The notes under the pieces are model-generated. The model did no database searches. It was not told where the DNA came from and saw only the letters and a list, made by a program, of their open reading frames with translations. A program made the position numbers and the translations under genes. From NCBI GenBank assembly GCA_027484825.1, contig JAIXSE010000015.1, forward strand, positions 248,001 through 312,000: a DNA stretch of 64,000 nt, given 5' to 3'. Shown here in pieces: positions 1 through 64,000 of this stretch (positions are counted from its first letter, which is position 1; each line of letters starts with the position of its first letter). This stretch comes from Rubrivivax sp. (GTDB lineage Bacteria > Pseudomonadota > Gammaproteobacteria > Burkholderiales > Burkholderiaceae_C).

Positions 1-1730
1 CCGATTCACCGTCCCGCGCGCAAGTGCCGCTGGCCCTGATGCTGGCCAAGGCCCAATGGCTCAAGAACAACGGTCAGCTGGGGGCCGGCATTCGGGTGTT
101 GTCGGCCTTGTCCGACCTGGACCCGGCCGCCGCCGAGCCGCGCATGCTGTTCCGCGCGCTGCTGCTGCGCGGTTATCTGCAGAGCGACTATGGGGAGGTG
201 GATGCGTCGGTTGAGAGCCTGGGCAAAGCCATCGACCTGGCGCGGGTCATGGGCTCGACCTGGCGGGCTGCGAGCGCTCAGACCACCCTGGCGATCTCCT
301 ACTACCGAGCCCAGCAGGCGGACCATGCCCAGCAGATCGTGGACGAGGCACTGGAGGCGGCCCGGCGCGACCCGGACCCGGTGCTGCTCTACAGCGTCTA
401 CACGATGATGGCCGTCGTGCACTCGCAAGATGCCGACCCCGTGCGCAACAAGCTGGGCAGCGAGCAGGCGCTGCGGTATGCGCAGGAAGCCCAGTCCCGC
501 TATCTGGAAGCACTGGCACTGGGCAACCTGGCCGACGTCGAGCTGCGCCAGGAAAACTATTCGCGGGCCCTGGACTTGTCCCAGCGTGCCAACGTGCTGG
601 CGCAGAGCCTGCGCGACATCCAGACCGAAATCCTGGCCCGCCACAACATGGGCATCGCCAAGATCGGCCTGCGGCGACTGGAAGAGGGCAAGCGCGACGT
701 GCTGCAGGCCATCACCATGGATGCACAGCGCGAGGCCAGCAGCTCCACCGCCGAGTCCTGGCTGGAGCTGGGTCGTTATCTGGAGAAGGCGGACGACGTT
801 GCCGGCGCTGTCGATGCGTATCACCGCTCGCGGCGGCTGTTCGATGCGGTGCTGCGGGACGAAACCCGCAAGGCCATGCTGGAGGCGCAGGCGCGTTTTG
901 AAGACCAGCAGCGCCGACGCGAGATCCAGCTGCTGAACCAGGACAACAGCCTCAAGGCCGAACAGATCCGCAACCGTGACCTGCAGCTGAAGCTGTGGTC
1001 CGAGGTGGGCGTCGGCGTGCTGCTGTCCGGTGCGCTGCTGGCGCTGGCCTACCGACGGGTGCGCCGCACCAATGCGGCGCTGGCGCAGACCAATGAATCG
1101 CTGCGGGTGCAGAGCGAGCGCGACCCGCTCACCGGCCTTGCGAACCGGCGCCATTTCCAGAAGGACGTGGCCGCCCGCTGCGACGCCCAGCAGGGCCTGC
1201 GAGGCAGTCTGTTCCTGGTGGACATCGACCACTTCAAGCGCATCAACGACCAGTGGGGCCATGCCGCCGGCGATTCGGTGCTGGTGGAAGTGGCCCGCCG
1301 TCTGCGCAGTGTCTTGCGCGAGCAGGACCTGGTGGTGCGCTGGGGCGGCGAGGAGTTCCTCATCCTCGTGCGCTCGGAAAACACCGAGGACGCGCGGCTG
1401 CTGGCCCAGCGCCTGCTGGACCAGATCGGCGGCATGCCAGTGGACCACGGGCCGCTGTCGATTCCCATCAGCGCGTCCATCGGTTTTGCCAGCTTCCCGA
1501 TGGCGCCTGCGGGCCTGACGCTCGAATGGGAACGCGCCGTGGACATGGCCGACACCGTCATGTACCTGAGCAAGGCCCATGGCCGGAACAAGGCCTATGG
1601 CGTGTCGGCGGTTCATGCCGGCACCCGCGAGGAACTGCTGACACTGGCCAGCCGCTTGGAATCGGCATGGCACCAGGGGCAGGTGGACCTGATCAGCCTG
1701 CTGGGTCCGCAGATGGAGGACCGGTCGTGA
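1..1730 (+). CDS. TPR-containing membrane diguanylate cyclase (5'-partial)
   Basis: The frame is open to the left edge of the window, so the true start lies upstream; the first in-window start-like codon is GTG at 24. The N-terminal ~300 residues are alpha-helical and tetratricopeptide-like (repeated YxxALDLSQRA-type helices), probably a periplasmic sensor. One membrane helix follows (VGVGVLLSGALLALAY), then a GGDEF domain with the DPLTGLANRR entry, DIDHF metal-binding motif and an intact GGEEF active site (bases 1344-1358). An RxxD inhibitory site (REQD) lies five residues before GGEEF, so product inhibition by c-di-GMP is expected. The enzyme should make c-di-GMP from two GTP. Its stop overlaps the GTG start of a paralogue by 4 bp, so the two are co-translated. 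Confidence 0.85.
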   Translation, partial: DSPSRAQVPLALMLAKAQWLKNNGQLGAGIRVLSALSDLDPAAAEPRMLFRALLLRGYLQSDYGEVDASVESLGKAIDLARVMGSTWRAASAQTTLAISYYRAQQADHAQQIVDEALEAARRDPDPVLLYSVYTMMAVVHSQDADPVRNKLGSEQALRYAQEAQSRYLEALALGNLADVELRQENYSRALDLSQRANVLAQSLRDIQTEILARHNMGIAKIGLRRLEEGKRDVLQAITMDAQREASSSTAESWLELGRYLEKADDVAGAVDAYHRSRRLFDAVLRDETRKAMLEAQARFEDQQRRREIQLLNQDNSLKAEQIRNRDLQLKLWSEVGVGVLLSGALLALAYRRVRRTNAALAQTNESLRVQSERDPLTGLANRRHFQKDVAARCDAQQGLRGSLFLVDIDHFKRINDQWGHAAGDSVLVEVARRLRSVLREQDLVVRWGGEEFLILVRSENTEDARLLAQRLLDQIGGMPVDHGPLSIPISASIGFASFPMAPAGLTLEWERAVDMADTVMYLSKAHGRNKAYGVSAVHAGTREELLTLASRLESAWHQGQVDLISLLGPQMEDRS

Positions 1731-3808
1731 GCCGCCGCCTGTCCTGCGCGCCGCGCCGGGTCCTTGCGGCCTTGCTGCTGTCGGTCGGCCTGAGCGGCCC
1801 GGCCGTGGTGTCCGCCCACGAAAACCACGACAGCCACGACAACCACGACCGCCAGCTGGATGCCGAACTGGCCCAATGGGAACGCACCGGCTACAACGAT
1901 CCCAAAGAAGCCCTGAGGGGCCTGCAGGCGATGCGGGCCAACCGCGCCGAGGCCCATCGTCCGGCGCACGCCCTGCGCATCGACTACACCATCGCCCGTG
2001 TGCAGGCCCTGGCGGGCGACATGGACGAAGCGCGGCGCTGGGCCGACCGGCTCGAGCAGCGGCCCGGTGGACGTCCGCTGGCCTTGCTGCTGCGGGCGCA
2101 GGTGCAGGACCGGTCCGGTCAGCCGGTCAAGGCCGGTGAGCTGGCCCAGCAGGCACTGACCGACCTGGACCCCGGCTGCCCGCAGGAGATGTCGTCCTTC
2201 CAGCTCGCACCCGATTGCGACTGGCGCAGCAGCTACACCGCGCTGCGCATCGTGGCGCGGGCCCAAAGCGCCCGGGGCGAGCCGGCCTCGGCGCAGGTGC
2301 GGCTGCTGAGGGCGCTGGCGCTGGCCCAGTCGGCCGGCGACACCTTCGCCACGCTGACCGCCATGTCGCAACTGGCCATGAATGCCCAGGACCTGGACCA
2401 GCCGACTCAGGCCCAGCAATGGATGTCCCAGGCCTTGCAGCTTGCGCAGGGCGATGTGGGGGCCACGGTGCGGCTGCGCATCACCGAGTCCACCATGGCG
2501 GCGCTTCGCAACGACACCAAGTCGCAACTGGCCTTGCTGGAGGACGGGCTGCGTCTGGCCGCCCACACAAATGCGCGCCGGGAGGTGGCCAGCATGCAGG
2601 CCAGCCTGGCCGACGCCTACATGCACACCCAGCAGCCGGCGCGGGCGGCCATGCTGGCCCGGCAGGCGCTGCCGGTGGTGCTGGAATTCGGCGACCAGAA
2701 GCTGGAGAGGACGCTGCGCCACAACCTGTCGGTGTCGCTGGTGCTGCTGCGGCAGTTCGAGGCGGCCAGGCGCGAGATCAACCGGGTGATCGAGCTGGCC
2801 CGGGGCGACAACGATGCCGTGCGACGCATCCTGCAACTGCGGGAACTGGGCGAGGCCTATGCCGCGGTGAACCAGCCGCGCGAGGCGCTGCGGCTTTATC
2901 ACGAGGAACGCAGCCTCAGCGCTGAAACGGCCCAGCGCAAGCGGGAATCCGCGCTGCGTCAGCTCAGCCACCAATACGACAGCGAGGCGCGCCAGCGCGA
3001 CCTGGAGCTGGCCCGTCGCCAGCAGGCCCTGCAAAGCCAGGAACTGACCAACCGGCGGCTGGCGCAGTATGTGGGGGTCGGCCTGGCCGTGCTGCTGGGC
3101 TTGTCCGTGGTGCTGATGGTCGTGATGCTGGTGCGGGTGCGCGACACCAACAAGCGGCTCAAGGCCAACCAGAGCCTGCTGCGGGCCCAGAGTGAACGCG
3201 ACCCGCTGACCGAGCTGGCCAACCGTCGGCACTTCCTGTCGGTGATGGACCGCCAAGCGGGTGAGACCTTCCGCGGCGCGCTGCTGATGATCGACATCGA
3301 CCACTTCAAGCAGGTCAACGACCGCCACGGCCATGCGGCCGGCGACATGGTCATCCGCGAAGTGGCCCGGCGCATCAGCCAGGCGGTGCGCTCGGACGAT
3401 CTGGTGGTGCGCTGGGGGGGCGAGGAATTCCTGGTGTTCGCCCCGACGGTGGCGCCCGCCGCCTTGCAGCATCTGGCCGATCGCATCCTGAGCGGCGTGG
3501 GCAGCCTGCCGATCTCGATTCCCGAGGGCTCGATCCGGGTGACGGCTTCGATTGGATATGCCCACTTCCCGCTGGCCCCGGCGCAGTTGCCCCAGCACTG
3601 GGAGCAGGCGGTCAACTGGGCGGACATGGCCCTGTACACCGCCAAGTCCCAGGGCCGCAACCGGGCGCACGGCATCGAGGCGGTGCAGGCGGACGATGCC
3701 CAGGCCCTGTCCCAGGTGGAGACCGACTTCGAAGCCGCCTGCGGCCGCGGGCTGGTACGGTTGCAGACTTTGCTGGGACCTGAACTGCCTGGCGAGGCCC
3801 TCCCCTGA
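1727..3808 (+). CDS. TPR-containing diguanylate cyclase, paralogue of the upstream gene
   Basis: The GTG at 1727 overlaps the preceding stop (GTGA). It is followed at once by a signal peptide (VSRRLSCAPRRVLAALLLSV...VSA) and a His/Asp-rich stretch (HENHDSHDNHD), which supports this start; the protein is 693 aa. Residues ~60-430 are TPR-like helices, then a coiled segment, one membrane helix (YVGVGLAVLLGLSVVLMVVML) and a C-terminal GGDEF domain with DIDHF and GGEEF at 564-568. RSDD at the I-site position predicts c-di-GMP feedback inhibition. Architecture and linker sequences match the upstream gene, indicating a local duplication. The His/Asp cluster after the signal peptide might bind metal; that is speculation. 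Confidence 0.88.
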   Translation: MSRRLSCAPRRVLAALLLSVGLSGPAVVSAHENHDSHDNHDRQLDAELAQWERTGYNDPKEALRGLQAMRANRAEAHRPAHALRIDYTIARVQALAGDMDEARRWADRLEQRPGGRPLALLLRAQVQDRSGQPVKAGELAQQALTDLDPGCPQEMSSFQLAPDCDWRSSYTALRIVARAQSARGEPASAQVRLLRALALAQSAGDTFATLTAMSQLAMNAQDLDQPTQAQQWMSQALQLAQGDVGATVRLRITESTMAALRNDTKSQLALLEDGLRLAAHTNARREVASMQASLADAYMHTQQPARAAMLARQALPVVLEFGDQKLERTLRHNLSVSLVLLRQFEAARREINRVIELARGDNDAVRRILQLRELGEAYAAVNQPREALRLYHEERSLSAETAQRKRESALRQLSHQYDSEARQRDLELARRQQALQSQELTNRRLAQYVGVGLAVLLGLSVVLMVVMLVRVRDTNKRLKANQSLLRAQSERDPLTELANRRHFLSVMDRQAGETFRGALLMIDIDHFKQVNDRHGHAAGDMVIREVARRISQAVRSDDLVVRWGGEEFLVFAPTVAPAALQHLADRILSGVGSLPISIPEGSIRVTASIGYAHFPLAPAQLPQHWEQAVNWADMALYTAKSQGRNRAHGIEAVQADDAQALSQVETDFEAACGRGLVRLQTLLGPELPGEALP

Positions 3809-3825
3809 CTGCGCCCCACGCCCCC

Positions 3826-5484
3826 ATGCGTCTGACCGATTCCGACCCTTCGCCACGCCAGCGGCTGCAACGTTATGTCCAGGCCTGCCTGAAGGACGAC
3901 CTGGTGGCCGCGCTCGTGGTGAGCGTGCTGCTGATTCCGCAAAGCCTGGCCTATGCCATGCTGGCCGGGCTGCCGCCGCAGGTGGGCCTGTATGCCAGCC
4001 TGATGCCACCGCTGCTGTATGCGGCGCTGGGCTCCAGCCCTTTCCTGAATGTGGGCCCGGTGGCCGTGCTGGCTCTGATGATCCTGCAGACCCTGCAACT
4101 GGCGCCGGCCGGCGTGAGCCCCAGCGAAGCCGCATTGGTGCTGGCCGCCGAGGTGGGCCTGCTGCTGGGCGCCGCCGCCTTGCTGCGACTCGATGCCTTG
4201 GCCGCCCTGCTGTCCGTGCCGGTGCTGCACGGATTCGAAACCGGCGCCACCCTGGCGATTGCGGCCAGCCAGTTGCCGGTGTTGCTGGGCCTGACGGCCT
4301 CCGGCGCGACGCTGCCGGAACTATGGTTCTCGGCGCAGCAGCAGGGCTTCGACGTGAAGGGCATCAGTGCCGCGTTCGGCGTGACGGCCTTGGTCGCGTT
4401 GGTGGTGGTGCGGCGACTGCCCAAGGGTCTGCCGGCACGACTGGCACCGCTGGGGGTGCTGCTGGCGGGTGTGGCGGCTGCCTGGGCGCTGGATCCGCAA
4501 GGCCTGGCCCGGGTCGGCACGCTGCCGCCGCTGGCCCTGCACCTCACGGTGCCGCGCCTGGACCCGGCCCTGTGGATGGCGCTGCTGCCCGGCGCCGCGC
4601 TGATTGCGCTGCTGGGATATGTCTCCAGCCTGGCGGTGGCGGAGTCCCTGGCTCGCCGGGTGGGACAGCGGGTGTTCCCGCGCCGGGAATTGATGGGGCT
4701 GGCCGGCGCCAACCTGGCCGCCGCGCTGACCGGCGGCATGCCGGCGGCCGCCAGCTTCTCCCGCAGCGTGCTGATGAGCGATGCGGGCAGCCGCAGCCGC
4801 ATGACCGGCGTGTTTGTGGCGGCGCTGATGGGCCTGGCACTGCTGACCTTGTCGCCGGTGCTGGCCTGGTGTCCCAAGCCGGTGCTGGCGGCCAGCATCA
4901 TCGTGGCGGTGCTGTCCGGGCTGGCGGTGCAGCCGTATCGCGAGGCCTGGCGCTACGACCGGGGGGAAGCGCTGCTGATGATGGCCGTCACCCTGCTGGT
5001 GCTGGGCGTGAGCATCACGGCGGCGTTGGGGCTGGGGGTGCTGGGCGCGATTGCGCTGCTGCTCAAGCGCAGCGCCAGGCCGCATGTGGCCTTGATCGGC
5101 CGCATCCCGGGCACCGAGCACTATCGCAATGTGGAGCGCTATCAGGTGGAGCTGGATCCGGCCGTGCTGGGCCTGCGCATTGACGAGAGCCTGCTGTTTC
5201 TCAACGGTCGCAGCCTGGCCGACGTGGTCCAGGCCCATCTGGACACCCATCCGGGCACGCGCCGGGTGCTGCTGCAGATGTCGCCGGTGAACAGCATTGA
5301 TTTCAGCGGCGTGAGTGCGCTCAAGGAGCTGCAGGAGGCGCTCAGCCGCCAGGGCCGGCGCCTGGACCTCAGCGAGGTCAAGGGGCCGGTGCTGGACCGG
5401 CTCAAGGCCGGCGGCTGGGAGGACTGGTTCCGCGGGCGGCTCTTCATGAGCCACCACCTGGGCATGCGGGACGGCGCGGAGTAG
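3826..5484 (+). CDS. SulP-family anion transporter with STAS domain
   Basis: This is a 552-aa SulP permease. The N-terminus has the family's conserved segment (DLVAALVVSVLLIPQSLAYAMLAGLPPQVGLYAS), described here by its key stretch IPQSLAYAMLAGLPP, followed by about ten to twelve hydrophobic helices. The C-terminal ~110 residues form a cytoplasmic STAS domain with the IDFSGV segment typical of SulP and anti-sigma-antagonist domains. Family members move sulfate, bicarbonate or dicarboxylates across the inner membrane; the substrate cannot be told from sequence. It starts 17 bp after the second TPR-GGDEF gene, so it may be the third gene of that operon. Confidence 0.9.
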   Translation: MRLTDSDPSPRQRLQRYVQACLKDDLVAALVVSVLLIPQSLAYAMLAGLPPQVGLYASLMPPLLYAALGSSPFLNVGPVAVLALMILQTLQLAPAGVSPSEAALVLAAEVGLLLGAAALLRLDALAALLSVPVLHGFETGATLAIAASQLPVLLGLTASGATLPELWFSAQQQGFDVKGISAAFGVTALVALVVVRRLPKGLPARLAPLGVLLAGVAAAWALDPQGLARVGTLPPLALHLTVPRLDPALWMALLPGAALIALLGYVSSLAVAESLARRVGQRVFPRRELMGLAGANLAAALTGGMPAAASFSRSVLMSDAGSRSRMTGVFVAALMGLALLTLSPVLAWCPKPVLAASIIVAVLSGLAVQPYREAWRYDRGEALLMMAVTLLVLGVSITAALGLGVLGAIALLLKRSARPHVALIGRIPGTEHYRNVERYQVELDPAVLGLRIDESLLFLNGRSLADVVQAHLDTHPGTRRVLLQMSPVNSIDFSGVSALKELQEALSRQGRRLDLSEVKGPVLDRLKAGGWEDWFRGRLFMSHHLGMRDGAE

Positions 5485-5553
5485 CGCGCCGGTAGGCCGC
5501 GGTAGGCCGCGGGAGGCGCCGAGGGGCGCCGGGTAGCGCCGAGGTCGCGCGGG
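5485..5553. repeat. Short GC-rich tandem repeat and hairpin between convergent genes
   Basis: The space between the SulP gene and kgtP holds two direct copies of GGTAGGCCGC and a GGCGCC-GAGG-GGCGCC inverted repeat. There is no T-run, so this is at best a weak bidirectional terminator. Confidence 0.35.
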
Positions 5554-6900
5554 TCAGTGCTCGTCGTTCAAGTAGCCGGTCTTGCGCAGGTCCGGCATGA
5601 GCCAGCACACCAGGAAGGCGAAGCCGCACATCACCGAGACGTAGACGTAGAACAGGCTCTCGTGGTTGATGGACTTGAGGTAGAGCGCGGCGGCCTCGGC
5701 CGATCCGCCGAAGATGGCGTTGCCGATGGCGTAGGACAGGCCCACACCCAGGGCGCGGATCTGGGGCGGGAACATTTCCGCCTTGATCAGTCCGCCGATG
5801 GACGTGTAGAGACTGACGATGGCCATGGCCACGATGATCAGGCCGAAGGCGGCATACGGGCTGGTGACCGACTGCAGCGCGGTGAGGATGGGCCAGGTGG
5901 CCAGCATGCCCAGCAGACCGAACAGCAGCATGGAGGTGCGGCGACCGATGCGGTCCGACAACGCGCCAAAGAGCGGCTGCATGCACATGTAGCAAAAGAG
6001 CGCCGTCAGCATGACGGTGCTGGCGACCTTCTTGTCCAGGCCCACACTGAGCACCAGATACTTCTGCATGTAGGTGGTGTAGGTGTAGAAGGCCAGTGAG
6101 CCGCCGGCGGTGAAGCCCAGCACGATCAGGAAGACCTTGGTGTGGTGCTTGAACAGCTCACGCATCGTGCCGGCGGTCTTGCTCTGGAGCTGCTCGGACT
6201 TGGCGGTCTCATTGAGCGAGCGGCGCAGGTAGAAGGCCACCACGGCGGTCAGGGCGCCGGCCACGAAGGGAATGCGCCAGCCCCACTCGTGCAACTGGGC
6301 GTCGGTGAGGGTCAGCTCCAGGACGGCGACGACCGCCACCGCCAGCAACTGGCCGCCGATCAGGGTCACATACTGGAACGAGGCATAAAAGCCGCGCTGG
6401 CCGCGCAGGGCGACCTCGCTCATGTAGGTGGCGCTGGTGCCGTATTCCCCGCCCACGGACAGACCTTGGAACAGACGGGCCAGCAGCAGCAGGGCCGGGG
6501 CCATTACGCCGATGCTGTTGTAGGTGGGCATGAAGGCGATGGCCAGGGAGCCGCCGCACATCATCAGCACCGAAATCATCATGGCCGTCTTGCGGCCTTT
6601 TTTGTCGGCGATGCGGCCAAACAGCCAGCCGCCCACCGGTCGCATCAGAAAGCCCAGGGCGAACACAGCGGCGCTGTTGAGCTGCTGCACCACCGGGTCA
6701 CCCTTCGGGAAGAAGGCCTGGGCGAAATAGATGGAGGTGAAGGCGTAGACGTAGAAGTCGAACCATTCCACCAGGTTGCCGGAGGACGCACCCACGATCG
6801 CCATGATGCGGTCGCGTTTTTCGTGCGGTGTGTAGTGGCCAGGCGTCCGGCCCGGCGGGGTGCCAGCGGTGGCTGCGGCGGGGGTGTTGAGGCTGTTCAT
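5554..6900 (-). CDS. kgtP: MHS-family 2-oxoglutarate permease (KgtP-like)
   Basis: This 448-aa major-facilitator protein follows E. coli KgtP closely along its length: [17 protein letters not shown] near the N-terminus, the loop motif [53 protein letters not shown], and [28 protein letters not shown]. It should import alpha-ketoglutarate with protons at the inner membrane. The ATG at 6900 places the family N-terminus correctly; a longer open frame to 7032 is low-complexity basic sequence and is not supported. The gene is convergent with the SulP gene and divergent from the DUF4148 gene. Confidence 0.87.
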
Positions 6901-7189
6901 GGCGGCAAGCCTACTCTGGCGGTTTGTCGGCCGCTGACGCTGGCGCCGGGGTTGTGAACGCAGCGCGCACCCTTTGATGCTCATTCGTGCGAGGTCCGCC
7001 AGGGCGGGCGCATGGCGGACGGCGTGGGGCATTGTTCCAAATCATTCAACGGTGTGTTGCTCGCGAATGGATTTAAGGGTGAACCCTAATCCTCTATCGT
7101 TACGCCATCGACAAATCAATTCCGAGCTTGTCGAAACCGCTCGAAGCCCTTCGCAAAATGCCCTGAGGCTGAATTTGAAAGGAATCATC

Positions 7190-7516
7190 ATGAGCACCAA
7201 GAACATCTTCGCATCCGTGGTTTTTGCTTCTGTCGCCGCAATTTCCGGCCAGGCGATGGCCAATGACAACCCGCATCTGCAACCGGTGAACACGCCGAGC
7301 CAGGTGAGCCGTGCTGAAGTGCTGGCGGACCTGCAGATTTATCGTGAATCGGGTCTGCAGGCGGTGGAGCAGTCGGAGACCTACGGTTATGACGTGGCCC
7401 GTCGCCAGCAGGCGCAGGCCAAGTATGCCGAGCTGCGCCGCTCGCCCTACTACGCCACCCTGGTGAAGCGCTTCGGCGGCGACGCCCCCTCCGCCACCAC
7501 CGTTGCAGGCAAGTAA
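7190..7516 (+). CDS. DUF4148 small periplasmic protein
   Basis: This 108-aa protein has a clear signal peptide (MSTKNIFASVVFASVAAISG, cleavage after QAMA). The mature part carries SRAEVLADLQIYRESGL and the short YxxLRRSPYY-like segment typical of the DUF4148 proteins abundant in Burkholderiales. A Shine-Dalgarno GAAAGGA lies 6-7 bp before the ATG. Function is unknown; members are often regulated by stress or quorum signals. Longer upstream in-frame sequence lacks a signal peptide and is not used. A strong intrinsic terminator lies 250 bp downstream. Confidence 0.8.
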   Translation: MSTKNIFASVVFASVAAISGQAMANDNPHLQPVNTPSQVSRAEVLADLQIYRESGLQAVEQSETYGYDVARRQQAQAKYAELRRSPYYATLVKRFGGDAPSATTVAGK

Positions 7517-7518
7517 GG

Positions 7519-7660
7519 CCCCCCAGTCGCTTCCGCTCCTGCCCCCAAGGGGCGCCTCCCTGCGGCCTGGTGGACTTGTGCCCCCCAGTCGCTTCCGCTC
7601 CTGCCCCCAGGGGGCACCTCCCAGCGGCCTGGCAAAGCCAGATCCGCGGGAGTGACTTGG
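7519..7660 (-). repeat. Three-hairpin intergenic repeat, two copies (one partial)
   Basis: Two tandem copies lie in the orientation opposite to those at 12.6 kb: a shortened copy at 7519-7572 and a full copy at 7579-7660. Read on the minus strand the full copy shows CTGGC-TTT-GCCAG, GCCGC-TGG-GAGGT (imperfect) and GCCCCC-TGGGGGC, then GGAGCGGAAGCGACTGGGG. The element follows the DUF4148 stop directly. Confidence 0.85.
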
Positions 7661-7763
7661 GAGGCTCGGTCAGGCTTGGCCTGACGAGCGGCGACGGATC
7701 AGTTTCGGTCGGCGGTGGTGGTTCTCCGCACTCCTCCTCCTCACGCCTCCGCCGACCCCCTCT

Positions 7764-7809
7764 ATACCCTTTGAGAGATATTCGTATCTCCCAAGGGGTA
7801 TTCTTTTTT
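7764..7809 (+). terminator. Strong rho-independent terminator
   Basis: A 17-bp inverted repeat (ATACCCTTTGAGAGATA pairing with TATCTCCCAAGGGGTAT, one wobble and one mismatch) closes on a TTCG tetraloop at 7781-7784. It is followed by TCTTTTTTG. It would end transcripts from the DUF4148 gene. Confidence 0.85.
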
Positions 7810-7946
7810 GTGCCCCACCATGCGAATATCCGGGCAATAACGGAATTCATCGCGCGGGGACGGGCATACCCGATACCGCCCCCTCGCACGAATATCCACA
7901 ATCTTCACAACGCTCTCACCGCCCCCATGGCGCCCCGCGCCTGGGG
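7810..7946. other. Spacer without a gene
   Basis: This stretch between the terminator and the next repeat has no convincing reading frame. It carries two copies of CGAATATCC (7823-7831 and near 7889), matching in reverse the ATATTCG at the terminator loop, plus a small GGGCATACCC palindrome. The LysR promoter is likely here, but no clear -35/-10 pair was found. Confidence 0.4.
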
Positions 7947-7947
7947 C

Positions 7948-8031
7948 CCCCAAGCCACTCCCGCGGATCTGGCTCTGCCAGGCCGCTGGGAGGCGCCCCT
8001 TGGGGGCAGGAGCGAAGCGACTGGGGGGCCA
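7948..8031 (+). repeat. Three-hairpin intergenic repeat abutting the LysR start
   Basis: A full copy with the units CTGGC-TCT-GCCAG, GCCGC-TGG-GAGGC and GCCCC-TTG-GGGGC, ending in GAGCGAAGCGACTGGGGGG. It ends 8 bp before the LysR ATG, so it would lie in the 5' leader and occupies the place where a ribosome-binding site would be expected. Confidence 0.85.
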
Positions 8032-8039
8032 ACATCCAG

Positions 8040-8951
8040 ATGGACCGGATTGTGCAGATGCGGGCTTTTGCCCGGGTGGTGGAAACCGGCAGCTTCACCA
8101 AGGCGGCCGAGTCGATGGACTTGCCCAAGGCCAGTCTGACACGGCTCGTCCAGGCCCTGGAAGCACGGCTGCGCGTGCAATTGCTGACCCGCACCACGCG
8201 CAAGGTGACCGTCACTCAGGACGGCGCCGCCTACTACGAACGCACCGTCGCGCTGCTCAGCGAGCTCGAAGCCATCGACCAGGGCATGCTGCACGACAAC
8301 AGCCGCCCCCGCGGCCGCCTGCGCGTGGACGTGACCACCCTCACCGGCTCCAAAGTGCTGATCCCCGCCATGGCGGACTTCCATGCCCGCTACCCCGAAA
8401 TCGAAGTCGCCCTGGGCGTCAGCGACCGCTCCATCGACCTGCTCGTGGACAACGTGGACCTGGTGCTGCGCGTGGGCAAGGTGGACGATCCAGGGCTGGT
8501 CGCCCGTCGCGTCGGCCAGATCCGCTTCCGCATCTGCGCCTCCCCCGCCTACCTCCAGCAGCACGGTCACCCTCAGCACCCCGAAGACCTGGACCAGGCG
8601 CCGCACTGGTCCGTGGGTTACTTCTCCCCCCGCACCGGCCGCATTTTTCCGTTCACCTTCTGGCGCGACGGCAAAGGCCTGGAAATCCAGGGACGCCGCC
8701 GGCTGGACGTGAACGACAGCAACGCCTATCTCGCCGCCGGCCTGTCAGGCCTGGGTGTTGTCCAACTGGCGGCCTATGCCGTCGAGGACCATGTGGCCAG
8801 CGGCGCCCTGGTCCCGCTCTTCGAGGACTGGGAAGGGCCCGAAGTGCCCGTCTACATCGTCTATTCCCCGAACCGCTACGTCTCCGCCCGCATGCGTGTC
8901 TTCGTCGAATGGGTTGCTGAAACGCTCAAGCACCGGGGCCTCGGCGTCTAG
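8040..8951 (+). CDS. LysR-family transcriptional regulator
   Basis: A 303-aa regulator with an N-terminal winged helix-turn-helix (FARVVETGSFTKAAESMDLPKASLTRLVQALE, key part SFTKAAESM) and a C-terminal substrate-binding domain ending with ARMRVFVEWVAETL. The start MDRIVQMRAF is typical for the AaeR/DmlR-like group that often controls oxidoreductase or efflux genes. There is no Shine-Dalgarno before the ATG because a repeat element ends 8 bp upstream. No obvious target is divergently transcribed nearby, so the effector and regulon are unknown. Confidence 0.9.
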   Translation: MDRIVQMRAFARVVETGSFTKAAESMDLPKASLTRLVQALEARLRVQLLTRTTRKVTVTQDGAAYYERTVALLSELEAIDQGMLHDNSRPRGRLRVDVTTLTGSKVLIPAMADFHARYPEIEVALGVSDRSIDLLVDNVDLVLRVGKVDDPGLVARRVGQIRFRICASPAYLQQHGHPQHPEDLDQAPHWSVGYFSPRTGRIFPFTFWRDGKGLEIQGRRRLDVNDSNAYLAAGLSGLGVVQLAAYAVEDHVASGALVPLFEDWEGPEVPVYIVYSPNRYVSARMRVFVEWVAETLKHRGLGV

Positions 8952-8986
8952 CTCCCCACACAGGACCGCAGCGACTGGGAGGCCCT

Positions 8987-10705
8987 TCACTCCACAAGGA
9001 GGACTTTGCGTCGCTGTGTCAGCCAGCTCTCGAGTTTGGGGCCATACACCTCTTCCACCCGTGGGCGGCGCACCTTGAAGGTCGGCGTCACGAGGCCGTT
9101 GTCCACCGTCCACGGCGTCGTCACCACGGCCAGCATGTCCAGCTGTTCATGCGGATCCAGCTTCGCATTGACCGCCGCCAGATGCGTCGCCAGCCCCGCC
9201 AGCAAGGCCTCACGCCCACCGGCCGTCGCCACCTGATTCACCGCCTCCGCCGACAGCATGGCAATGCCCACCGGCTGCGACAGGCCCGCGCCCGCCACCG
9301 CCACCGCCTCCAGCAGCGGATGCGCGCCCAGCCGGTCCTCGATCGGCGCCGGCGACACGTATTTGCCCTTGCTCGTCTTGAACAGATCCTTCACCCGGCC
9401 AGTGATCCGCACACAGCCCGACACCGATCCCTTGGTGAGGATGTCCGCCTTGTCCCCCGTGTGCAGCCAGCCGTCCGGCGTGATGGTCTCGGCGGTCAGC
9501 TCCGGCTGCTTGTAGTAGCCCATCATCAGCGCCGGACTCTTCATCTGCAGCTCGCCGGTGATCGGGTCCAGACGGGTCTGCACCCCGTCATAAGCCGGCC
9601 CGACCGTGCCGGTCTGGTCCTGCCCCGGCGTTGTGATGTGGGACACCGCCAGGTTCTCGGTCATCCCGTAGCCCTCGTTGATCGGCAGCCCCAGCGAGCG
9701 ATACCAGCGCAGCAAGGCCACCGGCATCGGCGCGGCACCACCGGCCGCCAGCCGGCACTGGTCCAGGCCCAGCGCAGTCAGCACCTTGCGGCGCACGAAC
9801 TTGCCCACCAGCGGCAGCTTGAGCAGCAGCTCCAGCTTGCCCTGCGGCAGCCGCGCCCACACGCCGAGCTGGAACTTGGTCCACAGCCGCGGCACGGAGA
9901 AAAAGACGGTCGGCCGCGCCCGCTTGAGATCAGCCGCAAAGGTGTCCAGGCTCTCCGCGAAGTACAGGGTCAGCCCCGTGCGCAGCCAGCCATGCTCCAC
10001 CAGCACCCGCTCCACCACATGGGCCAGGGGCAGGTAGGACAGCATCCGGTCTTCGCTGTTCAGGTTGACCCGGCGCAGGCCCGAATGGATGGCCCAGGCA
10101 AAGCTGCCGAAGCTGTGCATCACGCCCTTGGGCTGTCCGGTGGTGCCCGAGGTGTAGATGATGGTGCAGAGCTCGTCCGCGCCGCGGCTGGGGCGGCCCC
10201 GCAGCGGGTCGGTGTCCCAGCAGATGGCGTCCCAGGTGTCGTAGTCGTCCTGGGCCTGCTCCGGCGAGACCGGATAGCTGATGCAGGGCAGTCCCGCCGG
10301 CACGCCGGGTTTCATGGTCTCCCAGCCGTCCAGCTTGCCCACGAACAGCAGGCGCGCCTCGCTATGGGTGAGGATTTGATGGACGCTGTCGGCGGTCAGG
10401 GTCGGGTAGAGGGGCACCGACACATAGCCGGCCATCCAGATGGCCAGGTCGGTCATCAGCCACCAGGCGCAGTTCTTGGACAGGATGGCGATGCGGCTGC
10501 CCGGCGGCCAGCCTTGCTCCAGACCCAGCGTCTTGAGATGGGCCGCCATGCGGCGGGTCTGATCGGCCACTTCGCGCCAGGTGAAGTCCTTGATCTGGCC
10601 GCCGTCCATCGGCTGGCGCAGGGTCAGGCGGTCCGGCGCCTCATCCTCCCAGTGATAGAGGCGCTGCAGGGCCAGGGCATCAGACGACAGACGCGGAACG
10701 GACAT
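8987..10705 (-). CDS. AMP-dependent long-chain fatty-acid-CoA synthetase
   Basis: This 572-aa adenylate-forming ligase has the P-loop-like motif TIIYTSGTTGQPKGV, the A5-type GYGMTE segment, the WLHTGDKAD motif and a FKTSKGKYVSP segment in the C-terminal lid. It activates a fatty or aromatic acid with ATP and transfers it to CoA; the FACS/LC-FACS type is likely from its length and the WLHTGD...GRVKDLFKTSKGKY order. The ATG at 10705 is preceded by a near-perfect AGGAGG, so it is preferred to the TTG one codon earlier. It is transcribed alone; a three-hairpin repeat sits in its leader. Confidence 0.87.
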   Translation of the reverse strand: MSVPRLSSDALALQRLYHWEDEAPDRLTLRQPMDGGQIKDFTWREVADQTRRMAAHLKTLGLEQGWPPGSRIAILSKNCAWWLMTDLAIWMAGYVSVPLYPTLTADSVHQILTHSEARLLFVGKLDGWETMKPGVPAGLPCISYPVSPEQAQDDYDTWDAICWDTDPLRGRPSRGADELCTIIYTSGTTGQPKGVMHSFGSFAWAIHSGLRRVNLNSEDRMLSYLPLAHVVERVLVEHGWLRTGLTLYFAESLDTFAADLKRARPTVFFSVPRLWTKFQLGVWARLPQGKLELLLKLPLVGKFVRRKVLTALGLDQCRLAAGGAAPMPVALLRWYRSLGLPINEGYGMTENLAVSHITTPGQDQTGTVGPAYDGVQTRLDPITGELQMKSPALMMGYYKQPELTAETITPDGWLHTGDKADILTKGSVSGCVRITGRVKDLFKTSKGKYVSPAPIEDRLGAHPLLEAVAVAGAGLSQPVGIAMLSAEAVNQVATAGGREALLAGLATHLAAVNAKLDPHEQLDMLAVVTTPWTVDNGLVTPTFKVRRPRVEEVYGPKLESWLTQRRKVLLVE

Positions 10706-10721
10706 CAAACCTCCTCAATAG

Positions 10722-10870
10722 GGGCCACCCAGTCGCTTCGCGCCTGCCCCCGAGGGGCGCCACCCGGCGACCTGGCAGCGCCAGTTCCGCGGGTGTGCCT
10801 GGGTCGCGCGATCACGCCCGAGCCGAGGCAGGGTCGGCCCCCGGTCGCTGCGCGCCTGCTCCCGTTCGGC
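10722..10870 (-). repeat. Three-hairpin intergenic repeat plus a decayed second copy
   Basis: 10722-10803 is a diverged copy in minus orientation; its loops differ (CTGGC-GCT-GCCAG; GTCGC-CGG-GTGGC; GCCCC-TCG-GGGGC). 10836-10870 (GGTCGCTGCGCGCCTGCTCC and following) looks like a decayed further copy. Confidence 0.7.
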
Positions 10871-11131
10871 GCGTCCCGGGTCTCGGGGCGGCCTTTGGCC
10901 GGGACAGGCTGGAGCGGGCCCCGGGGTCAAGCAGGTGCGGCCGGTGATCCGGTGAGATCGGTCCGGCGTGGCGCGGAAGGACAACACCAGGGCTCGGCAG
11001 CAGTGCCGAATGAGTGGCCTTGGTTGTAAGTGGGCGCCTCAAGGACGCCCTTGCCGCAAGACTACGACGCGACGCCTGTCTGACGCCCGATGCTGGGCGG
11101 GCAGACCGTGAAGAAGTGGACCGGCAGGCCC
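10871..11131. other. Intergenic region with no gene recognised
   Basis: GC-rich spacer between the synthetase promoter side and the 3' end of trpS. No reading frame with a family signature was seen. It should hold the synthetase promoter on the minus strand. Confidence 0.4.
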
Positions 11132-11159
11132 GGTCTGCGGTCTGCGGTCTGCGGTCTGC
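11132..11159. repeat. Heptanucleotide tandem repeat (GGTCTGC)x4
   Basis: Four perfect GGTCTGC units end 2 bp before the trpS stop codon on the minus-strand side. Confidence 0.9.
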
Positions 11160-11161
11160 GA

Positions 11162-12499
11162 TCAGCCGCCGGACTTGGCGGCCACCTTCTCCGCGGCGGC
11201 CTGAGCCTCTGCGGCGACCAAGGCCTCCAGGGCGGCGAGCAGCGCGGCTTCATCGCCTTCACGCACCACCGGGGCATCGGCCAGGGCGGCCTGTCCTTCG
11301 CGCTTGAGGCGGGCGACCCACTGGCCGGCGTCCTTGCCCTGGGCCAGGCCCAGGCTCTGGAGCAGCAGCGTGCCGTCGGCGGCCAGCAGCTTGAAGTAGA
11401 ACTGGCCGTCGGCTTCGCGATATTGCTTGAAGGTGGGCACCTGCGCCTTGGCCTTGGGGGTCACGGCACTGGTGGCGGACAGCACCTGAAAACGCCGCAG
11501 GCCGACGGCTTCCCGGCAGCGTTGCAGCAGCGGGCCGGCGATGGCGCGTGCCTTGGCGGCGCCTTCCATCAGGATGGCTTCGATCTGCTCCGGATGGGCC
11601 ATCAGCTCGTCATAACGGGCGCGCATCGGGCCGATTTCGGCGTCGATGACATCGAACAGCTGCTGCTTGGCCTCACCCCAGGACAGGCCGCCGTGCAGTG
11701 CATCGCGGAAGGCCTGGCGCTGGGCCGGGGTGGCGAAGGCGTCGTAGATCTGGACCAGGTGCGAGCCTTCGGTTTCCTTGGGTTCGCCGGGCAGGCGCGA
11801 GTCGGTCACGATGCGGGCGATGGCCTCGCGCAGGGCTTTGGCGCCGCCTTCGAAGAGCGGAATGACGTTGTCATAGCTCTTGGACATCTTGCGGCCATCC
11901 AGGCCGGGCAGCAGCTCCATCTCCTGGTCGATGCTGGCCTCGGGCAGCACGAAGAAATCCTCGCCTTTGCCGAAGGTGTGGTTGAAGCGCTGGGCCACGT
12001 CGCGAGCCATCTCGATGTGCTGCGCCTGGTCCTTGCCGACGGGCACGCGGTGGGCGTTGAACATCAGGATGTCGGCGGCCATCAGGATGGGGTAGCTGTA
12101 CAGCCCCATGGTGATGCCGGCATCCGGATCTTCGCCGGCGGCCACATTGGCGTCGACCGAGGCCTTGTAGGCGTGGGCGCGATTCATCTGTCCCTTGGAC
12201 GTCACGCAGGTGAGCAGCCAGGTCAGTTCCGGGATCTCGGGGATATCGCTCTGGCGGTAGAACGTGACGCGACGGGTATCGAGGCCGGCGGCGAGCCAGG
12301 TGGCGGCGATCTGAAGGCGGGAGGCCTCGATGCGGTCGGGCTCATCGCACTTGATCAGCGCGTGATAGTCCGCCATGAAGAAGAAGCTTTCGGCGCCCGG
12401 TTCCCGGCTCGCCGCAATGGCGCGGCGCACGGCGCCGACGTAATTGCCGAGATGCAGGGTACCGGTGGTGGTGATGCCGGTCAGGACACGCACAGTCAT
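11162..12499 (-). CDS. trpS: Tryptophanyl-tRNA synthetase
   Basis: A class I aminoacyl-tRNA synthetase charging tRNA-Trp. The HIGH-equivalent is [10 protein letters not shown] near residue 15 and the KMSKS loop is [10 protein letters not shown]. The start [13 protein letters not shown] at 12499 matches the family; the in-frame extension to 12574 is rejected. At 445 aa it is about 110 residues longer than E. coli TrpS, with an extra C-terminal part that ends in an alanine-rich helix ([20 protein letters not shown]). Long forms are common in this order. It is followed by the GGTCTGC repeat and preceded by three hairpin repeats. Confidence 0.94.
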
Positions 12500-12569
12500 G
12501 GGGGCCTTCGTCGAAAGTGATCGCAGAGAGTCCCCGATTCTCCCCCACCCCGCACCCCCGCCGCCACCC

Positions 12570-12828
12570 ACCAAGCCACGCCCGCGGAACTGGCTTCGCC
12601 AGGCCGCTGGGCGGCGCCCCTTGGGGGCAGGAGCACAGCGACTGGGGGGCCCATCATCCAGCCACGCCCGCGGATCTGGCTCCGCCAGGCCGCCAGGCGG
12701 CGCCCCTCGGGGGCAGGAGCGCAGCGACTGGGGGGCCCATCACCAAGCCACGCCCGCGGAACTGGCTTTGCCAGGCCGCTGGGCGGCGCCCCTCGGGGGC
12801 AGGAGCGAAGCGACTGGGGGGCCCTTCT
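12570..12828 (+). repeat. Three tandem three-hairpin intergenic repeats
   Basis: Three ~86-bp copies begin near 12572, 12658 and 12744. All share the three 5-bp stems. The first loop reads TTC, TCC and TTT in turn. In the middle copy the second hairpin is GCCGC-CAG-GCGGC instead of GCCGC-TGG-GCGGC, keeping the stem. Each ends AGCGACTGGGGGGCCC. They fill the space between the trpS start and the 3' end of psd. Confidence 0.92.
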
Positions 12829-13684
12829 ACCCCTGCGGGCCAGCGCACATGACCTGTCCCAATTGGACCGGTCCGCCGGGGAGCCAAGACGGATTGAAGG
12901 TCAGCGGCTGCTGCTTCGGGAACAGCATCACCACCGTCGAGCCCAGCAGGAACCGCCCCATCTCCTGCCCCTGCTTGTAGCTGAAGCGCTCATCCTCGTA
13001 ATGCCAGGTGCGGATCCGCCCCGGCCGCGGCGGGTTCACCACGCCATGCCAGACCGTCGCCATCGACCCCACGATCGTCGCGCCCACCAGCACCATGATC
13101 CAGGGCCCCTGCGGCCCCTCGAAGACACACACCACCCGCTCGTTGCGCGCAAACAGCCCCGGCACCCCGCGCGCCGTCGTCGGATTGACCGAGAACAGCT
13201 CGCCCGGCACATGGATCATCCGCACCAGACGCCCATCGCAAGGCATGTGGATGCGGTGATAGTCCCGCGGGCTGAGGTAGATGGTGGCGAAATGCCCGTC
13301 CCGGAACTGTGCCGCCAGCTGCTGGTCACCGCCCACCAGCGCCGTCACCGAATAGGTGTGCCCCTTGGCCTGGATGATCTGCTCCGCATGCACCGGGCCG
13401 AACTGGCTGATGGCGCCATCCACCGGGCAGATCAGCGGCGCCTGCGCCAGCGGCCGTGCGCCGGGCTTCAAGGCCCGGGTGAAGAATTCATTGAAAGTGG
13501 CGTACGCCGCCGGATCGGGTTCCGCGGCTTCGCTCATGTTGACGCCGTACCGATCGATGAAGCGGCGGATCACCCAGGTGGTGAAGCCCCCCAGCTCCGC
13601 CCCCGCCAGCCGGCCGGCCATTCGGGTGAGCAGCAGCTTGGGCATCAGGTACTGCGGCAATACGGCGAGGCGGTCGGACACCAT
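12827..13684 (-). CDS. psd: Phosphatidylserine decarboxylase proenzyme
   Basis: This 285-aa enzyme decarboxylates phosphatidylserine to phosphatidylethanolamine at the inner membrane. The self-cleavage motif LGST is at about residues 247-250; the serine becomes the pyruvoyl group of the alpha subunit. FNEFFTRALKPGARP, PVDG and the YLSPRDYHRIHMP segment carrying the conserved histidines are present. Length matches the proteobacterial type I enzyme. It may be co-transcribed with trpS, but the ~330-bp repeat-filled gap makes this uncertain. Confidence 0.94.
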   Translation of the reverse strand: MVSDRLAVLPQYLMPKLLLTRMAGRLAGAELGGFTTWVIRRFIDRYGVNMSEAAEPDPAAYATFNEFFTRALKPGARPLAQAPLICPVDGAISQFGPVHAEQIIQAKGHTYSVTALVGGDQQLAAQFRDGHFATIYLSPRDYHRIHMPCDGRLVRMIHVPGELFSVNPTTARGVPGLFARNERVVCVFEGPQGPWIMVLVGATIVGSMATVWHGVVNPPRPGRIRTWHYEDERFSYKQGQEMGRFLLGSTVVMLFPKQQPLTFNPSWLPGGPVQLGQVMCAGPQG

Positions 13685-13936
13685 GGGCTTTCAATCGTCG
13701 AAAACGCGGGATTCTAGTGGGGGGAGGGCAAAGCGGACGCCCGAGCCGCTCCGGGGCCCTCGCGGGCATGGTTGCGCCCATGACCGCGGGAATCATTGCG
13801 CGAGTCGCAGCTGCGTCGCACGGCCACCCGCTACGATCACGGCTGGGGGCGCGGCCTGTCCGGCAAGGGTGGGCCCGCCGCCCTCGTCTTCCCCGGTCTT
13901 TCCCCGTCTTCCCAGTTAGACGCCGCCTCAAGCCCC

Positions 13937-14782
13937 ATGCCCGACGCCCCAGCCCCCGGCTCTGCCGACCACCAGCACAGCTCCTTCTACAAGTTCGTCC
14001 CGCTGGCGGACACCGCCCCGCTCGCGCAGCACCTGCGGGAGGTGTACGAGCGCCAGGGACGTCGGGTGGGCGGCAACATCCTGCTCGCGCCGGAGGGCAT
14101 CACCGGCGCCATCGGCGGCCCGGTGGACGCCCTCACCGACTTCGAGGCCGAGCTGCGCCGCCACCCCGGCTTCGCCGACCTGCACTTCAAGCGCAGTTTC
14201 TGCAGCACACGCCCCTTCACCTTGCTCAAGGTCCACGAGAAGCCCGAGCTGGTGGCCTTCGGCCTGCCCGGCGTCACCGGCCTCACCGACCGCCCCGACA
14301 CCCACGTGTCCCCCCAGGACTGGCGCGAGCTCATCCGCCGCGACGACGTGGTGGTGCTGGACAACCGCAACCACTTCGAATTCAAGCTGGGCCATTTCAG
14401 CGGAGCCGTCGACCCGCAGGTGCGCCACTTCCGCGACTTCCCCGACTACATCCAGGCCCATGCCGACACCTGGAAGCGCGAAGGCAAGACGGTGGCGATG
14501 TATTGCACCGGCGGCATCCGCTGCGAGAAGCTCTCCGGCTGGATGCAGGACCAGGGCCTGAGCGTGCGTCAGCTGGACGGCGGCATCGTCAACTACTTTG
14601 AGCAGATGCCCGACGCCGAGGCCGACTGGCTGGGCGAATGCTTTGTTTTCGACAAACGCATCGCCATCGACACGCAGCGCCGCGAAACCGCCACCACCGC
14701 CGAGCAGGTCTATGGCGACGACCCGGCCGAGGCCTGGCGGCTGGCGCGTGCGCGGCGGCTGGATCCCGGCGGCTCGTCCTGA
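13937..14782 (+). CDS. trhO: tRNA uridine(34) 5-hydroxylase, rhodanese family
   Basis: A 281-aa member of the YceA/TrhO family, which makes 5-hydroxyuridine at the tRNA wobble position. The N-terminal ferredoxin-like domain has FYKFVPL and GNILLAPEGITGAIGG. The rhodanese domain has the active loop MYCTGGIRCEKLS with Cys190 and Cys196, and VVVLDNRNHFEFKLGHF. The ATG at 13937 fits the family N-terminus; an open extension to 13796 lacks similarity. It is divergent from psd. Confidence 0.88.
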   Translation: MPDAPAPGSADHQHSSFYKFVPLADTAPLAQHLREVYERQGRRVGGNILLAPEGITGAIGGPVDALTDFEAELRRHPGFADLHFKRSFCSTRPFTLLKVHEKPELVAFGLPGVTGLTDRPDTHVSPQDWRELIRRDDVVVLDNRNHFEFKLGHFSGAVDPQVRHFRDFPDYIQAHADTWKREGKTVAMYCTGGIRCEKLSGWMQDQGLSVRQLDGGIVNYFEQMPDAEADWLGECFVFDKRIAIDTQRRETATTAEQVYGDDPAEAWRLARARRLDPGGSS

Positions 14783-14897
14783 GCGCAGGGGGCCCGGATT
14801 CGTGAGATTCAACGGCCGCATGCCCGCGACCGTGCACCGGTCTTGCGTGCTGGGTCGATAATCGTCGCCTGATTGCTCCAACCGGTTCGCGCGGCCC

Positions 14898-16199
14898 ATG
14901 TCCAACCTCATCGTCCACGGCGGCTCCCCCTTGAAGGGCCGCATCGTTCCTTCGGCCAACAAGAATGCCGTGCTGCCCATCCTGTGCGCCACGCTGCTGA
15001 CCCGGGAACCGATCCGGCTGCACGGCGTGCCGGAGATCACCGACGTCAAGAAGATCCTGGAGGTCTTCCGCCAGCTCGGCAGCAGTGTGTCGGTCGATTT
15101 CAGCACCGGCGTGCTGGACCTGCATCACCAGCACACCCATTTCGACCCGGCCAAGGACCACCTGCCCGAGGAGATGCGCAGCTCCATCATGCTGGTGCCC
15201 GGCCTGATGGCCCGCTTCGGCGCCGCCCGGATTGAGGACGACGTCAAGGGCTGCACCCTGGGCGCTCGCGAGATCGACCCGCACGTGGAAGTGTTCGAAC
15301 GCTTCGGCGCCTCGGTGGACCGCGCCACGGACGGCCTGCTGCTGAAGGTGGACGGCAAACTGCGCCACAACGACCACTGGACCGATTACGCCTCGGTCAC
15401 CACCACCGAGAACTTCGTGCTGTGCGCCGCCCTGGCCGACGGCACCTCCACCCTGATGAATGCCGCCAGCGAGCCGCATGTGCAGGAGTTCTGCCAGTTC
15501 ATGCAGATGCTGGGCGCGCGGCTGGAAGGCCTGGGCACCTCGCGCCTGACCATTCACGGTGTCGAGCAACTGGGCGGCGGCGAATTCACCTTCGCCGAAG
15601 ACTTCCACGAGATCGTCACCTTCCTGGCGCTGGGCGCCATCACCGGCGGCGACGTGCGGGTCAAGAATTCCCATCCCGAGCAGTTCCCGCTGATCGACCG
15701 CACCTTCGCCAAATTCGGCGTGCAGATCGTTCATGAGGACGGCTGGTCCCGCTCGGTGGTGAACGGCAAGCTCAAGGTGAAGGAGCCCTTCACCCGCAAC
15801 ATCCTGCAGAAGGTGGAAGCGGCCCCCTGGCCCTATCTGCCGGTGGACCTGCTGCCTATCTTCGTCGCCCTGGGCGTGAAGGCCGAAGGCAGCGTGATGT
15901 TCTGGAACAAGGTCTATGACGGCGCCATGGGCTGGACGACCGAGCTGTCCAAGTTCGGCGCCCATGCCTTCCTCTCCGACCCGCACCGCATGGTGACCTT
16001 CGGCGGCAAGCCGCTGACACCGGCCGAGGTGGAGAGCCCCTACATCATCCGCGTGGCGATTGCGCTGCTGATGGTGGCGGCCAGCATCCCCGGCAAGTCG
16101 GTGATCCACAACGCCACCCCGGTGCGTCGCGCGCATCCGCAGTTCGCCGAGAACATCACCCGGCTGGGCGCGCGCGTGGAATGGGTCGAAGGTGACTGA
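14898..16199 (+). CDS. Divergent UDP-GlcNAc enolpyruvyltransferase (MurA-family paralogue)
   Basis: A 433-aa EPT/MurA fold enzyme. Conserved catalytic features are Lys22-Asn23 (in SANKNAVLPIL), the loop cysteine Cys119 in GCTLGAREID (Cys115 in E. coli) and Asp317 in LPVDLLPIF (Asp305). The C-terminal GYERIED segment of true MurA, with its catalytic Arg, is replaced by RRAHPQFAEN, and other blocks differ strongly. The neighbours are trhO and a pseudouridine synthase, not the murA-hisG context usual in betaproteobacteria. It is probably a second enolpyruvyltransferase; the PEP-transfer chemistry is likely but the acceptor is unproven. Confidence 0.75.
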   Translation: MSNLIVHGGSPLKGRIVPSANKNAVLPILCATLLTREPIRLHGVPEITDVKKILEVFRQLGSSVSVDFSTGVLDLHHQHTHFDPAKDHLPEEMRSSIMLVPGLMARFGAARIEDDVKGCTLGAREIDPHVEVFERFGASVDRATDGLLLKVDGKLRHNDHWTDYASVTTTENFVLCAALADGTSTLMNAASEPHVQEFCQFMQMLGARLEGLGTSRLTIHGVEQLGGGEFTFAEDFHEIVTFLALGAITGGDVRVKNSHPEQFPLIDRTFAKFGVQIVHEDGWSRSVVNGKLKVKEPFTRNILQKVEAAPWPYLPVDLLPIFVALGVKAEGSVMFWNKVYDGAMGWTTELSKFGAHAFLSDPHRMVTFGGKPLTPAEVESPYIIRVAIALLMVAASIPGKSVIHNATPVRRAHPQFAENITRLGARVEWVEGD

Positions 16200-16202
16200 C
16201 GG

Positions 16203-17132
16203 GTGGCCCGTCCACCCAAGCTGACCCTGCCCCTGCGGGACGGCGTGGCCGCCTCGGCGCTGGCCTGCCCGCCAGGGCCCTGGCCGCTGGTGCTGGACTT
16301 CCTGGCCGAGCGGCTGCCGCTGGTCACGCGTCAGGACTGGTCCGAACGCATGGGCCGCGGCGACGTGCTGGACGACCAGGGCCAGCCGCTGCCGCCCGAC
16401 ACCCCGCTGGCCCGCTGCCAGGGTCGCCGGCTCTATTACTGGCGCTGGCTGCCCAGCGAGCCGCAGGTGCCCGGTGAGGTGCGCATCCTCCATCAGGACG
16501 ACCACCTGCTGGTGGCCGACAAGCCGCACTTCCTGCCGGTGACACCCAAGGGGCGCTATGTCCAGCAGACCCTCTTGACGCGGCTGCGCCGCATGACCGG
16601 GCTGGCGGACCTGAGCCCGCTGCACCGGCTGGACCGGGAAACCGCAGGACTGGTGCTGCTGTCCGTGCAACCGCTGCACCGGGACGCCTACCAGCGCCTC
16701 TTCCGCGACCGCTGTGTCAGCAAGGTGTATGAGGCGATTGCGCCGGATGCGGACCGCGCGACAGTCCCGCTGAGCTTCCCGCTTCAACTGGCCACTCGTC
16801 TGCAGGAGCATCCGGTGGACTTCATGCAGATGCAGACCGTGCAGGGCGAACCCAATGCCTTCACCGAGGTCGAGCAGCTGGAGCGCCTGCCGGGCGGCTG
16901 GGCGCGTTATGCGCTGCGTCCCAGCACCGGCGCCAAGCACCAGTTGCGGGCGCAGATGGCGCATCTGGGCTTGCCCCTGAAGGGGGACCGCATCTATCCG
17001 GTGCTGCAGCCGGTGGAGTCGGTGCCGGACTTCTCGGATCCGCTGCAACTGCTGGCCCGCGAGATCGCCTTCACCGACCCGGTCACCGGGCAGCAACGCC
17101 ACTTTCAGACAGGCATGCGACTCGACGCCTGA
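16203..17132 (+). CDS. RluA-family pseudouridine synthase
   Basis: A 309-aa RNA pseudouridine synthase. The catalytic motif is HRLDRETAG with the active Asp in RLD, and the C-terminal RPSTGAKHQLRAQMAHLGLPLKGD follows the family's xTGRxHQIR element. There is no N-terminal S4 domain. It begins with GTG 3 bp after the murA-like stop, so the two are translationally coupled. The target (rRNA or tRNA) cannot be assigned; the divergent N-terminus resembles the RluA-like proteins often annotated as ribosomal large subunit synthase. Confidence 0.86.
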   Translation: MARPPKLTLPLRDGVAASALACPPGPWPLVLDFLAERLPLVTRQDWSERMGRGDVLDDQGQPLPPDTPLARCQGRRLYYWRWLPSEPQVPGEVRILHQDDHLLVADKPHFLPVTPKGRYVQQTLLTRLRRMTGLADLSPLHRLDRETAGLVLLSVQPLHRDAYQRLFRDRCVSKVYEAIAPDADRATVPLSFPLQLATRLQEHPVDFMQMQTVQGEPNAFTEVEQLERLPGGWARYALRPSTGAKHQLRAQMAHLGLPLKGDRIYPVLQPVESVPDFSDPLQLLAREIAFTDPVTGQQRHFQTGMRLDA

Positions 17133-17237
17133 TCCGTCCGGATCTCCTCAAGCCAGGGACACCGGGTGCGCGTTTCCCCGGTAAGTGGGCGATGTTCGCC
17201 CATGCACAATGGTTCGAGATCCTTGCGGCGGAGTTCC

Positions 17238-18539
17238 ATGACCCCAAAGGCCATTCGCATCTCGGTCGGCGCACGCACGCTGCTGGCGTTGTTCGTGCTG
17301 GGACTGCTGCTGTCAGCAGTGTCTGCCGGCTGGGAAGTGCGGGAGGACGTGAAGCGACGCAGCCAGCAATTGGTGCGGGACCTGGACGCCATCCCGCTGA
17401 TCTATGCCTCGCCGCTGCTGCAGAGCCAGGGGCAGTCGCATGAAACCATGCAGGCGCTGCTCACCACCATCTTGCGCCAGCACGAGCTGCGCAGCATCGA
17501 GCTGCTCACCCGCACCGGCGAGCAGATCCGTGCTGAATCGGAGGAAGGCGGCGAACCCGGCCCGAGCGCTGAATTCGCGTTGAGTGGGGGTGGCGGTGCT
17601 TTGAAGGTCCAGGCCCAGCGCCTGTCCATGCTTCAGATGCTGCAACACGACGCGTTGCTGCGCAGCGCCCTGGGACATCTGGTGTTCGTGGTGCTGCTGG
17701 GCTTGCTCGCGGCCGTGCTGCTGGACCGCTGGCTGCTGCGCCAGCTGCGTCGCCTCTCCGATGAAGCGAATCGCTTTGAAGCCACGATGCCGCCGCAGTC
17801 CCTGTCCTGGCTGGAGCCGGAAGACCATGGGCCGCATGAGGTGCTGCAGCTCGAGCGCGCCTTTGCCCATGTGCATAGCACCCTGGGCGGCGAGCTGCAG
17901 CGCGAGCAGACGCGGGGACGGCAGCTGCGGGACGAGATCCTGCGCCAGCATCAGCGGCTGGCGGAGGTGGAGCGCTCGCTGGAGGCCAAGCGCCGGGAAT
18001 TGGCGGCGCTGGAGCGGCACGACCCGCTGACCGGCGCCTGCAATCGCCGCGAACTCGAGGTGGCCTTGAGACGCGAATTCAAACGGGTGCAGCGGGACCA
18101 GGGTCGGCTCGCGCTGGCGGTGCTGGATGTGGACAACCTCAAGCCCTACAACGACCGGCACGGCCGTGAGGCCGGAGACGCTTTGCTCAAGCGCCTGGCC
18201 GAGCTGCTGACGGAGCAGTTCCAGCGCGATACCGATGTGGTGGCGCGGCTGGGCGGCGAAGAGTTTGTGGTCTTGATGCCGGGGCTGGATATACGCGCGG
18301 CGCAGGAGCGCATGGAAACGGTGCGGGACGCCCTGCGCACCCTGGCCCTGCCGCATGGGGCCCAGCCCGCTGGCAACGGCCGCGCCGCGCATGAGGACTG
18401 GGTGACGGTGAGCATCGGCCTGGCCGCCTATCAGCCGGGGCGGCCCTATCTGAGCAGCCAGTCGATGCTGCAGGCGGCGGATGAGGCGCTGTACCTGGCC
18501 AAGCACACGGGGCGAGACCGGATCTGTCTGGCGTCTTGA
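17238..18539 (+). CDS. Membrane-anchored diguanylate cyclase
   Basis: A 433-aa protein: membrane helix at ~10-32, a ~110-residue periplasmic sensor, second membrane helix (LGHLVFVVLLGLLAAVLL), HAMP-like linker and coiled coil, then a GGDEF domain. The active site is GGEEF at 339-343 and RDTD forms an intact I-site; the metal-binding motif reads DVDNLK. It should synthesise c-di-GMP in response to an unknown periplasmic signal. The ATG at 17238 comes right before a basic segment and the first helix. An open frame back to 17166 lacks such features. Confidence 0.87.
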   Translation: MTPKAIRISVGARTLLALFVLGLLLSAVSAGWEVREDVKRRSQQLVRDLDAIPLIYASPLLQSQGQSHETMQALLTTILRQHELRSIELLTRTGEQIRAESEEGGEPGPSAEFALSGGGGALKVQAQRLSMLQMLQHDALLRSALGHLVFVVLLGLLAAVLLDRWLLRQLRRLSDEANRFEATMPPQSLSWLEPEDHGPHEVLQLERAFAHVHSTLGGELQREQTRGRQLRDEILRQHQRLAEVERSLEAKRRELAALERHDPLTGACNRRELEVALRREFKRVQRDQGRLALAVLDVDNLKPYNDRHGREAGDALLKRLAELLTEQFQRDTDVVARLGGEEFVVLMPGLDIRAAQERMETVRDALRTLALPHGAQPAGNGRAAHEDWVTVSIGLAAYQPGRPYLSSQSMLQAADEALYLAKHTGRDRICLAS

Positions 18540-18632
18540 GCCGGGGCGCAGCGCCCCCTGCACGGTGCAGGGTTGAGGGCGCGAAAGTCGCGAAGGGCGC
18601 GGCGAAGGGCACCGATGTCCCAGCCCGCCGCT

Positions 18633-19451
18633 TCAGCGGCCTTGTGCCTGCGCCTGCTGCAGCTGTTCTTCCACCTTGCGGGCGGCGCGCAGCACCAGGG
18701 TTTCGTCCAGCTGTGCCTGCGGCGCGATGATCATGACGTTCTCATCCAGCCGGGAGGGGTCGTTCATCAGCGTCCAGGCCACCAGCGAGATGGCGCCGAT
18801 GCCGCGGCGCTGCATGGCGTCCGGCATGCGCAGCTCGCTCTGCACTTCCACGTGATACCAGACGCTGGCCACCGCCGCCGGAGCCAGACCCCAGCTCTCG
18901 CACATGGAGGCGCCGAGCTTGTCGTAGCTGACGCCGAAGGCCGTGCTCTCAAGCGATGTCAATTCGAGATCGCTGCTCGCAGCCCTGAGCATGGCCGGGT
19001 AGTGGGCCGGTGCATGCCGGTAGAGCAGGGCCTTGCCGCATTCCTCGAACAGGCCGGCCGAGTGGGCCGCCCAGGGGTCCACGCCCAGCAGTTGTCCCAT
19101 GCGGCCCATCAGCAGGCCGCGCTTGGCCGCCCGCTGCCAGATGGGTTCGAGTTCCGCAGCGGGGGGGAAGGCCGCGCGCAGGCCCATCTCGAAAGTGATG
19201 GCGGCGACCTCGCGCATGCCCAGATAGGTCAGCGCCTGATGCACCGTTTGCACCCGGCCCCGCAGGCCGTAGAGCGAGGAATTGACCGCCTTCATCACGG
19301 CGGACGCCAGGGCCATGTCGGTTTCCACCAGCGCGGACACGGATTGCAGATCGATGTCCTCGTCTGCCATGAGCAGGGACAACTTGACCAGCACTTCCGG
19401 CTGGGTGGGAATTTCAATGTCCAGCGAACGCAGTTGTGGATCGACGGGCAT
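18633..19451 (-). CDS. HDOD-domain signalling protein
   Basis: A 272-aa protein made almost entirely of an HDOD domain (IPTQPEVLVKLSLLMADEDID, key part TQPEVLVKLSLL; VNSSLYGLRGRVQTVHQAL; YLGMREVAAITF). HDOD proteins lack the HD metal ligands and act in signalling rather than hydrolysis. It lies tail to tail with the GGDEF gene. The start is uncertain: ATG at 19451 matches the domain boundary, while ATG at 19505 has a better AAAGGCGG ribosome site and would add 18 residues. Confidence 0.82.
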   Translation of the reverse strand: MPVDPQLRSLDIEIPTQPEVLVKLSLLMADEDIDLQSVSALVETDMALASAVMKAVNSSLYGLRGRVQTVHQALTYLGMREVAAITFEMGLRAAFPPAAELEPIWQRAAKRGLLMGRMGQLLGVDPWAAHSAGLFEECGKALLYRHAPAHYPAMLRAASSDLELTSLESTAFGVSYDKLGASMCESWGLAPAAVASVWYHVEVQSELRMPDAMQRRGIGAISLVAWTLMNDPSRLDENVMIIAPQAQLDETLVLRAARKVEEQLQQAQAQGR

Positions 19452-19549
19452 GGCAGATGAGGGTTGTTTGTCCAATGGTATAGCGAGTGGCGACTCTCGC
19501 GTCATCCCGCCTTTGGCGGAAGTCAGCGAACGCCCCGGCAGCAATAAGT

Positions 19550-20311
19550 TCAGCGCAAGAACGCGTCGTAGCCAGTCTTGAGGATCAGCAGGGACACGAC
19601 CACGACGAACATGCCGCGCACGAAGCCCGCGCCGCGGGCCAGGGCCATGCGGGTGCCCACCAGGCTGCCCGCCACATTGGCCACTGCCATGACGGCGGCG
19701 ATGTGCCACCAGACATGGCCTTTGCTGGCAAACAGCACCAGGGCGGCGGCATTGGTGGCGGTGTTGAGGAGTTTGGCCGTGGCCGACGCATGCAGGAAGT
19801 CAAACCCCAGCAGGCGCACGAACAGGAAGACAAAGAAGCTGCCGGTGCCGGGACCGAAGAAGCCGTCATAAAAGCCGATGACCACGCCGATGGCCGCGGC
19901 GATGGCCGTCTGCGCACGCAGCGTGTGGCGCGGCGCGTGATGGCGACCCAGATCTTTCTTGGCCAGGGTATAGAGCAGCACGGCCAGCAGGATGAGCGGC
20001 AGCGCCTTGCGCAGACCGGACGGGTCCACCTGCGTCACGGCCCAGGCGCCGCAGAAGCTGCCGCCCAGCGCGGCCACCGCGGCCGGCAGCAGCGACAGCC
20101 AGGGCAGCGACACGCGCTTGGCATATTGATGGGTGGCCCAGGCGGTGCCCCAGACGGAGGCGCCCTTGTTCGTGCCGAACAGCGTGGCCGGGGCCGCAGT
20201 GGGATAGGTGCTGAACAGGGCCGGCACCAGCACCAGCCCGCCGCCGCCGACCACGGCATCCACAAAGCCAGCCAACAGCGAGGCCAGCGCCACGGTCAAA
20301 AGCTCGATCAT
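19550..20311 (-). CDS. TauE/SafE-family membrane transporter
   Basis: A 253-aa inner-membrane protein with about eight hydrophobic helices. The family signature is clear: LLAGFVDAVVGGGGLVLVPAL near residue 15 and again IGFYDGFFGPGTGSFFVF in the second half, an internal duplication. TauE/SafE proteins export sulfite, sulfoacetate or related organic anions. The ATG at 20311 starts the first helix; the frame is open far upstream through a terminator, which is not coding. A leader with an intrinsic terminator precedes it. Confidence 0.87.
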   Translation of the reverse strand: MIELLTVALASLLAGFVDAVVGGGGLVLVPALFSTYPTAAPATLFGTNKGASVWGTAWATHQYAKRVSLPWLSLLPAAVAALGGSFCGAWAVTQVDPSGLRKALPLILLAVLLYTLAKKDLGRHHAPRHTLRAQTAIAAAIGVVIGFYDGFFGPGTGSFFVFLFVRLLGFDFLHASATAKLLNTATNAAALVLFASKGHVWWHIAAVMAVANVAGSLVGTRMALARGAGFVRGMFVVVVSLLILKTGYDAFLR

Positions 20312-20358
20312 CAAAAGCGACTCGCAGGAGCGGGCCGCAAACCAGAAAAGTCGGGCCA

Positions 20359-20394
20359 CAAAAACAAAGCGGGCACCTGATCCCAGGTGCCCGC
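20359..20394 (-). terminator. Intrinsic terminator in the tauE leader (possible attenuator)
   Basis: A perfect 11-bp stem, GCGGGCACCTG-ATCC-CAGGTGCCCGC (20369-20394), is followed on the minus strand by TTTGTTTTTGT. It sits about 50 bp before the tauE start and is oriented to stop transcription towards it. Confidence 0.85.
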
Positions 20395-20827
20395 GAATTG
20401 TGACAGTGTCACCGCATTTCGTTGGTGTTGGTTCTGATTTGTTTGTCTCCTCAGCCCCCGTAGGCAACCACCATTCGCACAGTAGTTGCGTCGAGTGGTT
20501 GGGACTGTAGGACTGCGAATCCATGCACGCACTTGGGGTTTTCACTTGGGGAATGCACCAAGTTGGGCTGGTTGGCCTGCGCTTACTTGCTAGTTTTGAT
20601 AAGCTATTCCACACGCTGCGAATACCGCCCGCTGCACGCTTGTGGATCCTGGGCGGTCGCCGCACAGCGTTACACCGGGTCGTCATCTCCCTGAAATGAA
20701 GGGGGTGGCCCCAAAACACGTGGGGAGCCGGCCACAGACTGGGGTTGGCGAGGTCTTGCTAGAAGCGCCGGCATGCGGCTGCGTCTGGGCCGGAGCGGCG
20801 TCTGGAACCGGGACAATCCGGCTTCCC
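20395..20827. other. Non-coding leader/spacer between tauE and the SNF2 gene
   Basis: About 430 bp with lower GC than its neighbours and no convincing gene. On the minus strand it can form several competing pairings (ATTCG...CGAAT, AACCAC...GTGGTT). A GTGACA-C-TGTCAC operator-like inverted repeat (in plus orientation GTGACA-G-TGTCAC) lies at 20400-20412. On the plus strand TTGATA (20596) and GAATAC (20620) are 18 bp apart and could be a weak promoter for the helicase. Confidence 0.5.
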
Positions 20828-23128
20828 ATGACCGATGACCGTCCCCCCCACCTGCTGCTGCGCACCTACACCCGGGGCGATGGTCTGCTGGGCCTGCGGC
20901 CTCACGGCAAACTCGGGCCGCGAGGCGACAGCGTCACGCTGATCCGCCTGCTGCGCGCCCCGACCCGGGCGGAACACCTGAAGCAATGGTCCGAGTTGCC
21001 GCTGCAGAAGCTGGACCCGCAGATGCTGCAATGGCGCGCAGAGGGCTTCGGCCAGGCGCTCTCACCCAGCTGGACGCTTGAGCGCGAGGACCAATTCGCG
21101 GACTTCGTCGCCGAAGACCTTGCGCAGCTGCAGGCGGCGGGTTGGGAGGTCGAGATCGCCCCGGGCTTCGCTCACCACAGCCTGCCGGTGGACGATTGGG
21201 CGATGGAGGCCGCGCCAGCCGATGAGACGCAGCCGGCCGATGCGGACCGCCTACCCGCCCTGGGACTGTCGCGCCGCAAGGGCGCCTGGCTGCTCAGCCT
21301 GGGCGTGATGGTGCAGGGCCAGCGGGTGGATCTGGCGCCGATGATCTGGGACCTGATCCGACGGGACCGTCGCTGGATCTCGGCCGACGCCCTGGGCGAC
21401 ATGGACAACGAGGCCATCGTCAGCCTGCGCGCGCCGGGTGGCAAGCGGCTGCACACCACCGCCGCCCCGCTCAAGCAGCTGATGATGGCGCTGCTGGAGG
21501 TGCTGCTGGCCCAGCGCTCCCGACGTGCCCCGCTGATGCTGACGTCGTGGCAAGCGGCACGGCTGTCGCTGCTGGACGGCCCGGACAGCCGCTGGAAGCT
21601 GCAGGGCGCTCAAGCCCTGCGAGACCTCTGGACCCGGCTGCGCCGCGCCGGGCCGCCGCCAGCCGTGGACGAACCTGCGGGCCTGGGGCTTCAGCTCCGC
21701 CCGTATCAGCGCCACGGCCTGGCCTGGCTGCAATACCTCGCCGCCCACGATCTGGGCGGCATCCTGGCCGATGACATGGGGCTGGGCAAGACCGCCCAGG
21801 CGCTGGCGCATCTGTGGGTGCAAAAACAATCTGGCCGGCTGACGGCCCCGGCCCTGGTGGTCGCTCCCACCTCGCTGCTGTTCAACTGGGCCCAGGAAGC
21901 GCAGCGGGTGGCGCCGGGCCTGCGGGTGGCCAGCCTGTCGCATCCCGGCGAGCGCGGCGAGGTCCTGACCGATCTGGCGCAGACCGATGTGCTGCTGTGC
22001 AGTTACGGCCTGGTCTGGCGCGAGCTTCGCGCGCTGTGCCGCCACCGCTTCAGCGTGCTGGTGGTGGACGAGGCGCAGGCGGTTAAGAATCCCCGCTCCC
22101 GCGCCGCGCGGGCCCTGCGCCGGCTGCCGGCCGACCAGCGCCTGGTGCTGACCGGCACGCCGCTGGAGAACCATCTGGGCGAGCTGTGGACCCAATTCGA
22201 CTTCCTGCTGCCGGGCTACCTCGGTGACAGCCGCGAATTCACCCGCCACTGGCGCAAGCCGATTGAGCAGTCCGGCAGCCTGGCCCGCGCCCGTCAGCTG
22301 GCGCAGATGGTGCGGCCTTTCATCCTGCGAAGGCTCAAGGAAGATGTGGCACCGGAGCTGCCACCGCTCACCGTCGTCACCCAGCGCATTGCGCTGCAGG
22401 GTCGTCAGCGCCAGCTGTATGAGAGTGTGCGCATCGGCGCGGACCATCTGGTCAGACGGGTGCTGGCGCAGCAGAAGCTGTTCGGCGACGGGCTGATGTC
22501 GGTGCTCGACGCCATGCTGAAGCTGCGCCAGGTCTGCTGCGACCCGCGCCTGGTGCCGGGCCTGACCCTGCCGGAGGGCATCGAGGCGGCAAAGCTGGAC
22601 TGGCTGCGACACCAGATTCCCACCCTGGTGGGCGAAGGACGGCGTCTGCTGGTGTTTTCGCAGTTCACCGGCATGCTGGCGCTGATCCGGGACGCCTTGA
22701 CCGAGCTCGGCATTCCCTGGCTCAGCCTGACCGGAGACACCCCCGCTTCACAGCGAGGGGACGTCGTCCAGCGCTTCCAGGCCGGCGAGGTGCCGGTGAT
22801 GCTGGTCAGCCTGAAGGCGGGTGGGGTGGGCCTGACGCTGACCGCTGCCGATACCGTCATCCAGGTGGACCCCTGGTGGAATCCGGCGGTGGATGCCCAG
22901 GCCATGGCACGGGCCCACCGGATCGGCCAGACGCGACCGGTGTTTGTGCATCAGTTGGTGATCGAGGGCAGCATCGAGGAGCGCATGCTGGAGCTTCAGC
23001 AACGCAAACAGGCCCTGGCAGACGGACTGCTGGGCCGTGATGGCGGGGAGGCGCTGGAGAAATTCAGTCCTGCGGACATCGAGCGCCTGCTGGCGCCGTT
23101 GCTGGAGGACGAGGATGAGATGGGCTGA
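20828..23128 (+). CDS. SNF2/Rad54-family DEAD-like helicase
   Basis: A 766-aa protein with the two RecA-like halves of SNF2 ATPases. Seen in order: Walker A DDMGLGKTAQ, motif II VVDEAQAVKN (DEAQ), motif III LTGTPLENHLGELW, and in the second half FSQFTGMLALI, SLKAGGVGLTLTAAD and RAHRIGQTRPV. The N-terminal ~350 residues are a less conserved region usual for bacterial SNF2 proteins of this class; no zinc-binding SWIM motif was seen. Family members remodel DNA-protein complexes using ATP. The ATG at 20828 is chosen because the upstream frame lacks similarity. Confidence 0.9.
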   Translation: MTDDRPPHLLLRTYTRGDGLLGLRPHGKLGPRGDSVTLIRLLRAPTRAEHLKQWSELPLQKLDPQMLQWRAEGFGQALSPSWTLEREDQFADFVAEDLAQLQAAGWEVEIAPGFAHHSLPVDDWAMEAAPADETQPADADRLPALGLSRRKGAWLLSLGVMVQGQRVDLAPMIWDLIRRDRRWISADALGDMDNEAIVSLRAPGGKRLHTTAAPLKQLMMALLEVLLAQRSRRAPLMLTSWQAARLSLLDGPDSRWKLQGAQALRDLWTRLRRAGPPPAVDEPAGLGLQLRPYQRHGLAWLQYLAAHDLGGILADDMGLGKTAQALAHLWVQKQSGRLTAPALVVAPTSLLFNWAQEAQRVAPGLRVASLSHPGERGEVLTDLAQTDVLLCSYGLVWRELRALCRHRFSVLVVDEAQAVKNPRSRAARALRRLPADQRLVLTGTPLENHLGELWTQFDFLLPGYLGDSREFTRHWRKPIEQSGSLARARQLAQMVRPFILRRLKEDVAPELPPLTVVTQRIALQGRQRQLYESVRIGADHLVRRVLAQQKLFGDGLMSVLDAMLKLRQVCCDPRLVPGLTLPEGIEAAKLDWLRHQIPTLVGEGRRLLVFSQFTGMLALIRDALTELGIPWLSLTGDTPASQRGDVVQRFQAGEVPVMLVSLKAGGVGLTLTAADTVIQVDPWWNPAVDAQAMARAHRIGQTRPVFVHQLVIEGSIEERMLELQQRKQALADGLLGRDGGEALEKFSPADIERLLAPLLEDEDEMG

Positions 23129-23216
23129 AGGGGCGCTAAGGAGGCCTCAGGAGACGCTGAAGCAGCGGTCTCAGCGCTCGAGCCGGGAGGCCTGAAGGCC
23201 CCCGGCCGGGTCCAGA

Positions 23217-23378
23217 TCAGCGCTTGCGGTCGAAGCGCAGGGCGCGGGCGACGCTGCGGCGGTCGCAGCCGAGGCTGGCCACTTCGAAGGCTTCGTGCTT
23301 GCGGCCCTTGTCGTTCTGCCATTCGGGCAGCGGGGCGCGGCGAGTCTGGGTTTCGGTGCGGAGTTGGGACTTCATCAT
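23217..23378 (-). CDS. Small basic hypothetical protein (53 aa)
   Basis: A short frame starting MMKSQLRTETQTRRAPLPEW and ending FDRKR, with a good AGAAGG ribosome site 8 bp upstream. It is rich in Arg/Lys and contains an ASLGCDRRSVARALRFD segment that could be a short helix-turn-helix-like unit. It lies tail to tail with the SNF2 gene. I recognise no family. The ribosome site and protein-like composition argue that it is real. Confidence 0.55.
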   Translation of the reverse strand: MMKSQLRTETQTRRAPLPEWQNDKGRKHEAFEVASLGCDRRSVARALRFDRKR

Positions 23379-23592
23379 GGTCTTGGACCTTCTGGCTTCC
23401 GAGCGGGATATGCCCGCTTTGGGCACACAACGCATGGCCCTCACGCCCCGTTGACAGGCACTTCACATTTCCTTGGGCCCCAAAATGCACCGAAATGTTG
23501 CAGAAGTCACGGCCATCCGTCGTGGTCCCCCCGCCACGGGGTTTGCGCTCTGGGCGGCGCGGCCCGGGCGGTTTGTCGCTAAGCTAGCCGCC

Positions 23593-24015
23593 ATGTCCGT
23601 GCCTGCCTCCGCCTCCCCGACCCACTCCGACCCCGCTGCCACCGGGGCTCCAGCCTGTGCCGACCTGCTGGTGGCCTGCCTGTGCGCGGCCTGGTGCCGG
23701 GTCTGCGACGGCTATCACGACGACTTCGCCCAACTGCGCCAGCAGTTTCCGGACGCGCGTTTTGTCTGGGTGGACATCGAGGACGACGCCGAGCTGGTGG
23801 ACGACCTGGAAGTGGAAACCTTCCCCACCCTGCTGATCGGACAGCGCGAGCATCTGTGTTTCATCGGACCGGTGATGCCCCAGGCCGGTGCATCCCAGCG
23901 GCTGGTCCAGGCGGCGGTGGACAACCCGTCGATGGCTGCCGGCAGCGGGTCGGCGCCGGCGGGCACCACGGCGGCGGCCCAGGCGCTGCTGACCCGGCTG
24001 CGCCAGTCCTGCTGA
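23593..24015 (+). CDS. Thioredoxin-like protein
   Basis: A 140-aa thioredoxin fold. The redox motif is AAWCRVC (WCxxC), followed by VDIEDDAELVDDLEVETFPTLL with the cis-proline in TFPT. No signal peptide precedes the domain, so it is probably cytoplasmic. The active-site dipeptide RV differs from the GP of housekeeping thioredoxin, so substrates are likely specialised. The N-terminal ~20 residues and C-terminal tail are alanine- and serine-rich and probably disordered. Confidence 0.8.
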   Translation: MSVPASASPTHSDPAATGAPACADLLVACLCAAWCRVCDGYHDDFAQLRQQFPDARFVWVDIEDDAELVDDLEVETFPTLLIGQREHLCFIGPVMPQAGASQRLVQAAVDNPSMAAGSGSAPAGTTAAAQALLTRLRQSC

Positions 24016-24232
24016 CAGCCCGCCCGCCTCGCCGGCGAGGCGCTGACACCCGGCTGCGGCCCTGATCCGCCAGCCGCCCGAAACAAGGATTCCCCCGTCC
24101 ACCGTCGCGCGGCGGCAACCGTTGTCCCACGCACCTGCCGCAGGTCACTTGTGGCTGGCCGGTCCCTCCGGGGGAGAATTCCACCCTTCACGGCCCCATC
24201 AGGGCCTCCCTCCCTAGCCCAACGGCAAGTCG

Positions 24233-25609
24233 ATGAACGTCCAATTCAAGAGTTCGGTGGCCCGCGCCACGCCCATCCTGGCGCTGGATCGCGCTGCATA
24301 TCAGGCGCTGGTCCCCCAGTTGCCCAAACGCACCCAGCAGTGGCTGGCGACGCTGGGCTTCAGCGCCGCGCCCGACACCTTCGCCCTGGTACCCGGTGAG
24401 GATGGCAAGCTGGCCCAGGTGTTTGCCGGTGTGGCCCATGCGGCGCATCCGTACGCCCTGTCGGCCCTCCCGATGGCCCTGCCGGAGGGCGACTACGCCC
24501 TGTCCCCGGACGGCCTGAAGCTGCAGGACGAGGCCGCCGCCCTGTCCTGGGAACTGGGGTGCTACCAGTTCGACCTGTACAAGCCCCGCAAGCGCGCGCC
24601 GGCCCAACTGCTGGTCAAGACCTCGCCTGACGGTCAGCGCGGCCTGGCGCTGGCCACCGCCATCAGCGCGGTGCGGGACCTGGTCAACACCCCGGCCGAG
24701 CACATGGGCCCGGAGGAACTCTCCCGCGCTGCCGCCGTGGTGGGCAAGCAGCACGGCGCCAAGTTCAAGGAAGTGGTCGGGGACGACCTGCTGAAGAAGA
24801 ACTTCCCTGCGATTCATGCGGTGGGGCGCGCCAGCACCCGCGCACCGCGCCTGATCGAGCTGAACTGGGGCAGCGACAAGCATCCGCGCCTGACCCTGGT
24901 CGGCAAGGGCGTGTGCTTTGACACCGGTGGCCTGGACATCAAGCCGGCCGACGGCATGCGCCAGATGAAGAAGGACATGGGCGGCGCGGCCAACGTGCTG
25001 GGCCTGGCCACGCTGATCATGGCGCTGAAGCTGCCGGTGCGTCTGCAGGTGCTGATCCCGGCGGTGGAGAATGCGATCGCGGGCAACGCCTACCGGCCCG
25101 GCGATGTCATCAAGACCCGCGCCGGCCTGCACATCGAGATCGGCAACACCGATGCCGAAGGCCGCGTGATCCTGTGCGACGCGCTGGCCTATGCCGCCGA
25201 GTTCAAGCCCGAGCTGATCATCGACATGGCCACCCTGACCGGTGCCGCACGCATCGCCCTGGGCGCGCAGTTGCCGGCGCTGTTCTCGCGCCATACCGAC
25301 ACCGCCCGCGATCTGATGGACCTGGGCTTCAAGCTGGACGACCCGATGTGGCACATGCCGCTGTGGTCGCCCTACAAGGAAGGCATCGCCTCGAGCATCG
25401 GCGACATCGTCAACACCGGTCGCAATGCCCTGGCCGGCGCCATCAATGCCGCCCTGTTCCTGGACGCCTTCGTGCCGGAGCAGCAGGACTGGCTGCATCT
25501 GGACCTGTTCGCCTGGAACGATGTGTCCCGTCCTGGCCGTCCGGTCGGGGGCGAGGCGCAGACCATCCGCACGCTGCTGGCCTATCTGGAAGAGCGCTTC
25601 GGCGGGTAA
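24233..25609 (+). CDS. M17 leucyl aminopeptidase family protein
   Basis: A 458-aa two-domain zinc aminopeptidase. The C-terminal catalytic domain has VGKGVCFDTGGLDIKPADGM and MKKDMGGAANV metal ligands and the M17 signature NTDAEGRV. DLVNTPAEHMGP begins the catalytic half. Enzymes of this family remove N-terminal residues from peptides in the cytoplasm. It is somewhat shorter than PepA (503 aa) and resembles the PepB-like/short M17 type. It is transcribed alone, 216 bp after the thioredoxin-like gene. Confidence 0.9.
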   Translation: MNVQFKSSVARATPILALDRAAYQALVPQLPKRTQQWLATLGFSAAPDTFALVPGEDGKLAQVFAGVAHAAHPYALSALPMALPEGDYALSPDGLKLQDEAAALSWELGCYQFDLYKPRKRAPAQLLVKTSPDGQRGLALATAISAVRDLVNTPAEHMGPEELSRAAAVVGKQHGAKFKEVVGDDLLKKNFPAIHAVGRASTRAPRLIELNWGSDKHPRLTLVGKGVCFDTGGLDIKPADGMRQMKKDMGGAANVLGLATLIMALKLPVRLQVLIPAVENAIAGNAYRPGDVIKTRAGLHIEIGNTDAEGRVILCDALAYAAEFKPELIIDMATLTGAARIALGAQLPALFSRHTDTARDLMDLGFKLDDPMWHMPLWSPYKEGIASSIGDIVNTGRNALAGAINAALFLDAFVPEQQDWLHLDLFAWNDVSRPGRPVGGEAQTIRTLLAYLEERFGG

Positions 25610-25624
25610 GGGCCAGGGTCAGGC

Positions 25625-27301
25625 TCAGTCCCCCTCCCGCAGCCAGGCGGCGGCCCGCTCGGCGATCATCAGGGTCGGCGAGTTGGTGTTGCCGCTGGTG
25701 ATGGTGGGCATGACGCTCGCGTCGATCACCCGCAGGCCAGCCACTCCGCGCACCCGCAGGTGGCTGTCCACCACCGCCTGCTCGTCGTCCTCCCGGCCCA
25801 TGCGGCAGGTGCCCACCGGATGGAAGATGGTGGTGGCGATGTCGCCGGCCAGGCGGGCGAGCTCCTCGTCGCTCTGGTATTGCGGGCCGGGCTTGTATTC
25901 CTCCGGCCGGTAACGCGACAAGGCGGGCTGCGCCACGATGCGCCGCGTCAGCCGCAGGCTTTGCGCGGCGACCTGACGGTCGGCATCGGTGCTGAGGTAG
26001 TTGGGTGCGATCAGCGGCGCATCGGTCGCCTGCGGGCTGCGCAGCTGCACCGTGCCGCGGCTGGTGGGATTGAGGTTGCAGACGCTGGCGGTGAAGGCAT
26101 TGAACCCGTGCAGCGGCTCGCCGAAGGCCTCCAGCGACAGCGGCTGGACGTGATACTGCAGGTCCGGCCAGGCCTTGTCCGGCGCACTGCGCGCAAACGC
26201 GCCCAGTTGCGACGGCGCCATGCTCATCGGCCCGGTGCGGCGCAGCGCGTATTCCAGCCCGATGCGTGCCTTGCCAAACCAACTGCTGGCCAGGGTGTTG
26301 AGCGTGCTCACCTCCTGCACCTTGAAGACCGCACGGATCTGCAGATGATCCTGCAGGTTGGCGCCCACTCCTGGCAGCTCGCGCTGCACCTCGATGCCCA
26401 GGCGCTGAAGCAGCTCGCCCGGCCCGAGTCCGGAGAGTTGAAGCAGTTGCGGCGATCCGATCGCCCCCGCGGCCAGCAGCACCTCACCGCCCGGCGCCAG
26501 AAGGGCCGACTCCACGCCCTGCGGCGTGCGCACCTCCACCCCCGTGCACTGGCTTCGGCCCTGCGGACCGCCCGGCGACAGCAGCAGCCGCTGCGCCTGC
26601 ACGCCGGTCCACATCTCAAAATTGGGCCGGGCCAGGCAGGTCGGTCGCAGAAACGCCTTGGCGGTGTTCCAGCGCCAGCCGCCCCGCTGATTGACCTCGA
26701 AGTAGCCGACGCCTTCGTTGTTGCCGGTGTTGAAGTCGCAGCTGGCCGGAATGCCGGCCTCCTGCGCTGCCGCGGCAAAGGCATCCAGCACCGCCCAGCG
26801 CAGCCGCTGTTTCTCCACCCGCCATTCGCCGCCGTGCCCGTGGCGGCTGGCATCAAAACCGGGCGGACGCTCGGCCCCTTCGTCCAGCCGCCAGTGATGC
26901 TCATGGCGCTTGAAGAAGGGCAGCACCTCGTCCCAGCGCCAGGCGTCGTCGCCGGTCAGCGCGGCCCAGCCGTCGTAGTCCCGCGACTGACCCCGCATGT
27001 AGATCATGCCGTTGATGCTGGAGCAGCCGCCCAGCACCTTGCCGCGCGGATACCGCAGGCTGCGACCGTTCAGGCCCGCATCGGGCTCGGTCTTGAACAG
27101 CCAGTCGGTGCGGGGGTTGCCGATGCAATAGAGATAACCGACCGGGATGTGAATCCAGTGATAGTCATCCTTGCCGCCGGCCTCCAGCAGCAGCACCCGC
27201 TTGGAGGCATCGGCGCTCAGCCGGTTGGCCAGCAGGCACCCCGCTGTGCCGGCGCCGATGATGATGTAGTCGAACGGGGTGTCTCCATGAGGGTCTCGCA
27301 T
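25625..27301 (-). CDS. GMC-family FAD oxidoreductase (choline-dehydrogenase-like)
   Basis: A 558-aa flavoprotein. The N-terminal dinucleotide fold is DYIIIGAGTAGCLLANRLS, followed by GKVLGGCSSINGMIYMRG and, at the C-terminus, HPVGTCRMG and NTNSPTLMIAERAA. It should oxidise an alcohol with FAD; the substrate is not evident and no betaine genes are near. The ATG at 27301 is 10 residues before the fold. It follows creD by 20 bp, so it could be read through from the cre operon. Confidence 0.88.
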   Translation of the reverse strand: MRDPHGDTPFDYIIIGAGTAGCLLANRLSADASKRVLLLEAGGKDDYHWIHIPVGYLYCIGNPRTDWLFKTEPDAGLNGRSLRYPRGKVLGGCSSINGMIYMRGQSRDYDGWAALTGDDAWRWDEVLPFFKRHEHHWRLDEGAERPPGFDASRHGHGGEWRVEKQRLRWAVLDAFAAAAQEAGIPASCDFNTGNNEGVGYFEVNQRGGWRWNTAKAFLRPTCLARPNFEMWTGVQAQRLLLSPGGPQGRSQCTGVEVRTPQGVESALLAPGGEVLLAAGAIGSPQLLQLSGLGPGELLQRLGIEVQRELPGVGANLQDHLQIRAVFKVQEVSTLNTLASSWFGKARIGLEYALRRTGPMSMAPSQLGAFARSAPDKAWPDLQYHVQPLSLEAFGEPLHGFNAFTASVCNLNPTSRGTVQLRSPQATDAPLIAPNYLSTDADRQVAAQSLRLTRRIVAQPALSRYRPEEYKPGPQYQSDEELARLAGDIATTIFHPVGTCRMGREDDEQAVVDSHLRVRGVAGLRVIDASVMPTITSGNTNSPTLMIAERAAAWLREGD

Positions 27302-27321
27302 GCTGCCTGCCGGGCTCGTTT

Positions 27322-28680
27322 TTATGAGCCCGATGCTGGCGCATGCGCATCGGCTCGGCAAGGGCGTTGGCCCTGAGCCTGCAGCGCATACCAGTCGATG
27401 CGACGCGTCAGCACCATCACCAGGGCCAGCACCGAGAACAGCAGCAGCGCGCCGATCAGCAGGGCGGCCTGCTCCTGGATGAGCACCACATACAAGGCCC
27501 CATACAGCAGGGCGATCAGCGCACCGAAGCCCAGACCGCGTCCCCGGTGGCCCAGCATGGCCATGCCGTAGAAGCCCAGCAGGCCCACCACCGCGCCCGC
27601 CGCAGCCCCATAGGACCAGGCAAAGCTCAGATGCTCGGACAGGCTCAGCAGCAGCAGGAAGAACAGGCTGATCGCCAGGCCCACCAGCAGGTACTGCACC
27701 GGATGCACCCGTCGGCCTACCAGCAGCTCCAGCATGCCCACACAGACAAAGGTCAGGACGATGAACATCAAGCCGTATTTGATGGCGCGGTCGCTCATCA
27801 CATAGGGATTGATCGGATCCACCATGGAGAAGTCCAGGGTGTCCACGTTCTTCTGTCCCTTCACCACATCCGCCATCGCATCGGTGGCCAGTTCAGAGAC
27901 CTTCCATTGAGCGGAGAAGCCCTTGGCATCCACTGTGCGCGTCGCCGGGGACGGCAGGAAGCGACCGCCGAAGCTCGGATGCGGCCAGTCCGAGCGCAGG
28001 TGGACCTCGGTGGCCGAGGCCGCCGGCACCACAGCGAAGCGGGTGGTGCCGGACAGTTGCAGCGACACGCTCACCTCCAGCGGCTGGTCCAGCGCCTGGT
28101 TGCGCAGGGCAGCATGCAGGCCACGCGGGAAGGTGGCGTTGCCGGTGCCGGTCGCCACCGGCAGAAGGTCCGCGCCGCGCCGGATCTCCACCGCCTGCAG
28201 ACCCCGCGGATCGGACACCGAGACCGCCAGTTGCGGGTCGGAGCAGGTGAGCTGGCTGCCCGCATGCTCGGCCACCGGCACCAGCGCGGCCAAGTCGTCA
28301 AAGCGGGCCTTGAGCAGCACGCGGCCGGCATAACCGCGCACCTTGAACACGCTGCGGTAGCGGGTTTCCTGATTCAGCGCCCCGTCCACCGACAGCTGGG
28401 CGGGCAAGCGCATCAGCGTGAATTCGCGGCGCTGACGCTCGACGCGCCGGCTCTCCCCCGTGCCCGTGGTCTCTTCCCAACTCTCCACACACCAGCGGGA
28501 CACCATCGGCCCGAGCAGCTGTTGCTCGGAGGCCTGCGAGGCGGCCACGCTGAGGACGGCCTCCTGCTGCCGCGCCTGCCGTTCATCCACCAGCCAGCCG
28601 ATGCGCGACAGCACCACGATCAGCATCAGCGTGACCAACAGCAGGATGCCGAGCTTCACCCACACCGCTTTCGTTTTCAT
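27322..28680 (-). CDS. creD: Cell envelope integrity protein CreD
   Basis: A 452-aa inner-membrane protein with one N-terminal helix, a large periplasmic domain of ~270 residues and five to six C-terminal helices (GLMFIVLTFVCVGMLELLVG, then HPVQYLLVGLAISLFFLLLLSLSEH, key part SLSEH). The order and the conserved YGLMFI and SLSEHL segments are those of CreD. In enterobacteria its expression is driven by CreBC and affects colicin and beta-lactam tolerance. It lies 51 bp downstream of creC. Confidence 0.88.
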   Translation of the reverse strand: MKTKAVWVKLGILLLVTLMLIVVLSRIGWLVDERQARQQEAVLSVAASQASEQQLLGPMVSRWCVESWEETTGTGESRRVERQRREFTLMRLPAQLSVDGALNQETRYRSVFKVRGYAGRVLLKARFDDLAALVPVAEHAGSQLTCSDPQLAVSVSDPRGLQAVEIRRGADLLPVATGTGNATFPRGLHAALRNQALDQPLEVSVSLQLSGTTRFAVVPAASATEVHLRSDWPHPSFGGRFLPSPATRTVDAKGFSAQWKVSELATDAMADVVKGQKNVDTLDFSMVDPINPYVMSDRAIKYGLMFIVLTFVCVGMLELLVGRRVHPVQYLLVGLAISLFFLLLLSLSEHLSFAWSYGAAAGAVVGLLGFYGMAMLGHRGRGLGFGALIALLYGALYVVLIQEQAALLIGALLLFSVLALVMVLTRRIDWYALQAQGQRPCRADAHAPASGS

Positions 28681-28731
28681 TCGTCTTGCTCCAGTTCAGG
28701 GAAGACGGCAGTGTCAAAAGCCCGTGTGAGC

Positions 28732-30195
28732 TCAGGGCGAAGTTTGTGAGGCCTGTGTGAAGTGGGGCGGCAGGTCCAGGTGAACGCGCAGACCCGGCTC
28801 GGCCGGTGAGAAGCGCAGGCGCCAGCCGTGCAGGCCGGCAATCTGCCGCACGATGGCCAAGCCCAGTCCGGAGCCCTTGCGCAAACTGCCGGGCCGGGCG
28901 GTGGAGAAGAAGCGCTGGCCGAGCTGGTCAAAGGCAGCGGCGGGCACACCCGGGCCGTGGTCGCGCAGCTCGAAGCCGCCTTCCCCGCTCACGCTGACTT
29001 CCAGCAGGCCGCCCACAGGGCTGAAGTCCACCGCATTGCTCAGCAAATTGCTCAGGGCCAAGGCCAGCAGTTCCGGATCGGCCTGCAGCGTCAGCGGCTC
29101 GCGGCGCAGCCACCGCACCTGCATCTGGCGCTGGGCGAGGCGGTCGTCCAGGGCGGACAAGGCCTGCGCCACCGCCTCGTCCAGACGCACGGCCTGCGGA
29201 TGCTCCGGACCGCGCAGCAGCTCCAGCGCGGACAGCGCCAGCAGACGCTCCACCAGTTCCGTCAGACGCTCGCTCTGGGCCACCACCTGCGTGGCAAAGC
29301 GCTGACGATCGGCGGGGGCCAGATCCTCCTGCAGCAGCTCGCCGGCCCCGCGCAGGGCGGCCAGCGGACTCTTCAACTCATGCGTCAGGGCCCGGGCCAG
29401 GTGCTCCATGCGCTCGCGACCATCCAGCCGCTCCCGCATCGCATCCATCGCCAGGGCCAGTTCGCCCAGTTCACCGGGCACCTTGGGCGGCGGCTGGCGC
29501 TGGCCCAGCTGGACCTCCTGCGCATACCGACGCAGGCGCCGCACATGGCCCACCACCCACAGCGTCACCGCCACGCCGATGGCCAGGGACACCACCAGCA
29601 GCCCCAGTCCGGCGGCCCAGATGCGGCGCTCCGCCCGGTCGATGAAGCGCTGCACCGTGGCCACCGGCTTGGCCACGGTCACCACGCCCAGCAACTCGCC
29701 CTGGGCGGAGCGCACCGGTGCCGCCACATACATCACGGGGCTGAGGTCGCCGCCGTAGGCATCCTGGGTCGAACGCGCGCCGTAGCTGCCGCGCAGCGTG
29801 CGGGCCACATCATTCCAGCGGGAATAGTCACGACCGAGGGCCGACCCGGCGCCCTGCACCGTGTCGAAGATCACCCGGCCCTGGGCGTTGGTGACATAGA
29901 TGCGGAAGTCCAGCGTCTGCTTGCGCAGGCCCCAGATGTGCACATCCACCGGACGGTTGGCATAGTCCCGCACGCGGCGCGCAAACGGCGTGTCGGCCAG
30001 CGCCGCGCCGGGTGGCAGCTGGCTCAGGTCATCGGTGGCCAGCTCCGCCAGGAGGTTGGCGGTGTCCACCATGATGTCTTCCATCACCTCCCGCACGCTG
30101 GGCTTGACCTCGCCCAGCACCACCCGCAGCAGGATCACCGAGCTCAGGCCCGCGATCAGGAAAAAGCCGAAGAACACGCGCAGGCCCAGGCGCAT
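28732..30195 (-). CDS. creC: Two-component sensor histidine kinase CreC
   Basis: A 487-aa kinase: N-terminal helix (RVFFGFFLIAGLSSVILL), ~160-residue periplasmic sensor, second helix near 193-215, HAMP linker, HisKA domain with phospho-acceptor His272 in ALTHELKSPLAALRG, and a HATPase domain with NLLSNAVDF, DHGPGVP and GSGLGLAIV. Position between creB and creD identifies it as CreC. It responds in other bacteria to fermentation state and envelope damage. It starts 3 bp after creB ends. Confidence 0.9.
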   Translation of the reverse strand: MRLGLRVFFGFFLIAGLSSVILLRVVLGEVKPSVREVMEDIMVDTANLLAELATDDLSQLPPGAALADTPFARRVRDYANRPVDVHIWGLRKQTLDFRIYVTNAQGRVIFDTVQGAGSALGRDYSRWNDVARTLRGSYGARSTQDAYGGDLSPVMYVAAPVRSAQGELLGVVTVAKPVATVQRFIDRAERRIWAAGLGLLVVSLAIGVAVTLWVVGHVRRLRRYAQEVQLGQRQPPPKVPGELGELALAMDAMRERLDGRERMEHLARALTHELKSPLAALRGAGELLQEDLAPADRQRFATQVVAQSERLTELVERLLALSALELLRGPEHPQAVRLDEAVAQALSALDDRLAQRQMQVRWLRREPLTLQADPELLALALSNLLSNAVDFSPVGGLLEVSVSGEGGFELRDHGPGVPAAAFDQLGQRFFSTARPGSLRKGSGLGLAIVRQIAGLHGWRLRFSPAEPGLRVHLDLPPHFTQASQTSP

Positions 30196-30198
30196 CCG

Positions 30199-30894
30199 TC
30201 ACTCCAGCGAATAGCCCATGCCGCGATGGGTGCGGATGGGATCCAGGTCCGGCCGGACCTGCCGCAGCTTGGCGCGCAGGGTTTTGATGTGGGTGTCGAC
30301 CGTGCGGTCGCTGCTGTCGGCTTCCATGCCCCAGACGGCATCCAGCAGCACCTCGCGGGAATGGATGCGCTGCGGCGCGCTGAGCAGGCGCAGCAGCAGG
30401 CCGAGCTCGCGCCGGGTCAGCGGCAGCAATTCACCGTGAAAGCGCACGCGCGAGCCCTCGGCTTCCACCACGAAGCCGCTCTGGACCTTGACCGGTGCCT
30501 GAGGGAGGGCCTGCGCACGGCGCAGCAGCGCACGCACGCGGGCCACCAGCTCACGTGGGCTGAAGGGCTTGGCCAGATAGTCATCCGCTCCGAGCTCCAG
30601 ACCCAGCACCTTGTCGGCTTCGTCGCTTCGGGCGCTCAGCATGAGGATGGGCAACTGCGCATGCGCGCCCTGGCGGATCTCCCGGCACAGGTCCAGTCCA
30701 TTGCCGTCCGGCAGGCCGACGTCCAGGATGGCCAGGTCCAGATCACCCTGGGCCAACTGGCTGCGCGCCTCGTGGACCCAGCCGCAGTAGCGGACCTGGA
30801 AGCCCTCACGGGTGAGCGCGAATTCGACGGTCTGTGCGATGGCGGGGTCATCTTCCAGAAGCAGCAGTCGGGACGGCGGGGAGGCGGTGTTCAC
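30199..30894 (-). CDS. creB: Two-component response regulator CreB
   Basis: A 231-aa OmpR/PhoB-type regulator. The receiver domain has the acidic pair EDD, phospho-acceptor Asp58 (AILDVGLPDG) and Lys in KPFSPREL; the winged-helix domain ends DTHIKTLRAKLRQ...HRGMGYSLE. It starts at GTG 30894, just before the receiver. The frame is open upstream only because it reads through a heptanucleotide repeat. It heads the creBCD operon. Confidence 0.9.
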   Translation of the reverse strand: MNTASPPSRLLLLEDDPAIAQTVEFALTREGFQVRYCGWVHEARSQLAQGDLDLAILDVGLPDGNGLDLCREIRQGAHAQLPILMLSARSDEADKVLGLELGADDYLAKPFSPRELVARVRALLRRAQALPQAPVKVQSGFVVEAEGSRVRFHGELLPLTRRELGLLLRLLSAPQRIHSREVLLDAVWGMEADSSDRTVDTHIKTLRAKLRQVRPDLDPIRTHRGMGYSLE

Positions 30895-30934
30895 AGAATG
30901 TTGCGTTGAGTGTTCGGCGTTCGCGCAAGCGACG

Positions 30935-30976
30935 GCGTGGGGCGTGGGGCGTGGGGCGTGGGGCGTGGGGCGTGGG
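30935..30976. repeat. Heptanucleotide tandem repeat (GCGTGGG)x6
   Basis: Six perfect GCGTGGG units lie 40 bp upstream of the creB start, between creB and the BtuF-like gene. Copy-number changes would alter spacing in the creBCD leader or promoter. Confidence 0.95.
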
Positions 30977-31040
30977 CAAAGCGTAGCGATTCTGTGTGTG
31001 TTCAGTGTGAGGCCGACGCCAAACACCAGCACCCACCCCC

Positions 31041-31808
31041 TCAGGCCATGGCCATGTCTCGCAGATACGCCAGCCCATCGGCGGCCCGCGGTCCATACCA
31101 GCTGATCAGTTCACCATCGATCAGCCGTACCCGCGCGTTCGGACACAGGGCCTGTGCTTCGTCGATGTGGCGCTCGTCGAAGCGGTAGGGTTCGGAGCTG
31201 AGCAGCACCTCCTGCACCGCCTGCAGCCAGGGCTCTTGTCCGGTGAGCGCGGGATAGCGCGCGGCGCCGCTCTCCCCGCCCTCCACCGTCGGCCAGGTGG
31301 ACCAGCCGACCTCGGCCAGCATGCGGGCGATATAGGTGTCCCGCGCAACGGTCATCCAGGGGTCGCGCCAGATCAAATACAGCACCCGCCGCGGCGTCCA
31401 GGCCCGCGCCCGGCAGGCCGCCAGTTCGGCCTGCAGCCGCTGCTGCAGCCGCTGGGCCTGCACCCGCACTTGCGGCTCCTCCTGGGCAAAACACGCCACC
31501 AATTGCTGCACAAGCGCCAGGTTGTCCTCCGGCGAACACGGGTGGGTGACGACGATCTCCGCGCCCAGCTGTCGCAGCGCCGCGACGTCTTCAAGGCGGT
31601 TCTCATCAACATTGACGATCACATGGGTGGGCGCCAGTGACTGGATCCGGGTCAGGTGAAGGTCCTTGGTCCCCCCCACCTTGGCAACATCCGCCACCCC
31701 CTTTGGGGGATGAATGCAAAAGCCGGTGCGCCCGACCACCCGGGGGCCCAGTCCCAGGGCGAATAGGAGTTCGGTGATGGAAGGCACCAAAGAGACGATG
31801 CGAATCAC
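31041..31808 (-). CDS. BtuF-like helical-backbone substrate-binding protein
   Basis: A 255-aa protein of the TroA/BtuF fold (COG0614 type): IVSLVPSITELLFALGLGPRVVGRT at the start, then VGGTKDLHLTRIQSLAPTHVIVN and the second lobe with VLYLIWRDPWMTVARDTYI. Family members bind cobalamin, haem or siderophores for ABC import. No signal peptide or lipobox is present with either start (GTG 31808 or ATG 31850), and no ABC permease is nearby, so a cytoplasmic role is likely. An AGAGGG ribosome site precedes the GTG. Confidence 0.78.
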   Translation of the reverse strand: MIRIVSLVPSITELLFALGLGPRVVGRTGFCIHPPKGVADVAKVGGTKDLHLTRIQSLAPTHVIVNVDENRLEDVAALRQLGAEIVVTHPCSPEDNLALVQQLVACFAQEEPQVRVQAQRLQQRLQAELAACRARAWTPRRVLYLIWRDPWMTVARDTYIARMLAEVGWSTWPTVEGGESGAARYPALTGQEPWLQAVQEVLLSSEPYRFDERHIDEAQALCPNARVRLIDGELISWYGPRAADGLAYLRDMAMA

Positions 31809-32120
31809 GGTGGATTGACCCTCTAAGCAGTGACAAATCGTGATGTCCACCTCGGAACTTGCAATTTACCCTTCACCCACCTAGGGTTTGGGAATCGTTT
31901 TTGCCCCAGGTTCAGTTCGTCAAAAAGAAGGTTGTGTGTTCTTGGCACCTGCTCGGGGTTTCTTCGCAGAAGCCGAAAAACAACATCACGGTTGACGCGT
32001 TGCGAATCGCCAATCCTGTCACACATAATCAGACGGCCTGAATGCAGCGCCTTCGTATGAGTGGTTCACGATGGGTTGAAGCAGCACATTGGGTTATTTG
32101 GTTTTTGAAAGGGCTTCCCC
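31809..32120. other. AT-richer intergenic region between divergent genes
   Basis: This ~310 bp is clearly lower in GC than its surroundings and has no gene. It probably carries the promoter and a long leader for the RNA-binding protein (TTGACG at about 31992 is a possible -35) and the promoter of the BtuF-like gene. No cobalamin-riboswitch motif was found. Confidence 0.45.
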
Positions 32121-32627
32121 ATGGGAAACAAGCTATACGTGGGCAACCTCGCTTACAGCGTGCGAGATGAGTCGCTCCAGGAGGCATTCTCGCAATTCGG
32201 TACCGTCACGTCTGCCAAGGTCATGATGGACCGCGAGACCGGCCGTTCCAAGGGCTTCGGCTTTGTGGAAATGGCCTCTGATGCCGAGGCGCAAGCCGCC
32301 ATCAACGGCATGAACGGTCAAGCCCTCGACGGCCGCGCCGTCGTGGTGAACGTGGCTCGTCCGCGCGAAGAGCGTCCGGGCGGCTTTGGCGGCGGCGGTG
32401 GTGGCCGTGGCGGCGTCGGTGGTGGTGGTGGCGGCGGCAGCCGCGGCGGCTTCGGCGGCGGCGGTGGTGGCGGCGGCTACGGTGGTGGCGGCGGCGGCGG
32501 CAGCCGTGGCGGCTACGGCGGTGGCGGCGGCGGCGGTGGCCGTGGCAGCTACGGCGGTGGCGGCGGCTACGGTGGCGGCGGCGGCGGTGGCCGTGGCGGC
32601 TACGGTGGCGGCAGCGGCGGCTACTGA
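32121..32627 (+). CDS. Glycine-rich RRM RNA-binding protein
   Basis: A 168-aa protein. Residues 1-80 are one RNA-recognition motif with RNP2 LYVGNLAY and RNP1 KGFGFVEM. The remaining ~80 residues are almost only glycine with Arg, Tyr, Ser and Phe, in GGGGGGYGG/SRGG repeats like RGG-box tails. Such proteins in cyanobacteria and betaproteobacteria bind single-stranded RNA and respond to cold. The ribosome site GAAAGG is 7 bp before the ATG. The gene ends at a strong terminator. Confidence 0.92.
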   Translation: MGNKLYVGNLAYSVRDESLQEAFSQFGTVTSAKVMMDRETGRSKGFGFVEMASDAEAQAAINGMNGQALDGRAVVVNVARPREERPGGFGGGGGGRGGVGGGGGGGSRGGFGGGGGGGGYGGGGGGGSRGGYGGGGGGGGRGSYGGGGGYGGGGGGGRGGYGGGSGGY

Positions 32628-32710
32628 TCCCCGGCATTCAGCCAGGCATCTGCTGAGCACCTGCTCAGCACCTGCCAAGCACCTGCAAGAGGGCTTCGGC
32701 CCTCTCAGCA

Positions 32711-32739
32711 AAAAGGCACTCCTCGGAGTGCCTTTTTTG
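32711..32739 (+). terminator. Rho-independent terminator
   Basis: GGCACTC-CTCG-GAGTGCC followed by TTTTTT, with AAAA on the other side, so it can work on both strands. It ends the RRM gene; the converging SDR gene may use it too. Just upstream, 32650-32690 has an 11-bp CACCTGCYMAG repeat, about three copies. Confidence 0.93.
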
Positions 32740-32782
32740 TTGCCCGTCCTGCAGGTCTACGGGTGCAGGCCTCGGCCTGGCA

Positions 32783-33556
32783 TTACTCGTTTTCGCGGTG
32801 CTTGCGCGGTCGTCCGGCCAGCAACCGGTCGAAGACGGCGCCCGGCAGCACATGCATCACGCGCGCCACAACGCCCATCTGCCAGGGTATGAAGCGCACC
32901 CGGGCGCCGGTCGCAATGGCGTCAAAAGCCTTTGCAGCAAATGCTTCCGGCTGCATCAGGAAGGGCATGCCATACCGGTTCTTGCGCGTGAGCGGGGTAT
33001 CGATATATCCCGGTGCAATCGTCACCACCTGCACACCGTCCGGGCGGCATTCCCCGCGCAGGCTTTCGCAGTAGGCAAACACCGCGGCCTTGCTGGAGGA
33101 ATAGGCGCCATGGCCCGGCAAACCACGGATGCCGGCCACGCTGGCAATGCCCACCAGCGCGCCGCTGCGGCGCTGGCGCATCGGCGTGATGAAAGGCTGG
33201 AAGGTGGCCGCCATGCCGATGTTGTTGGTGGCGTAGATGCGCTGCATCACGGCCAGGTCCGCCTCGATGGCGGTGTCCACCCCGATGCTGATGCCGGCAT
33301 TGGCGATGACCACGTCCGGCAGGCCCTGTTCGGCGATGCAGCGGCGCCCGGTGGCGGTGATGTCGGCGATGTCGCTGACGTCGGCCCGGTAGACCCGCCA
33401 GCGGGCCGGGTCCATCTGCTGGGACTGCGCCCAGGCGGTGAGGTCGTCCACCCGCCTCGCCACCAGGGCCAGCGACCATCCCTGACGGTAATACTGCAGC
33501 GCAAGCGCCTGGCCGATGCCGCTGGAGGCACCGGTGATGTAGACAAGACGTGACAT
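32783..33556 (-). CDS. Short-chain dehydrogenase/reductase
   Basis: A 257-aa classical SDR. The cofactor motif is GASSGIG (TGxxxGIG-like) at residue ~9, NAG at ~90, the catalytic Ser in VGIASVAG and Tyr/Lys in YSSSKAA. The C-terminal part has APGYIDTPLTRKNRYGMPF. It is the type often annotated as a membrane-lipid-linked dehydrogenase. The substrate is unknown. It precedes the lptC-side of the Kdo operon by converging orientation order: it is downstream of lptC by 27 bp, so it may be the last gene of that operon. Confidence 0.87.
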   Translation of the reverse strand: MSRLVYITGASSGIGQALALQYYRQGWSLALVARRVDDLTAWAQSQQMDPARWRVYRADVSDIADITATGRRCIAEQGLPDVVIANAGISIGVDTAIEADLAVMQRIYATNNIGMAATFQPFITPMRQRRSGALVGIASVAGIRGLPGHGAYSSSKAAVFAYCESLRGECRPDGVQVVTIAPGYIDTPLTRKNRYGMPFLMQPEAFAAKAFDAIATGARVRFIPWQMGVVARVMHVLPGAVFDRLLAGRPRKHRENE

Positions 33557-33583
33557 GGAGGTCCCTGCGACCAGGGTGGAAGA

Positions 33584-34306
33584 TCAGCGGCGGACCGCCG
33601 AGGAAGCCGAAGGCGACGGCGCCGACGCAGCAGCAGCCACCGCCGCAGGAGCGGCCCGGCGAGGCTGCGCACTGAACTGCGCCTTGCCGCCGCCGGTAAA
33701 GCTCAGCAGGCCGGTGAGGTTGTTGTATTCGAAGCTGCGCACCTGCATTTCGCCGCCCATGCCGAGCACGCGCGCCGGCAGATGGGAGCGCATCTTCTGC
33801 TCCGGCACGAAGGCATGCAGGAACTCGCCGTAGAGCTCCAGATCGGTGGCGGAGGCGGGGTCGCCGCTGGGATAACGATGCAGCTTCACATCTCCCATCA
33901 GCTGCACCTCACTGCCGTCGCCGTTGGACAAGGCCCGCTTGGCCTGCGCAATCAGCAGCTCGCCCTTCTCACCGTAGGCCCGCAGTTCCGGCTGGTCGAT
34001 CTCGACCGTGTCGTTGTCGGGATAGTGCCGCAGCTCCTGGCCCAGGATGCGGGCCACCAGGCGGCCGTCGCTGCTGAAACGCTCCAGCTCGAAGCCCTGC
34101 ATGCGGTAGTCGGGCACGTGGCGCGGCGCCGCCTTCTCGCGCGGCGCTTCCAGCTGCGGCGTGCTCTTGATCAGCCACCAGGTCAGGCCGGCCAGCGCTG
34201 CCATCAACAGCAGCGGCACATAACTGGCCAGGAAGGATTGCAGACGCCACAACAGGGGCTGCACCCGGCGGCGGGGGCCCGTGGGCGGCGGAGCCAGTAC
34301 CGCCAT
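33584..34306 (-). CDS. lptC: LPS export system protein LptC
   Basis: A 240-aa bitopic inner-membrane protein: basic N-terminus, one helix (FLASYVPLLLMAALAGLTWW), then a beta-rich periplasmic LptC/OstA-like domain with DYRMQGFELERFSSDGR and LTGLLSFTGGGKAQF. It links LptBFG to LptA in moving LPS across the periplasm. The C-terminal ~30 residues are alanine/serine-rich. The ATG overlaps the kdsC stop (TGATG). Confidence 0.88.
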   Translation of the reverse strand: MAVLAPPPTGPRRRVQPLLWRLQSFLASYVPLLLMAALAGLTWWLIKSTPQLEAPREKAAPRHVPDYRMQGFELERFSSDGRLVARILGQELRHYPDNDTVEIDQPELRAYGEKGELLIAQAKRALSNGDGSEVQLMGDVKLHRYPSGDPASATDLELYGEFLHAFVPEQKMRSHLPARVLGMGGEMQVRSFEYNNLTGLLSFTGGGKAQFSAQPRRAAPAAVAAAASAPSPSASSAVRR

Positions 34307-34902
34307 CAGTGCGCGCCCCCGTCCAGCGTGTCCAGATGGCCGTGCAGCAGACGGGCGTACTGGCCGGCAGCCATCAGCAGCAGGTCGCAGAACTCACGGG
34401 CGGCGCCGTGGCCGCCTTCGGCCTGGGTGACGTAATGGGCGGCAGCGCGGGTTTCGGCATGGGCCTGGGCGGGTGCACAGGCAAAGCCGGCGCGCACCAT
34501 CAGCGGCAGGTCCGGCCAGTCGTCGCCGATCACGGCCACTTCGTCCCAGCGCAGGCCCAGTTGGTCCAGCACCGGCTGGGCGGAGGCCAGCTTGTCCTTG
34601 GCGCCGTAGACCGCATGGGTCAGCCCCAGGTCGGCCACCCGGCGGCGCACGGCCGGTGAGTCGCGACCGGTCACCACGATGGGCAGGATGCCGCCTTGCG
34701 CCAGCAGCTTCAGGCCGTGGCCATCCAGCGTGGAGAACGCCTTGAAGTCTTCGCCGCGTTCGCTGATGTAGATGCGGCCGTCGGTCAGCACCCCGTCCAC
34801 ATCGAAGATGGCCGCCTTGAGGCCGCCGACCGGCCCCTGGGCCAGCAGCAGCAGCTCGGGATCAAAGCGCAGGGACGGCTGGAGTTCGCGAACCACCGTC
34901 AT
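34306..34902 (-). CDS. kdsC: 3-deoxy-D-manno-octulosonate 8-phosphate phosphatase
   Basis: A 198-aa HAD phosphatase. Motif I is IFDVDGVLTDG, motif II VVTGRDS, motif IV VIGDDWPDLPL. It removes phosphate from Kdo-8-P to give Kdo for LPS core. It overlaps kdsD and lptC by one base each, a compact Kdo/LPS operon. Confidence 0.92.
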   Translation of the reverse strand: MTVVRELQPSLRFDPELLLLAQGPVGGLKAAIFDVDGVLTDGRIYISERGEDFKAFSTLDGHGLKLLAQGGILPIVVTGRDSPAVRRRVADLGLTHAVYGAKDKLASAQPVLDQLGLRWDEVAVIGDDWPDLPLMVRAGFACAPAQAHAETRAAAHYVTQAEGGHGAAREFCDLLLMAAGQYARLLHGHLDTLDGGAH

Positions 34903-35891
34903 CAGATCACCTTGGCGCGCATCAGGTCGTTGATGCTGATAGCGCCCAGCAGGCGCTGATCCTCATCCACCGCCAGCACCAGAGTGATGCGGGCCGACTC
35001 CATCAGGTCGGCGGCCACCACGGCCAGGGCATCGGCGGAGACGGTGCGCGGGCTGCCATGCATCACCTGGCCGGCGGTCAGGCCGCGCAGGTCGGTGCCG
35101 CGCTCGATCAGTCGGCGCAGGTCCCCGTCGGTGAAGATGCCGGCCACCCGTTCCTGCTCGTCCACCAGGATGGCGCAGCCCAGGCCCTTGGCGGACATCA
35201 CCCGCATCATCTCCAGCAGGCTCATGTCGGCCTGCACCCGGGGCAGGGCATCGCCGCTGCGCATCAGGTCGCGGACATGGGTCAGCAGCTTGCGGCCGAG
35301 CGCACCGCCCGGATGCGAGCGGGCGAAGTCTTCCGCGCGAAAACCGCGCGCATCCAGCAGGGCCACCGCCAGGGCATCGCCCAGGGCGATCTGGGCGGTG
35401 GTGCTGGCCGTCGGGGCCAGGTTCAGCGGGCAGGCTTCCTGGTCCACCCGGGAATCCAGCACATGGTCCGCATGGCGGGCCAGCGAGGAGTCGGCCCGGC
35501 CGGTCATGGCAATCAGCTTGACGCCCATGCGCTTGAGGGTCGGCAAGATGGCGCTGAGCTCGTCGCTCTCCCCGGAATTCGACAGGGCCAGCACGATGTC
35601 CGATGCGGTCACCATGCCCAGGTCGCCATGGCTGGCCTCGGCCGGATGCACAAAGAAGGCGGGGGTGCCGGTGGACGACAGCGTGGCGGCGATCTTGCGC
35701 CCCACATGGCCGCTCTTGCCCATGCCCATCACGGCCACGCGGCCGCTGCTGGTCAGGATGAGCTGCACCACCTGCTCGAACGACTCGCCCAGTCGAGGCC
35801 CCAGCGCCAGCAGCGCGTCGGCTTCGACCTTCAAGGCCTGGCGCGCCACTTCGAGGGCGCGGGAATGGGTGAGAACAGCTTGTGTCGTCAT
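34902..35891 (-). CDS. kdsD: D-arabinose 5-phosphate isomerase
   Basis: A 329-aa protein: N-terminal SIS sugar-isomerase domain (VAVMGMGKSGHVGRKIAATL, SNSGESDEL, RSHPGGALGRK) and two C-terminal CBS domains (DLMRSGDALPRV; HGSPRTVSADALAVVA). It turns ribulose-5-P into arabinose-5-P, the first step to Kdo. ATG at 35891 begins the family N-terminus. Confidence 0.93.
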   Translation of the reverse strand: MTTQAVLTHSRALEVARQALKVEADALLALGPRLGESFEQVVQLILTSSGRVAVMGMGKSGHVGRKIAATLSSTGTPAFFVHPAEASHGDLGMVTASDIVLALSNSGESDELSAILPTLKRMGVKLIAMTGRADSSLARHADHVLDSRVDQEACPLNLAPTASTTAQIALGDALAVALLDARGFRAEDFARSHPGGALGRKLLTHVRDLMRSGDALPRVQADMSLLEMMRVMSAKGLGCAILVDEQERVAGIFTDGDLRRLIERGTDLRGLTAGQVMHGSPRTVSADALAVVAADLMESARITLVLAVDEDQRLLGAISINDLMRAKVI

Positions 35892-35967
35892 ACAGGCGGC
35901 AGTGTAGCCGGGGTGCGGTTTGGCGGCGGTCGGCAAGGGGCCGCGGCAGGACCTCGGGCCCCCGGGA

Positions 35968-37278
35968 CTATGGGGGCGGCGGGCCCAGATGCAGGGCGAC
36001 GGCGAAGCCCGACCCGACCGGCAGCAGGCGCAGGTCGCCGCCGTGGGCCCGGGCCACCAGGTCGGCCATCATCAGACCCAGGCCCATGCGGCCCTCGTAT
36101 TGCTGTCGCTCCAACGCGTCGTTGAGGTCCTCGCGGCGCCATTCCGGCACGCCGGTACCGTTGTCTTCCAGCTCCACCACCATGCCGCCGTCCGGCAACG
36201 GGCGCAGACGCAGCATCAAGCGGGCGGCGCGATGCCGCCAAGCGTTGTCCAGCAGATTGATCAGGGCGGCGGCCAGCAGGTCCGGGTCGCCTTGCACCCA
36301 GGGCTCGGGGGGCAGGTCCAGCTCCAGTTGCTGCGGCAGCGGCAGGTGGGCCAGCAGGGCCGCCAGGTCCAGGCGCTGCCACTGCAGGCTCATGCCGCTG
36401 CGGAACAGGGTCAGCAGCGCGGTGACCACGCGGCGAAGGCGATCGGCGGCCTCGCGGGTGCGCTGCAGGCGCTCGCGCTGCTCCGGATGCGCTTCGCGCA
36501 GGGCCATGGCCAATTGCGTGTCCATGCCAGCCAGGGGTGTGCGCAAGGCATGGGCGGCATGGGCGCTGAAGGCCCGCTCATTGGCCACCCGCTGGGCCAG
36601 GCGCTGGCCCAGGTCCAGCACGGCGGCGCGGATTTCCGCCAGCTCGCGGCGGGGCTGTTCCGGCAGGCTCTGGCGGCTGTCCAGCGGGTCGTACTGGTTC
36701 AGCGATTCGGTCAGGCGGGCCAGCGGCTCCAGCTCCTGCCGGGCGCGCCGGTTGAGCCAGATCATGCACAGGCTGCCCACCAGCAGGGCGGATAGTGCGC
36801 TGGCCATGCCCACCCGCGACCGCACTTCGCGCCGCTCGCTGGTGGTCTGGGCCACCATCAGCCAAGCGGCACCGGCGGGGGACTTGAGCGGGCGGACATG
36901 CACCCGCCAGTCGTCGCCGTCGCTGCCGTCGTCCTTCCAGTCGCTGAAGCCGGCCGGCAACTGCCAGGGCTTGCCCGGCGCCAGGGGGGATCGATGCAGC
37001 AACTGTCCATCGGACGACACCAGTTGCCAGGCGAAGTGGGTGCTCAGGTCATCGTCATCCGCCACTTCGGCGCTCAGCAGGGCATTGTTCTGGCGCAGCA
37101 ACTGACCCAGCACCTGGGAGGACGCCTGGAGCGTCTCGTCCAGCAGCTCGTCCACCTCCTCCTGCACCACCAGCCAGACCGACACCCCGGCCACCAGCGC
37201 CCAGAAGACGGAAATCAGCAGCAGTTGCCGGGCCAGCCGGCCGGCGATCGACGGTTTGCGGGCGGGTGCGGTGCTCAT
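35968..37278 (-). CDS. Sensor histidine kinase (QseC/PmrB-like)
   Basis: A 436-aa kinase with two membrane helices (~18-38 and ~158-176) around a ~115-residue periplasmic sensor, then HisKA and HATPase domains (NLLDNAWRH, DNGTGVP, GLGLMMADL). The phospho-acceptor box is AHALRTPLAGM with His243; the residue after His is Ala rather than the usual Glu. The gene overlaps its response regulator by 4 bp (ATGA). The signal is unknown; the neighbouring PAP2 gene hints at envelope lipid control. Confidence 0.86.
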   Translation of the reverse strand: MSTAPARKPSIAGRLARQLLLISVFWALVAGVSVWLVVQEEVDELLDETLQASSQVLGQLLRQNNALLSAEVADDDDLSTHFAWQLVSSDGQLLHRSPLAPGKPWQLPAGFSDWKDDGSDGDDWRVHVRPLKSPAGAAWLMVAQTTSERREVRSRVGMASALSALLVGSLCMIWLNRRARQELEPLARLTESLNQYDPLDSRQSLPEQPRRELAEIRAAVLDLGQRLAQRVANERAFSAHAAHALRTPLAGMDTQLAMALREAHPEQRERLQRTREAADRLRRVVTALLTLFRSGMSLQWQRLDLAALLAHLPLPQQLELDLPPEPWVQGDPDLLAAALINLLDNAWRHRAARLMLRLRPLPDGGMVVELEDNGTGVPEWRREDLNDALERQQYEGRMGLGLMMADLVARAHGGDLRLLPVGSGFAVALHLGPPPP

Positions 37279-37928
37279 GCGCCCAGCCGGTAGCCCATGC
37301 CGCGCACGGTTTCGATGAGACTGCGGCCGAGCTTGCGTCGCAGGCTGGAGATGTGCACTTCCAGCGCATTGCTCTGCACTTCGGCGTCAGTGCCCAGTAC
37401 CCGCAGCTCCAGCTCATGTTTGGGATAGAGCCGGCCGGCGCGCTGGGCCAGGGCTTCCAGCACGGCCCATTCACGGGCGGTCAGCTCCACCGACAGCCCG
37501 CCGCGGCGGGCCCGCTTGGCGGCCAGGTCCAGCCAGACATCGCCATATTGACGATGAGAGCTGCTGGCGCCCATGTGACGGCGGCTGACGGCCCGCAGCC
37601 GGGCGGCGAGCTCTTCCGGCGCAAAGGGTTTGACCAGATAGTCGTCCGCGCCGCTGTCCAGGCCCTGCAGCCGGTCGGCCAGCAGGTCGCGGGCGGTCAG
37701 CATCAGGGCCGGTGTGGCAACGCCGCGCTGGCGCAGCGACCGCAGCCAGTCCAGGCCCGAGCCGTCGGGCAACTGCCAGTCCACCAGCAGCGCTTCGGCA
37801 TCTTCATATTGACGGGGCAGCAGGTCCGACAGCCGGGTGGCCCAGGTGACCTCGTGGCCTTCGGAGACCAGGAAGTCGCGCAGGCCGCTCCCCAGCAATT
37901 CGTCGTCTTCAAGCAGGAGCAGTCGCAT
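37275..37928 (-). CDS. OmpR-family response regulator (QseB/PmrA-like)
   Basis: A 217-aa regulator. Receiver domain with EDD, phospho-acceptor Asp50 (LLVDWQLPDG) and KPFAPEE; winged-helix domain ending EVHISSLRRKLGRS...VRGMGYRLG. ATG 37928 starts exactly at the receiver. Together with the kinase it forms a two-gene operon divergent from a PAP2 phosphatase gene. The shared intergenic region has four CTTCAG boxes at 11-bp spacing, a likely binding array. Confidence 0.88.
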   Translation of the reverse strand: MRLLLLEDDELLGSGLRDFLVSEGHEVTWATRLSDLLPRQYEDAEALLVDWQLPDGSGLDWLRSLRQRGVATPALMLTARDLLADRLQGLDSGADDYLVKPFAPEELAARLRAVSRRHMGASSSHRQYGDVWLDLAAKRARRGGLSVELTAREWAVLEALAQRAGRLYPKHELELRVLGTDAEVQSNALEVHISSLRRKLGRSLIETVRGMGYRLGA

Positions 37929-38058
37929 CGTGGCAGTGGCGGGGCGGGGACGGATCGGGTGGAACGATACCAGCACCGCCGCTCCGACCCGTCCGGTGGG
38001 CGAATCAGCCCCATGCGGACATCACGGTGCAGCCGTGTTGGCGCAAGAGGCGCGGTTT

Positions 38059-38097
38059 CTTCAGTATGCCTTCAGGTTCGCTTCAGGGACCCTTCAG
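38059..38097 (+). promoter_or_regulatory. Four CTTCAG boxes at exact 11-bp spacing
   Basis: CTTCAG occurs at 38059, 38070, 38081 and 38092, each start 11 bp from the last. OmpR/PhoB-family regulators bind direct repeats with 11-bp period, and PmrA/QseB sites are CTTAAG-like. The array lies 26 bp before the PAP2 start and 130 bp from the regulator start. Confidence 0.8.
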
Positions 38098-38122
38098 CGC
38101 GGTCAAGCCCACTCACGGGGCC

Positions 38123-38911
38123 ATGAAGCCACTTCTGCTGACCGAACTGTCTGATCCTTCCGTCAATCTGCCGGGGGCTGTCGGTGCCGTACCGGGCCCA
38201 CGCTGGCTGCCGCGACTGTCCATTCTGGGCTGGTCGGTGGTGCTGGGGTTGCTGGCGCTGCTGACCTGGGACGGCCTGGGGCTGGACCTGCGGGCGGTGC
38301 GCCTGTTTGGCGACCTTCGCGGCTTTGCCTGGCGGGACCACTGGCTGACGTCGGGCGTCATGCACCAGGGCGGGCGCTGGCTGGCCACGGGGCTGGTCGT
38401 GCTGCTGCTGGTCAATGCGGTGCGACCGCTGTGGCCGGGGCTGACGCGGGGGGAGCGCTGGACGGCGGTGGCGATCACGGCGGTCTGCCTGATCCTCATT
38501 CCCTTGATCAAGCAGGGCAGCAGCACCAGTTGCCCCTGGGACCTGGCGGAGTTCGGCGGCACGGCGCGCTATGTGTCGCACTGGCGCTTTGGCGTGGGCG
38601 ATGGCGGTCCGGGCCACTGCTTCCCCTCCGGCCATGCCAGTTCGGCATTTGCATTCTTCAGCCTGTTTTTCATGTTGCGGCGGGCCTATCCGCGCCAGGC
38701 AGGCGTGGTGCTGGTGGGCGTGATGGTGCTGGGCTTTTGCTACGGCATGGCGCAGATGGCGCGCGGCGCCCACTATCCCAGCCATACCTTGTGGACCGCC
38801 TGGATCTGCTGGTCGGTGACGGTGGGCATGACACGCATCAGTCAGGGAATCAGTGAGCGCATCGGCCAGGGCAAGCACCAAGGCCTGGGCCAGGGCGTCC
38901 ACCAGGGCTGA
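38123..38911 (+). CDS. PAP2-family membrane phosphatase
   Basis: A 262-aa protein with about six membrane helices and the three acid-phosphatase motifs: [10 protein letters not shown] (variant of KxxxxxxRP), PSGHASS and [11 protein letters not shown]. It probably dephosphorylates a membrane lipid such as undecaprenyl or phosphatidylglycerol phosphate or lipid A. The C-terminal tail repeats [15 protein letters not shown]. The divergent PmrAB-like pair and the CTTCAG array suggest that it is a target of that system. ATG 38123 is chosen by the family N-terminus. Confidence 0.85.
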
Positions 38912-39039
38912 TAGGACCTGCGCGGCGCGCACGACGCCGACCGGTCAGGCGGCCTGACGGCGGCGACATAGCCGGCTACTACCCGCGCGGAGCACTTGCT
39001 TTCCAGAATGGGGCTTCCCCTCGAACTCTGGAGACATTC

Positions 39040-39618
39040 ATGGGCAAGAAGCTTCTGTTGCTGGCAGGTGACTATGTGGAGGACTACGAGATCATGGTGC
39101 CGTTCCAGGCCTTGCTGGCGGTGGGGCACCAGGTGCATGCGGTCTGTCCGGGCAAGAAGGCTGGGGACTACGTCCTGACGGCGATCCACGACTTCGAGGG
39201 GGCACAGACCTACTCGGAAAAGCCCGGCCACCGTTTCGTTTTGAACGCCACCTTTGACGAGGTGGACCCGGCCACCTACGACGCCCTGGTCATTCCGGGC
39301 GGCCGCGCGCCCGAATATTTGCGGACGATGCCCAAGGTGCTGCCGCTGGTGCAGCATTTTTCGCAGGCGGGCAAGCCGATTGCAGCCATCTGCCATGGGG
39401 CGCAGTTGCTGGCGGCGGCGGGCGTGATTCGCGGCAAGCGGGTGTCGGCCTATCCGGCGTGTGCGGCGGAAGTTGAGCTGGCGGGCGCCAGTTTTGCGGA
39501 CATCCCGGTTGACCAGGCGGTGACGGACGGCCAATTGGTGACGGCACCGGCCTGGCCTGCGCATCCGGCCTGGATTGCGCAATTCCTGACGGTGCTGGGC
39601 ACCCGCATCACCCCATGA
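39040..39618 (+). CDS. DJ-1/PfpI family protein
   Basis: A 192-aa cysteine-nucleophile protein: [18 protein letters not shown] at the start, the elbow [19 protein letters not shown] with the reactive Cys, and [16 protein letters not shown]. Members act as glyoxalases, deglycases or chaperones against carbonyl stress. No partner gene is obvious. Confidence 0.88.
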
Positions 39619-39745
39619 GGGACTGGGTGGGTGCTGGGAGTGGCGCCTGACGCAGCGCAGAATCGACCCCGGCCCTCCCTGATCGCCCTGCCACGCAGGA
39701 CGTCGCTCAGCGATGGCTGATCCACGATTCAAAAGGGGCAACACC

Positions 39746-40123
39746 ATGTGTCAGGTTTTCATCAGTGCTGATCCACAGAGTTATGAATCGCGCACGCGCT
39801 CGGTGCGACTGCACGGTGTCGTCACCAGCATCCGCCTTGAGAATTTGCACTGGGAGGTCCTGGAGGAGATTGCGGCGCGTGACGGCCTATCCGTCACCCA
39901 ACTGATCACCCGCTTGTATGACGAGCTGGTGCAGGCCCGTGGCGCCGTGGGCAACTTTGCCTCATTCCTGCGCGTCTCCGCCCTCCGCTACATGGCCTTG
40001 GTCGCCCAGCATCGCATCCCCGCCGACCCTACCATCCCCTTGCGCACCCTCAACCCCGACACCGTCCTGAACGGCCTCCCTCCCGGCTGGACGCACCCCC
40101 TCCACCCCCTCCACCTCTCCTAA
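39746..40123 (+). CDS. Ribbon-helix-helix domain protein
   Basis: A 125-aa protein. Residues ~15-70 fit the RHH_4-type fold: RTRSVRLHGVVTSIRLENLHWEVLEEIA (key part TSIRLENLHWEVLEEIA) then SVTQLITRLYDEL. The remaining tail is proline-rich. It is likely a small DNA-binding regulator. A strong AAAAGGGGC ribosome site favours ATG 39746 over the upstream ATG at 39713. Confidence 0.78.
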   Translation: MCQVFISADPQSYESRTRSVRLHGVVTSIRLENLHWEVLEEIAARDGLSVTQLITRLYDELVQARGAVGNFASFLRVSALRYMALVAQHRIPADPTIPLRTLNPDTVLNGLPPGWTHPLHPLHLS

Positions 40124-40152
40124 AACAAAAAGGGCTTCCCAAAGGAAGCCCT
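40122..40152 (-). terminator. Rho-independent terminator (minus strand)
   Basis: AGGGCTTCC-CAAA-GGAAGCCCT (40131-40152) is flanked on the left by AAAACAAAA, giving a T-rich tail on the minus strand. It probably ends glutamate dehydrogenase transcripts after they cross the 40.2-40.4 kb repeats. Confidence 0.8.
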
Positions 40153-40185
40153 CATGCCGCGCGCCCCAAAGGGCCGCGCCATAAT

Positions 40186-40408
40186 GCGCGCCCTCCGAGC
40201 CGCGCCCCTCAAGCAGAGGACGTGGAACTGGCTCCGCCAGGCCACTGTCCTCGCCCCCCGGTGGGGGGGCCGCCGTCAGGCGGTAGGGGGGAGAGCCATG
40301 CCGCGCGCCCTCCGGGCCGCGCCCCTCAAGCAGAGGACGTGGAACTGGCTTCGCCAGGCCACTGTCCTCGCCCCCCTGGGGGGGCCGCCGTCAGGCGGTA
40401 GGGGGGGG
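40186..40408. repeat. Tandem 117-bp repeat with hairpins, related to the three-hairpin family
   Basis: Two copies start at 40186 and 40303. Each has the shared CTGGC-NNC-GCCAG hairpin within GTGGAACTGG...CCACTG, then a C-run/G-run hairpin (CCCCCC-TGG-GGGGG type) and CCGCC-GTCA-GGCGG. The second copy stops at the base before the glutamate dehydrogenase stop codon. Confidence 0.9.
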
Positions 40409-41680
40409 TCAGGGATACAATCCGCGTTCTTCGCGGGCTTGCAGGACGCGCGTGCAAGCGACCGTGAAAGCGGCAGTGCGCAGCGGGATTTTGTGCTGTT
40501 CCGACGTATCCCAGATCCCCTTAAAGGCACCGATCAGGATCTTGTCCAGACGCACATTGATCTCGTCTTCCGTCCAGAAGAACGACGAGAAGTCCTGCAC
40601 CCACTCGAAGTAGGACACCGTCACACCGCCCGCATTGGCGATCACGTCCGGCACCACGATGATGCCGCGGTCCGCCAGCACGGCGTCGCCGTCCGGGGTG
40701 GTCGGGCCGTTGGCGCCTTCCAGCACCACACGCGTCTGCACGCGCTTGGCACGCTCCGCCGTGATCTGCCCTTCCAGCGCGGCCGGAATCAGCACGTCGG
40801 ACTTCACGTCCCAGAACTGCTCGTTCTCGATCCGGTCCGCCCCCTTGAAGCCGCCCACGCCGCCGGTCTGGGCCACATGGTCCAGCAGGCTGGTCATGTC
40901 CAGGCCCTTCTCGTTCAGGATGGTGCCGGTGTGGTCCTGCACGGCCACGATCTTGGCGCCGTTGGCGGCGAACATCTTGGCAGCCACCGAACCCACATTG
41001 CCGAAGCCCTGGACGGCCACGCGGGCACCGTCCATCTCCACGCCCAGGCGGCGCATGGCTTCACGCCCCACCACGAACACGCCGCGGCCGGTTGCCGCCA
41101 CACGGCCCAGCGAGCCGCCCAGCGGGATGGGCTTGCCGGTGACCACGCCGGTCGCGGTGGCGCCGACGTTCATCGAATACGTGTCCATCATCCAGGCCAT
41201 GATCTGGCCGTTGGTGTTCACGTCCGGTGCCGGGATGTCCTGCGTCGGGCCGATGATGATGCCGATCTCGCTGGTGTAGCGGCGGGTGACCTTTTCCAGC
41301 TCCTTGAGCGAGAGCTGCTTGGGGTCCAGGCGGATGCCGCCCTTGGCGCCGCCGTAAGGCAGGTTGACGGCGGCGTTCTTGACCGTCATCCAGGCCGACA
41401 GGGCCATCACTTCTTCCAGCGTCACGTCCGGGTGGTAGCGCACGCCGCCCTTGCCGGGGCCGCGGGTCAGGCTGTGCTGCACCCGGTAGCCTTCAAAGTG
41501 TGCAATGGTGCCGTTGTCCAGTTCGATGGGGATGTCCACGATCAGCGCACGCTTGGGACGGCGCAGCGTTTCCACCCAGCGGGCCAGCTTGCCCAGGTAG
41601 GGCTCGACGGCGTCGATCTGCGACAGGTAGGTGCCCCAGGGACTGTTGCGCGTGGGCGAAACGAAAGACAGATTGGGCAT
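40409..41680 (-). CDS. Glu/Leu/Phe/Val dehydrogenase (glutamate dehydrogenase)
   Basis: A 423-aa amino-acid dehydrogenase. The catalytic region reads [16 protein letters not shown] and [11 protein letters not shown] with the active Lys; the NAD-binding fold is [17 protein letters not shown]. Length and sequence fit the hexameric catabolic NAD-type glutamate dehydrogenase (GudB/RocG-like). It interconverts glutamate and 2-oxoglutarate plus ammonia. An ACGGAG ribosome site lies 7 bp before ATG 41680. The same frame stays open far upstream, antisense to the antiporter gene, which is not coding. Confidence 0.93.
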
Positions 41681-41998
41681 GAAATGCTCCGTAACTTTTC
41701 GGTGGCGCGAACGGTACCCTGAAGCCTCACCGGTTCGCCACGTCCGGCAAAGCCGCTTGCACATGCGGGCATGCACCCGATGCATAAGCCCACAAGTTTG
41801 CCGCTGCAGCGTGACGAACGCCAGCCTCTGAAGGGGGTTGAGGCCCTCCCGAGAAAGGGCGAACGCCGACATGACCTTGGTCAGGCTGTCGACGTTTTGA
41901 GACGTCCGGCCCACGCGCAGGTCGCAAGCCGACGAACCTGGGCGAAACCTTGCCGGTTTGGGGTCGGCGCCGCGGGGCGGACCAGTAGGATCGGGGCC
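41681..41998. other. Divergent promoter region
   Basis: About 318 bp between the glutamate dehydrogenase and antiporter starts. No gene was recognised; it should contain both promoters, but no clear -35/-10 pair stood out. Confidence 0.4.
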
Positions 41999-43996
41999 AT
42001 GCTGACCGCCCTGGATCTGACCCTTGTCTACCTCATCGCCGCTGTGCTGGGCGTGGTGGTCTGCCGTTCGCTCAAGCTGCCGCCCATCCTCGGTTATCTG
42101 GTGGTGGGGGTGGTGATCGGGCCCAATGCGCTGTCCCTGGCCAGCGACGTCCCCGGCGTGCAGCATCTGGCGGAATTCGGCGTGGTGTTCCTCATGTTCG
42201 CCATCGGCCTGGAATTCAACCTGCCCAAGCTGCACAGCATGCGCTCGCTGGTCTTTGGGCTGGGGCTGCTGCAGGTGGTCATCACCGTGGGCGGCACCAT
42301 CCTGGGCAATGTCTTCCTGGAATGGGCCTTCGCCATGGCGGGCAGCCACTGGGATCTGAGCTGGCAGGGCGCCCTGGTGCTGGGGGCCGCCATGGCCATG
42401 AGTTCCACCGCCATCGTGGTCAAGCTCATGGCCGAGCGGCTGGAACTGGAGAGCGAGCATGGCCGACGGGTGATCGGCGTGCTGCTGTTCCAGGACCTGG
42501 CGGTGGTCCCGCTGCTGGTGCTGATTCCGGCCCTGAGCGGCAGCGGCAGCGCCATGGCCCAGTCGCTGGGCTGGGCAGGGCTCAAGGCGGTGCTGCTGCT
42601 GACCTTGCTGCTGACCGGCGGCCAGCATGTGATGCGCCGCTGGCTGACGCTGGTGGCCCGGCGCAAGAGCCAGGAGCTCTTCATGCTCAACCTGCTGCTG
42701 GTCACCCTGGGGCTGGCCTGGCTGACCGAGCATGCGGGCCTGTCGCTGGCGCTGGGCGCTTTTGTGGCGGGCATGCTGATCGCGGAAACCGAATACCGCC
42801 ATCAGGTGGAAACCGACATCCGCCCCTTCCACGATGTGCTGCTGGGGCTGTTCTTCATCACCATCGGCATGCGGCTGGACTGGCAGACGCTGGTGTACCA
42901 GTGGCCGCTGGTGATCGTGCTGACCCTGGTGCCCACCTTTGCCAAGTTCGTGCTGGTGGCGGGGCTGGCCAAGCTGTTCAAGGCCCCCACCGGGGCGGCG
43001 CTGCGCACCGGCCTGTATCTCGCGCAGGCGGGGGAATTCGGCTTCGTGCTGCTCACCCTGGGCGCCCAGCAGAACCTGATCGCAGCCCAATGGGTCAGCC
43101 CGGTGCTGGCGGCCATGGTCCTGTCCATGTTGATGACGCCGCTGCTGATCGAATACAGCGACCGTATCGTCATGAAGATGTCGGCCAGCGACTGGCTGCT
43201 GCAGTCGGTGCAACTGACCACCATTGCGAAGAAGGCCATCAAGACCGATGCCCACGTCATCATCTGCGGCTACGGGCGCAGCGGGCAGAACCTGGCGCGA
43301 TTGCTCGAGGCCGAAGGCATCCCCTACATGGCGCTGGACCTGGACCCGGACCGTGTGCGCCAGGCCGCCGCCGCGGGCCAGAGCGTGGTGTTCGGAGACG
43401 CCGCCCGGCTGCCCAGCCTGATCGCTGCCGGGCTGTCCCGCGCCAGCGCGCTGGTCATCAGCTATCACGACACGCCGTCGGCCCTGAAGGTGCTGCATGA
43501 AGTGCGCAGCCATGCGCCTCAAGTGCCGGTGGTCGTGCGCACGATTGACGACACCGACCTGGAGAAGCTGCGCGCCGCCGGGGCGACTGAAGTGGTGCCC
43601 GAGGCCATTGAAGGGTCGCTGATGCTGGCCAGTCATGCCCTGGCCCTGGTGGGCGTGCCGATGCGGCGCGTGCTGCGCATTGCCCGGGACGCGCGGGACC
43701 GCCGTTACGGGCTGCTGCGGGGCTACTTCCACGGCCTGGATGACGACACCGGCGAGGACCGGGACCAGGCACGGCTGCAGTCCATCTCGCTGCCGGCCGG
43801 CAGTGTGCTCAATGGCTGCAAGCTCGGAGAGGTGGGCACGGTGGCCTGGGGGGTGAGTGTGATCTCGATCAAGCGCAGCAATGGCGCGGTGCTTACCGCC
43901 GAAGACGACGTGGTGCTGCAGGGCGGGGACACGCTGGTGATCTCGGGCACGCCGGAGGCGCTGGCCAGGGCCGAACACGGGCTACTGGTCGGCTGA
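41999..43996 (+). CDS. CPA2 monovalent cation:proton antiporter (KefB/KefC/YbaL-like)
   Basis: A 665-aa protein: ~12 membrane helices starting [20 protein letters not shown], with [14 protein letters not shown] and [20 protein letters not shown], then a cytoplasmic TrkA_N (RCK) domain ([19 protein letters not shown]) and a TrkA_C domain ([18 protein letters not shown]). It likely exchanges K+ or Na+ for H+ under nucleotide control. ATG 41999 begins the first helix. No KefF/KefG partner is adjacent. Confidence 0.89.
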
Positions 43997-44023
43997 TCCC
44001 CGGCTGATCCCCGGCTGATCCGC
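43990..44023. repeat. Short 11-bp tandem repeat over the antiporter stop
   Basis: GGCTGATCCCC is repeated about three times; the first unit contains the stop codon. It is likely slippage-derived. Confidence 0.7.
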
Positions 44024-44117
44024 CCCCGATGCCCGCCGGGCCCCCACGGCGCGGATTCACCACGCTGCCGCCTGCGCGACAGAACGCCGGCAGGCAATGC
44101 GCCACACTGGATTCCCT

Positions 44118-44852
44118 ATGTTGGACCTGTTGCCCCGCAGCCCCCATCGCCGTCGCATTTATCTGATGCGCCACGGCGCGGTCACTTACTTCGACGGCGC
44201 CACCGGTCGGCCGGTGCTGCCGGAGCAGGTGCAGCTCAACGAGGACGGGGTGGCCCAGGCCCGGGCTGCCGGTGAGGCGTTTGCCGGGGCGGGTGTGCGG
44301 TTTGATCGCGTCATCGTCTCCGGCCTGCCCCGCACCGTTCAGACGGCCGAGCTGGTGCTCGCCCAAGCCGGTCAGTCGGCATTGCCCGTGCAGGTGTGGC
44401 CGGAATGGCAGGAGATCCGCGGGGGTCGCCTGGGTGACATCCCGGATGAGGCGCTGGTGAAGGCCTTCACCGGCCTGCAGCAAAGCCCCGTGGACGAGGA
44501 ACAGCGCTTTCTCAATGGCGAGCGCATCGGCGACCTGCTGGACCGGGTGCTGGGCGGCGTCGAGCGCTTGCGGGCCGACCCGGACTGGGACTGCGCCCTG
44601 CTGGTCCTGCACGGGGTGGTCAATGCGGCCCTGCTGTCCCATGCCGTCAGTGGCGGTCAGCGGCTGATGATGGGCAGCTGGGTCCAATCCCCGGCCTGCA
44701 TCAATGTGCTGGACATGGGCCCCGGCCCGGCCGACTGGCTGCTGCGGGTCTGCAATTTCGCTCCGTTGCATCCGCTGCATGCGGATGAGCGGTCCACCAC
44801 CATGGAAGCGCTGTTTGCCCAGTACCTGCGCTACCGTCAACAGCGCGCTTGA
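44118..44852 (+). CDS. Histidine phosphatase superfamily (phosphoglycerate-mutase-like)
   Basis: A 244-aa protein with the phospho-histidine motif [24 protein letters not shown] and the second catalytic His in [11 protein letters not shown]. Substrates in this family range from sugar phosphates to phosphoproteins. The start is uncertain: ATG 44118 or ATG 44097. It is 23 bp upstream of an acyl-CoA dehydrogenase gene, an arrangement that suggests co-transcription with lipid or acyl metabolism. Confidence 0.84.
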
Positions 44853-44875
44853 GCGCCCTGCCTCCGGGAGGATCC

Positions 44876-46138
44876 ATGAACTTCGACTACAGCCCCAAAG
44901 TGCAGCAGTTGCAGGAACGTCTGCTGGCGTTCTTTGACCAGCACATCTATCCCAACGAAAAGCGCTATCACGAGGAGGTGGAGGCCAACCGCCAGGCTGG
45001 CAATGCCTGGGTGCCCACCCGCGTGATCGAGGAGCTCAAGCCCAAGGCCCGCGCCGCCGGGCTGTGGAACCTGTTCCTGCCGCGCTCGCAGCGGGCGCCG
45101 GAGGGCTTGTCCAATCTGGAATATGCGCCGCTGTGCGAGATCATGGGCCGGGTGCATTGGGCGCCGGAGGTCTTCAACTGCTCGGCCCCGGACACCGGCA
45201 ACATGGAGACGCTGGAGCGGTATGCCACCGAGTCGCTCAAGGACCGCTGGCTGGCGCCGCTGCTGCGCGGCGAGATCCGCTCGGCATTCCTGATGACCGA
45301 GCCCGACGTGGCCTCGTCCGACGCCACCAACATCGAATGCCGCATCGAGCGGGACGGTGACCACTACGTCATCAACGGCACCAAGTGGTGGTCCTCCGGC
45401 GCCGGCGACCCGCGCTGCGCGCTCTACATCGTGATGGGCAAGACCAATCCGGAGGCTGGCCGCCATGAGCAGCAGTCGATGGTGCTGGTGCCGGCCGACA
45501 CGGCGGGCATCACCGTCAAGCGCCATCTGAGCGTGTTCGGCTACGACGATGCGCCGCACGGTCACATGGAGATCGAGTTGCGCAATGTGCGGGTGCCGGT
45601 GGAGAACATCCTGCTGGGCGAGGGCCGTGGCTTCGAGATCGCGCAGGGCCGGCTGGGCCCGGGCCGCATCCACCACTGCATGCGCTCGATCGGCGCGGCT
45701 GAGCGGGCGCTGGAGCTGATGTGCCAGCGCGCCATCGCCCGCACCGCCTTCGGCAAGACCCTGGCGCAGCAGACCGTGACCCAGGAGCGCATTGCCGAGG
45801 CCCGCTGCAGCATCGAGCAGGCCCGCCTGCTGACCTTGAAGGCGGCCTACATGATGGACACCGTGGGCAACAAGGTGGCCAAGGCCGAGATCGCGATGAT
45901 CAAGATCGTGGCCCCGAGCATGGCGCTGAAGGTCATCGACTGGGCCATGCAGGTGTATGGCGGCATGGGCATCAGCCAGGACACGCCGCTGGCCTACATG
46001 TGGGCCGGACAGCGCACCCTGCGGTTTGCCGACGGCCCGGATGAGGTGCACCGCAATTCGCTGGCCAAGCTGGAGCTGGCGCGCCACATGAAGCTGCCCA
46101 GCAGCGCGGTGGACATGCCGGTCACGCGCGGCAGCTGA
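44876..46138 (+). CDS. Acyl-CoA dehydrogenase
   Basis: A 420-aa flavoprotein of the ACAD family with the FAD/substrate motifs [16 protein letters not shown] and [32 protein letters not shown], and [19 protein letters not shown] at the C-terminus. It resembles the FadE10/ACAD11 C-terminal type. It oxidises an acyl-CoA to the 2-enoyl-CoA. A GGGAGGA ribosome site lies 4 bp before ATG 44876, better than the upstream start at 44849. Confidence 0.91.
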
Positions 46139-46255
46139 GCGGGCTCGACCCCGGACCCCGGGGTGAGCCGCGCGGGCCGGGTATGCCGACAGGGCGTGCC
46201 GACAGGGTGTGGGGAAGCGCATACGTCGGTGAAATCGGGGACGCCCAAAAGTCGT

Positions 46256-46272
46256 TGCAACAAGCTGTTGCA
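46256..46272. promoter_or_regulatory. Perfect inverted repeat upstream of a GGDEF gene
   Basis: TGCAACA-AGC-TGTTGCA lies 84 bp before the PAS-GGDEF start. No T-run follows; it is operator-like in size. Confidence 0.4.
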
Positions 46273-46355
46273 TGCGTTCCCCCGTCGGGGGCGTACCCGA
46301 CCGTTCGGCAGGTGGATAGGATTCGCCCACCCTTGCGTCGAACCCCGTCCCCCTC

Positions 46356-47846
46356 ATGACCCGACTCGCCGAAGCCCGCCTCTGGCCCCTGCTCGCGTTT
46401 GCGCTGCTGGTGGGCCTGCAGGCCGCCATCCTGATGGCGGCACTCGGCGGACTGTCCGAATCCCCGCGCTGGGCGCCGGTGGTGCCCTGGCTGGCCTTCG
46501 GGGCCCTGGCCTTCACGGTGCTGCTGGCCGTCGGCGTGATCGGCGGTCTGTCCCGGGCGCAGGCGCGGGCGCAGCGGGCCCAGCGCACGCTGGAGGAGGC
46601 CATCGACGCCCTGCCCGCCAGCGTGGAGATCTTCGACCATGAAGACCGACTGGTGGCCTACAACCGGCGGCTGGTGGAGATCTATCCGCACATGCTGCGG
46701 GCCTTTCAGCGACGCGCCACCTTCGAGGACCTGGTGCGGGAGTCGCTCGAGCGCGGCGGCATTCCCGAAGCGCGCGGGCGGGAAGACGAATGGCTGCGCG
46801 AGCGCAAGGAAAGCCGCGGCCGCCAGACCGCCCCGCTGTTGCAGCGGGTGCATGACGACATGTGGCTGCGCATCTTCGAATGCCGCACCCAGTCCGGCGG
46901 CATTGTGGGGGTGCGCATGGAGGTCACCGACCTCATCCATGAACAGCAGAGCCTGGCGGCCAGCCGGGCGCAGTTGCGCGCCACCATCGAGGCGGCGGGC
47001 AATGGCATCCTGACGCTGGATTCCGGCGGCCATGTTCTGGAGGTCAATCCCAGCACCGAGCAACTGTTCGGCTTCAGCGCCGCGGAACTGCAGGGGGTGC
47101 ACATCGGCATGCTGTTCGGCAGCACCGGCGATCTGATGCATCCGCAGGAACTGCTGGGCACGCCCCGCGAGTTGACGGCCCGGCACCGCAGCGGCGAGCG
47201 CCTGGCGTTGCAGCTGACGGTGGCGGAAGTGCGCACCGACACCATCCATCTGTATGTCTGCATCGTCACCGATTTCACCGAGCGACAGCGGCAGGAGGAG
47301 CGCCTGCGCCGCGCCAATGAATTGCTGGCCCGTCAATCGACCACCGATGGCCTGACCGGCGTGGGCAACCGCCGCCTGTTCGACCAGCTGCTGCAGCAGG
47401 AATGGCAGCGCGGCACCCGGTCGGGACGGCCGCTGGCGCTGGTGATGGTGGACATCGACCATTTCAAGCAATACAACGACCGCTACGGCCACGTTGCGGG
47501 CGACGACTGCCTGCGGCGCGTCGCCACACTGCTGCGCAGCTGCGTGGCACGCGGCAGCGAAGCGGTCTGCCGCTATGGCGGCGAGGAATTCGCCATGCTG
47601 CTGGTGGACACCGACCTGGTCGGTGCGCAGGTGGTGGCCCAGCGCTGCCTGGACAGCGTGCGTCTGGCGGCGATTGAACATGAAGGATCCCCGGTGCGGC
47701 GTTCGGTCAGCCTGTCCATCGGCGTGGCCACCTGCATTCCGGACACGGCCACACCGCCACAGCGGCTGATCGAGGCGGCCGACCGGGCGCTGTATGACGC
47801 CAAGCAGAGCGGGCGCGCGCGGCTGATCTGCCAGCAGATCGCCTGA
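46356..47846 (+). CDS. PAS-PAS-GGDEF diguanylate cyclase
   Basis: A 496-aa protein: two N-terminal membrane helices (~10-30 and ~44-66), a PAS-7-like domain ([22 protein letters not shown]), a second PAS domain ([23 protein letters not shown]) and a GGDEF domain with [14 protein letters not shown] and GGEEF at 408-412. The I-site position reads RGSE instead of RxxD, so feedback inhibition may be weak. It should make c-di-GMP in response to a PAS-sensed cue. Confidence 0.89.
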
Positions 47847-47934
47847 AGCGGGCGGGGGGCGGGCGGGCGCGCAGGGCGCTGCCCAAAACCGCGCCATGAA
47901 CCCAGGCAGGGGCATCGGCGCGACAATCGGCCCC

Positions 47935-48477
47935 ATGCAAGACGCCATCGCCTTTCTCAAGCAGCAGATCCGCACCGTCCCCGACTGGCCGGAGCCGGGT
48001 GTGCAGTTTCGGGACATCACACCGCTGCTGGCCAACCCACGCGCCTTCCGGGTGCTGATCGACCAGTTCGTGCACCGCTACTTCGACAGCCGCCCGGATG
48101 TCATTGCGGGGCTGGATGCGCGCGGCTTCATCATCGGCTCGGTGCTGGCCTATGAGCTCAATGTCGGTTTTGTGCCCATCCGCAAGAAGGGCAAGCTGCC
48201 CTTCACCACGGTGCAGGAAACCTATGAGCTGGAATATGGCAGCGCGACGGTGGAGATGCACACCGATGCGGTCAAGGCCGGCGACCGGGTGCTGCTGATC
48301 GACGACCTGATCGCCACCGGCGGCACCATGCTGGCAGGCAAGCGGCTGCTGGAGCGGCTGGGGGCCACGGTCATCGAGGGCGCGGTGATTGTGGACCTGC
48401 CGGAGCTGGGCGGGTCCGCCAAGATTCGTGAGCAGGGGCTGCCGGTGTTTGCGCTGGTGGATTTCCAGGGGCACTGA
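47935..48477 (+). CDS. apt: Adenine phosphoribosyltransferase
   Basis: A 180-aa purine salvage enzyme making AMP from adenine and PRPP. The PRPP motif is [27 protein letters not shown] and [15 protein letters not shown] are family hallmarks. ATG 47935 gives the normal length; the upstream ATG at 47896 adds a low-complexity extension. Confidence 0.95.
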
Positions 48478-48565
48478 GCCAGCGGCCTTCCGCCTGCTGG
48501 GAGCGCGTCGGCTGGCGTCGCTGTGCTCCTCCAGCCAACACCGGGCCGCGCTGGCACCCGGAGGC

Positions 48566-49984
48566 TCACTTGCCGATGCAGAAGCGGCTGAAGATCTCGC
48601 CCAGCAGGTCGTCCGCCGTGAAGGCGCCGGTGATCTCGCCCAGCGCGTCATGCGCCAGCCGCAACTCTTCCGCCATCAGGTCCAGCGCAGCAGGTTCCTG
48701 AGCGGCTTGCTGCAAGGCCAGGTCCACATGCTCGCGCGTGCGGCGCAGCGCCTGCACATGGCGCTCACGGGCGATGAACAGGCCCTCCGGCACCGCATGC
48801 CAGCCCACCTGCTGGAGAAGGCGCTGGCGCAGCGTGTCCAGGCCCGCGCCGGTCTTGGCAGAGAGCCGAAGCACGCCGGCTCCGGCTCCGGCTCCGGCTC
48901 CAGCTTCGGTCTCTGTGGCGGTTCCGCCCTCGCCGAACACTGACGCATCCGCCTTGTTGTAGACCTGCAGAATGCGCGCCGGATCCACGCTGGACAGCCG
49001 CCCGCGGATCTCCGCGTCCTCGCGTTCGTAATCCGGCTGCCCCACGCGGGTCAGGTCATGGAGGAACAGCACAACGTCGGCATCGCGGATGGCGTCCCAG
49101 CTGCGGGCCACGCCGATGCGCTCCACTTCGTCGTCGGTGTCCCGCAGGCCGGCGGTGTCGCTGATGTGCAGCGGCACGCCTTCAATCTGGATGGTCTGGC
49201 TGAGCTTGTCGCGCGTCGTGCCGGGGATGGGGGTGACGATGGCCAGCTCCGCACCGGCCAGCGCATTGAGCAGTGAGCTCTTGCCCACATTGGGCTGGCC
49301 CGCCAGCACCACCTTGATGCCCTCGCGCAGGATGGCCCCCTGTTGGCTGCGATCGAGCAGCGCATCCAGACGCTCCAGCAGTCGGCGCAGCTTGCCCAGA
49401 GCGTCCGCTTGCTGCAGGAAGTCGATTTCTTCCTCGGGGAAGTCCAGCGTCGCCTCCACCAGCATGCGCAGCTGGATCAGCGCGTCCCGCAGTTGCCCCA
49501 CCTCCCCGCTGAGCGCGCCCGCCAATGCCCGGCCCGCGCTGCGGGCGGCCGCTTCGGTGCTGGCATCGATCAGGTCGGCCACGGCTTCCGCCTGGGCCAG
49601 GTCCAGCTTGCCATTCAGGAATGCGCGGCGGGTGAATTCACCGGGTTCGGCCAGGCGGACACGCAGGGACGGATCCGCCTCCAGGCAGCGGGCCAGCAGC
49701 AGTTGCAGCACCACCGGACCGCCGTGCGCCTGCAGCTCCAGCACATGCTCACCGGTGTAGCTGTGAGGCGCCGGAAACAGCAGGGCCAGGCCGTGATCGA
49801 TGGCCTCGCCCTGGGCGCTACGGAACGGGAGGTAGGTGGCTTCGCGCGGCTTGAGGGCGCGACCGCAGACAGCGGTCACCAGCGCGGAAAGGTCCTGAGG
49901 AGACGAGACGCGGACGATGCCCACCGCCCCTCGACCGGGCGCGGTGGCAATGGCGGCGATGGGGTCCTGGTGGCGAGACAGCAT
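48566..49984 (-). CDS. mnmE: tRNA modification GTPase MnmE
   Basis: A 472-aa GTPase that with MnmG installs the cmnm5 group on U34 of tRNAs. The N-terminal folate-binding domain has [12 protein letters not shown]; the G domain has [32 protein letters not shown] and NKAD; the C-terminus is the catalytic FCIGK. A (GGCTCC)4 microsatellite adds an Ala-Gly run after NKAD in the G domain. ATG 49984 fits the family; it is the leftward gene after yidC, separated by a terminator. Confidence 0.95.
48878..48901. repeat. Hexanucleotide microsatellite in mnmE
   Basis: Four perfect GGCTCC units plus a degenerate fifth encode an (Ala-Gly)n run in a surface loop of the MnmE G domain. The unit keeps the frame. 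Confidence 0.9.
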
Positions 49985-50136
49985 GGCTGCATTGTCTCGC
50001 ACCGGACCTGCGAATATGGCGCGGGGCAGGGCGGGTGGTGTTGCTCGTGCTTCACCACCGCGCACCTCCGGTTCCCTGGATTCCCGACCGAGGGAAGCGA
50101 GCCCCGCAAGCCTGCATTAAGCGCCTGTGCGCGGAC

Positions 50137-50164
50137 GAAAAAAAGCCCCCGTCCTGCGGGGGCT
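50137..50164 (-). terminator. Rho-independent terminator after yidC
   Basis: On the minus strand AGCCCCCG-CAGGA-CGGGGGCT is followed by seven Ts. It separates the rpmH-yidC operon from mnmE. Confidence 0.93.
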
Positions 50165-50186
50165 CCGTGTGCACGCGCTTTCAGCG

Positions 50187-51881
50187 TTAATTGTTCACAC
50201 CCAGCTGTTTGTTGATCATCCATTGCTGGGCGATCGACAGCAGGTTGTTGACGAAGTAGTACAGCGTCAGACCGGCCGGGAAGAAGAAGAACATGACGCT
50301 GAAGGCGATGGGCATGATCCACATCATCTTGGCCTGCACCGGGTCGGTCGGCTGCGGGTTCAGCCACACCTGCAGCAGGCTGGTGGCGGTCATCAGCAGC
50401 GGCAGCGGGCCCAGCGGCGCATTCAGCAGGGGAATGGTCCCGAAGAACGCATCCGGACGCGACAGGTCATGCACCCACAGGATCCAGGGTGCGCCGCGCA
50501 TTTCCACGCTGGACAGCAGCACCCAGTACAGCGCCAGGAACACCGGCATCTGCAGCAGGATCGGCAGGCAGGAGCCCAGCGGATTGATCTTCTCTTCGCG
50601 ATAGAGACGCATCATTTCCTGCTGCTGCTGCTGAGGCTTGTCTTTGTAGCGCTCGCGCAGTTCCTGAATGCGGGGGTTGATGGCCTTCATCTTGGCCATG
50701 CTGCGATAAGCCTTGGCATTCAGACCGTAGAAGGCCACCTTCAGCAGCACCACCACGCCCACGATCGCCCAGCCCCAGTTGCCCAGGATCTTGTGCAGCT
50801 GGTCCATCAGCCAGAACAGCGGCTTGGCCAGGATGGTGAACATGCCGTAGTCCTTGACCCGCTCGAAGCCGGGGGCCAATTGCTCCAGACGCTTTTCTTC
50901 CTGCGGGCCCACATACAGCAGGCTGTCGAGCTTGCCGGTGGCGCCGGGAGCGATGGCCGGGAAGGCGCTGACCATGGACAGCGTCACCAGCTTGCTCGGG
51001 GACTCGCTCACGTCAAAGGCCCGGGCACCCGGTTCGTTGCGCAGCCAGGCGCCCACGAAATAGTGCTGGACCATGGCGATCCAGCCATCATCCGCACGGC
51101 GTTCGTAGTCGGCCTTGTTGTCCTTGAGCTTGTCGAACGGCACCTTCTGCAGCTTGCCCTTGTCGGTGTAGACCGTCGGGCCGGTGAAGGAGCTCGGCGC
51201 CATCGACGGGCCGGTGTGTTCGACATGGTCGTCACGCACCAGCCAGACCGACAGCTCCGGCGTCACCGGCGCGGTGCCGACGTTGGTCACCTCATGCTGG
51301 ACGTCGATGGCGTAGTCGCCACGCTTGAAGGTGTAGACCTTGGCCAGCTTGACGCCGCCCATCGGTGCGGACTCGAGGCGCAGGGTCAGCGTGTTGGCGC
51401 CTTCCTTGAGTTCACGAGGCCCATCGACCAGGCTCAGCACGGTCTGGTGGTTGGGTGCACCGGCGACATTGCGCAGGGCGGTCTGGGCGCTGTATTGACG
51501 CAGCGGGTCCAGCACCACCACGTGGCCGCTGGGGTCCTTCTCGTCCAGGTGCTTGAGCAGCTCCACCCGCACGAGCGCGCCGCCGCGGGTGTCCACGGTG
51601 GCCTTGACGACGTCGGTCGTGATGGTCACCAGTTCGCTCTTCACCGGTGCCGGCGCGGACGCGGCGTCTGCGGCCGCCACAGCGGCAGCCCCTGAAGCGG
51701 CGGTGGCCGGGAGCGTGGCGCCGGGTACGGCGGAGGCGGGCGTGCCCGGAACGCTGGCCGTCTTGGCCGGCGCGGGGCCGAACATCGACGCATGGCCGTT
51801 GTGCCGTTGCCAGCCGTCCCACAGCAGGACCAGCGACATGGTGAACACCACCCACAAGATGGTGCGGCGTATATCAGTCAT
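50187..51881 (-). CDS. yidC: Membrane protein insertase YidC
   Basis: A 564-aa Oxa1/YidC protein. N-terminal helix (TILWVVFTMSLVLLWDGW), an Ala/Pro-rich linker, a large periplasmic beta domain, and the C-terminal insertase core (LHKILGNWGWAIVGVVVLLK; NPLGSCLPILLQMPVFLALYW; LNPQPTDPVQAKMMWIMP). It inserts proteins with SecYEG or alone. Its ATG overlaps the yidD stop (ATGA). Confidence 0.96.
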   Translation of the reverse strand: MTDIRRTILWVVFTMSLVLLWDGWQRHNGHASMFGPAPAKTASVPGTPASAVPGATLPATAASGAAAVAAADAASAPAPVKSELVTITTDVVKATVDTRGGALVRVELLKHLDEKDPSGHVVVLDPLRQYSAQTALRNVAGAPNHQTVLSLVDGPRELKEGANTLTLRLESAPMGGVKLAKVYTFKRGDYAIDVQHEVTNVGTAPVTPELSVWLVRDDHVEHTGPSMAPSSFTGPTVYTDKGKLQKVPFDKLKDNKADYERRADDGWIAMVQHYFVGAWLRNEPGARAFDVSESPSKLVTLSMVSAFPAIAPGATGKLDSLLYVGPQEEKRLEQLAPGFERVKDYGMFTILAKPLFWLMDQLHKILGNWGWAIVGVVVLLKVAFYGLNAKAYRSMAKMKAINPRIQELRERYKDKPQQQQQEMMRLYREEKINPLGSCLPILLQMPVFLALYWVLLSSVEMRGAPWILWVHDLSRPDAFFGTIPLLNAPLGPLPLLMTATSLLQVWLNPQPTDPVQAKMMWIMPIAFSVMFFFFPAGLTLYYFVNNLLSIAQQWMINKQLGVNN

Positions 51882-52192
51882 GGGGAAGCTTTTGATTTGG
51901 CGGTTGAAGAGGCTCGACCATCCTTGCGCCGAGCAAGGAAGGTGAAGAGACGGGGCGGATTGTCAGGCACGGGATCATGCCCGCCCGGACAGAACGGATT
52001 GCAGCGCAGGATGCGGGCCGCCGCGAGGTAGGTGCCCGCCGCCGCGCCATGCTGGCGCAGGGCCTGCATGCCGTAGTTGGAGCAGCTGGGCGAATAGCGG
52101 CAGCCGGCGCGCAGCCAGGGGCTGAACAGCAGCTGGTAGGCACGCACCAGCCCCATGAGCACACGGGTCGGCAGACTGGGTCGTGAGGTCAT
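51878..52192 (-). CDS. yidD: Membrane protein insertion efficiency factor YidD
   Basis: A 104-aa protein with the family core YQLLFSPWLRAGCRYSPSCSNY and RILRCNPFCPGGHDPVP. It is a peripheral inner-membrane factor aiding YidC. ATG 52192 fits; it lies between rnpA and yidC as in most proteobacteria. Confidence 0.94.
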   Translation of the reverse strand: MTSRPSLPTRVLMGLVRAYQLLFSPWLRAGCRYSPSCSNYGMQALRQHGAAAGTYLAAARILRCNPFCPGGHDPVPDNPPRLFTFLARRKDGRASSTAKSKASP

Positions 52193-52221
52193 GGGTGGGT
52201 CCTGCATTCAGCCGTCAACCG

Positions 52222-52809
52222 TCAGCCGGCGCTGGCCGGTGTCGGCGCGTCGGAGGCAGTGGCGGGCGGCGGCTTGCTGCGGTCGGTCCGGCTGCTGCCC
52301 GATGCGCTGCCGCCGGCGGCGATCTTGCGGATCAGGAACTGCAGCTCTTCCCGCGCAGCTGCCCGCAGCGCATCGGAGGACGCGCTGGGAAACTGCTTGC
52401 GGTCGAACGGCAGGCGCAGCCGCACCACCCACAAGCCGGGAGGCAAGGTGGGGAGCGTGCCGAACACTTGGCGGATCTGCCGCTTCAGCAGGGTGCGGGT
52501 GACGGCCCGTCGCGCATGGCGCTTGGGCACCACATACCCGAGCCAGGCGGCTGCGGGAACGTGGGACACCGCGTCATCCACAAGCTGTGGATGAATCTGC
52601 GCATCACCTGTGGACAAGTCCGCCTTTCCTGTGGATGCATCTGTGGATGACCCTACAACGGGCTCCGCAGTGGACAACTTGGGAAGACGGCGTGCCGGCT
52701 GCGAAGGACTCGCGGCCAGGTGATGAACGGCGAAATGGGGGCTGCGAGCGCGGCTGGGGGTTCCCAGCACACGCTCGAAATCGGCCGATCGAACGATGCG
52801 GCCGGTCAC
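52222..52809 (-). CDS. rnpA: Ribonuclease P protein component with internal insertion
   Basis: RnpA is the protein subunit of RNase P that matures tRNA 5' ends. GRIVRSADFERVLGTPSRARS and the RNR-like core GYVVPKRHARRAVTRTLLKRQIRQVF identify it. Between them is an unusual insert of ~55 residues (PSQPARRLPKL...VDDAVSHV) and a Ser/Pro-rich C-terminal tail, making 195 aa against ~120 in E. coli. The start is taken as GTG 52809, one residue before TGRIVRS; no ATG is available. The insert's DNA holds a cluster of DnaA-box-like nonamers. Confidence 0.88.
   Translation of the reverse strand: MTGRIVRSADFERVLGTPSRARSPHFAVHHLAASPSQPARRLPKLSTAEPVVGSSTDASTGKADLSTGDAQIHPQLVDDAVSHVPAAAWLGYVVPKRHARRAVTRTLLKRQIRQVFGTLPTLPPGLWVVRLRLPFDRKQFPSASSDALRAAAREELQFLIRKIAAGGSASGSSRTDRSKPPPATASDAPTPASAG
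52574..52650. promoter_or_regulatory. Cluster of DnaA-box-like nonamers inside rnpA
   Basis: TCATCCACA at 52574, then TGTGGATGA (52586), TGTGGACAA (52609), TGTGGATGC (52630) and TGTGGATGA (52642): five near-consensus sites in 77 bp; four in one orientation, one reversed. A weaker AGTGGACAA follows at 52669. The consensus is TTATNCACA/TGTGNATAA. Confidence 0.7.
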
Positions 52810-52870
52810 GGCTTGGTCGGACTGAAGAAGACGCGACGTGTCGAGACGATCAGGCAGAGCCCGATCTGCC

Positions 52871-53005
52871 TCAGACGGCCAGGCGCTTGCGGCCCTTGGC
52901 GCGACGTGCAGCGATGACGGCGCGGCCACCGCGGGTCTTCATGCGAACCAGGAAGCCGTGGGTACGGGCGCGACGGGTCTTGGAGCCTTGGTAAGTGCGT
53001 TTCAT
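52871..53005 (-). CDS. rpmH: 50S ribosomal protein L34
   Basis: A 44-aa basic protein too short for most gene callers: it starts [20 protein letters not shown] and ends GRKRLAV. This matches L34 over its full length. GAGGT lies 5 bp before the ATG. It heads the leftward rpmH-rnpA-yidD-yidC operon. Confidence 0.98.
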
Positions 53006-53388
53006 GGTGAACCTCTATCGAAATGCCGGAAATGTCGGACTTGACGGTGGGGACTGTCGGACACCGACAGCGGCATCAGGGACATCGCTGCTTGCCGCCA
53101 GCAGCACCCAGGACTCTGAAGTCAAGGGATGCCTCAATGCCAGTGGACAAGCGGCGGCGCGCGCCCGTCAAAGATGTCGATTGCAGCTGCGCGGTATGCA
53201 GTCAAAGACTGCCCCTGGCACTGCCGCAACGCTTAACCCTCTGGGGTAGATGCCTACAAAAAGCTAGTTCTCAAATTTCTGGAAAGGCCCACGAACAAAC
53301 GTCCGGGCGTCCGGAAAACCCGCGATTACAGCAAAGATTCCGGCGCCGGTCAACGTGCGGGATTGTGCGAGCGGGGGAATACCTGATC

Positions 53389-53417
53389 TTGACCCTGCCA
53401 AAAATTCTGTGGATAAC
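53389..53417 (+). promoter_or_regulatory. dnaA promoter overlapped by a DnaA box
   Basis: TTGACC (53389-53394) and GATAAC (53412-53417) are exactly 17 bp apart, ~60 bp before dnaA. The perfect DnaA box TGTGGATAA (53408-53416) covers the -10, implying autorepression. Confidence 0.75.
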
Positions 53418-53467
53418 CCGGACTTGGCGGCCCCTCGTCGGTACAATCCGGCCGCTCGAAGAATAAG

Positions 53468-53476
53468 TTTTCCACA
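53468..53476 (+). promoter_or_regulatory. DnaA box abutting the dnaA start codon
   Basis: TTTTCCACA, one mismatch from consensus, ends at the base before the dnaA ATG, inside the 5' leader. Confidence 0.6.
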
Positions 53477-55042
53477 ATGAGCGCAGACGTGTCTGAGGTG
53501 ACTTTGTGGCAGCGCGTCTGTGAACGCCTGGCCACCGAGCTGCCTGAACAGCAATTCAACACCTGGATCCGGCCGCTGCCCGCAGCCGAAGTGATCCACC
53601 TCCAGGAAGGGAATGGCGAAGACGCCGTCCTGGTGTCCCTGCGCGTGCCCAACCGCTTCAAGCTGGACTGGATCCGCAGCCAGTATGCCGGCCGCATCGA
53701 GATGATCCTGGGCGAGCTGGCGGGCAAGACGGCGCGACTGGAGCTGTCCCTGGCGCCGCGCGAGACCATCGCCCCCCTGCCGCGCAACAGCGCCCCCACC
53801 ACCTCCATGGGCCAGGTGCTGCAGCAGCACGGCCTGCGCAGCGGTCCCTCCGCGGCCGCGGCTGCAGCGGCTGCCGCCTCCGATGCAGCCGCGGCTGGCA
53901 GCGCCGGTGCCCGTGCATCGGCCCCCGCCGCCGCCAAGCCGGCAGCCCCGGTCACGGCCGCCAGCCTGATCGCCAATGCGCCGCCGCCCGGCCCGGCGCA
54001 GACGCTGCCGCCCAGCGCCACCCGTCATCGCATCAACACCAGCCTGACCTTCGACACGCTGGTGCCGGGTCGTGCCAACCAGATGGCCCGCACCGCCGCC
54101 CTGCATGTGGCCGGCGCCCCCGGGCAGATGTACAACCCGCTGTTCATCTACGGCGGCGTGGGCCTGGGCAAGACTCACCTGATCCACGCCGTGGGCAATG
54201 CGCTGCTCAAGGACCGTCCGGACGCCCGCGTCCTGTACCTGCATGCCGAGCAGTTCATCTCGGATGTGGTGAAGAACTACCAGCGCAAGACCTTCGACGA
54301 ACTCAAGGCCAAGTACCACTCGCTGGACCTGCTGCTGATCGACGATGTGCAGTTCTTCGCCGGCAAGGACCGCACGCAGGAAGAGTTCTTCAACGCCTTC
54401 GAGGCGCTGCTGGCCAAGCGGGCCCACATCATCATGACCAGCGACACCTACCCCAAGGGGCTGGTGGATATCGATGAGCGCCTGACCAGCCGCTTCGACG
54501 CCGGGCTGACGGTGGCCATCGAGCCGCCGGAGCTGGAAATGCGGGTGGCCATTCTGATCAAGAAGGCGGAGGCCGAAAGCGCCCCCATGCCGGAGGACGT
54601 GGCCTTCTTCATCGCCAAGAATGTGCGCGCCAACGTCCGGGAACTGGAAGGTGCCCTGCGCAAGGTGTTGGCCTACAGCCGCTTTTCGCACAAGGAAATC
54701 AACATCCAGTTGGCCCGGGAGGCGCTGAAGGACCTGTTGTCGATCCAGAACCGGCAGATTTCCGTGGAGAACATCCAGAAGACGGTGGCCGACTTCTACA
54801 AGATCAAGGTCGCCGACATGTACTCCAAGAAGCGCCCGGCCAGCATCGCGCGGCCCCGTCAGATCGCGATGTACCTGGCCAAGGAGCTCACTCAGAAGAG
54901 CCTTCCGGAGATCGGCGAACTCTTCGGCGGCCGCGATCACACGACGGTGCTGCATGCCGTGCGCAAGATCGGCGGCGAGCGCCAGAAGAACACCGAGTTG
55001 AACCAGCAGTTGCATGTGCTGGAGCAGACGCTCAAGGGATGA
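53477..55042 (+). CDS. dnaA: Chromosomal replication initiator DnaA
   Basis: A 521-aa initiator. Domain I ([21 protein letters not shown]), a long Ala/Pro-rich linker (~100-175), AAA+ domain with Walker [14 protein letters not shown] and Walker [10 protein letters not shown], and the C-terminal DNA-binding signature [14 protein letters not shown]. It opens oriC and starts replication. A DnaA box in its promoter suggests feedback control. Confidence 0.98.
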
Positions 55043-55259
55043 CGAAAAAACGCTCCGTCATCAGCGAAAATAGCGCGTTTGCCAGAGTGGCGGCGGCCGG
55101 GCAGGCCGGCGCCGCACCCCGATTTCCGGTGCTGGCCAGTGGTTCTGGCCGGTGGTTCTGGCCAGTTTTAGCTGGGTGGGACCCGCCTGCAGGTGGATGG
55201 ATGCCTGACAGGCCCGAACGACGGAACGAGCGAACAGCCAACAGTGGAGAGAGGTTGAC

Positions 55260-56384
55260 ATGATCGTGTTGAAAGCCAGCCAGGACAAAGTGCTTGCCGC
55301 GTTGCAGGCGGTGTCCGGCATCGTGGAGCGGCGCCATACCCTGCCCATCCTGGCCAATGTGCTGCTCCGCAAGCAGGGCTCGCAGGTGGAACTGACCACC
55401 AGCGACCTGGAAATCCAGGTGCGCACCACGGTCGAATTCGATGGGGATGAAGGCGACTTCACCTCCACCATCGGCGCCCGCAAGCTGATCGACATCCTGC
55501 GGTCCATGCCGTCGGACCAGACCGTCAGCCTGACTTCCAACCAGAACAAGATGACGCTGCAGGGCGGCAAGAGCCGCTTCACCCTGCAGACTCTGCCGGC
55601 GGAAGACTTCCCGCTGGTGCAGGAGGCGGCCGACTTCGGCCCGGCCTTCAGCGTCCCGCAAAAGACCCTGAAGACCCTGATCAACCAGGTGCACTTCGCC
55701 ATGGCGGTGCACGACATCCGCTACTACCTCAACGGCATCCTGTTCGTTGCTGAAGGCAAGTCGCTGACGCTGGTGGCCACGGACGGTCACCGCCTCGCGC
55801 TGGCACAGGCCGAGCTGGACACCGAAATGCCCAAGCAGGAAGTCATCCTGCCCCGCAAGACGGTGCTGGAGCTGATGCGTCTGCTCAAGGACGGCGGCAA
55901 GGGCGAGGAAGAAGAGCAGCCGATCGAGATGCGCTTTGCCGGCAACCAGGCCAAGTTCAGCTTCAGCGGCATGGAGTTCGTGACCAAGCTGGTCGAGGGC
56001 AAGTTCCCGGACTACAACCGCGTCATTCCGAAGAACCACCGCTTCCACGTCATCCTGGGCCGTCAGCAGCTGCTGGCCGCGCTGCAGCGTGCCGCCATCC
56101 TGACCAGCGAGAAGTTCAAGGCCGTGCGCCTGGCCTTCGAGCCGGGCCTGCTGTCGATTGCCTCCAGCAATGCCGAACAGGAAGAGGCCAAGGAAGAAAT
56201 CGAGATCGACTACGGCGGTGACCAGATCGAAACCGGCTTCAATGTGACCTACCTGATGGATGTGCTGGCCAACATGGGTCAGGACATGGTGCGGGTGGAC
56301 CTGAACGACAGCTCCTCCAGCGCCCTGATCAGCATCCCTGATCAGACCGGCTTCAAGTATGTCGTGATGCCGATGCGGATCTGA
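55260..56384 (+). CDS. dnaN: DNA polymerase III beta sliding clamp
   Basis: A 374-aa clamp with three repeated domains; MIVLKASQDKVLAALQAVSG, RRHTLPILANVL and VTYLMDVLANM are typical, and the C-terminal VVMPMRI binds partners. A short acidic insert (GKGEEEEQ) sits in a loop of domain two. The 217-bp gap after dnaA contains direct repeats of GGTTCTGGCC and could hold a separate promoter. Confidence 0.98.
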   Translation: MIVLKASQDKVLAALQAVSGIVERRHTLPILANVLLRKQGSQVELTTSDLEIQVRTTVEFDGDEGDFTSTIGARKLIDILRSMPSDQTVSLTSNQNKMTLQGGKSRFTLQTLPAEDFPLVQEAADFGPAFSVPQKTLKTLINQVHFAMAVHDIRYYLNGILFVAEGKSLTLVATDGHRLALAQAELDTEMPKQEVILPRKTVLELMRLLKDGGKGEEEEQPIEMRFAGNQAKFSFSGMEFVTKLVEGKFPDYNRVIPKNHRFHVILGRQQLLAALQRAAILTSEKFKAVRLAFEPGLLSIASSNAEQEEAKEEIEIDYGGDQIETGFNVTYLMDVLANMGQDMVRVDLNDSSSSALISIPDQTGFKYVVMPMRI

Positions 56385-56388
56385 CCTC

Positions 56389-59026
<2,638 letters not shown>

Positions 59027-59436
59027 GTGAGCTGTAGAGCGAGGCATAAGACGCGAAACGGCGACCCATAAGATGCGAATCTATGGGTCGCATCTTGCTA
59101 ATAGCAGTATTGCTACCGAAAAGTGAGCCACAGACGGGCTTGGGTAACTCCAAGGCCCGAAGCGAGACGACGCATCAGGTCCGCCAGGCCTCCTGCTTTG
59201 ACAATCACGATGCGGTTCATGGGCGTCATAGCCCAATAGCTTCTGTAGCTCGGTGCCTGACCGCCCACAGCGTGCATACCGGTTGGCCATTCGAGTCACG
59301 CTGGCCAACAAGTCACAGAAGTTGCCGCGCCAGGTAGCGTCGTAGACGGCACCGTCCGGCGTCATCGAGACGGGCACGCCGATGCGCTCAGGTACCAGCG
59401 AGCATCAACTCCCGACGGGCCGCGAACTACTCTCGT
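59027..59436 (-). other. Island boundary with possible gene remnant
   Basis: This 410 bp starts the drop in GC after gyrB. On the minus strand two frames look protein-like but are broken. One reads LVPERIGVPVSMTPDGAVYD and goes on to LQKLLGYDAHEPHR. The other, from ATG 59220, reads MNRIVIVKAGGLADLMRRLA and stops soon. They overlap and might be one frameshifted gene. No family was recognised. Confidence 0.35.
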
Positions 59437-60168
59437 CTAGCTGCTACGTTGCAATCGCAGCGGATGGTCGGCAGAGAGCGCTGCAACACACGCCGCGAGC
59501 TTGCCCTCCAGCTCGGCGACCAAAGGCTCCAGATGTACGACTACGTGTTCGGGCGAGGTCAGCATCTCTGGGAAAGCCCACGATGTCGCGGCCCTCGTCA
59601 TGTAGTCAGCCTCGAAGGGGTAGACGCCCCTGAAAGCCTTCAGGATGGTGCTCTCAGCGAGCTTAACTACGGCATCGCCGAGATATCCGAACTCTCCGCC
59701 GTCGGGCCGCAGTCCATACTGGATGCGCAGGGACTTCGGAAGCTCCCAGTAGACCACCCTGCACCTTTGCACGCGGTCATTGAGCTCTGCGAGCCGCATG
59801 GCGACGACCTCCGCACTCGCCACAGCTTTAGTATCGGCTAGAGACTGCAAATGGACGTTGGTGAGCGCCGCCGCCTCCTTAGCACCGATCTGGAAGCCAC
59901 TCTCGGACAACAGGATGCCACGGTCAGCGCCGGTGTCGGCGACTATCTCGCGCAGCGCCAGTACGTGTAGCTTGTTCACCGGGGTCTGCCAGCACTTGCA
60001 CTCGACGATCCAGGTCACCTCGAAGCCAATATGGCGCGATTTCACGAGGACGTCGACGTCGTGCTTCGTTCTGGCGCCCAGCACCGTGACGTCAGCTTGT
60101 GCGTCCATCCCCATCGACCGAAAGAAGGCCGCGGCCTCCTCTTGATAGTTCTGCCAGGCAGCAGCCAT
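59437..60168 (-). CDS. Mrr-like restriction endonuclease domain protein
   Basis: A 243-aa protein. Residues ~5-95 fit the Mrr-type PD-(D/E)XK nuclease: helix YQEEAAAFFRSMGMDAQ, GARTKHDVDVLV with Asp39, then WIVECKCW giving Glu56-x-Lys58, followed by VNKLHVLALREIV and RGILLSESGF. Such domains cut modified or foreign DNA. The C-terminal ~140 residues have no family I recognise and could be a specificity part. It is divergent from the DUF4031/TS-like operon. Codon use is unlike the core genes. Confidence 0.78.
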   Translation of the reverse strand: MAAAWQNYQEEAAAFFRSMGMDAQADVTVLGARTKHDVDVLVKSRHIGFEVTWIVECKCWQTPVNKLHVLALREIVADTGADRGILLSESGFQIGAKEAAALTNVHLQSLADTKAVASAEVVAMRLAELNDRVQRCRVVYWELPKSLRIQYGLRPDGGEFGYLGDAVVKLAESTILKAFRGVYPFEADYMTRAATSWAFPEMLTSPEHVVVHLEPLVAELEGKLAACVAALSADHPLRLQRSS

Positions 60169-60402
60169 GCCTCGCCCCCCCGAGCTGTTTAGGACCGTAT
60201 GCTACGAGACCGCCTGCAAAAGTCCGCGGTGAAACTGACGTTGCCGCCCTTCCTGCTTTTGCGCACCGAGCTGGAGCTTCGGTGCGATGACGGCGACGAG
60301 GCTGTACCGCCCCGGCATGTCCGGAGCGTTCTTCTTTGCACGAGCCGGGGCACGGCCATGCCGCTTGACCGGCGTGGTACATTTCGCGCACGGGGGAGAG
60401 AA

Positions 60403-60705
60403 TTGGTATACGTCGACGATGCCAACGTGTCGAAGTACGGCCGTAGCTGGTGCCATTTGACGGCGGACAGCCTTGACGAGCTTCATGCATTCGCTGCTCG
60501 CATTGGCCTACCTAGCCGTGCATTCCATCGCGGCGCGCGCCACCCCCACTACGATATCACTTCGGACCAGCGGATGAACGCACTTCGCAGTGGTGCACGT
60601 CCTGTCAGTCCTCGAGACGTCGTGCGCATCACCAGGCAGGTGTTCCCTCCTGCGCCAGCCGTGGCCAGCTCGCCCAGCGACGCACAGCTTGCCCTTTTTG
60701 CCTAG
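60403..60705 (+). CDS. DUF4031 domain protein
   Basis: A ~100-aa protein beginning LVYVDDANVSKYGRSWCHL and containing SLDELHAFAARIGLPSRAFH and HPHYDIT, the conserved pattern of DUF4031, a small phage- and plasmid-associated family of unknown function. TTG 60403 is chosen because the family starts with VYVDD and a GGGGGAGAG ribosome site lies just upstream; ATG 60358 would add 15 basic residues. It is 14 bp before the thymidylate-synthase-like gene. Confidence 0.75.
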   Translation: MVYVDDANVSKYGRSWCHLTADSLDELHAFAARIGLPSRAFHRGARHPHYDITSDQRMNALRSGARPVSPRDVVRITRQVFPPAPAVASSPSDAQLALFA

Positions 60706-60719
60706 GGCATAAGCGCACC

Positions 60720-61736
60720 GTGTATATCCGCGCAGACTCCCTGGACGACCTTCTGGGCAAGGTTTATCGGCAGATTCTGGCTCGCGGCACACGCATTGAA
60801 CCCACTAAGGGCCCGGCTCACGAAATCTACGGCGTCCTGCTGAAACTCTCGGCGCCACGCCTGCGCCTCAGCCGGACTGAGTCGCGCGGCATCATGTTTA
60901 GTTGCCTCGGGGAGTTGCTCTGGATAATGGCTGGCAGCAACGCGCTGGACTTCATCGAGTACTACATCTCGGAATACAGGAAGTCGTCCGACGATGAACT
61001 GACCATTCACGGAGCGTACGGTCCGAGGATGTTCGGCAAACGCCCCAATGACCAGCTGGCGCGCGTTATTTCGGCGCTGCAGAGCAAGCCTGACTCGCGC
61101 CAAGCGGTAATCCAGCTGTTCGACCGTCGTGACACTCTTGAATACCACAGCGACATCCCCTGCACATGCACGATGCAGTTCGTCATACGAGACCGACGGC
61201 TGCACATGCTGACGTCGATGCGGTCCAACGACGCTTGGCTCGGACTACCGCACGACGTGTTCGCATTCACCATGATTCAGGAGCTGGTTGCCCGATCGCT
61301 GGGCGTTGAATTGGGGGCGTACCAGCACTCCGTCGGTAGCCTGCATCTGTACGAGCGAGACGACAAGAAGGCCATTCGGTATCTCGATGAAGGGTGGCAG
61401 CCCAGGAGGCCTATGCCGCCGATGCCCAAGGGCGACCCATGGCCTGCCATTGGGAGGTTGCTCGAATTCGAGAAGGCCGTGCGGAATGGCGATGCAAGCG
61501 CTGTAGACCCACGGGAGTCCATGGAGCCCTACTGGGCTGACCTTGCTACCTTGCTGGCGATCTACAAGGCAGGCAAGACGACCGGCAACCAAAACGAAAT
61601 CAGACGGCTGAAGCGGCGTCTGACGAACGAGGTCTACGCCATGTACATCAACAAGCGCTACGGAATGGTGCCTTCCGTCAAAGACCAAGCCACGATCTTC
61701 GATGGCACTAACGACGCATCAAAGGCTGCGGCATGA
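60720..61736 (+). CDS. Thymidylate-synthase-family enzyme, probable (d)CMP hydroxymethylase type
   Basis: A 338-aa protein starting at GTG 60720. The TS fold is evident: catalytic Cys148 in DIPCTCTMQF, the phosphate/base-binding RSND (168-171), LGLPHDVFAF, and HLYE (His209, Tyr211). In ThyA the LPFN Asn177 selects dUMP; here it is Asp179 (LPHD), as in T4 dCMP hydroxymethylase and MilA-like CMP hydroxymethylases. A ~95-residue C-terminal extension follows the TS core. It likely transfers a one-carbon unit from methylene-tetrahydrofolate to a cytidine nucleotide. Its stop overlaps the next gene's ATG (ATGA). Confidence 0.8.
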   Translation: MYIRADSLDDLLGKVYRQILARGTRIEPTKGPAHEIYGVLLKLSAPRLRLSRTESRGIMFSCLGELLWIMAGSNALDFIEYYISEYRKSSDDELTIHGAYGPRMFGKRPNDQLARVISALQSKPDSRQAVIQLFDRRDTLEYHSDIPCTCTMQFVIRDRRLHMLTSMRSNDAWLGLPHDVFAFTMIQELVARSLGVELGAYQHSVGSLHLYERDDKKAIRYLDEGWQPRRPMPPMPKGDPWPAIGRLLEFEKAVRNGDASAVDPRESMEPYWADLATLLAIYKAGKTTGNQNEIRRLKRRLTNEVYAMYINKRYGMVPSVKDQATIFDGTNDASKAAA

Positions 61737-62647
61737 ACGCCCAACAGAAGGAACAGCGGGCGCTTGCCCTGGAAGCACAGCTTCTCGCCTTTCATCAGAA
61801 CAACATACCGCTGCACGGCGTGGCACCGCCGGAGAACATGCTTGCCTTTGTCTGGCAACTAATCGACAGCATTCAGCGGGTGGCGTACGTGAAGGCCGTA
61901 CGCGTCCGTGCGGTCAGCGCTGAGCGAGCCAATCCGCGGAGTCACTATTTTGACCCTATTCGGGCGGCCGTGGCTGCGGGACAGACAGAGGAGGCCTTCT
62001 GGCTCGTCTTTTTGGCGACCCACTGTGGCTACAACCTGCGGACCAAGTGGCTGCTTTCAGCCGAGCTCTATGGCGCTTCTGAAGCCGCGCCGTGGACGTG
62101 GTCGCGGGTCATAAATGATCCCGAGGCCTATGCTGACTGGGTCGAAGAACACTACGACACGTTCACCGGCAAGTTCGGCAACCACCGCAAGTACGAGTCG
62201 CTCAAGCCAGGCCCCAAGGGGACAGGTGCAGTAGTCCGCAGCTATGTCAACTGGATTACAGGCTTTGGCTCGCACGCGGCAATGGTTACTCAAGCACAGG
62301 CCCAAGCGAACGGTAATGCACGTCGCGCCTTTAACGTGCTGTATGAGCAGATGCGCGCGGTCATGCGCTTCGGCCGCACTGGCCGCTTCGATTACCTCAC
62401 CATGCTTGGCAAGGTCGGGCTCGCCAACATCGAAGCAGACTCGACATACATGAACGAGGCGACGGGTCCAAAGCGCGGCGCGCGGCTGCTGTTTGACGGC
62501 CAGATCGACTCCAATACCGGCGCCCGAGTCCTGGAGGCGCGCGTGGCCGCCCTCGAGCAGCATCTCGGCGTCGGCATGCAGGTCATGGAAGACGCATTGT
62601 GCAACTGGCAGAAGAGCCCGAACATCTACCAGGCCTTCCGAGGCTAG
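61733..62647 (+). CDS. Alpha-glutamyl/putrescinyl thymine pyrophosphorylase clade 3-like protein
   Basis: A 304-aa, mostly helical protein. Segments EEAFWLVFLATHCGYN, TGKFGNHRKYESL (~145-157), FGRTGRFDYLTMLGK (213-227) and ATGPKRGARLLF (243-254) resemble the aGPT-Pplase3 family named by Iyer and Aravind in DNA hypermodification islands. I recall this pattern rather than having searched it. No P-loop is visible. It overlaps the TS-like gene by 4 bp, so the two products are probably made together and act in one pathway. Confidence 0.65.
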   Translation: MNAQQKEQRALALEAQLLAFHQNNIPLHGVAPPENMLAFVWQLIDSIQRVAYVKAVRVRAVSAERANPRSHYFDPIRAAVAAGQTEEAFWLVFLATHCGYNLRTKWLLSAELYGASEAAPWTWSRVINDPEAYADWVEEHYDTFTGKFGNHRKYESLKPGPKGTGAVVRSYVNWITGFGSHAAMVTQAQAQANGNARRAFNVLYEQMRAVMRFGRTGRFDYLTMLGKVGLANIEADSTYMNEATGPKRGARLLFDGQIDSNTGARVLEARVAALEQHLGVGMQVMEDALCNWQKSPNIYQAFRG

Positions 62648-62649
62648 GC

Positions 62650-63726
62650 CTACTCAGCCCAGGAGTACCGCTTTTTGAGGAAGTTAAGCTTGTCCTGACG
62701 TACCAACCCGCGGTGCTGCAGCTGTCCGACCACGATGCCGGGCGAGATGGACAGGTTCTTCGCAAACCGCATGATGCTTCGGTACTCATGGGGCAGCGCT
62801 CGCAAGGCCGCCTCTTCCGACGGCGGGATAAGTACTTGGCCAGCGAACTTGTTCGCTTCGGCTTCTTCGTGACTATCCAGCTCACGTCGGTCGGACCACT
62901 CAAGAAACAGGCGGTCCTCATGAAGCAATAGATGGCCAGCTTCGTGAAAGAAGGTGAACCAAAAGCTGTCGTCGCGTAGGTAGCGAACGCTTAGCTGCAG
63001 GATCGCTTTGCCGTTCTTGACGCGGGTCGCACCGCTGGCAGGACACCCATTCGGCGCACGCACGATTACAACGGCGACGCCACAAGCAGCGCACTGCTTT
63101 TGGAGCTGCGGGATGAACTCGGCAGGCTCACGGACACGGGTCAGTGATTTCAAAGACGGCAACAAGCGTTCAAAGCACTCACGCGACCAAGTATCCACTG
63201 CCAGTTCCACAGCGGCCAGCTCGCCCTGTCTGAGCCATGCGGCTACCGATGCCGACTGCGCCGTGAAAACCGGCGAGGTGCGGTACGCGGTAAGGCCGGT
63301 TCGGTCGGAGAGCCAGGTGTCGCGCCACTCGTCAACAGTGCTGACTTCGAAGAAGTCCAGGGCGTTTCGTAGCTTTTCGCCCGTCGAGGTTGCTTTCTTG
63401 AGCCACCCGTACCGGACCATATCTGCAATCGGAAGGCTCGAGACCCACTGCCTACTGTCGTCCTGAAGCGCCTCAACGTCACGCCTGTACTGAGCTTCGC
63501 GTGCCAGCCAGAAACGCACGCTGCCCCCAACGACACCAGCCAAGCCTTTGGCACGAGCCGCAGTAATCGGCAGTTCGCCGTTGAAGAGCTGCCACAAATT
63601 CCCTGCGGGCAGCCCAATCGCCCGCGCGAGGTCGTCAGACTGGAGGCTCTTCTTGGCGATCAGTTGCCGGACGGTCTCGCCCGGCGGGGATGCCCATGCT
63701 GGGGAGAACTCGGTAGAGCGCGTCAC
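62650..63726 (-). CDS. HigA-type antitoxin/regulator with ImmA-IrrE metallopeptidase domain
   Basis: A 358-aa protein. An N-terminal HTH (ETVRQLIAKKSLQSDDLARA...GLPAGNLWQLFNGE, key part LPAGNLWQLFNG) is followed by a middle helical region and a C-terminal ImmA/IrrE peptidase domain with HEAGH at 261-265 and EEAEANKFAGQVLIP. Such fusions act as antitoxins or regulators that cleave repressors. It overlaps the toxin-like gene by 4 bp and ends 2 bp from the aGPT-like gene tail to tail. Confidence 0.85.
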   Translation of the reverse strand: MTRSTEFSPAWASPPGETVRQLIAKKSLQSDDLARAIGLPAGNLWQLFNGELPITAARAKGLAGVVGGSVRFWLAREAQYRRDVEALQDDSRQWVSSLPIADMVRYGWLKKATSTGEKLRNALDFFEVSTVDEWRDTWLSDRTGLTAYRTSPVFTAQSASVAAWLRQGELAAVELAVDTWSRECFERLLPSLKSLTRVREPAEFIPQLQKQCAACGVAVVIVRAPNGCPASGATRVKNGKAILQLSVRYLRDDSFWFTFFHEAGHLLLHEDRLFLEWSDRRELDSHEEAEANKFAGQVLIPPSEEAALRALPHEYRSIMRFAKNLSISPGIVVGQLQHRGLVRQDKLNFLKKRYSWAE

Positions 63727-64000
63727 AGGTCGCCTCCAATGTAGATGACCTTCAGCCTCGAGACCTGCGCCCAGTCGACGGCTTCACCGCTCACCGGCAC
63801 ATGCTGGTGGTTCACTTCGCAGTAGAGATATCGCCCTTCACTGAGCCCAAACCGTATCAGTCCCACCCTCGACCCGCAACTCTCGAATTCCAGCCCCATC
63901 TCCATCAGCTCGGCGACCGTTTCAACGGCCTCCAGGTCGGCGAGATACCTACGCAATGCGGCTGCGGCACTTTCCCCAAGCTCACGCTTGGCCCTTGCGG
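63723..64000 (-). CDS. HigB-like toxin (5'-partial)
   Basis: The frame is open to the window edge, so the N-terminus is missing. The visible ~92 residues include AKRELGESAAAALRRYLADL and a C-terminal YLYCEVNHQHVP...VDWAQVSRLKVIYIG. The LADLE-A-xx-V and VDWxxVxRxKI pattern is that of RelE/HigB-like killer proteins. It precedes the HTH-ImmA/IrrE gene with a 4-bp overlap, the usual HigBA order. Assignment is moderate because the start is absent. Confidence 0.6.
   Translation of the reverse strand, partial: ARAKRELGESAAAALRRYLADLEAVETVAELMEMGLEFESCGSRVGLIRFGLSEGRYLYCEVNHQHVPVSGEAVDWAQVSRLKVIYIGGDL

What the first reader, a model, noticed from the sequence alone, without database searches (positions are those of the whole stretch)
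59437..62647. Candidate pyrimidine-hypermodification or conflict system next to gyrB
Directly seen: a lower-GC block right after gyrB with an Mrr-like nuclease divergent from a tight operon of DUF4031, a TS-family enzyme and an aGPT-Pplase3-like protein (4-bp overlap). Known: TS-family hydroxymethylases and aGPT-Pplase proteins occur in phage and bacterial islands that make hypermodified pyrimidines (Iyer et al. 2013), and Mrr nucleases cut modified DNA. Inference: the operon makes a modified cytosine or thymine nucleotide or base, and the nuclease either enforces or counters it. I know of no described system with this exact set.
Basis: partly seen in the sequence, partly recalled or inferred. 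Interest (0 to 1): 0.87.

Follow-up and report, generated by a model that had tools for sequence, protein, structure and literature searches.

The report
Cytosine-modifying cassette with disarmed toxin
Next to gyrB sits a travelling group of genes, found in many unrelated bacteria, that probably makes an unusual form of the DNA building block cytosine and is paired with a protease switch and a toxin relative that seems to have lost its active site; it looks like an uncharacterised virus-defence system.

Summary
In 53 other non-viral loci with the aGPT-Pplase3/ADDT protein, the thymidylate-synthase-like (TS) gene is beside it in 48, a convergent helix-turn-helix (HTH)-ImmA/IrrE zinc-protease gene in 49 and a HigB-like gene in 45. 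Mrr (5 of 53) and DUF4031 (9 of 53) are accessories.

Residues point to a dCMP 5-hydroxymethylase: nearest solved relative MilA, cytosine-specifying Asp in 38 of 38 homologues. The HigB-like protein is predicted to keep the toxin fold, but a motif kept in 6 of 6 stand-alone relatives is absent from 60 of 60 cassette copies. The four proteins co-vary (Spearman 0.74-0.81). The cassette occurs on plasmids and virus-classified contigs; flanks include defence-like genes.

Best reading: a mobile, probably anti-phage cassette making a hypermodified deoxycytidine, gated by a repurposed toxin-antitoxin switch. Activity, product and defence are untested. A 2026 paper (PMC13092281, passages) lists an aGPT-Pplase system as predicted, unvalidated defence; I could not see its composition.

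The parts
60720..61736 (+). Core: TS-family enzyme, predicted dCMP 5-hydroxymethylase
   Evidence: PF00303 4.6e-24; MilA nearest solved relative, 3e-47; Cys148, Ser169, Asp179 in 38 of 38; own ThyA has Asn and Leu at the Asp179 and Asp145 columns
61733..62647 (+). Core: aGPT-Pplase3 / ADDT-like protein, predicted to attach a group to the modified pyrimidine
   Evidence: PF18746 2.4e-94, PF18724 1e-79; model pLDDT 93.7; resembles predicted phage amino acid:DNA transferase, E 1.7e-5, TM 0.52
62650..63726 (-). Core: helix-turn-helix fused to ImmA/IrrE zinc protease, convergent with ADDT
   Evidence: PF06114 1e-7; PD-Lambda-2_B 4.3e-26; His261, Glu262, His265 in 66 of 66 cassette members
63723..64000 (-). 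Core: HigB-like protein lacking the motif of stand-alone homologues; continues to about 64055, beyond the window (L002:11723-12055)
   Evidence: model of the L039 homologue pLDDT 93.7, best folds ParE/RelE/HigB but none at E 0.001 or better; motif 0 of 60
60403..60705 (+). Accessory: DUF4031 protein (ORF listing start 60199; probable start 60403)
   Evidence: PF13223 2.7e-27; 9 of 53 loci
59437..60168 (-). Accessory: Mrr-family nuclease, divergent
   Evidence: PF04471 1.7e-14; 5 of 53 loci

Best explanation
A mobile, probably anti-phage cassette of two convergent operons. Operon 1 is the effector: the TS-like enzyme adds a hydroxymethyl group to C5 of dCMP (predicted from residues) and the ADDT-like enzyme then couples an amino-acid- or amine-like group there, on the nucleotide or on DNA (inferred from the family). 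Operon 2 is the switch, derived from a HigBA/PD-lambda-2-type module: the HigB relative has lost its motif residues and serves as a partner or sensing domain, while the HTH-ImmA protein keeps its zinc-protease site and acts as a repressor-protease that reacts to infection (inferred). The hypermodified deoxycytidine then poisons or marks replicating phage DNA (inferred). Optional helpers (Mrr nuclease, DUF4031, MazG-like protein, an unidentified 265-aa protein) would handle the product or the DNA carrying it (inferred). Supported by computation: the conserved four-gene unit, residue signatures, predicted folds, loss of the HigB motif, mobility, defence-like flanks. Not shown: any activity, the direction of regulation, the product, or defence.
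For: Census of 53 loci: TS 48, HTH-ImmA 49, HigB-like 45; same layout on 17 virus-classified contigs: TS 17, HTH-ImmA 16, HigB-like 14; TS and ImmA annotated beside ADDT on 6 of 6 opened plasmid records (of 8 hits). Four proteins co-vary, Spearman 0.74-0.81 against permutation maxima 0.17-0.40. dCMP-hydroxymethylase residues with the genome's own ThyA as contrast. HigB motif 0 of 60 in cassettes, 6 of 6 in stand-alone pairs; HExxH 66 of 66. PD-lambda-2, whose B protein is the nearest PADLOC model, is a tested defence system. Flanking ORFs match defence models; 40 ORFs from elsewhere in the window match none. Mobile: lower GC, absent from 15 congeners.
Against: No activity or product shown. No 5-hmdU-type kinase, which phage ADDT pathways use (recalled), found in the genome (which lacked a positive control), so the leaving group for ADDT is unexplained. 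Operator test: slight excess (13 of 57 loci beat all 12 controls, about 4 expected) but no common motif, and none at the MazG-side promoter. HTH signal by Pfam is weak (E 0.042, below cut-off). Fold match of the HigB-like model has no hit at E 0.001 or better. Co-variation partly reflects host phylogeny. The flank control comes from one genome only. Three ADDT loci (L076, L077, L094) lack TS and ImmA without an evident break.
Confidence: 0.4

Rival explanations
1. Guard/addiction system: TS-ADDT constantly makes a modified nucleotide or DNA mark that keeps the HTH-ImmA protease quiet; phage takeover of pools or DNA removes the mark, and the protease, the real toxin, kills or arrests the cell.
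For: In PD-lambda-2 the HTH-peptidase alone is toxic and its HigB-like partner rescues it (PMC9519451, passages). Protease site intact in 66 of 66 and HigB motif lost in 60 of 60.
Against: No toxicity data for this cassette. Stand-alone HTH-ImmA pairs exist without TS-ADDT, so modification is not a general need of that module.
Confidence: 0.25
2. Restriction-modification-like system: host DNA carries the hypermodified base and Mrr cuts DNA that lacks or differs in it (closest to the first reader's view).
For: Mrr divergent from the operon here; Mrr also in L038-L041, L078 and viral L115.
Against: Mrr in only 5 of 53 loci and on the far side in L041.
Confidence: 0.06
3. Small biosynthetic operon for a nucleoside antibiotic or signal, as MilA serves mildiomycin synthesis.
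For: MilA is the nearest solved relative of the TS.
Against: Sugar-specificity residue Ser169 in 38 of 38 fits deoxyribose, unlike Ala176 of MilA; no other gene of such a pathway is constant in the loci; HTH-ImmA/HigB linkage is unexplained.
Confidence: 0.07
4. Phage or phage-plasmid armour: the cassette modifies the DNA of the mobile element that carries it.
For: 17 loci on virus-classified contigs; a Pantoea plasmid with lysozyme-like and ddrA-annotated genes.
Against: No ADDT relative by tblastn in 50,697 phage records; loci come largely from bacterial genome contigs, and plasmid flanks such as the Arthrobacter and Rhizobium ones show no phage genes.
Confidence: 0.08

Closest known systems
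PD-lambda-2 (PMC9519451; passages read)
   Same: HTH-peptidase fusion next to a HigB-like gene; HTH-ImmA matches PD-Lambda-2_B at 4.3e-26.
   Different: Here the HigB-like protein lacks the motif of stand-alone homologues and matches no PD-Lambda-2_A model; no match to a third component among the six window proteins; constant TS-ADDT partner.
Phage thymidine hypermodification pathways (aGPT-Pplase/ADDT; Iyer et al. 2013 and later work, recalled, papers not held)
   Same: TS-family enzyme plus ADDT family; ADDT model resembles a predicted phage amino acid:DNA transferase.
   Different: TS predicted to act on cytosine, not uracil; no 5-hmdU kinase found (no positive control); bacterial, plasmid and prophage-like setting with HTH-ImmA/HigB.
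MilA CMP hydroxymethylase (PMC5175136, passages) and T4 dCMP hydroxymethylase (PMC6400193, passages)
   Same: Cys nucleophile and cytosine-specifying Asp in 38 of 38; acid three residues before the Cys in 35 of 38, as D145 of T4.
   Different: Ser at the sugar-specificity position, as in T4 and TS, not Ala as in MilA; Arg in 23 and Lys in 15 of 38 at the second position.
DefensePredictor aGPT-Pplase candidate and its validated TS and 5-hmdU kinase domains (PMC13092281; sections 5 and 7 and other passages read)
   Same: An aGPT-Pplase protein predicted as defensive; a TS domain validated in defence.
   Different: Composition not visible to me (figures and supplements not held); the aGPT-Pplase candidate is stated to be unvalidated. 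It could be this same cassette.

Membership tests
aGPT-Pplase3 / ADDT | Match above the curated family cut-off over most of the protein | tested here: met
   316 bits against cut-off 25 (PF18746, residues 38-304); 268 against 26.2 (PF18724)
aGPT-Pplase3 / ADDT | Fold shared with phage amino acid:DNA transferases | tested here: met
   Predicted model, E 1.7e-5, TM 0.52, rmsd 6.6; no match among solved structures
aGPT-Pplase3 / ADDT | Companion 5-hmdU-type kinase (recalled for phage pathways) | tested here: inconclusive
   PF18723 absent from own genome; control genomes also empty
aGPT-Pplase3 / ADDT | Transfer of an amino acid or polyamine to a pyrimidine in DNA | not testable with these tools
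   Needs biochemistry
TS-superfamily dCMP hydroxymethylase | Catalytic Cys, His and Tyr of the sugar site | tested here: met
   Cys148, His209 and Tyr211 fully conserved among 38
TS-superfamily dCMP hydroxymethylase | Asp (not Asn) for cytosine | tested here: met
   Asp179 38 of 38; own ThyA Asn; reference PMC5175136
TS-superfamily dCMP hydroxymethylase | Deoxyribose preference (Ser and Arg) | tested here: inconclusive
   Ser169 38 of 38, but position 127 Arg in 23 and Lys in 15; Arg in the window protein
TS-superfamily dCMP hydroxymethylase | Hydroxymethylation activity | not testable with these tools
   Needs enzyme assay
PD-lambda-2 | HTH-peptidase B component | tested here: met
   PD-Lambda-2_B 4.3e-26, residues 17-338
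PD-lambda-2 | HigB-like A component by model | tested here: not met
   No PD-Lambda-2_A match for the cut window copy or for 21 homologues
PD-lambda-2 | Third component C | tested here: not met
   No match among six window proteins
HigBA toxin-antitoxin | RelE/HigB fold | tested here: inconclusive
   Leading Foldseek hits are ParE/RelE/HigB toxins, best E 0.023, probability 0.92; none at E 0.001 or better
HigBA toxin-antitoxin | Toxin motif residues | tested here: not met
   H..[KT]G[DN]R 0 of 60 and DYH 0 of 60 in cassettes; 6 of 6 and 5 of 6 in stand-alone pairs; RL[VT]F 2 of 60 against 6 of 6. That these residues are catalytic is recalled
Restriction-modification system | Nuclease constantly linked to the modification genes | tested here: not met
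   Mrr 5 of 53 loci

The most novel reading that the evidence does not exclude
A widespread bacterial immune cassette that synthesises a hypermodified deoxycytidine not known from phages, gated by a toxin-antitoxin module whose toxin has been disarmed and kept as a sensor while its antitoxin became a self-contained repressor-protease. A chemistry known from phage armour would here be an infection-triggered weapon of the host.
Probability: 0.3. Interest if true: 0.87.

Novelty: new variant of a known kind. Interest (0 to 1): 0.7.

Why it matters
If true, base hypermodification, known mainly as phage armour, would also be a bacterial defence weapon, and in cytosine rather than thymine. The loss of the HigB motif in 60 of 60 cassette copies, against 6 of 6 stand-alone relatives that keep it, offers a concrete case of a toxin turned into a regulator. 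The core is small (four genes, about 3.3 kb), and the prediction is chemical and directly measurable: 5-hydroxymethyl-dCMP from the TS, and a further derivative only when ADDT is also present.

Tried and rejected
Canonical dTMP synthesis: rejected; the genome has its own ThyA, whose diagnostic residues differ from the cassette TS. Relatives of ADDT in phage records by tblastn: none; the TS has 2595 phage records with matches, all below 60% identity; HTH-ImmA 6. ADDT against solved structures: nothing useful by sequence or fold. HigB-like protein: no Pfam match for L039, one irrelevant match at 0.083 for L042; PHROG toxin 0.034; PADLOC two families with one member each, best 0.001; no relevant PDB sequence match. 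The 265-aa accessory has a GLNPSN stretch reminiscent of uracil-DNA glycosylases (recalled), but Pfam, PHROGs and PDB searches gave nothing relevant: unidentified. The second accessory matches MazG only weakly (PHROG 0.029, PDB pyrophosphatase 0.029), and is otherwise in PHROGs of unknown function. Shared operator between the two promoters: inconclusive. HigB catalytic residues in print: no paper found. Exact gene set in print: open-access searches listed no paper recognisable as describing it; I opened only PMC13092281 of the aGPT-Pplase papers, and its figures and supplements were not visible.

Rows dropped or weak: the 53-locus census leaves out L096 (no ADDT above threshold; HTH-ImmA and HigB-like beside a contig-edge ADDT fragment) and the window itself. 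Of the 53, L075 and L095 have ADDT fragments at contig edges, L077 a partial one, and L076 and L094 are divergent and lack the partners. Most of the 53 come from a scan seeded with patterns of the window protein; the less biased Pfam draws gave 8 hits besides the window: 5 with TS and HTH-ImmA (L089-L093), L096, L095 and L094. Several loci are near-duplicates (for example L049/L050, L110/L111, L113-L115 with L078), so counts are not independent events.
Full report
What is there. The island (59030-64340, read with L002) is 60.4% GC, below 215 of 215 windows of the same size in window 1-59026. The ADDT family is in 1 of 16 genomes of the genus, the window's own. In 10 of 10 relatives similarity ends within about 60 bp after gyrB, except a 54-bp match in L105. 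That relative, G400, carries a stand-alone HigB/HTH-ImmA pair right after gyrB.

What is conserved. A scan of genome contigs, seeded with patterns of the window protein, gave 40 relatives of ADDT. With 6 of 8 plasmid hits and three genome draws using the Pfam family (4 of 399, 3 of 369 and 4 of 398 genomes, the own genome counted in each) this made 53 loci with ADDT above threshold, the window not counted. Profile searches of their open frames within 8 kb found TS in 48, HTH-ImmA in 49, HigB-like in 45, a MazG-like protein in 21, an unidentified 265-aa protein in 9, DUF4031 in 9 and Mrr in 5. Exceptions for TS: L075 and L095 (ADDT fragments at contig edges, L095 beside a transposase-like frame), L077 (partial), and L076 and L094, which are divergent and stand alone. 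Among the 8 non-own hits of the less biased Pfam draws, 5 have TS and HTH-ImmA, one (L096) is cut by a contig edge but has HTH-ImmA and HigB-like, and two (L094, L095) have neither. Seventeen virus-classified contigs show the layout too: TS 17, HTH-ImmA 16, HigB-like 14; L108, L109 and L113 end before the missing genes. Besides many Proteobacteria it is in a Flavobacterium metagenome bin (L041), on a Leptospira plasmid and on an Arthrobacter plasmid. Pairwise distances of the four proteins correlate at Spearman 0.74-0.81, against maxima of 0.17-0.40 in 200 permutations, over 43-49 dereplicated loci; part of this will be host phylogeny. Few other gene clusters recur in the flanks.

The TS. Its best solved relative is MilA, a CMP hydroxymethylase (3.1e-47), well ahead of thymidylate synthases (best 6.3e-18). 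In MilA and T4 dCMP hydroxymethylase an Asp goes with cytosine where uracil-using enzymes have Asn; Ala and Lys in MilA give ribose preference, Ser and Arg deoxyribose preference (PMC5175136, passages); D145 of the T4 enzyme activates the water (PMC6400193, passages). The cassette enzymes (window plus 37 loci) have Cys148, Ser169 and Asp179 in 38 of 38, an acid at position 145 in 35 of 38, and Arg (23) or Lys (15) at position 127. The genome's own ThyA has Asn and Leu at the 179 and 145 columns. The prediction is 5-hydroxymethyl-dCMP; the Lys-bearing members leave ribose use open.

The ADDT-like protein. It is far above Pfam's cut-offs. A model at pLDDT 93.7 matches no solved structure (best E 1.2) but matches a predicted phage amino acid:DNA transferase (E 1.7e-5, TM 0.52, rmsd 6.6) and, more weakly, an endonuclease III (0.022) and 5-hmdU kinase helical domains (0.32, 0.45). 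Twenty-eight columns are invariant in 37 sequences, among them GNHRK at 149-153, MEDA at 285-288 and CNW at 290-292. What it transfers, and to what, is not shown. No 5-hmdU kinase was found in the genome, in a search without a positive control.

The switch. HTH-ImmA matches PD-Lambda-2_B (4.3e-26) and keeps HExxH in 66 of 66 cassette members. Pro225, Cys228, Ala230 and Arg248 are fixed in 65 or 66 of 66 cassette members but present in 0, 0, 0 and 1 of 6 stand-alone relatives. The HigB-like model (L039 homologue, pLDDT 93.7) is closest to ParE/RelE/HigB toxins, but weakly: best E 0.023, none at 0.001 or better; TM 0.60-0.68 to a HigB structure. Six stand-alone HTH-ImmA genes (five genomes of the order without an ADDT match, and G400) are preceded by HigB copies with H..[KT]G[DN]R in 6 of 6 and DYH in 5 of 6; cassette copies have these in 0 of 60, and RL[VT]F in 2 of 60 against 6 of 6. 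That these are catalytic residues is recalled; the PDB title of 5ixl names a Y91A variant and a search for print evidence found nothing. In PD-lambda-2 the HTH-peptidase is toxic alone and its HigB-like partner rescues it (PMC9519451, passages), the reverse of an ordinary pair, so either direction of control is possible here.

Context and mechanism. Of 125 flanking ORFs scanned (of 166), PADLOC models named IetA match 3, GajB 2 and reverse transcriptases 2, and Pfam finds TIR in 2 and Mrr in 3. Only the 25 commonest of 134 and 107 families are shown. The IetA matches may be general AAA ATPases, and the Mrr proteins are accessories already counted. Forty ORFs from window 1-55000 gave no PADLOC family at the same threshold; this control is one genome and not matched to the loci. 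The context supports, but does not prove, a defence role. The favoured mechanism is an infection-responsive HTH-protease switch over two enzymes that make a hypermodified deoxycytidine; the main rival is a guard in which that product restrains the protease. The operator test did not decide: upstream regions of TS and HigB share longer matches than controls in 13 of 57 loci (about 4 expected), without a common motif, and the MazG-side promoter shows no excess (4 of 28).

Novelty. The aGPT-Pplase family was linked to hypermodification by Iyer et al. 2013 (recalled; not held). PMC13092281 (2026; sections 5 and 7 read, passages elsewhere) names an aGPT-Pplase among predicted, unvalidated defence domains, and a TS and a 5-hmdU kinase among validated ones; I could not see which genes lie together, as figures and supplements are not held. 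Open-access searches listed nothing recognisable as the TS-ADDT-HigB-like-HTH-ImmA set. I therefore rate it a new variant of a known kind rather than categorically new.

Noticed in passing
L105:2811-4257 (congener G400, right after gyrB): A stand-alone HigB plus HTH-ImmA pair with intact HigB motif sits directly after gyrB, where the window genome has its cassette; this place may be a hotspot for such modules.
   Followed up: partly
L041-L043, L047, L054, L080, L089-L091, L108-L111: An unidentified protein of about 265 aa lies between TS and ADDT (9 of 53 loci and 4 of 17 viral ones); no locus has both it and the MazG-like protein in the HMM census. Pfam, PHROGs and PDB do not identify it.
   Followed up: partly
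L052, L068, L074 upstream of TS: In three rhizobial loci an AAA ATPase with an M41 peptidase domain lies upstream of the TS.
   Followed up: no
L060 and L109: The TS gene is found as two separate frames about 1-2 kb apart, as if interrupted by an insertion.
   Followed up: no
L094 and L076: Divergent ADDT proteins without TS or HTH-ImmA nearby: the family also occurs alone.
   Followed up: partly
L114 and L115 (one 118,644-bp viral contig): The cassette appears near both ends of the contig, as in a terminally redundant assembly, with the same match lengths as Pantoea plasmid L078.
   Followed up: no
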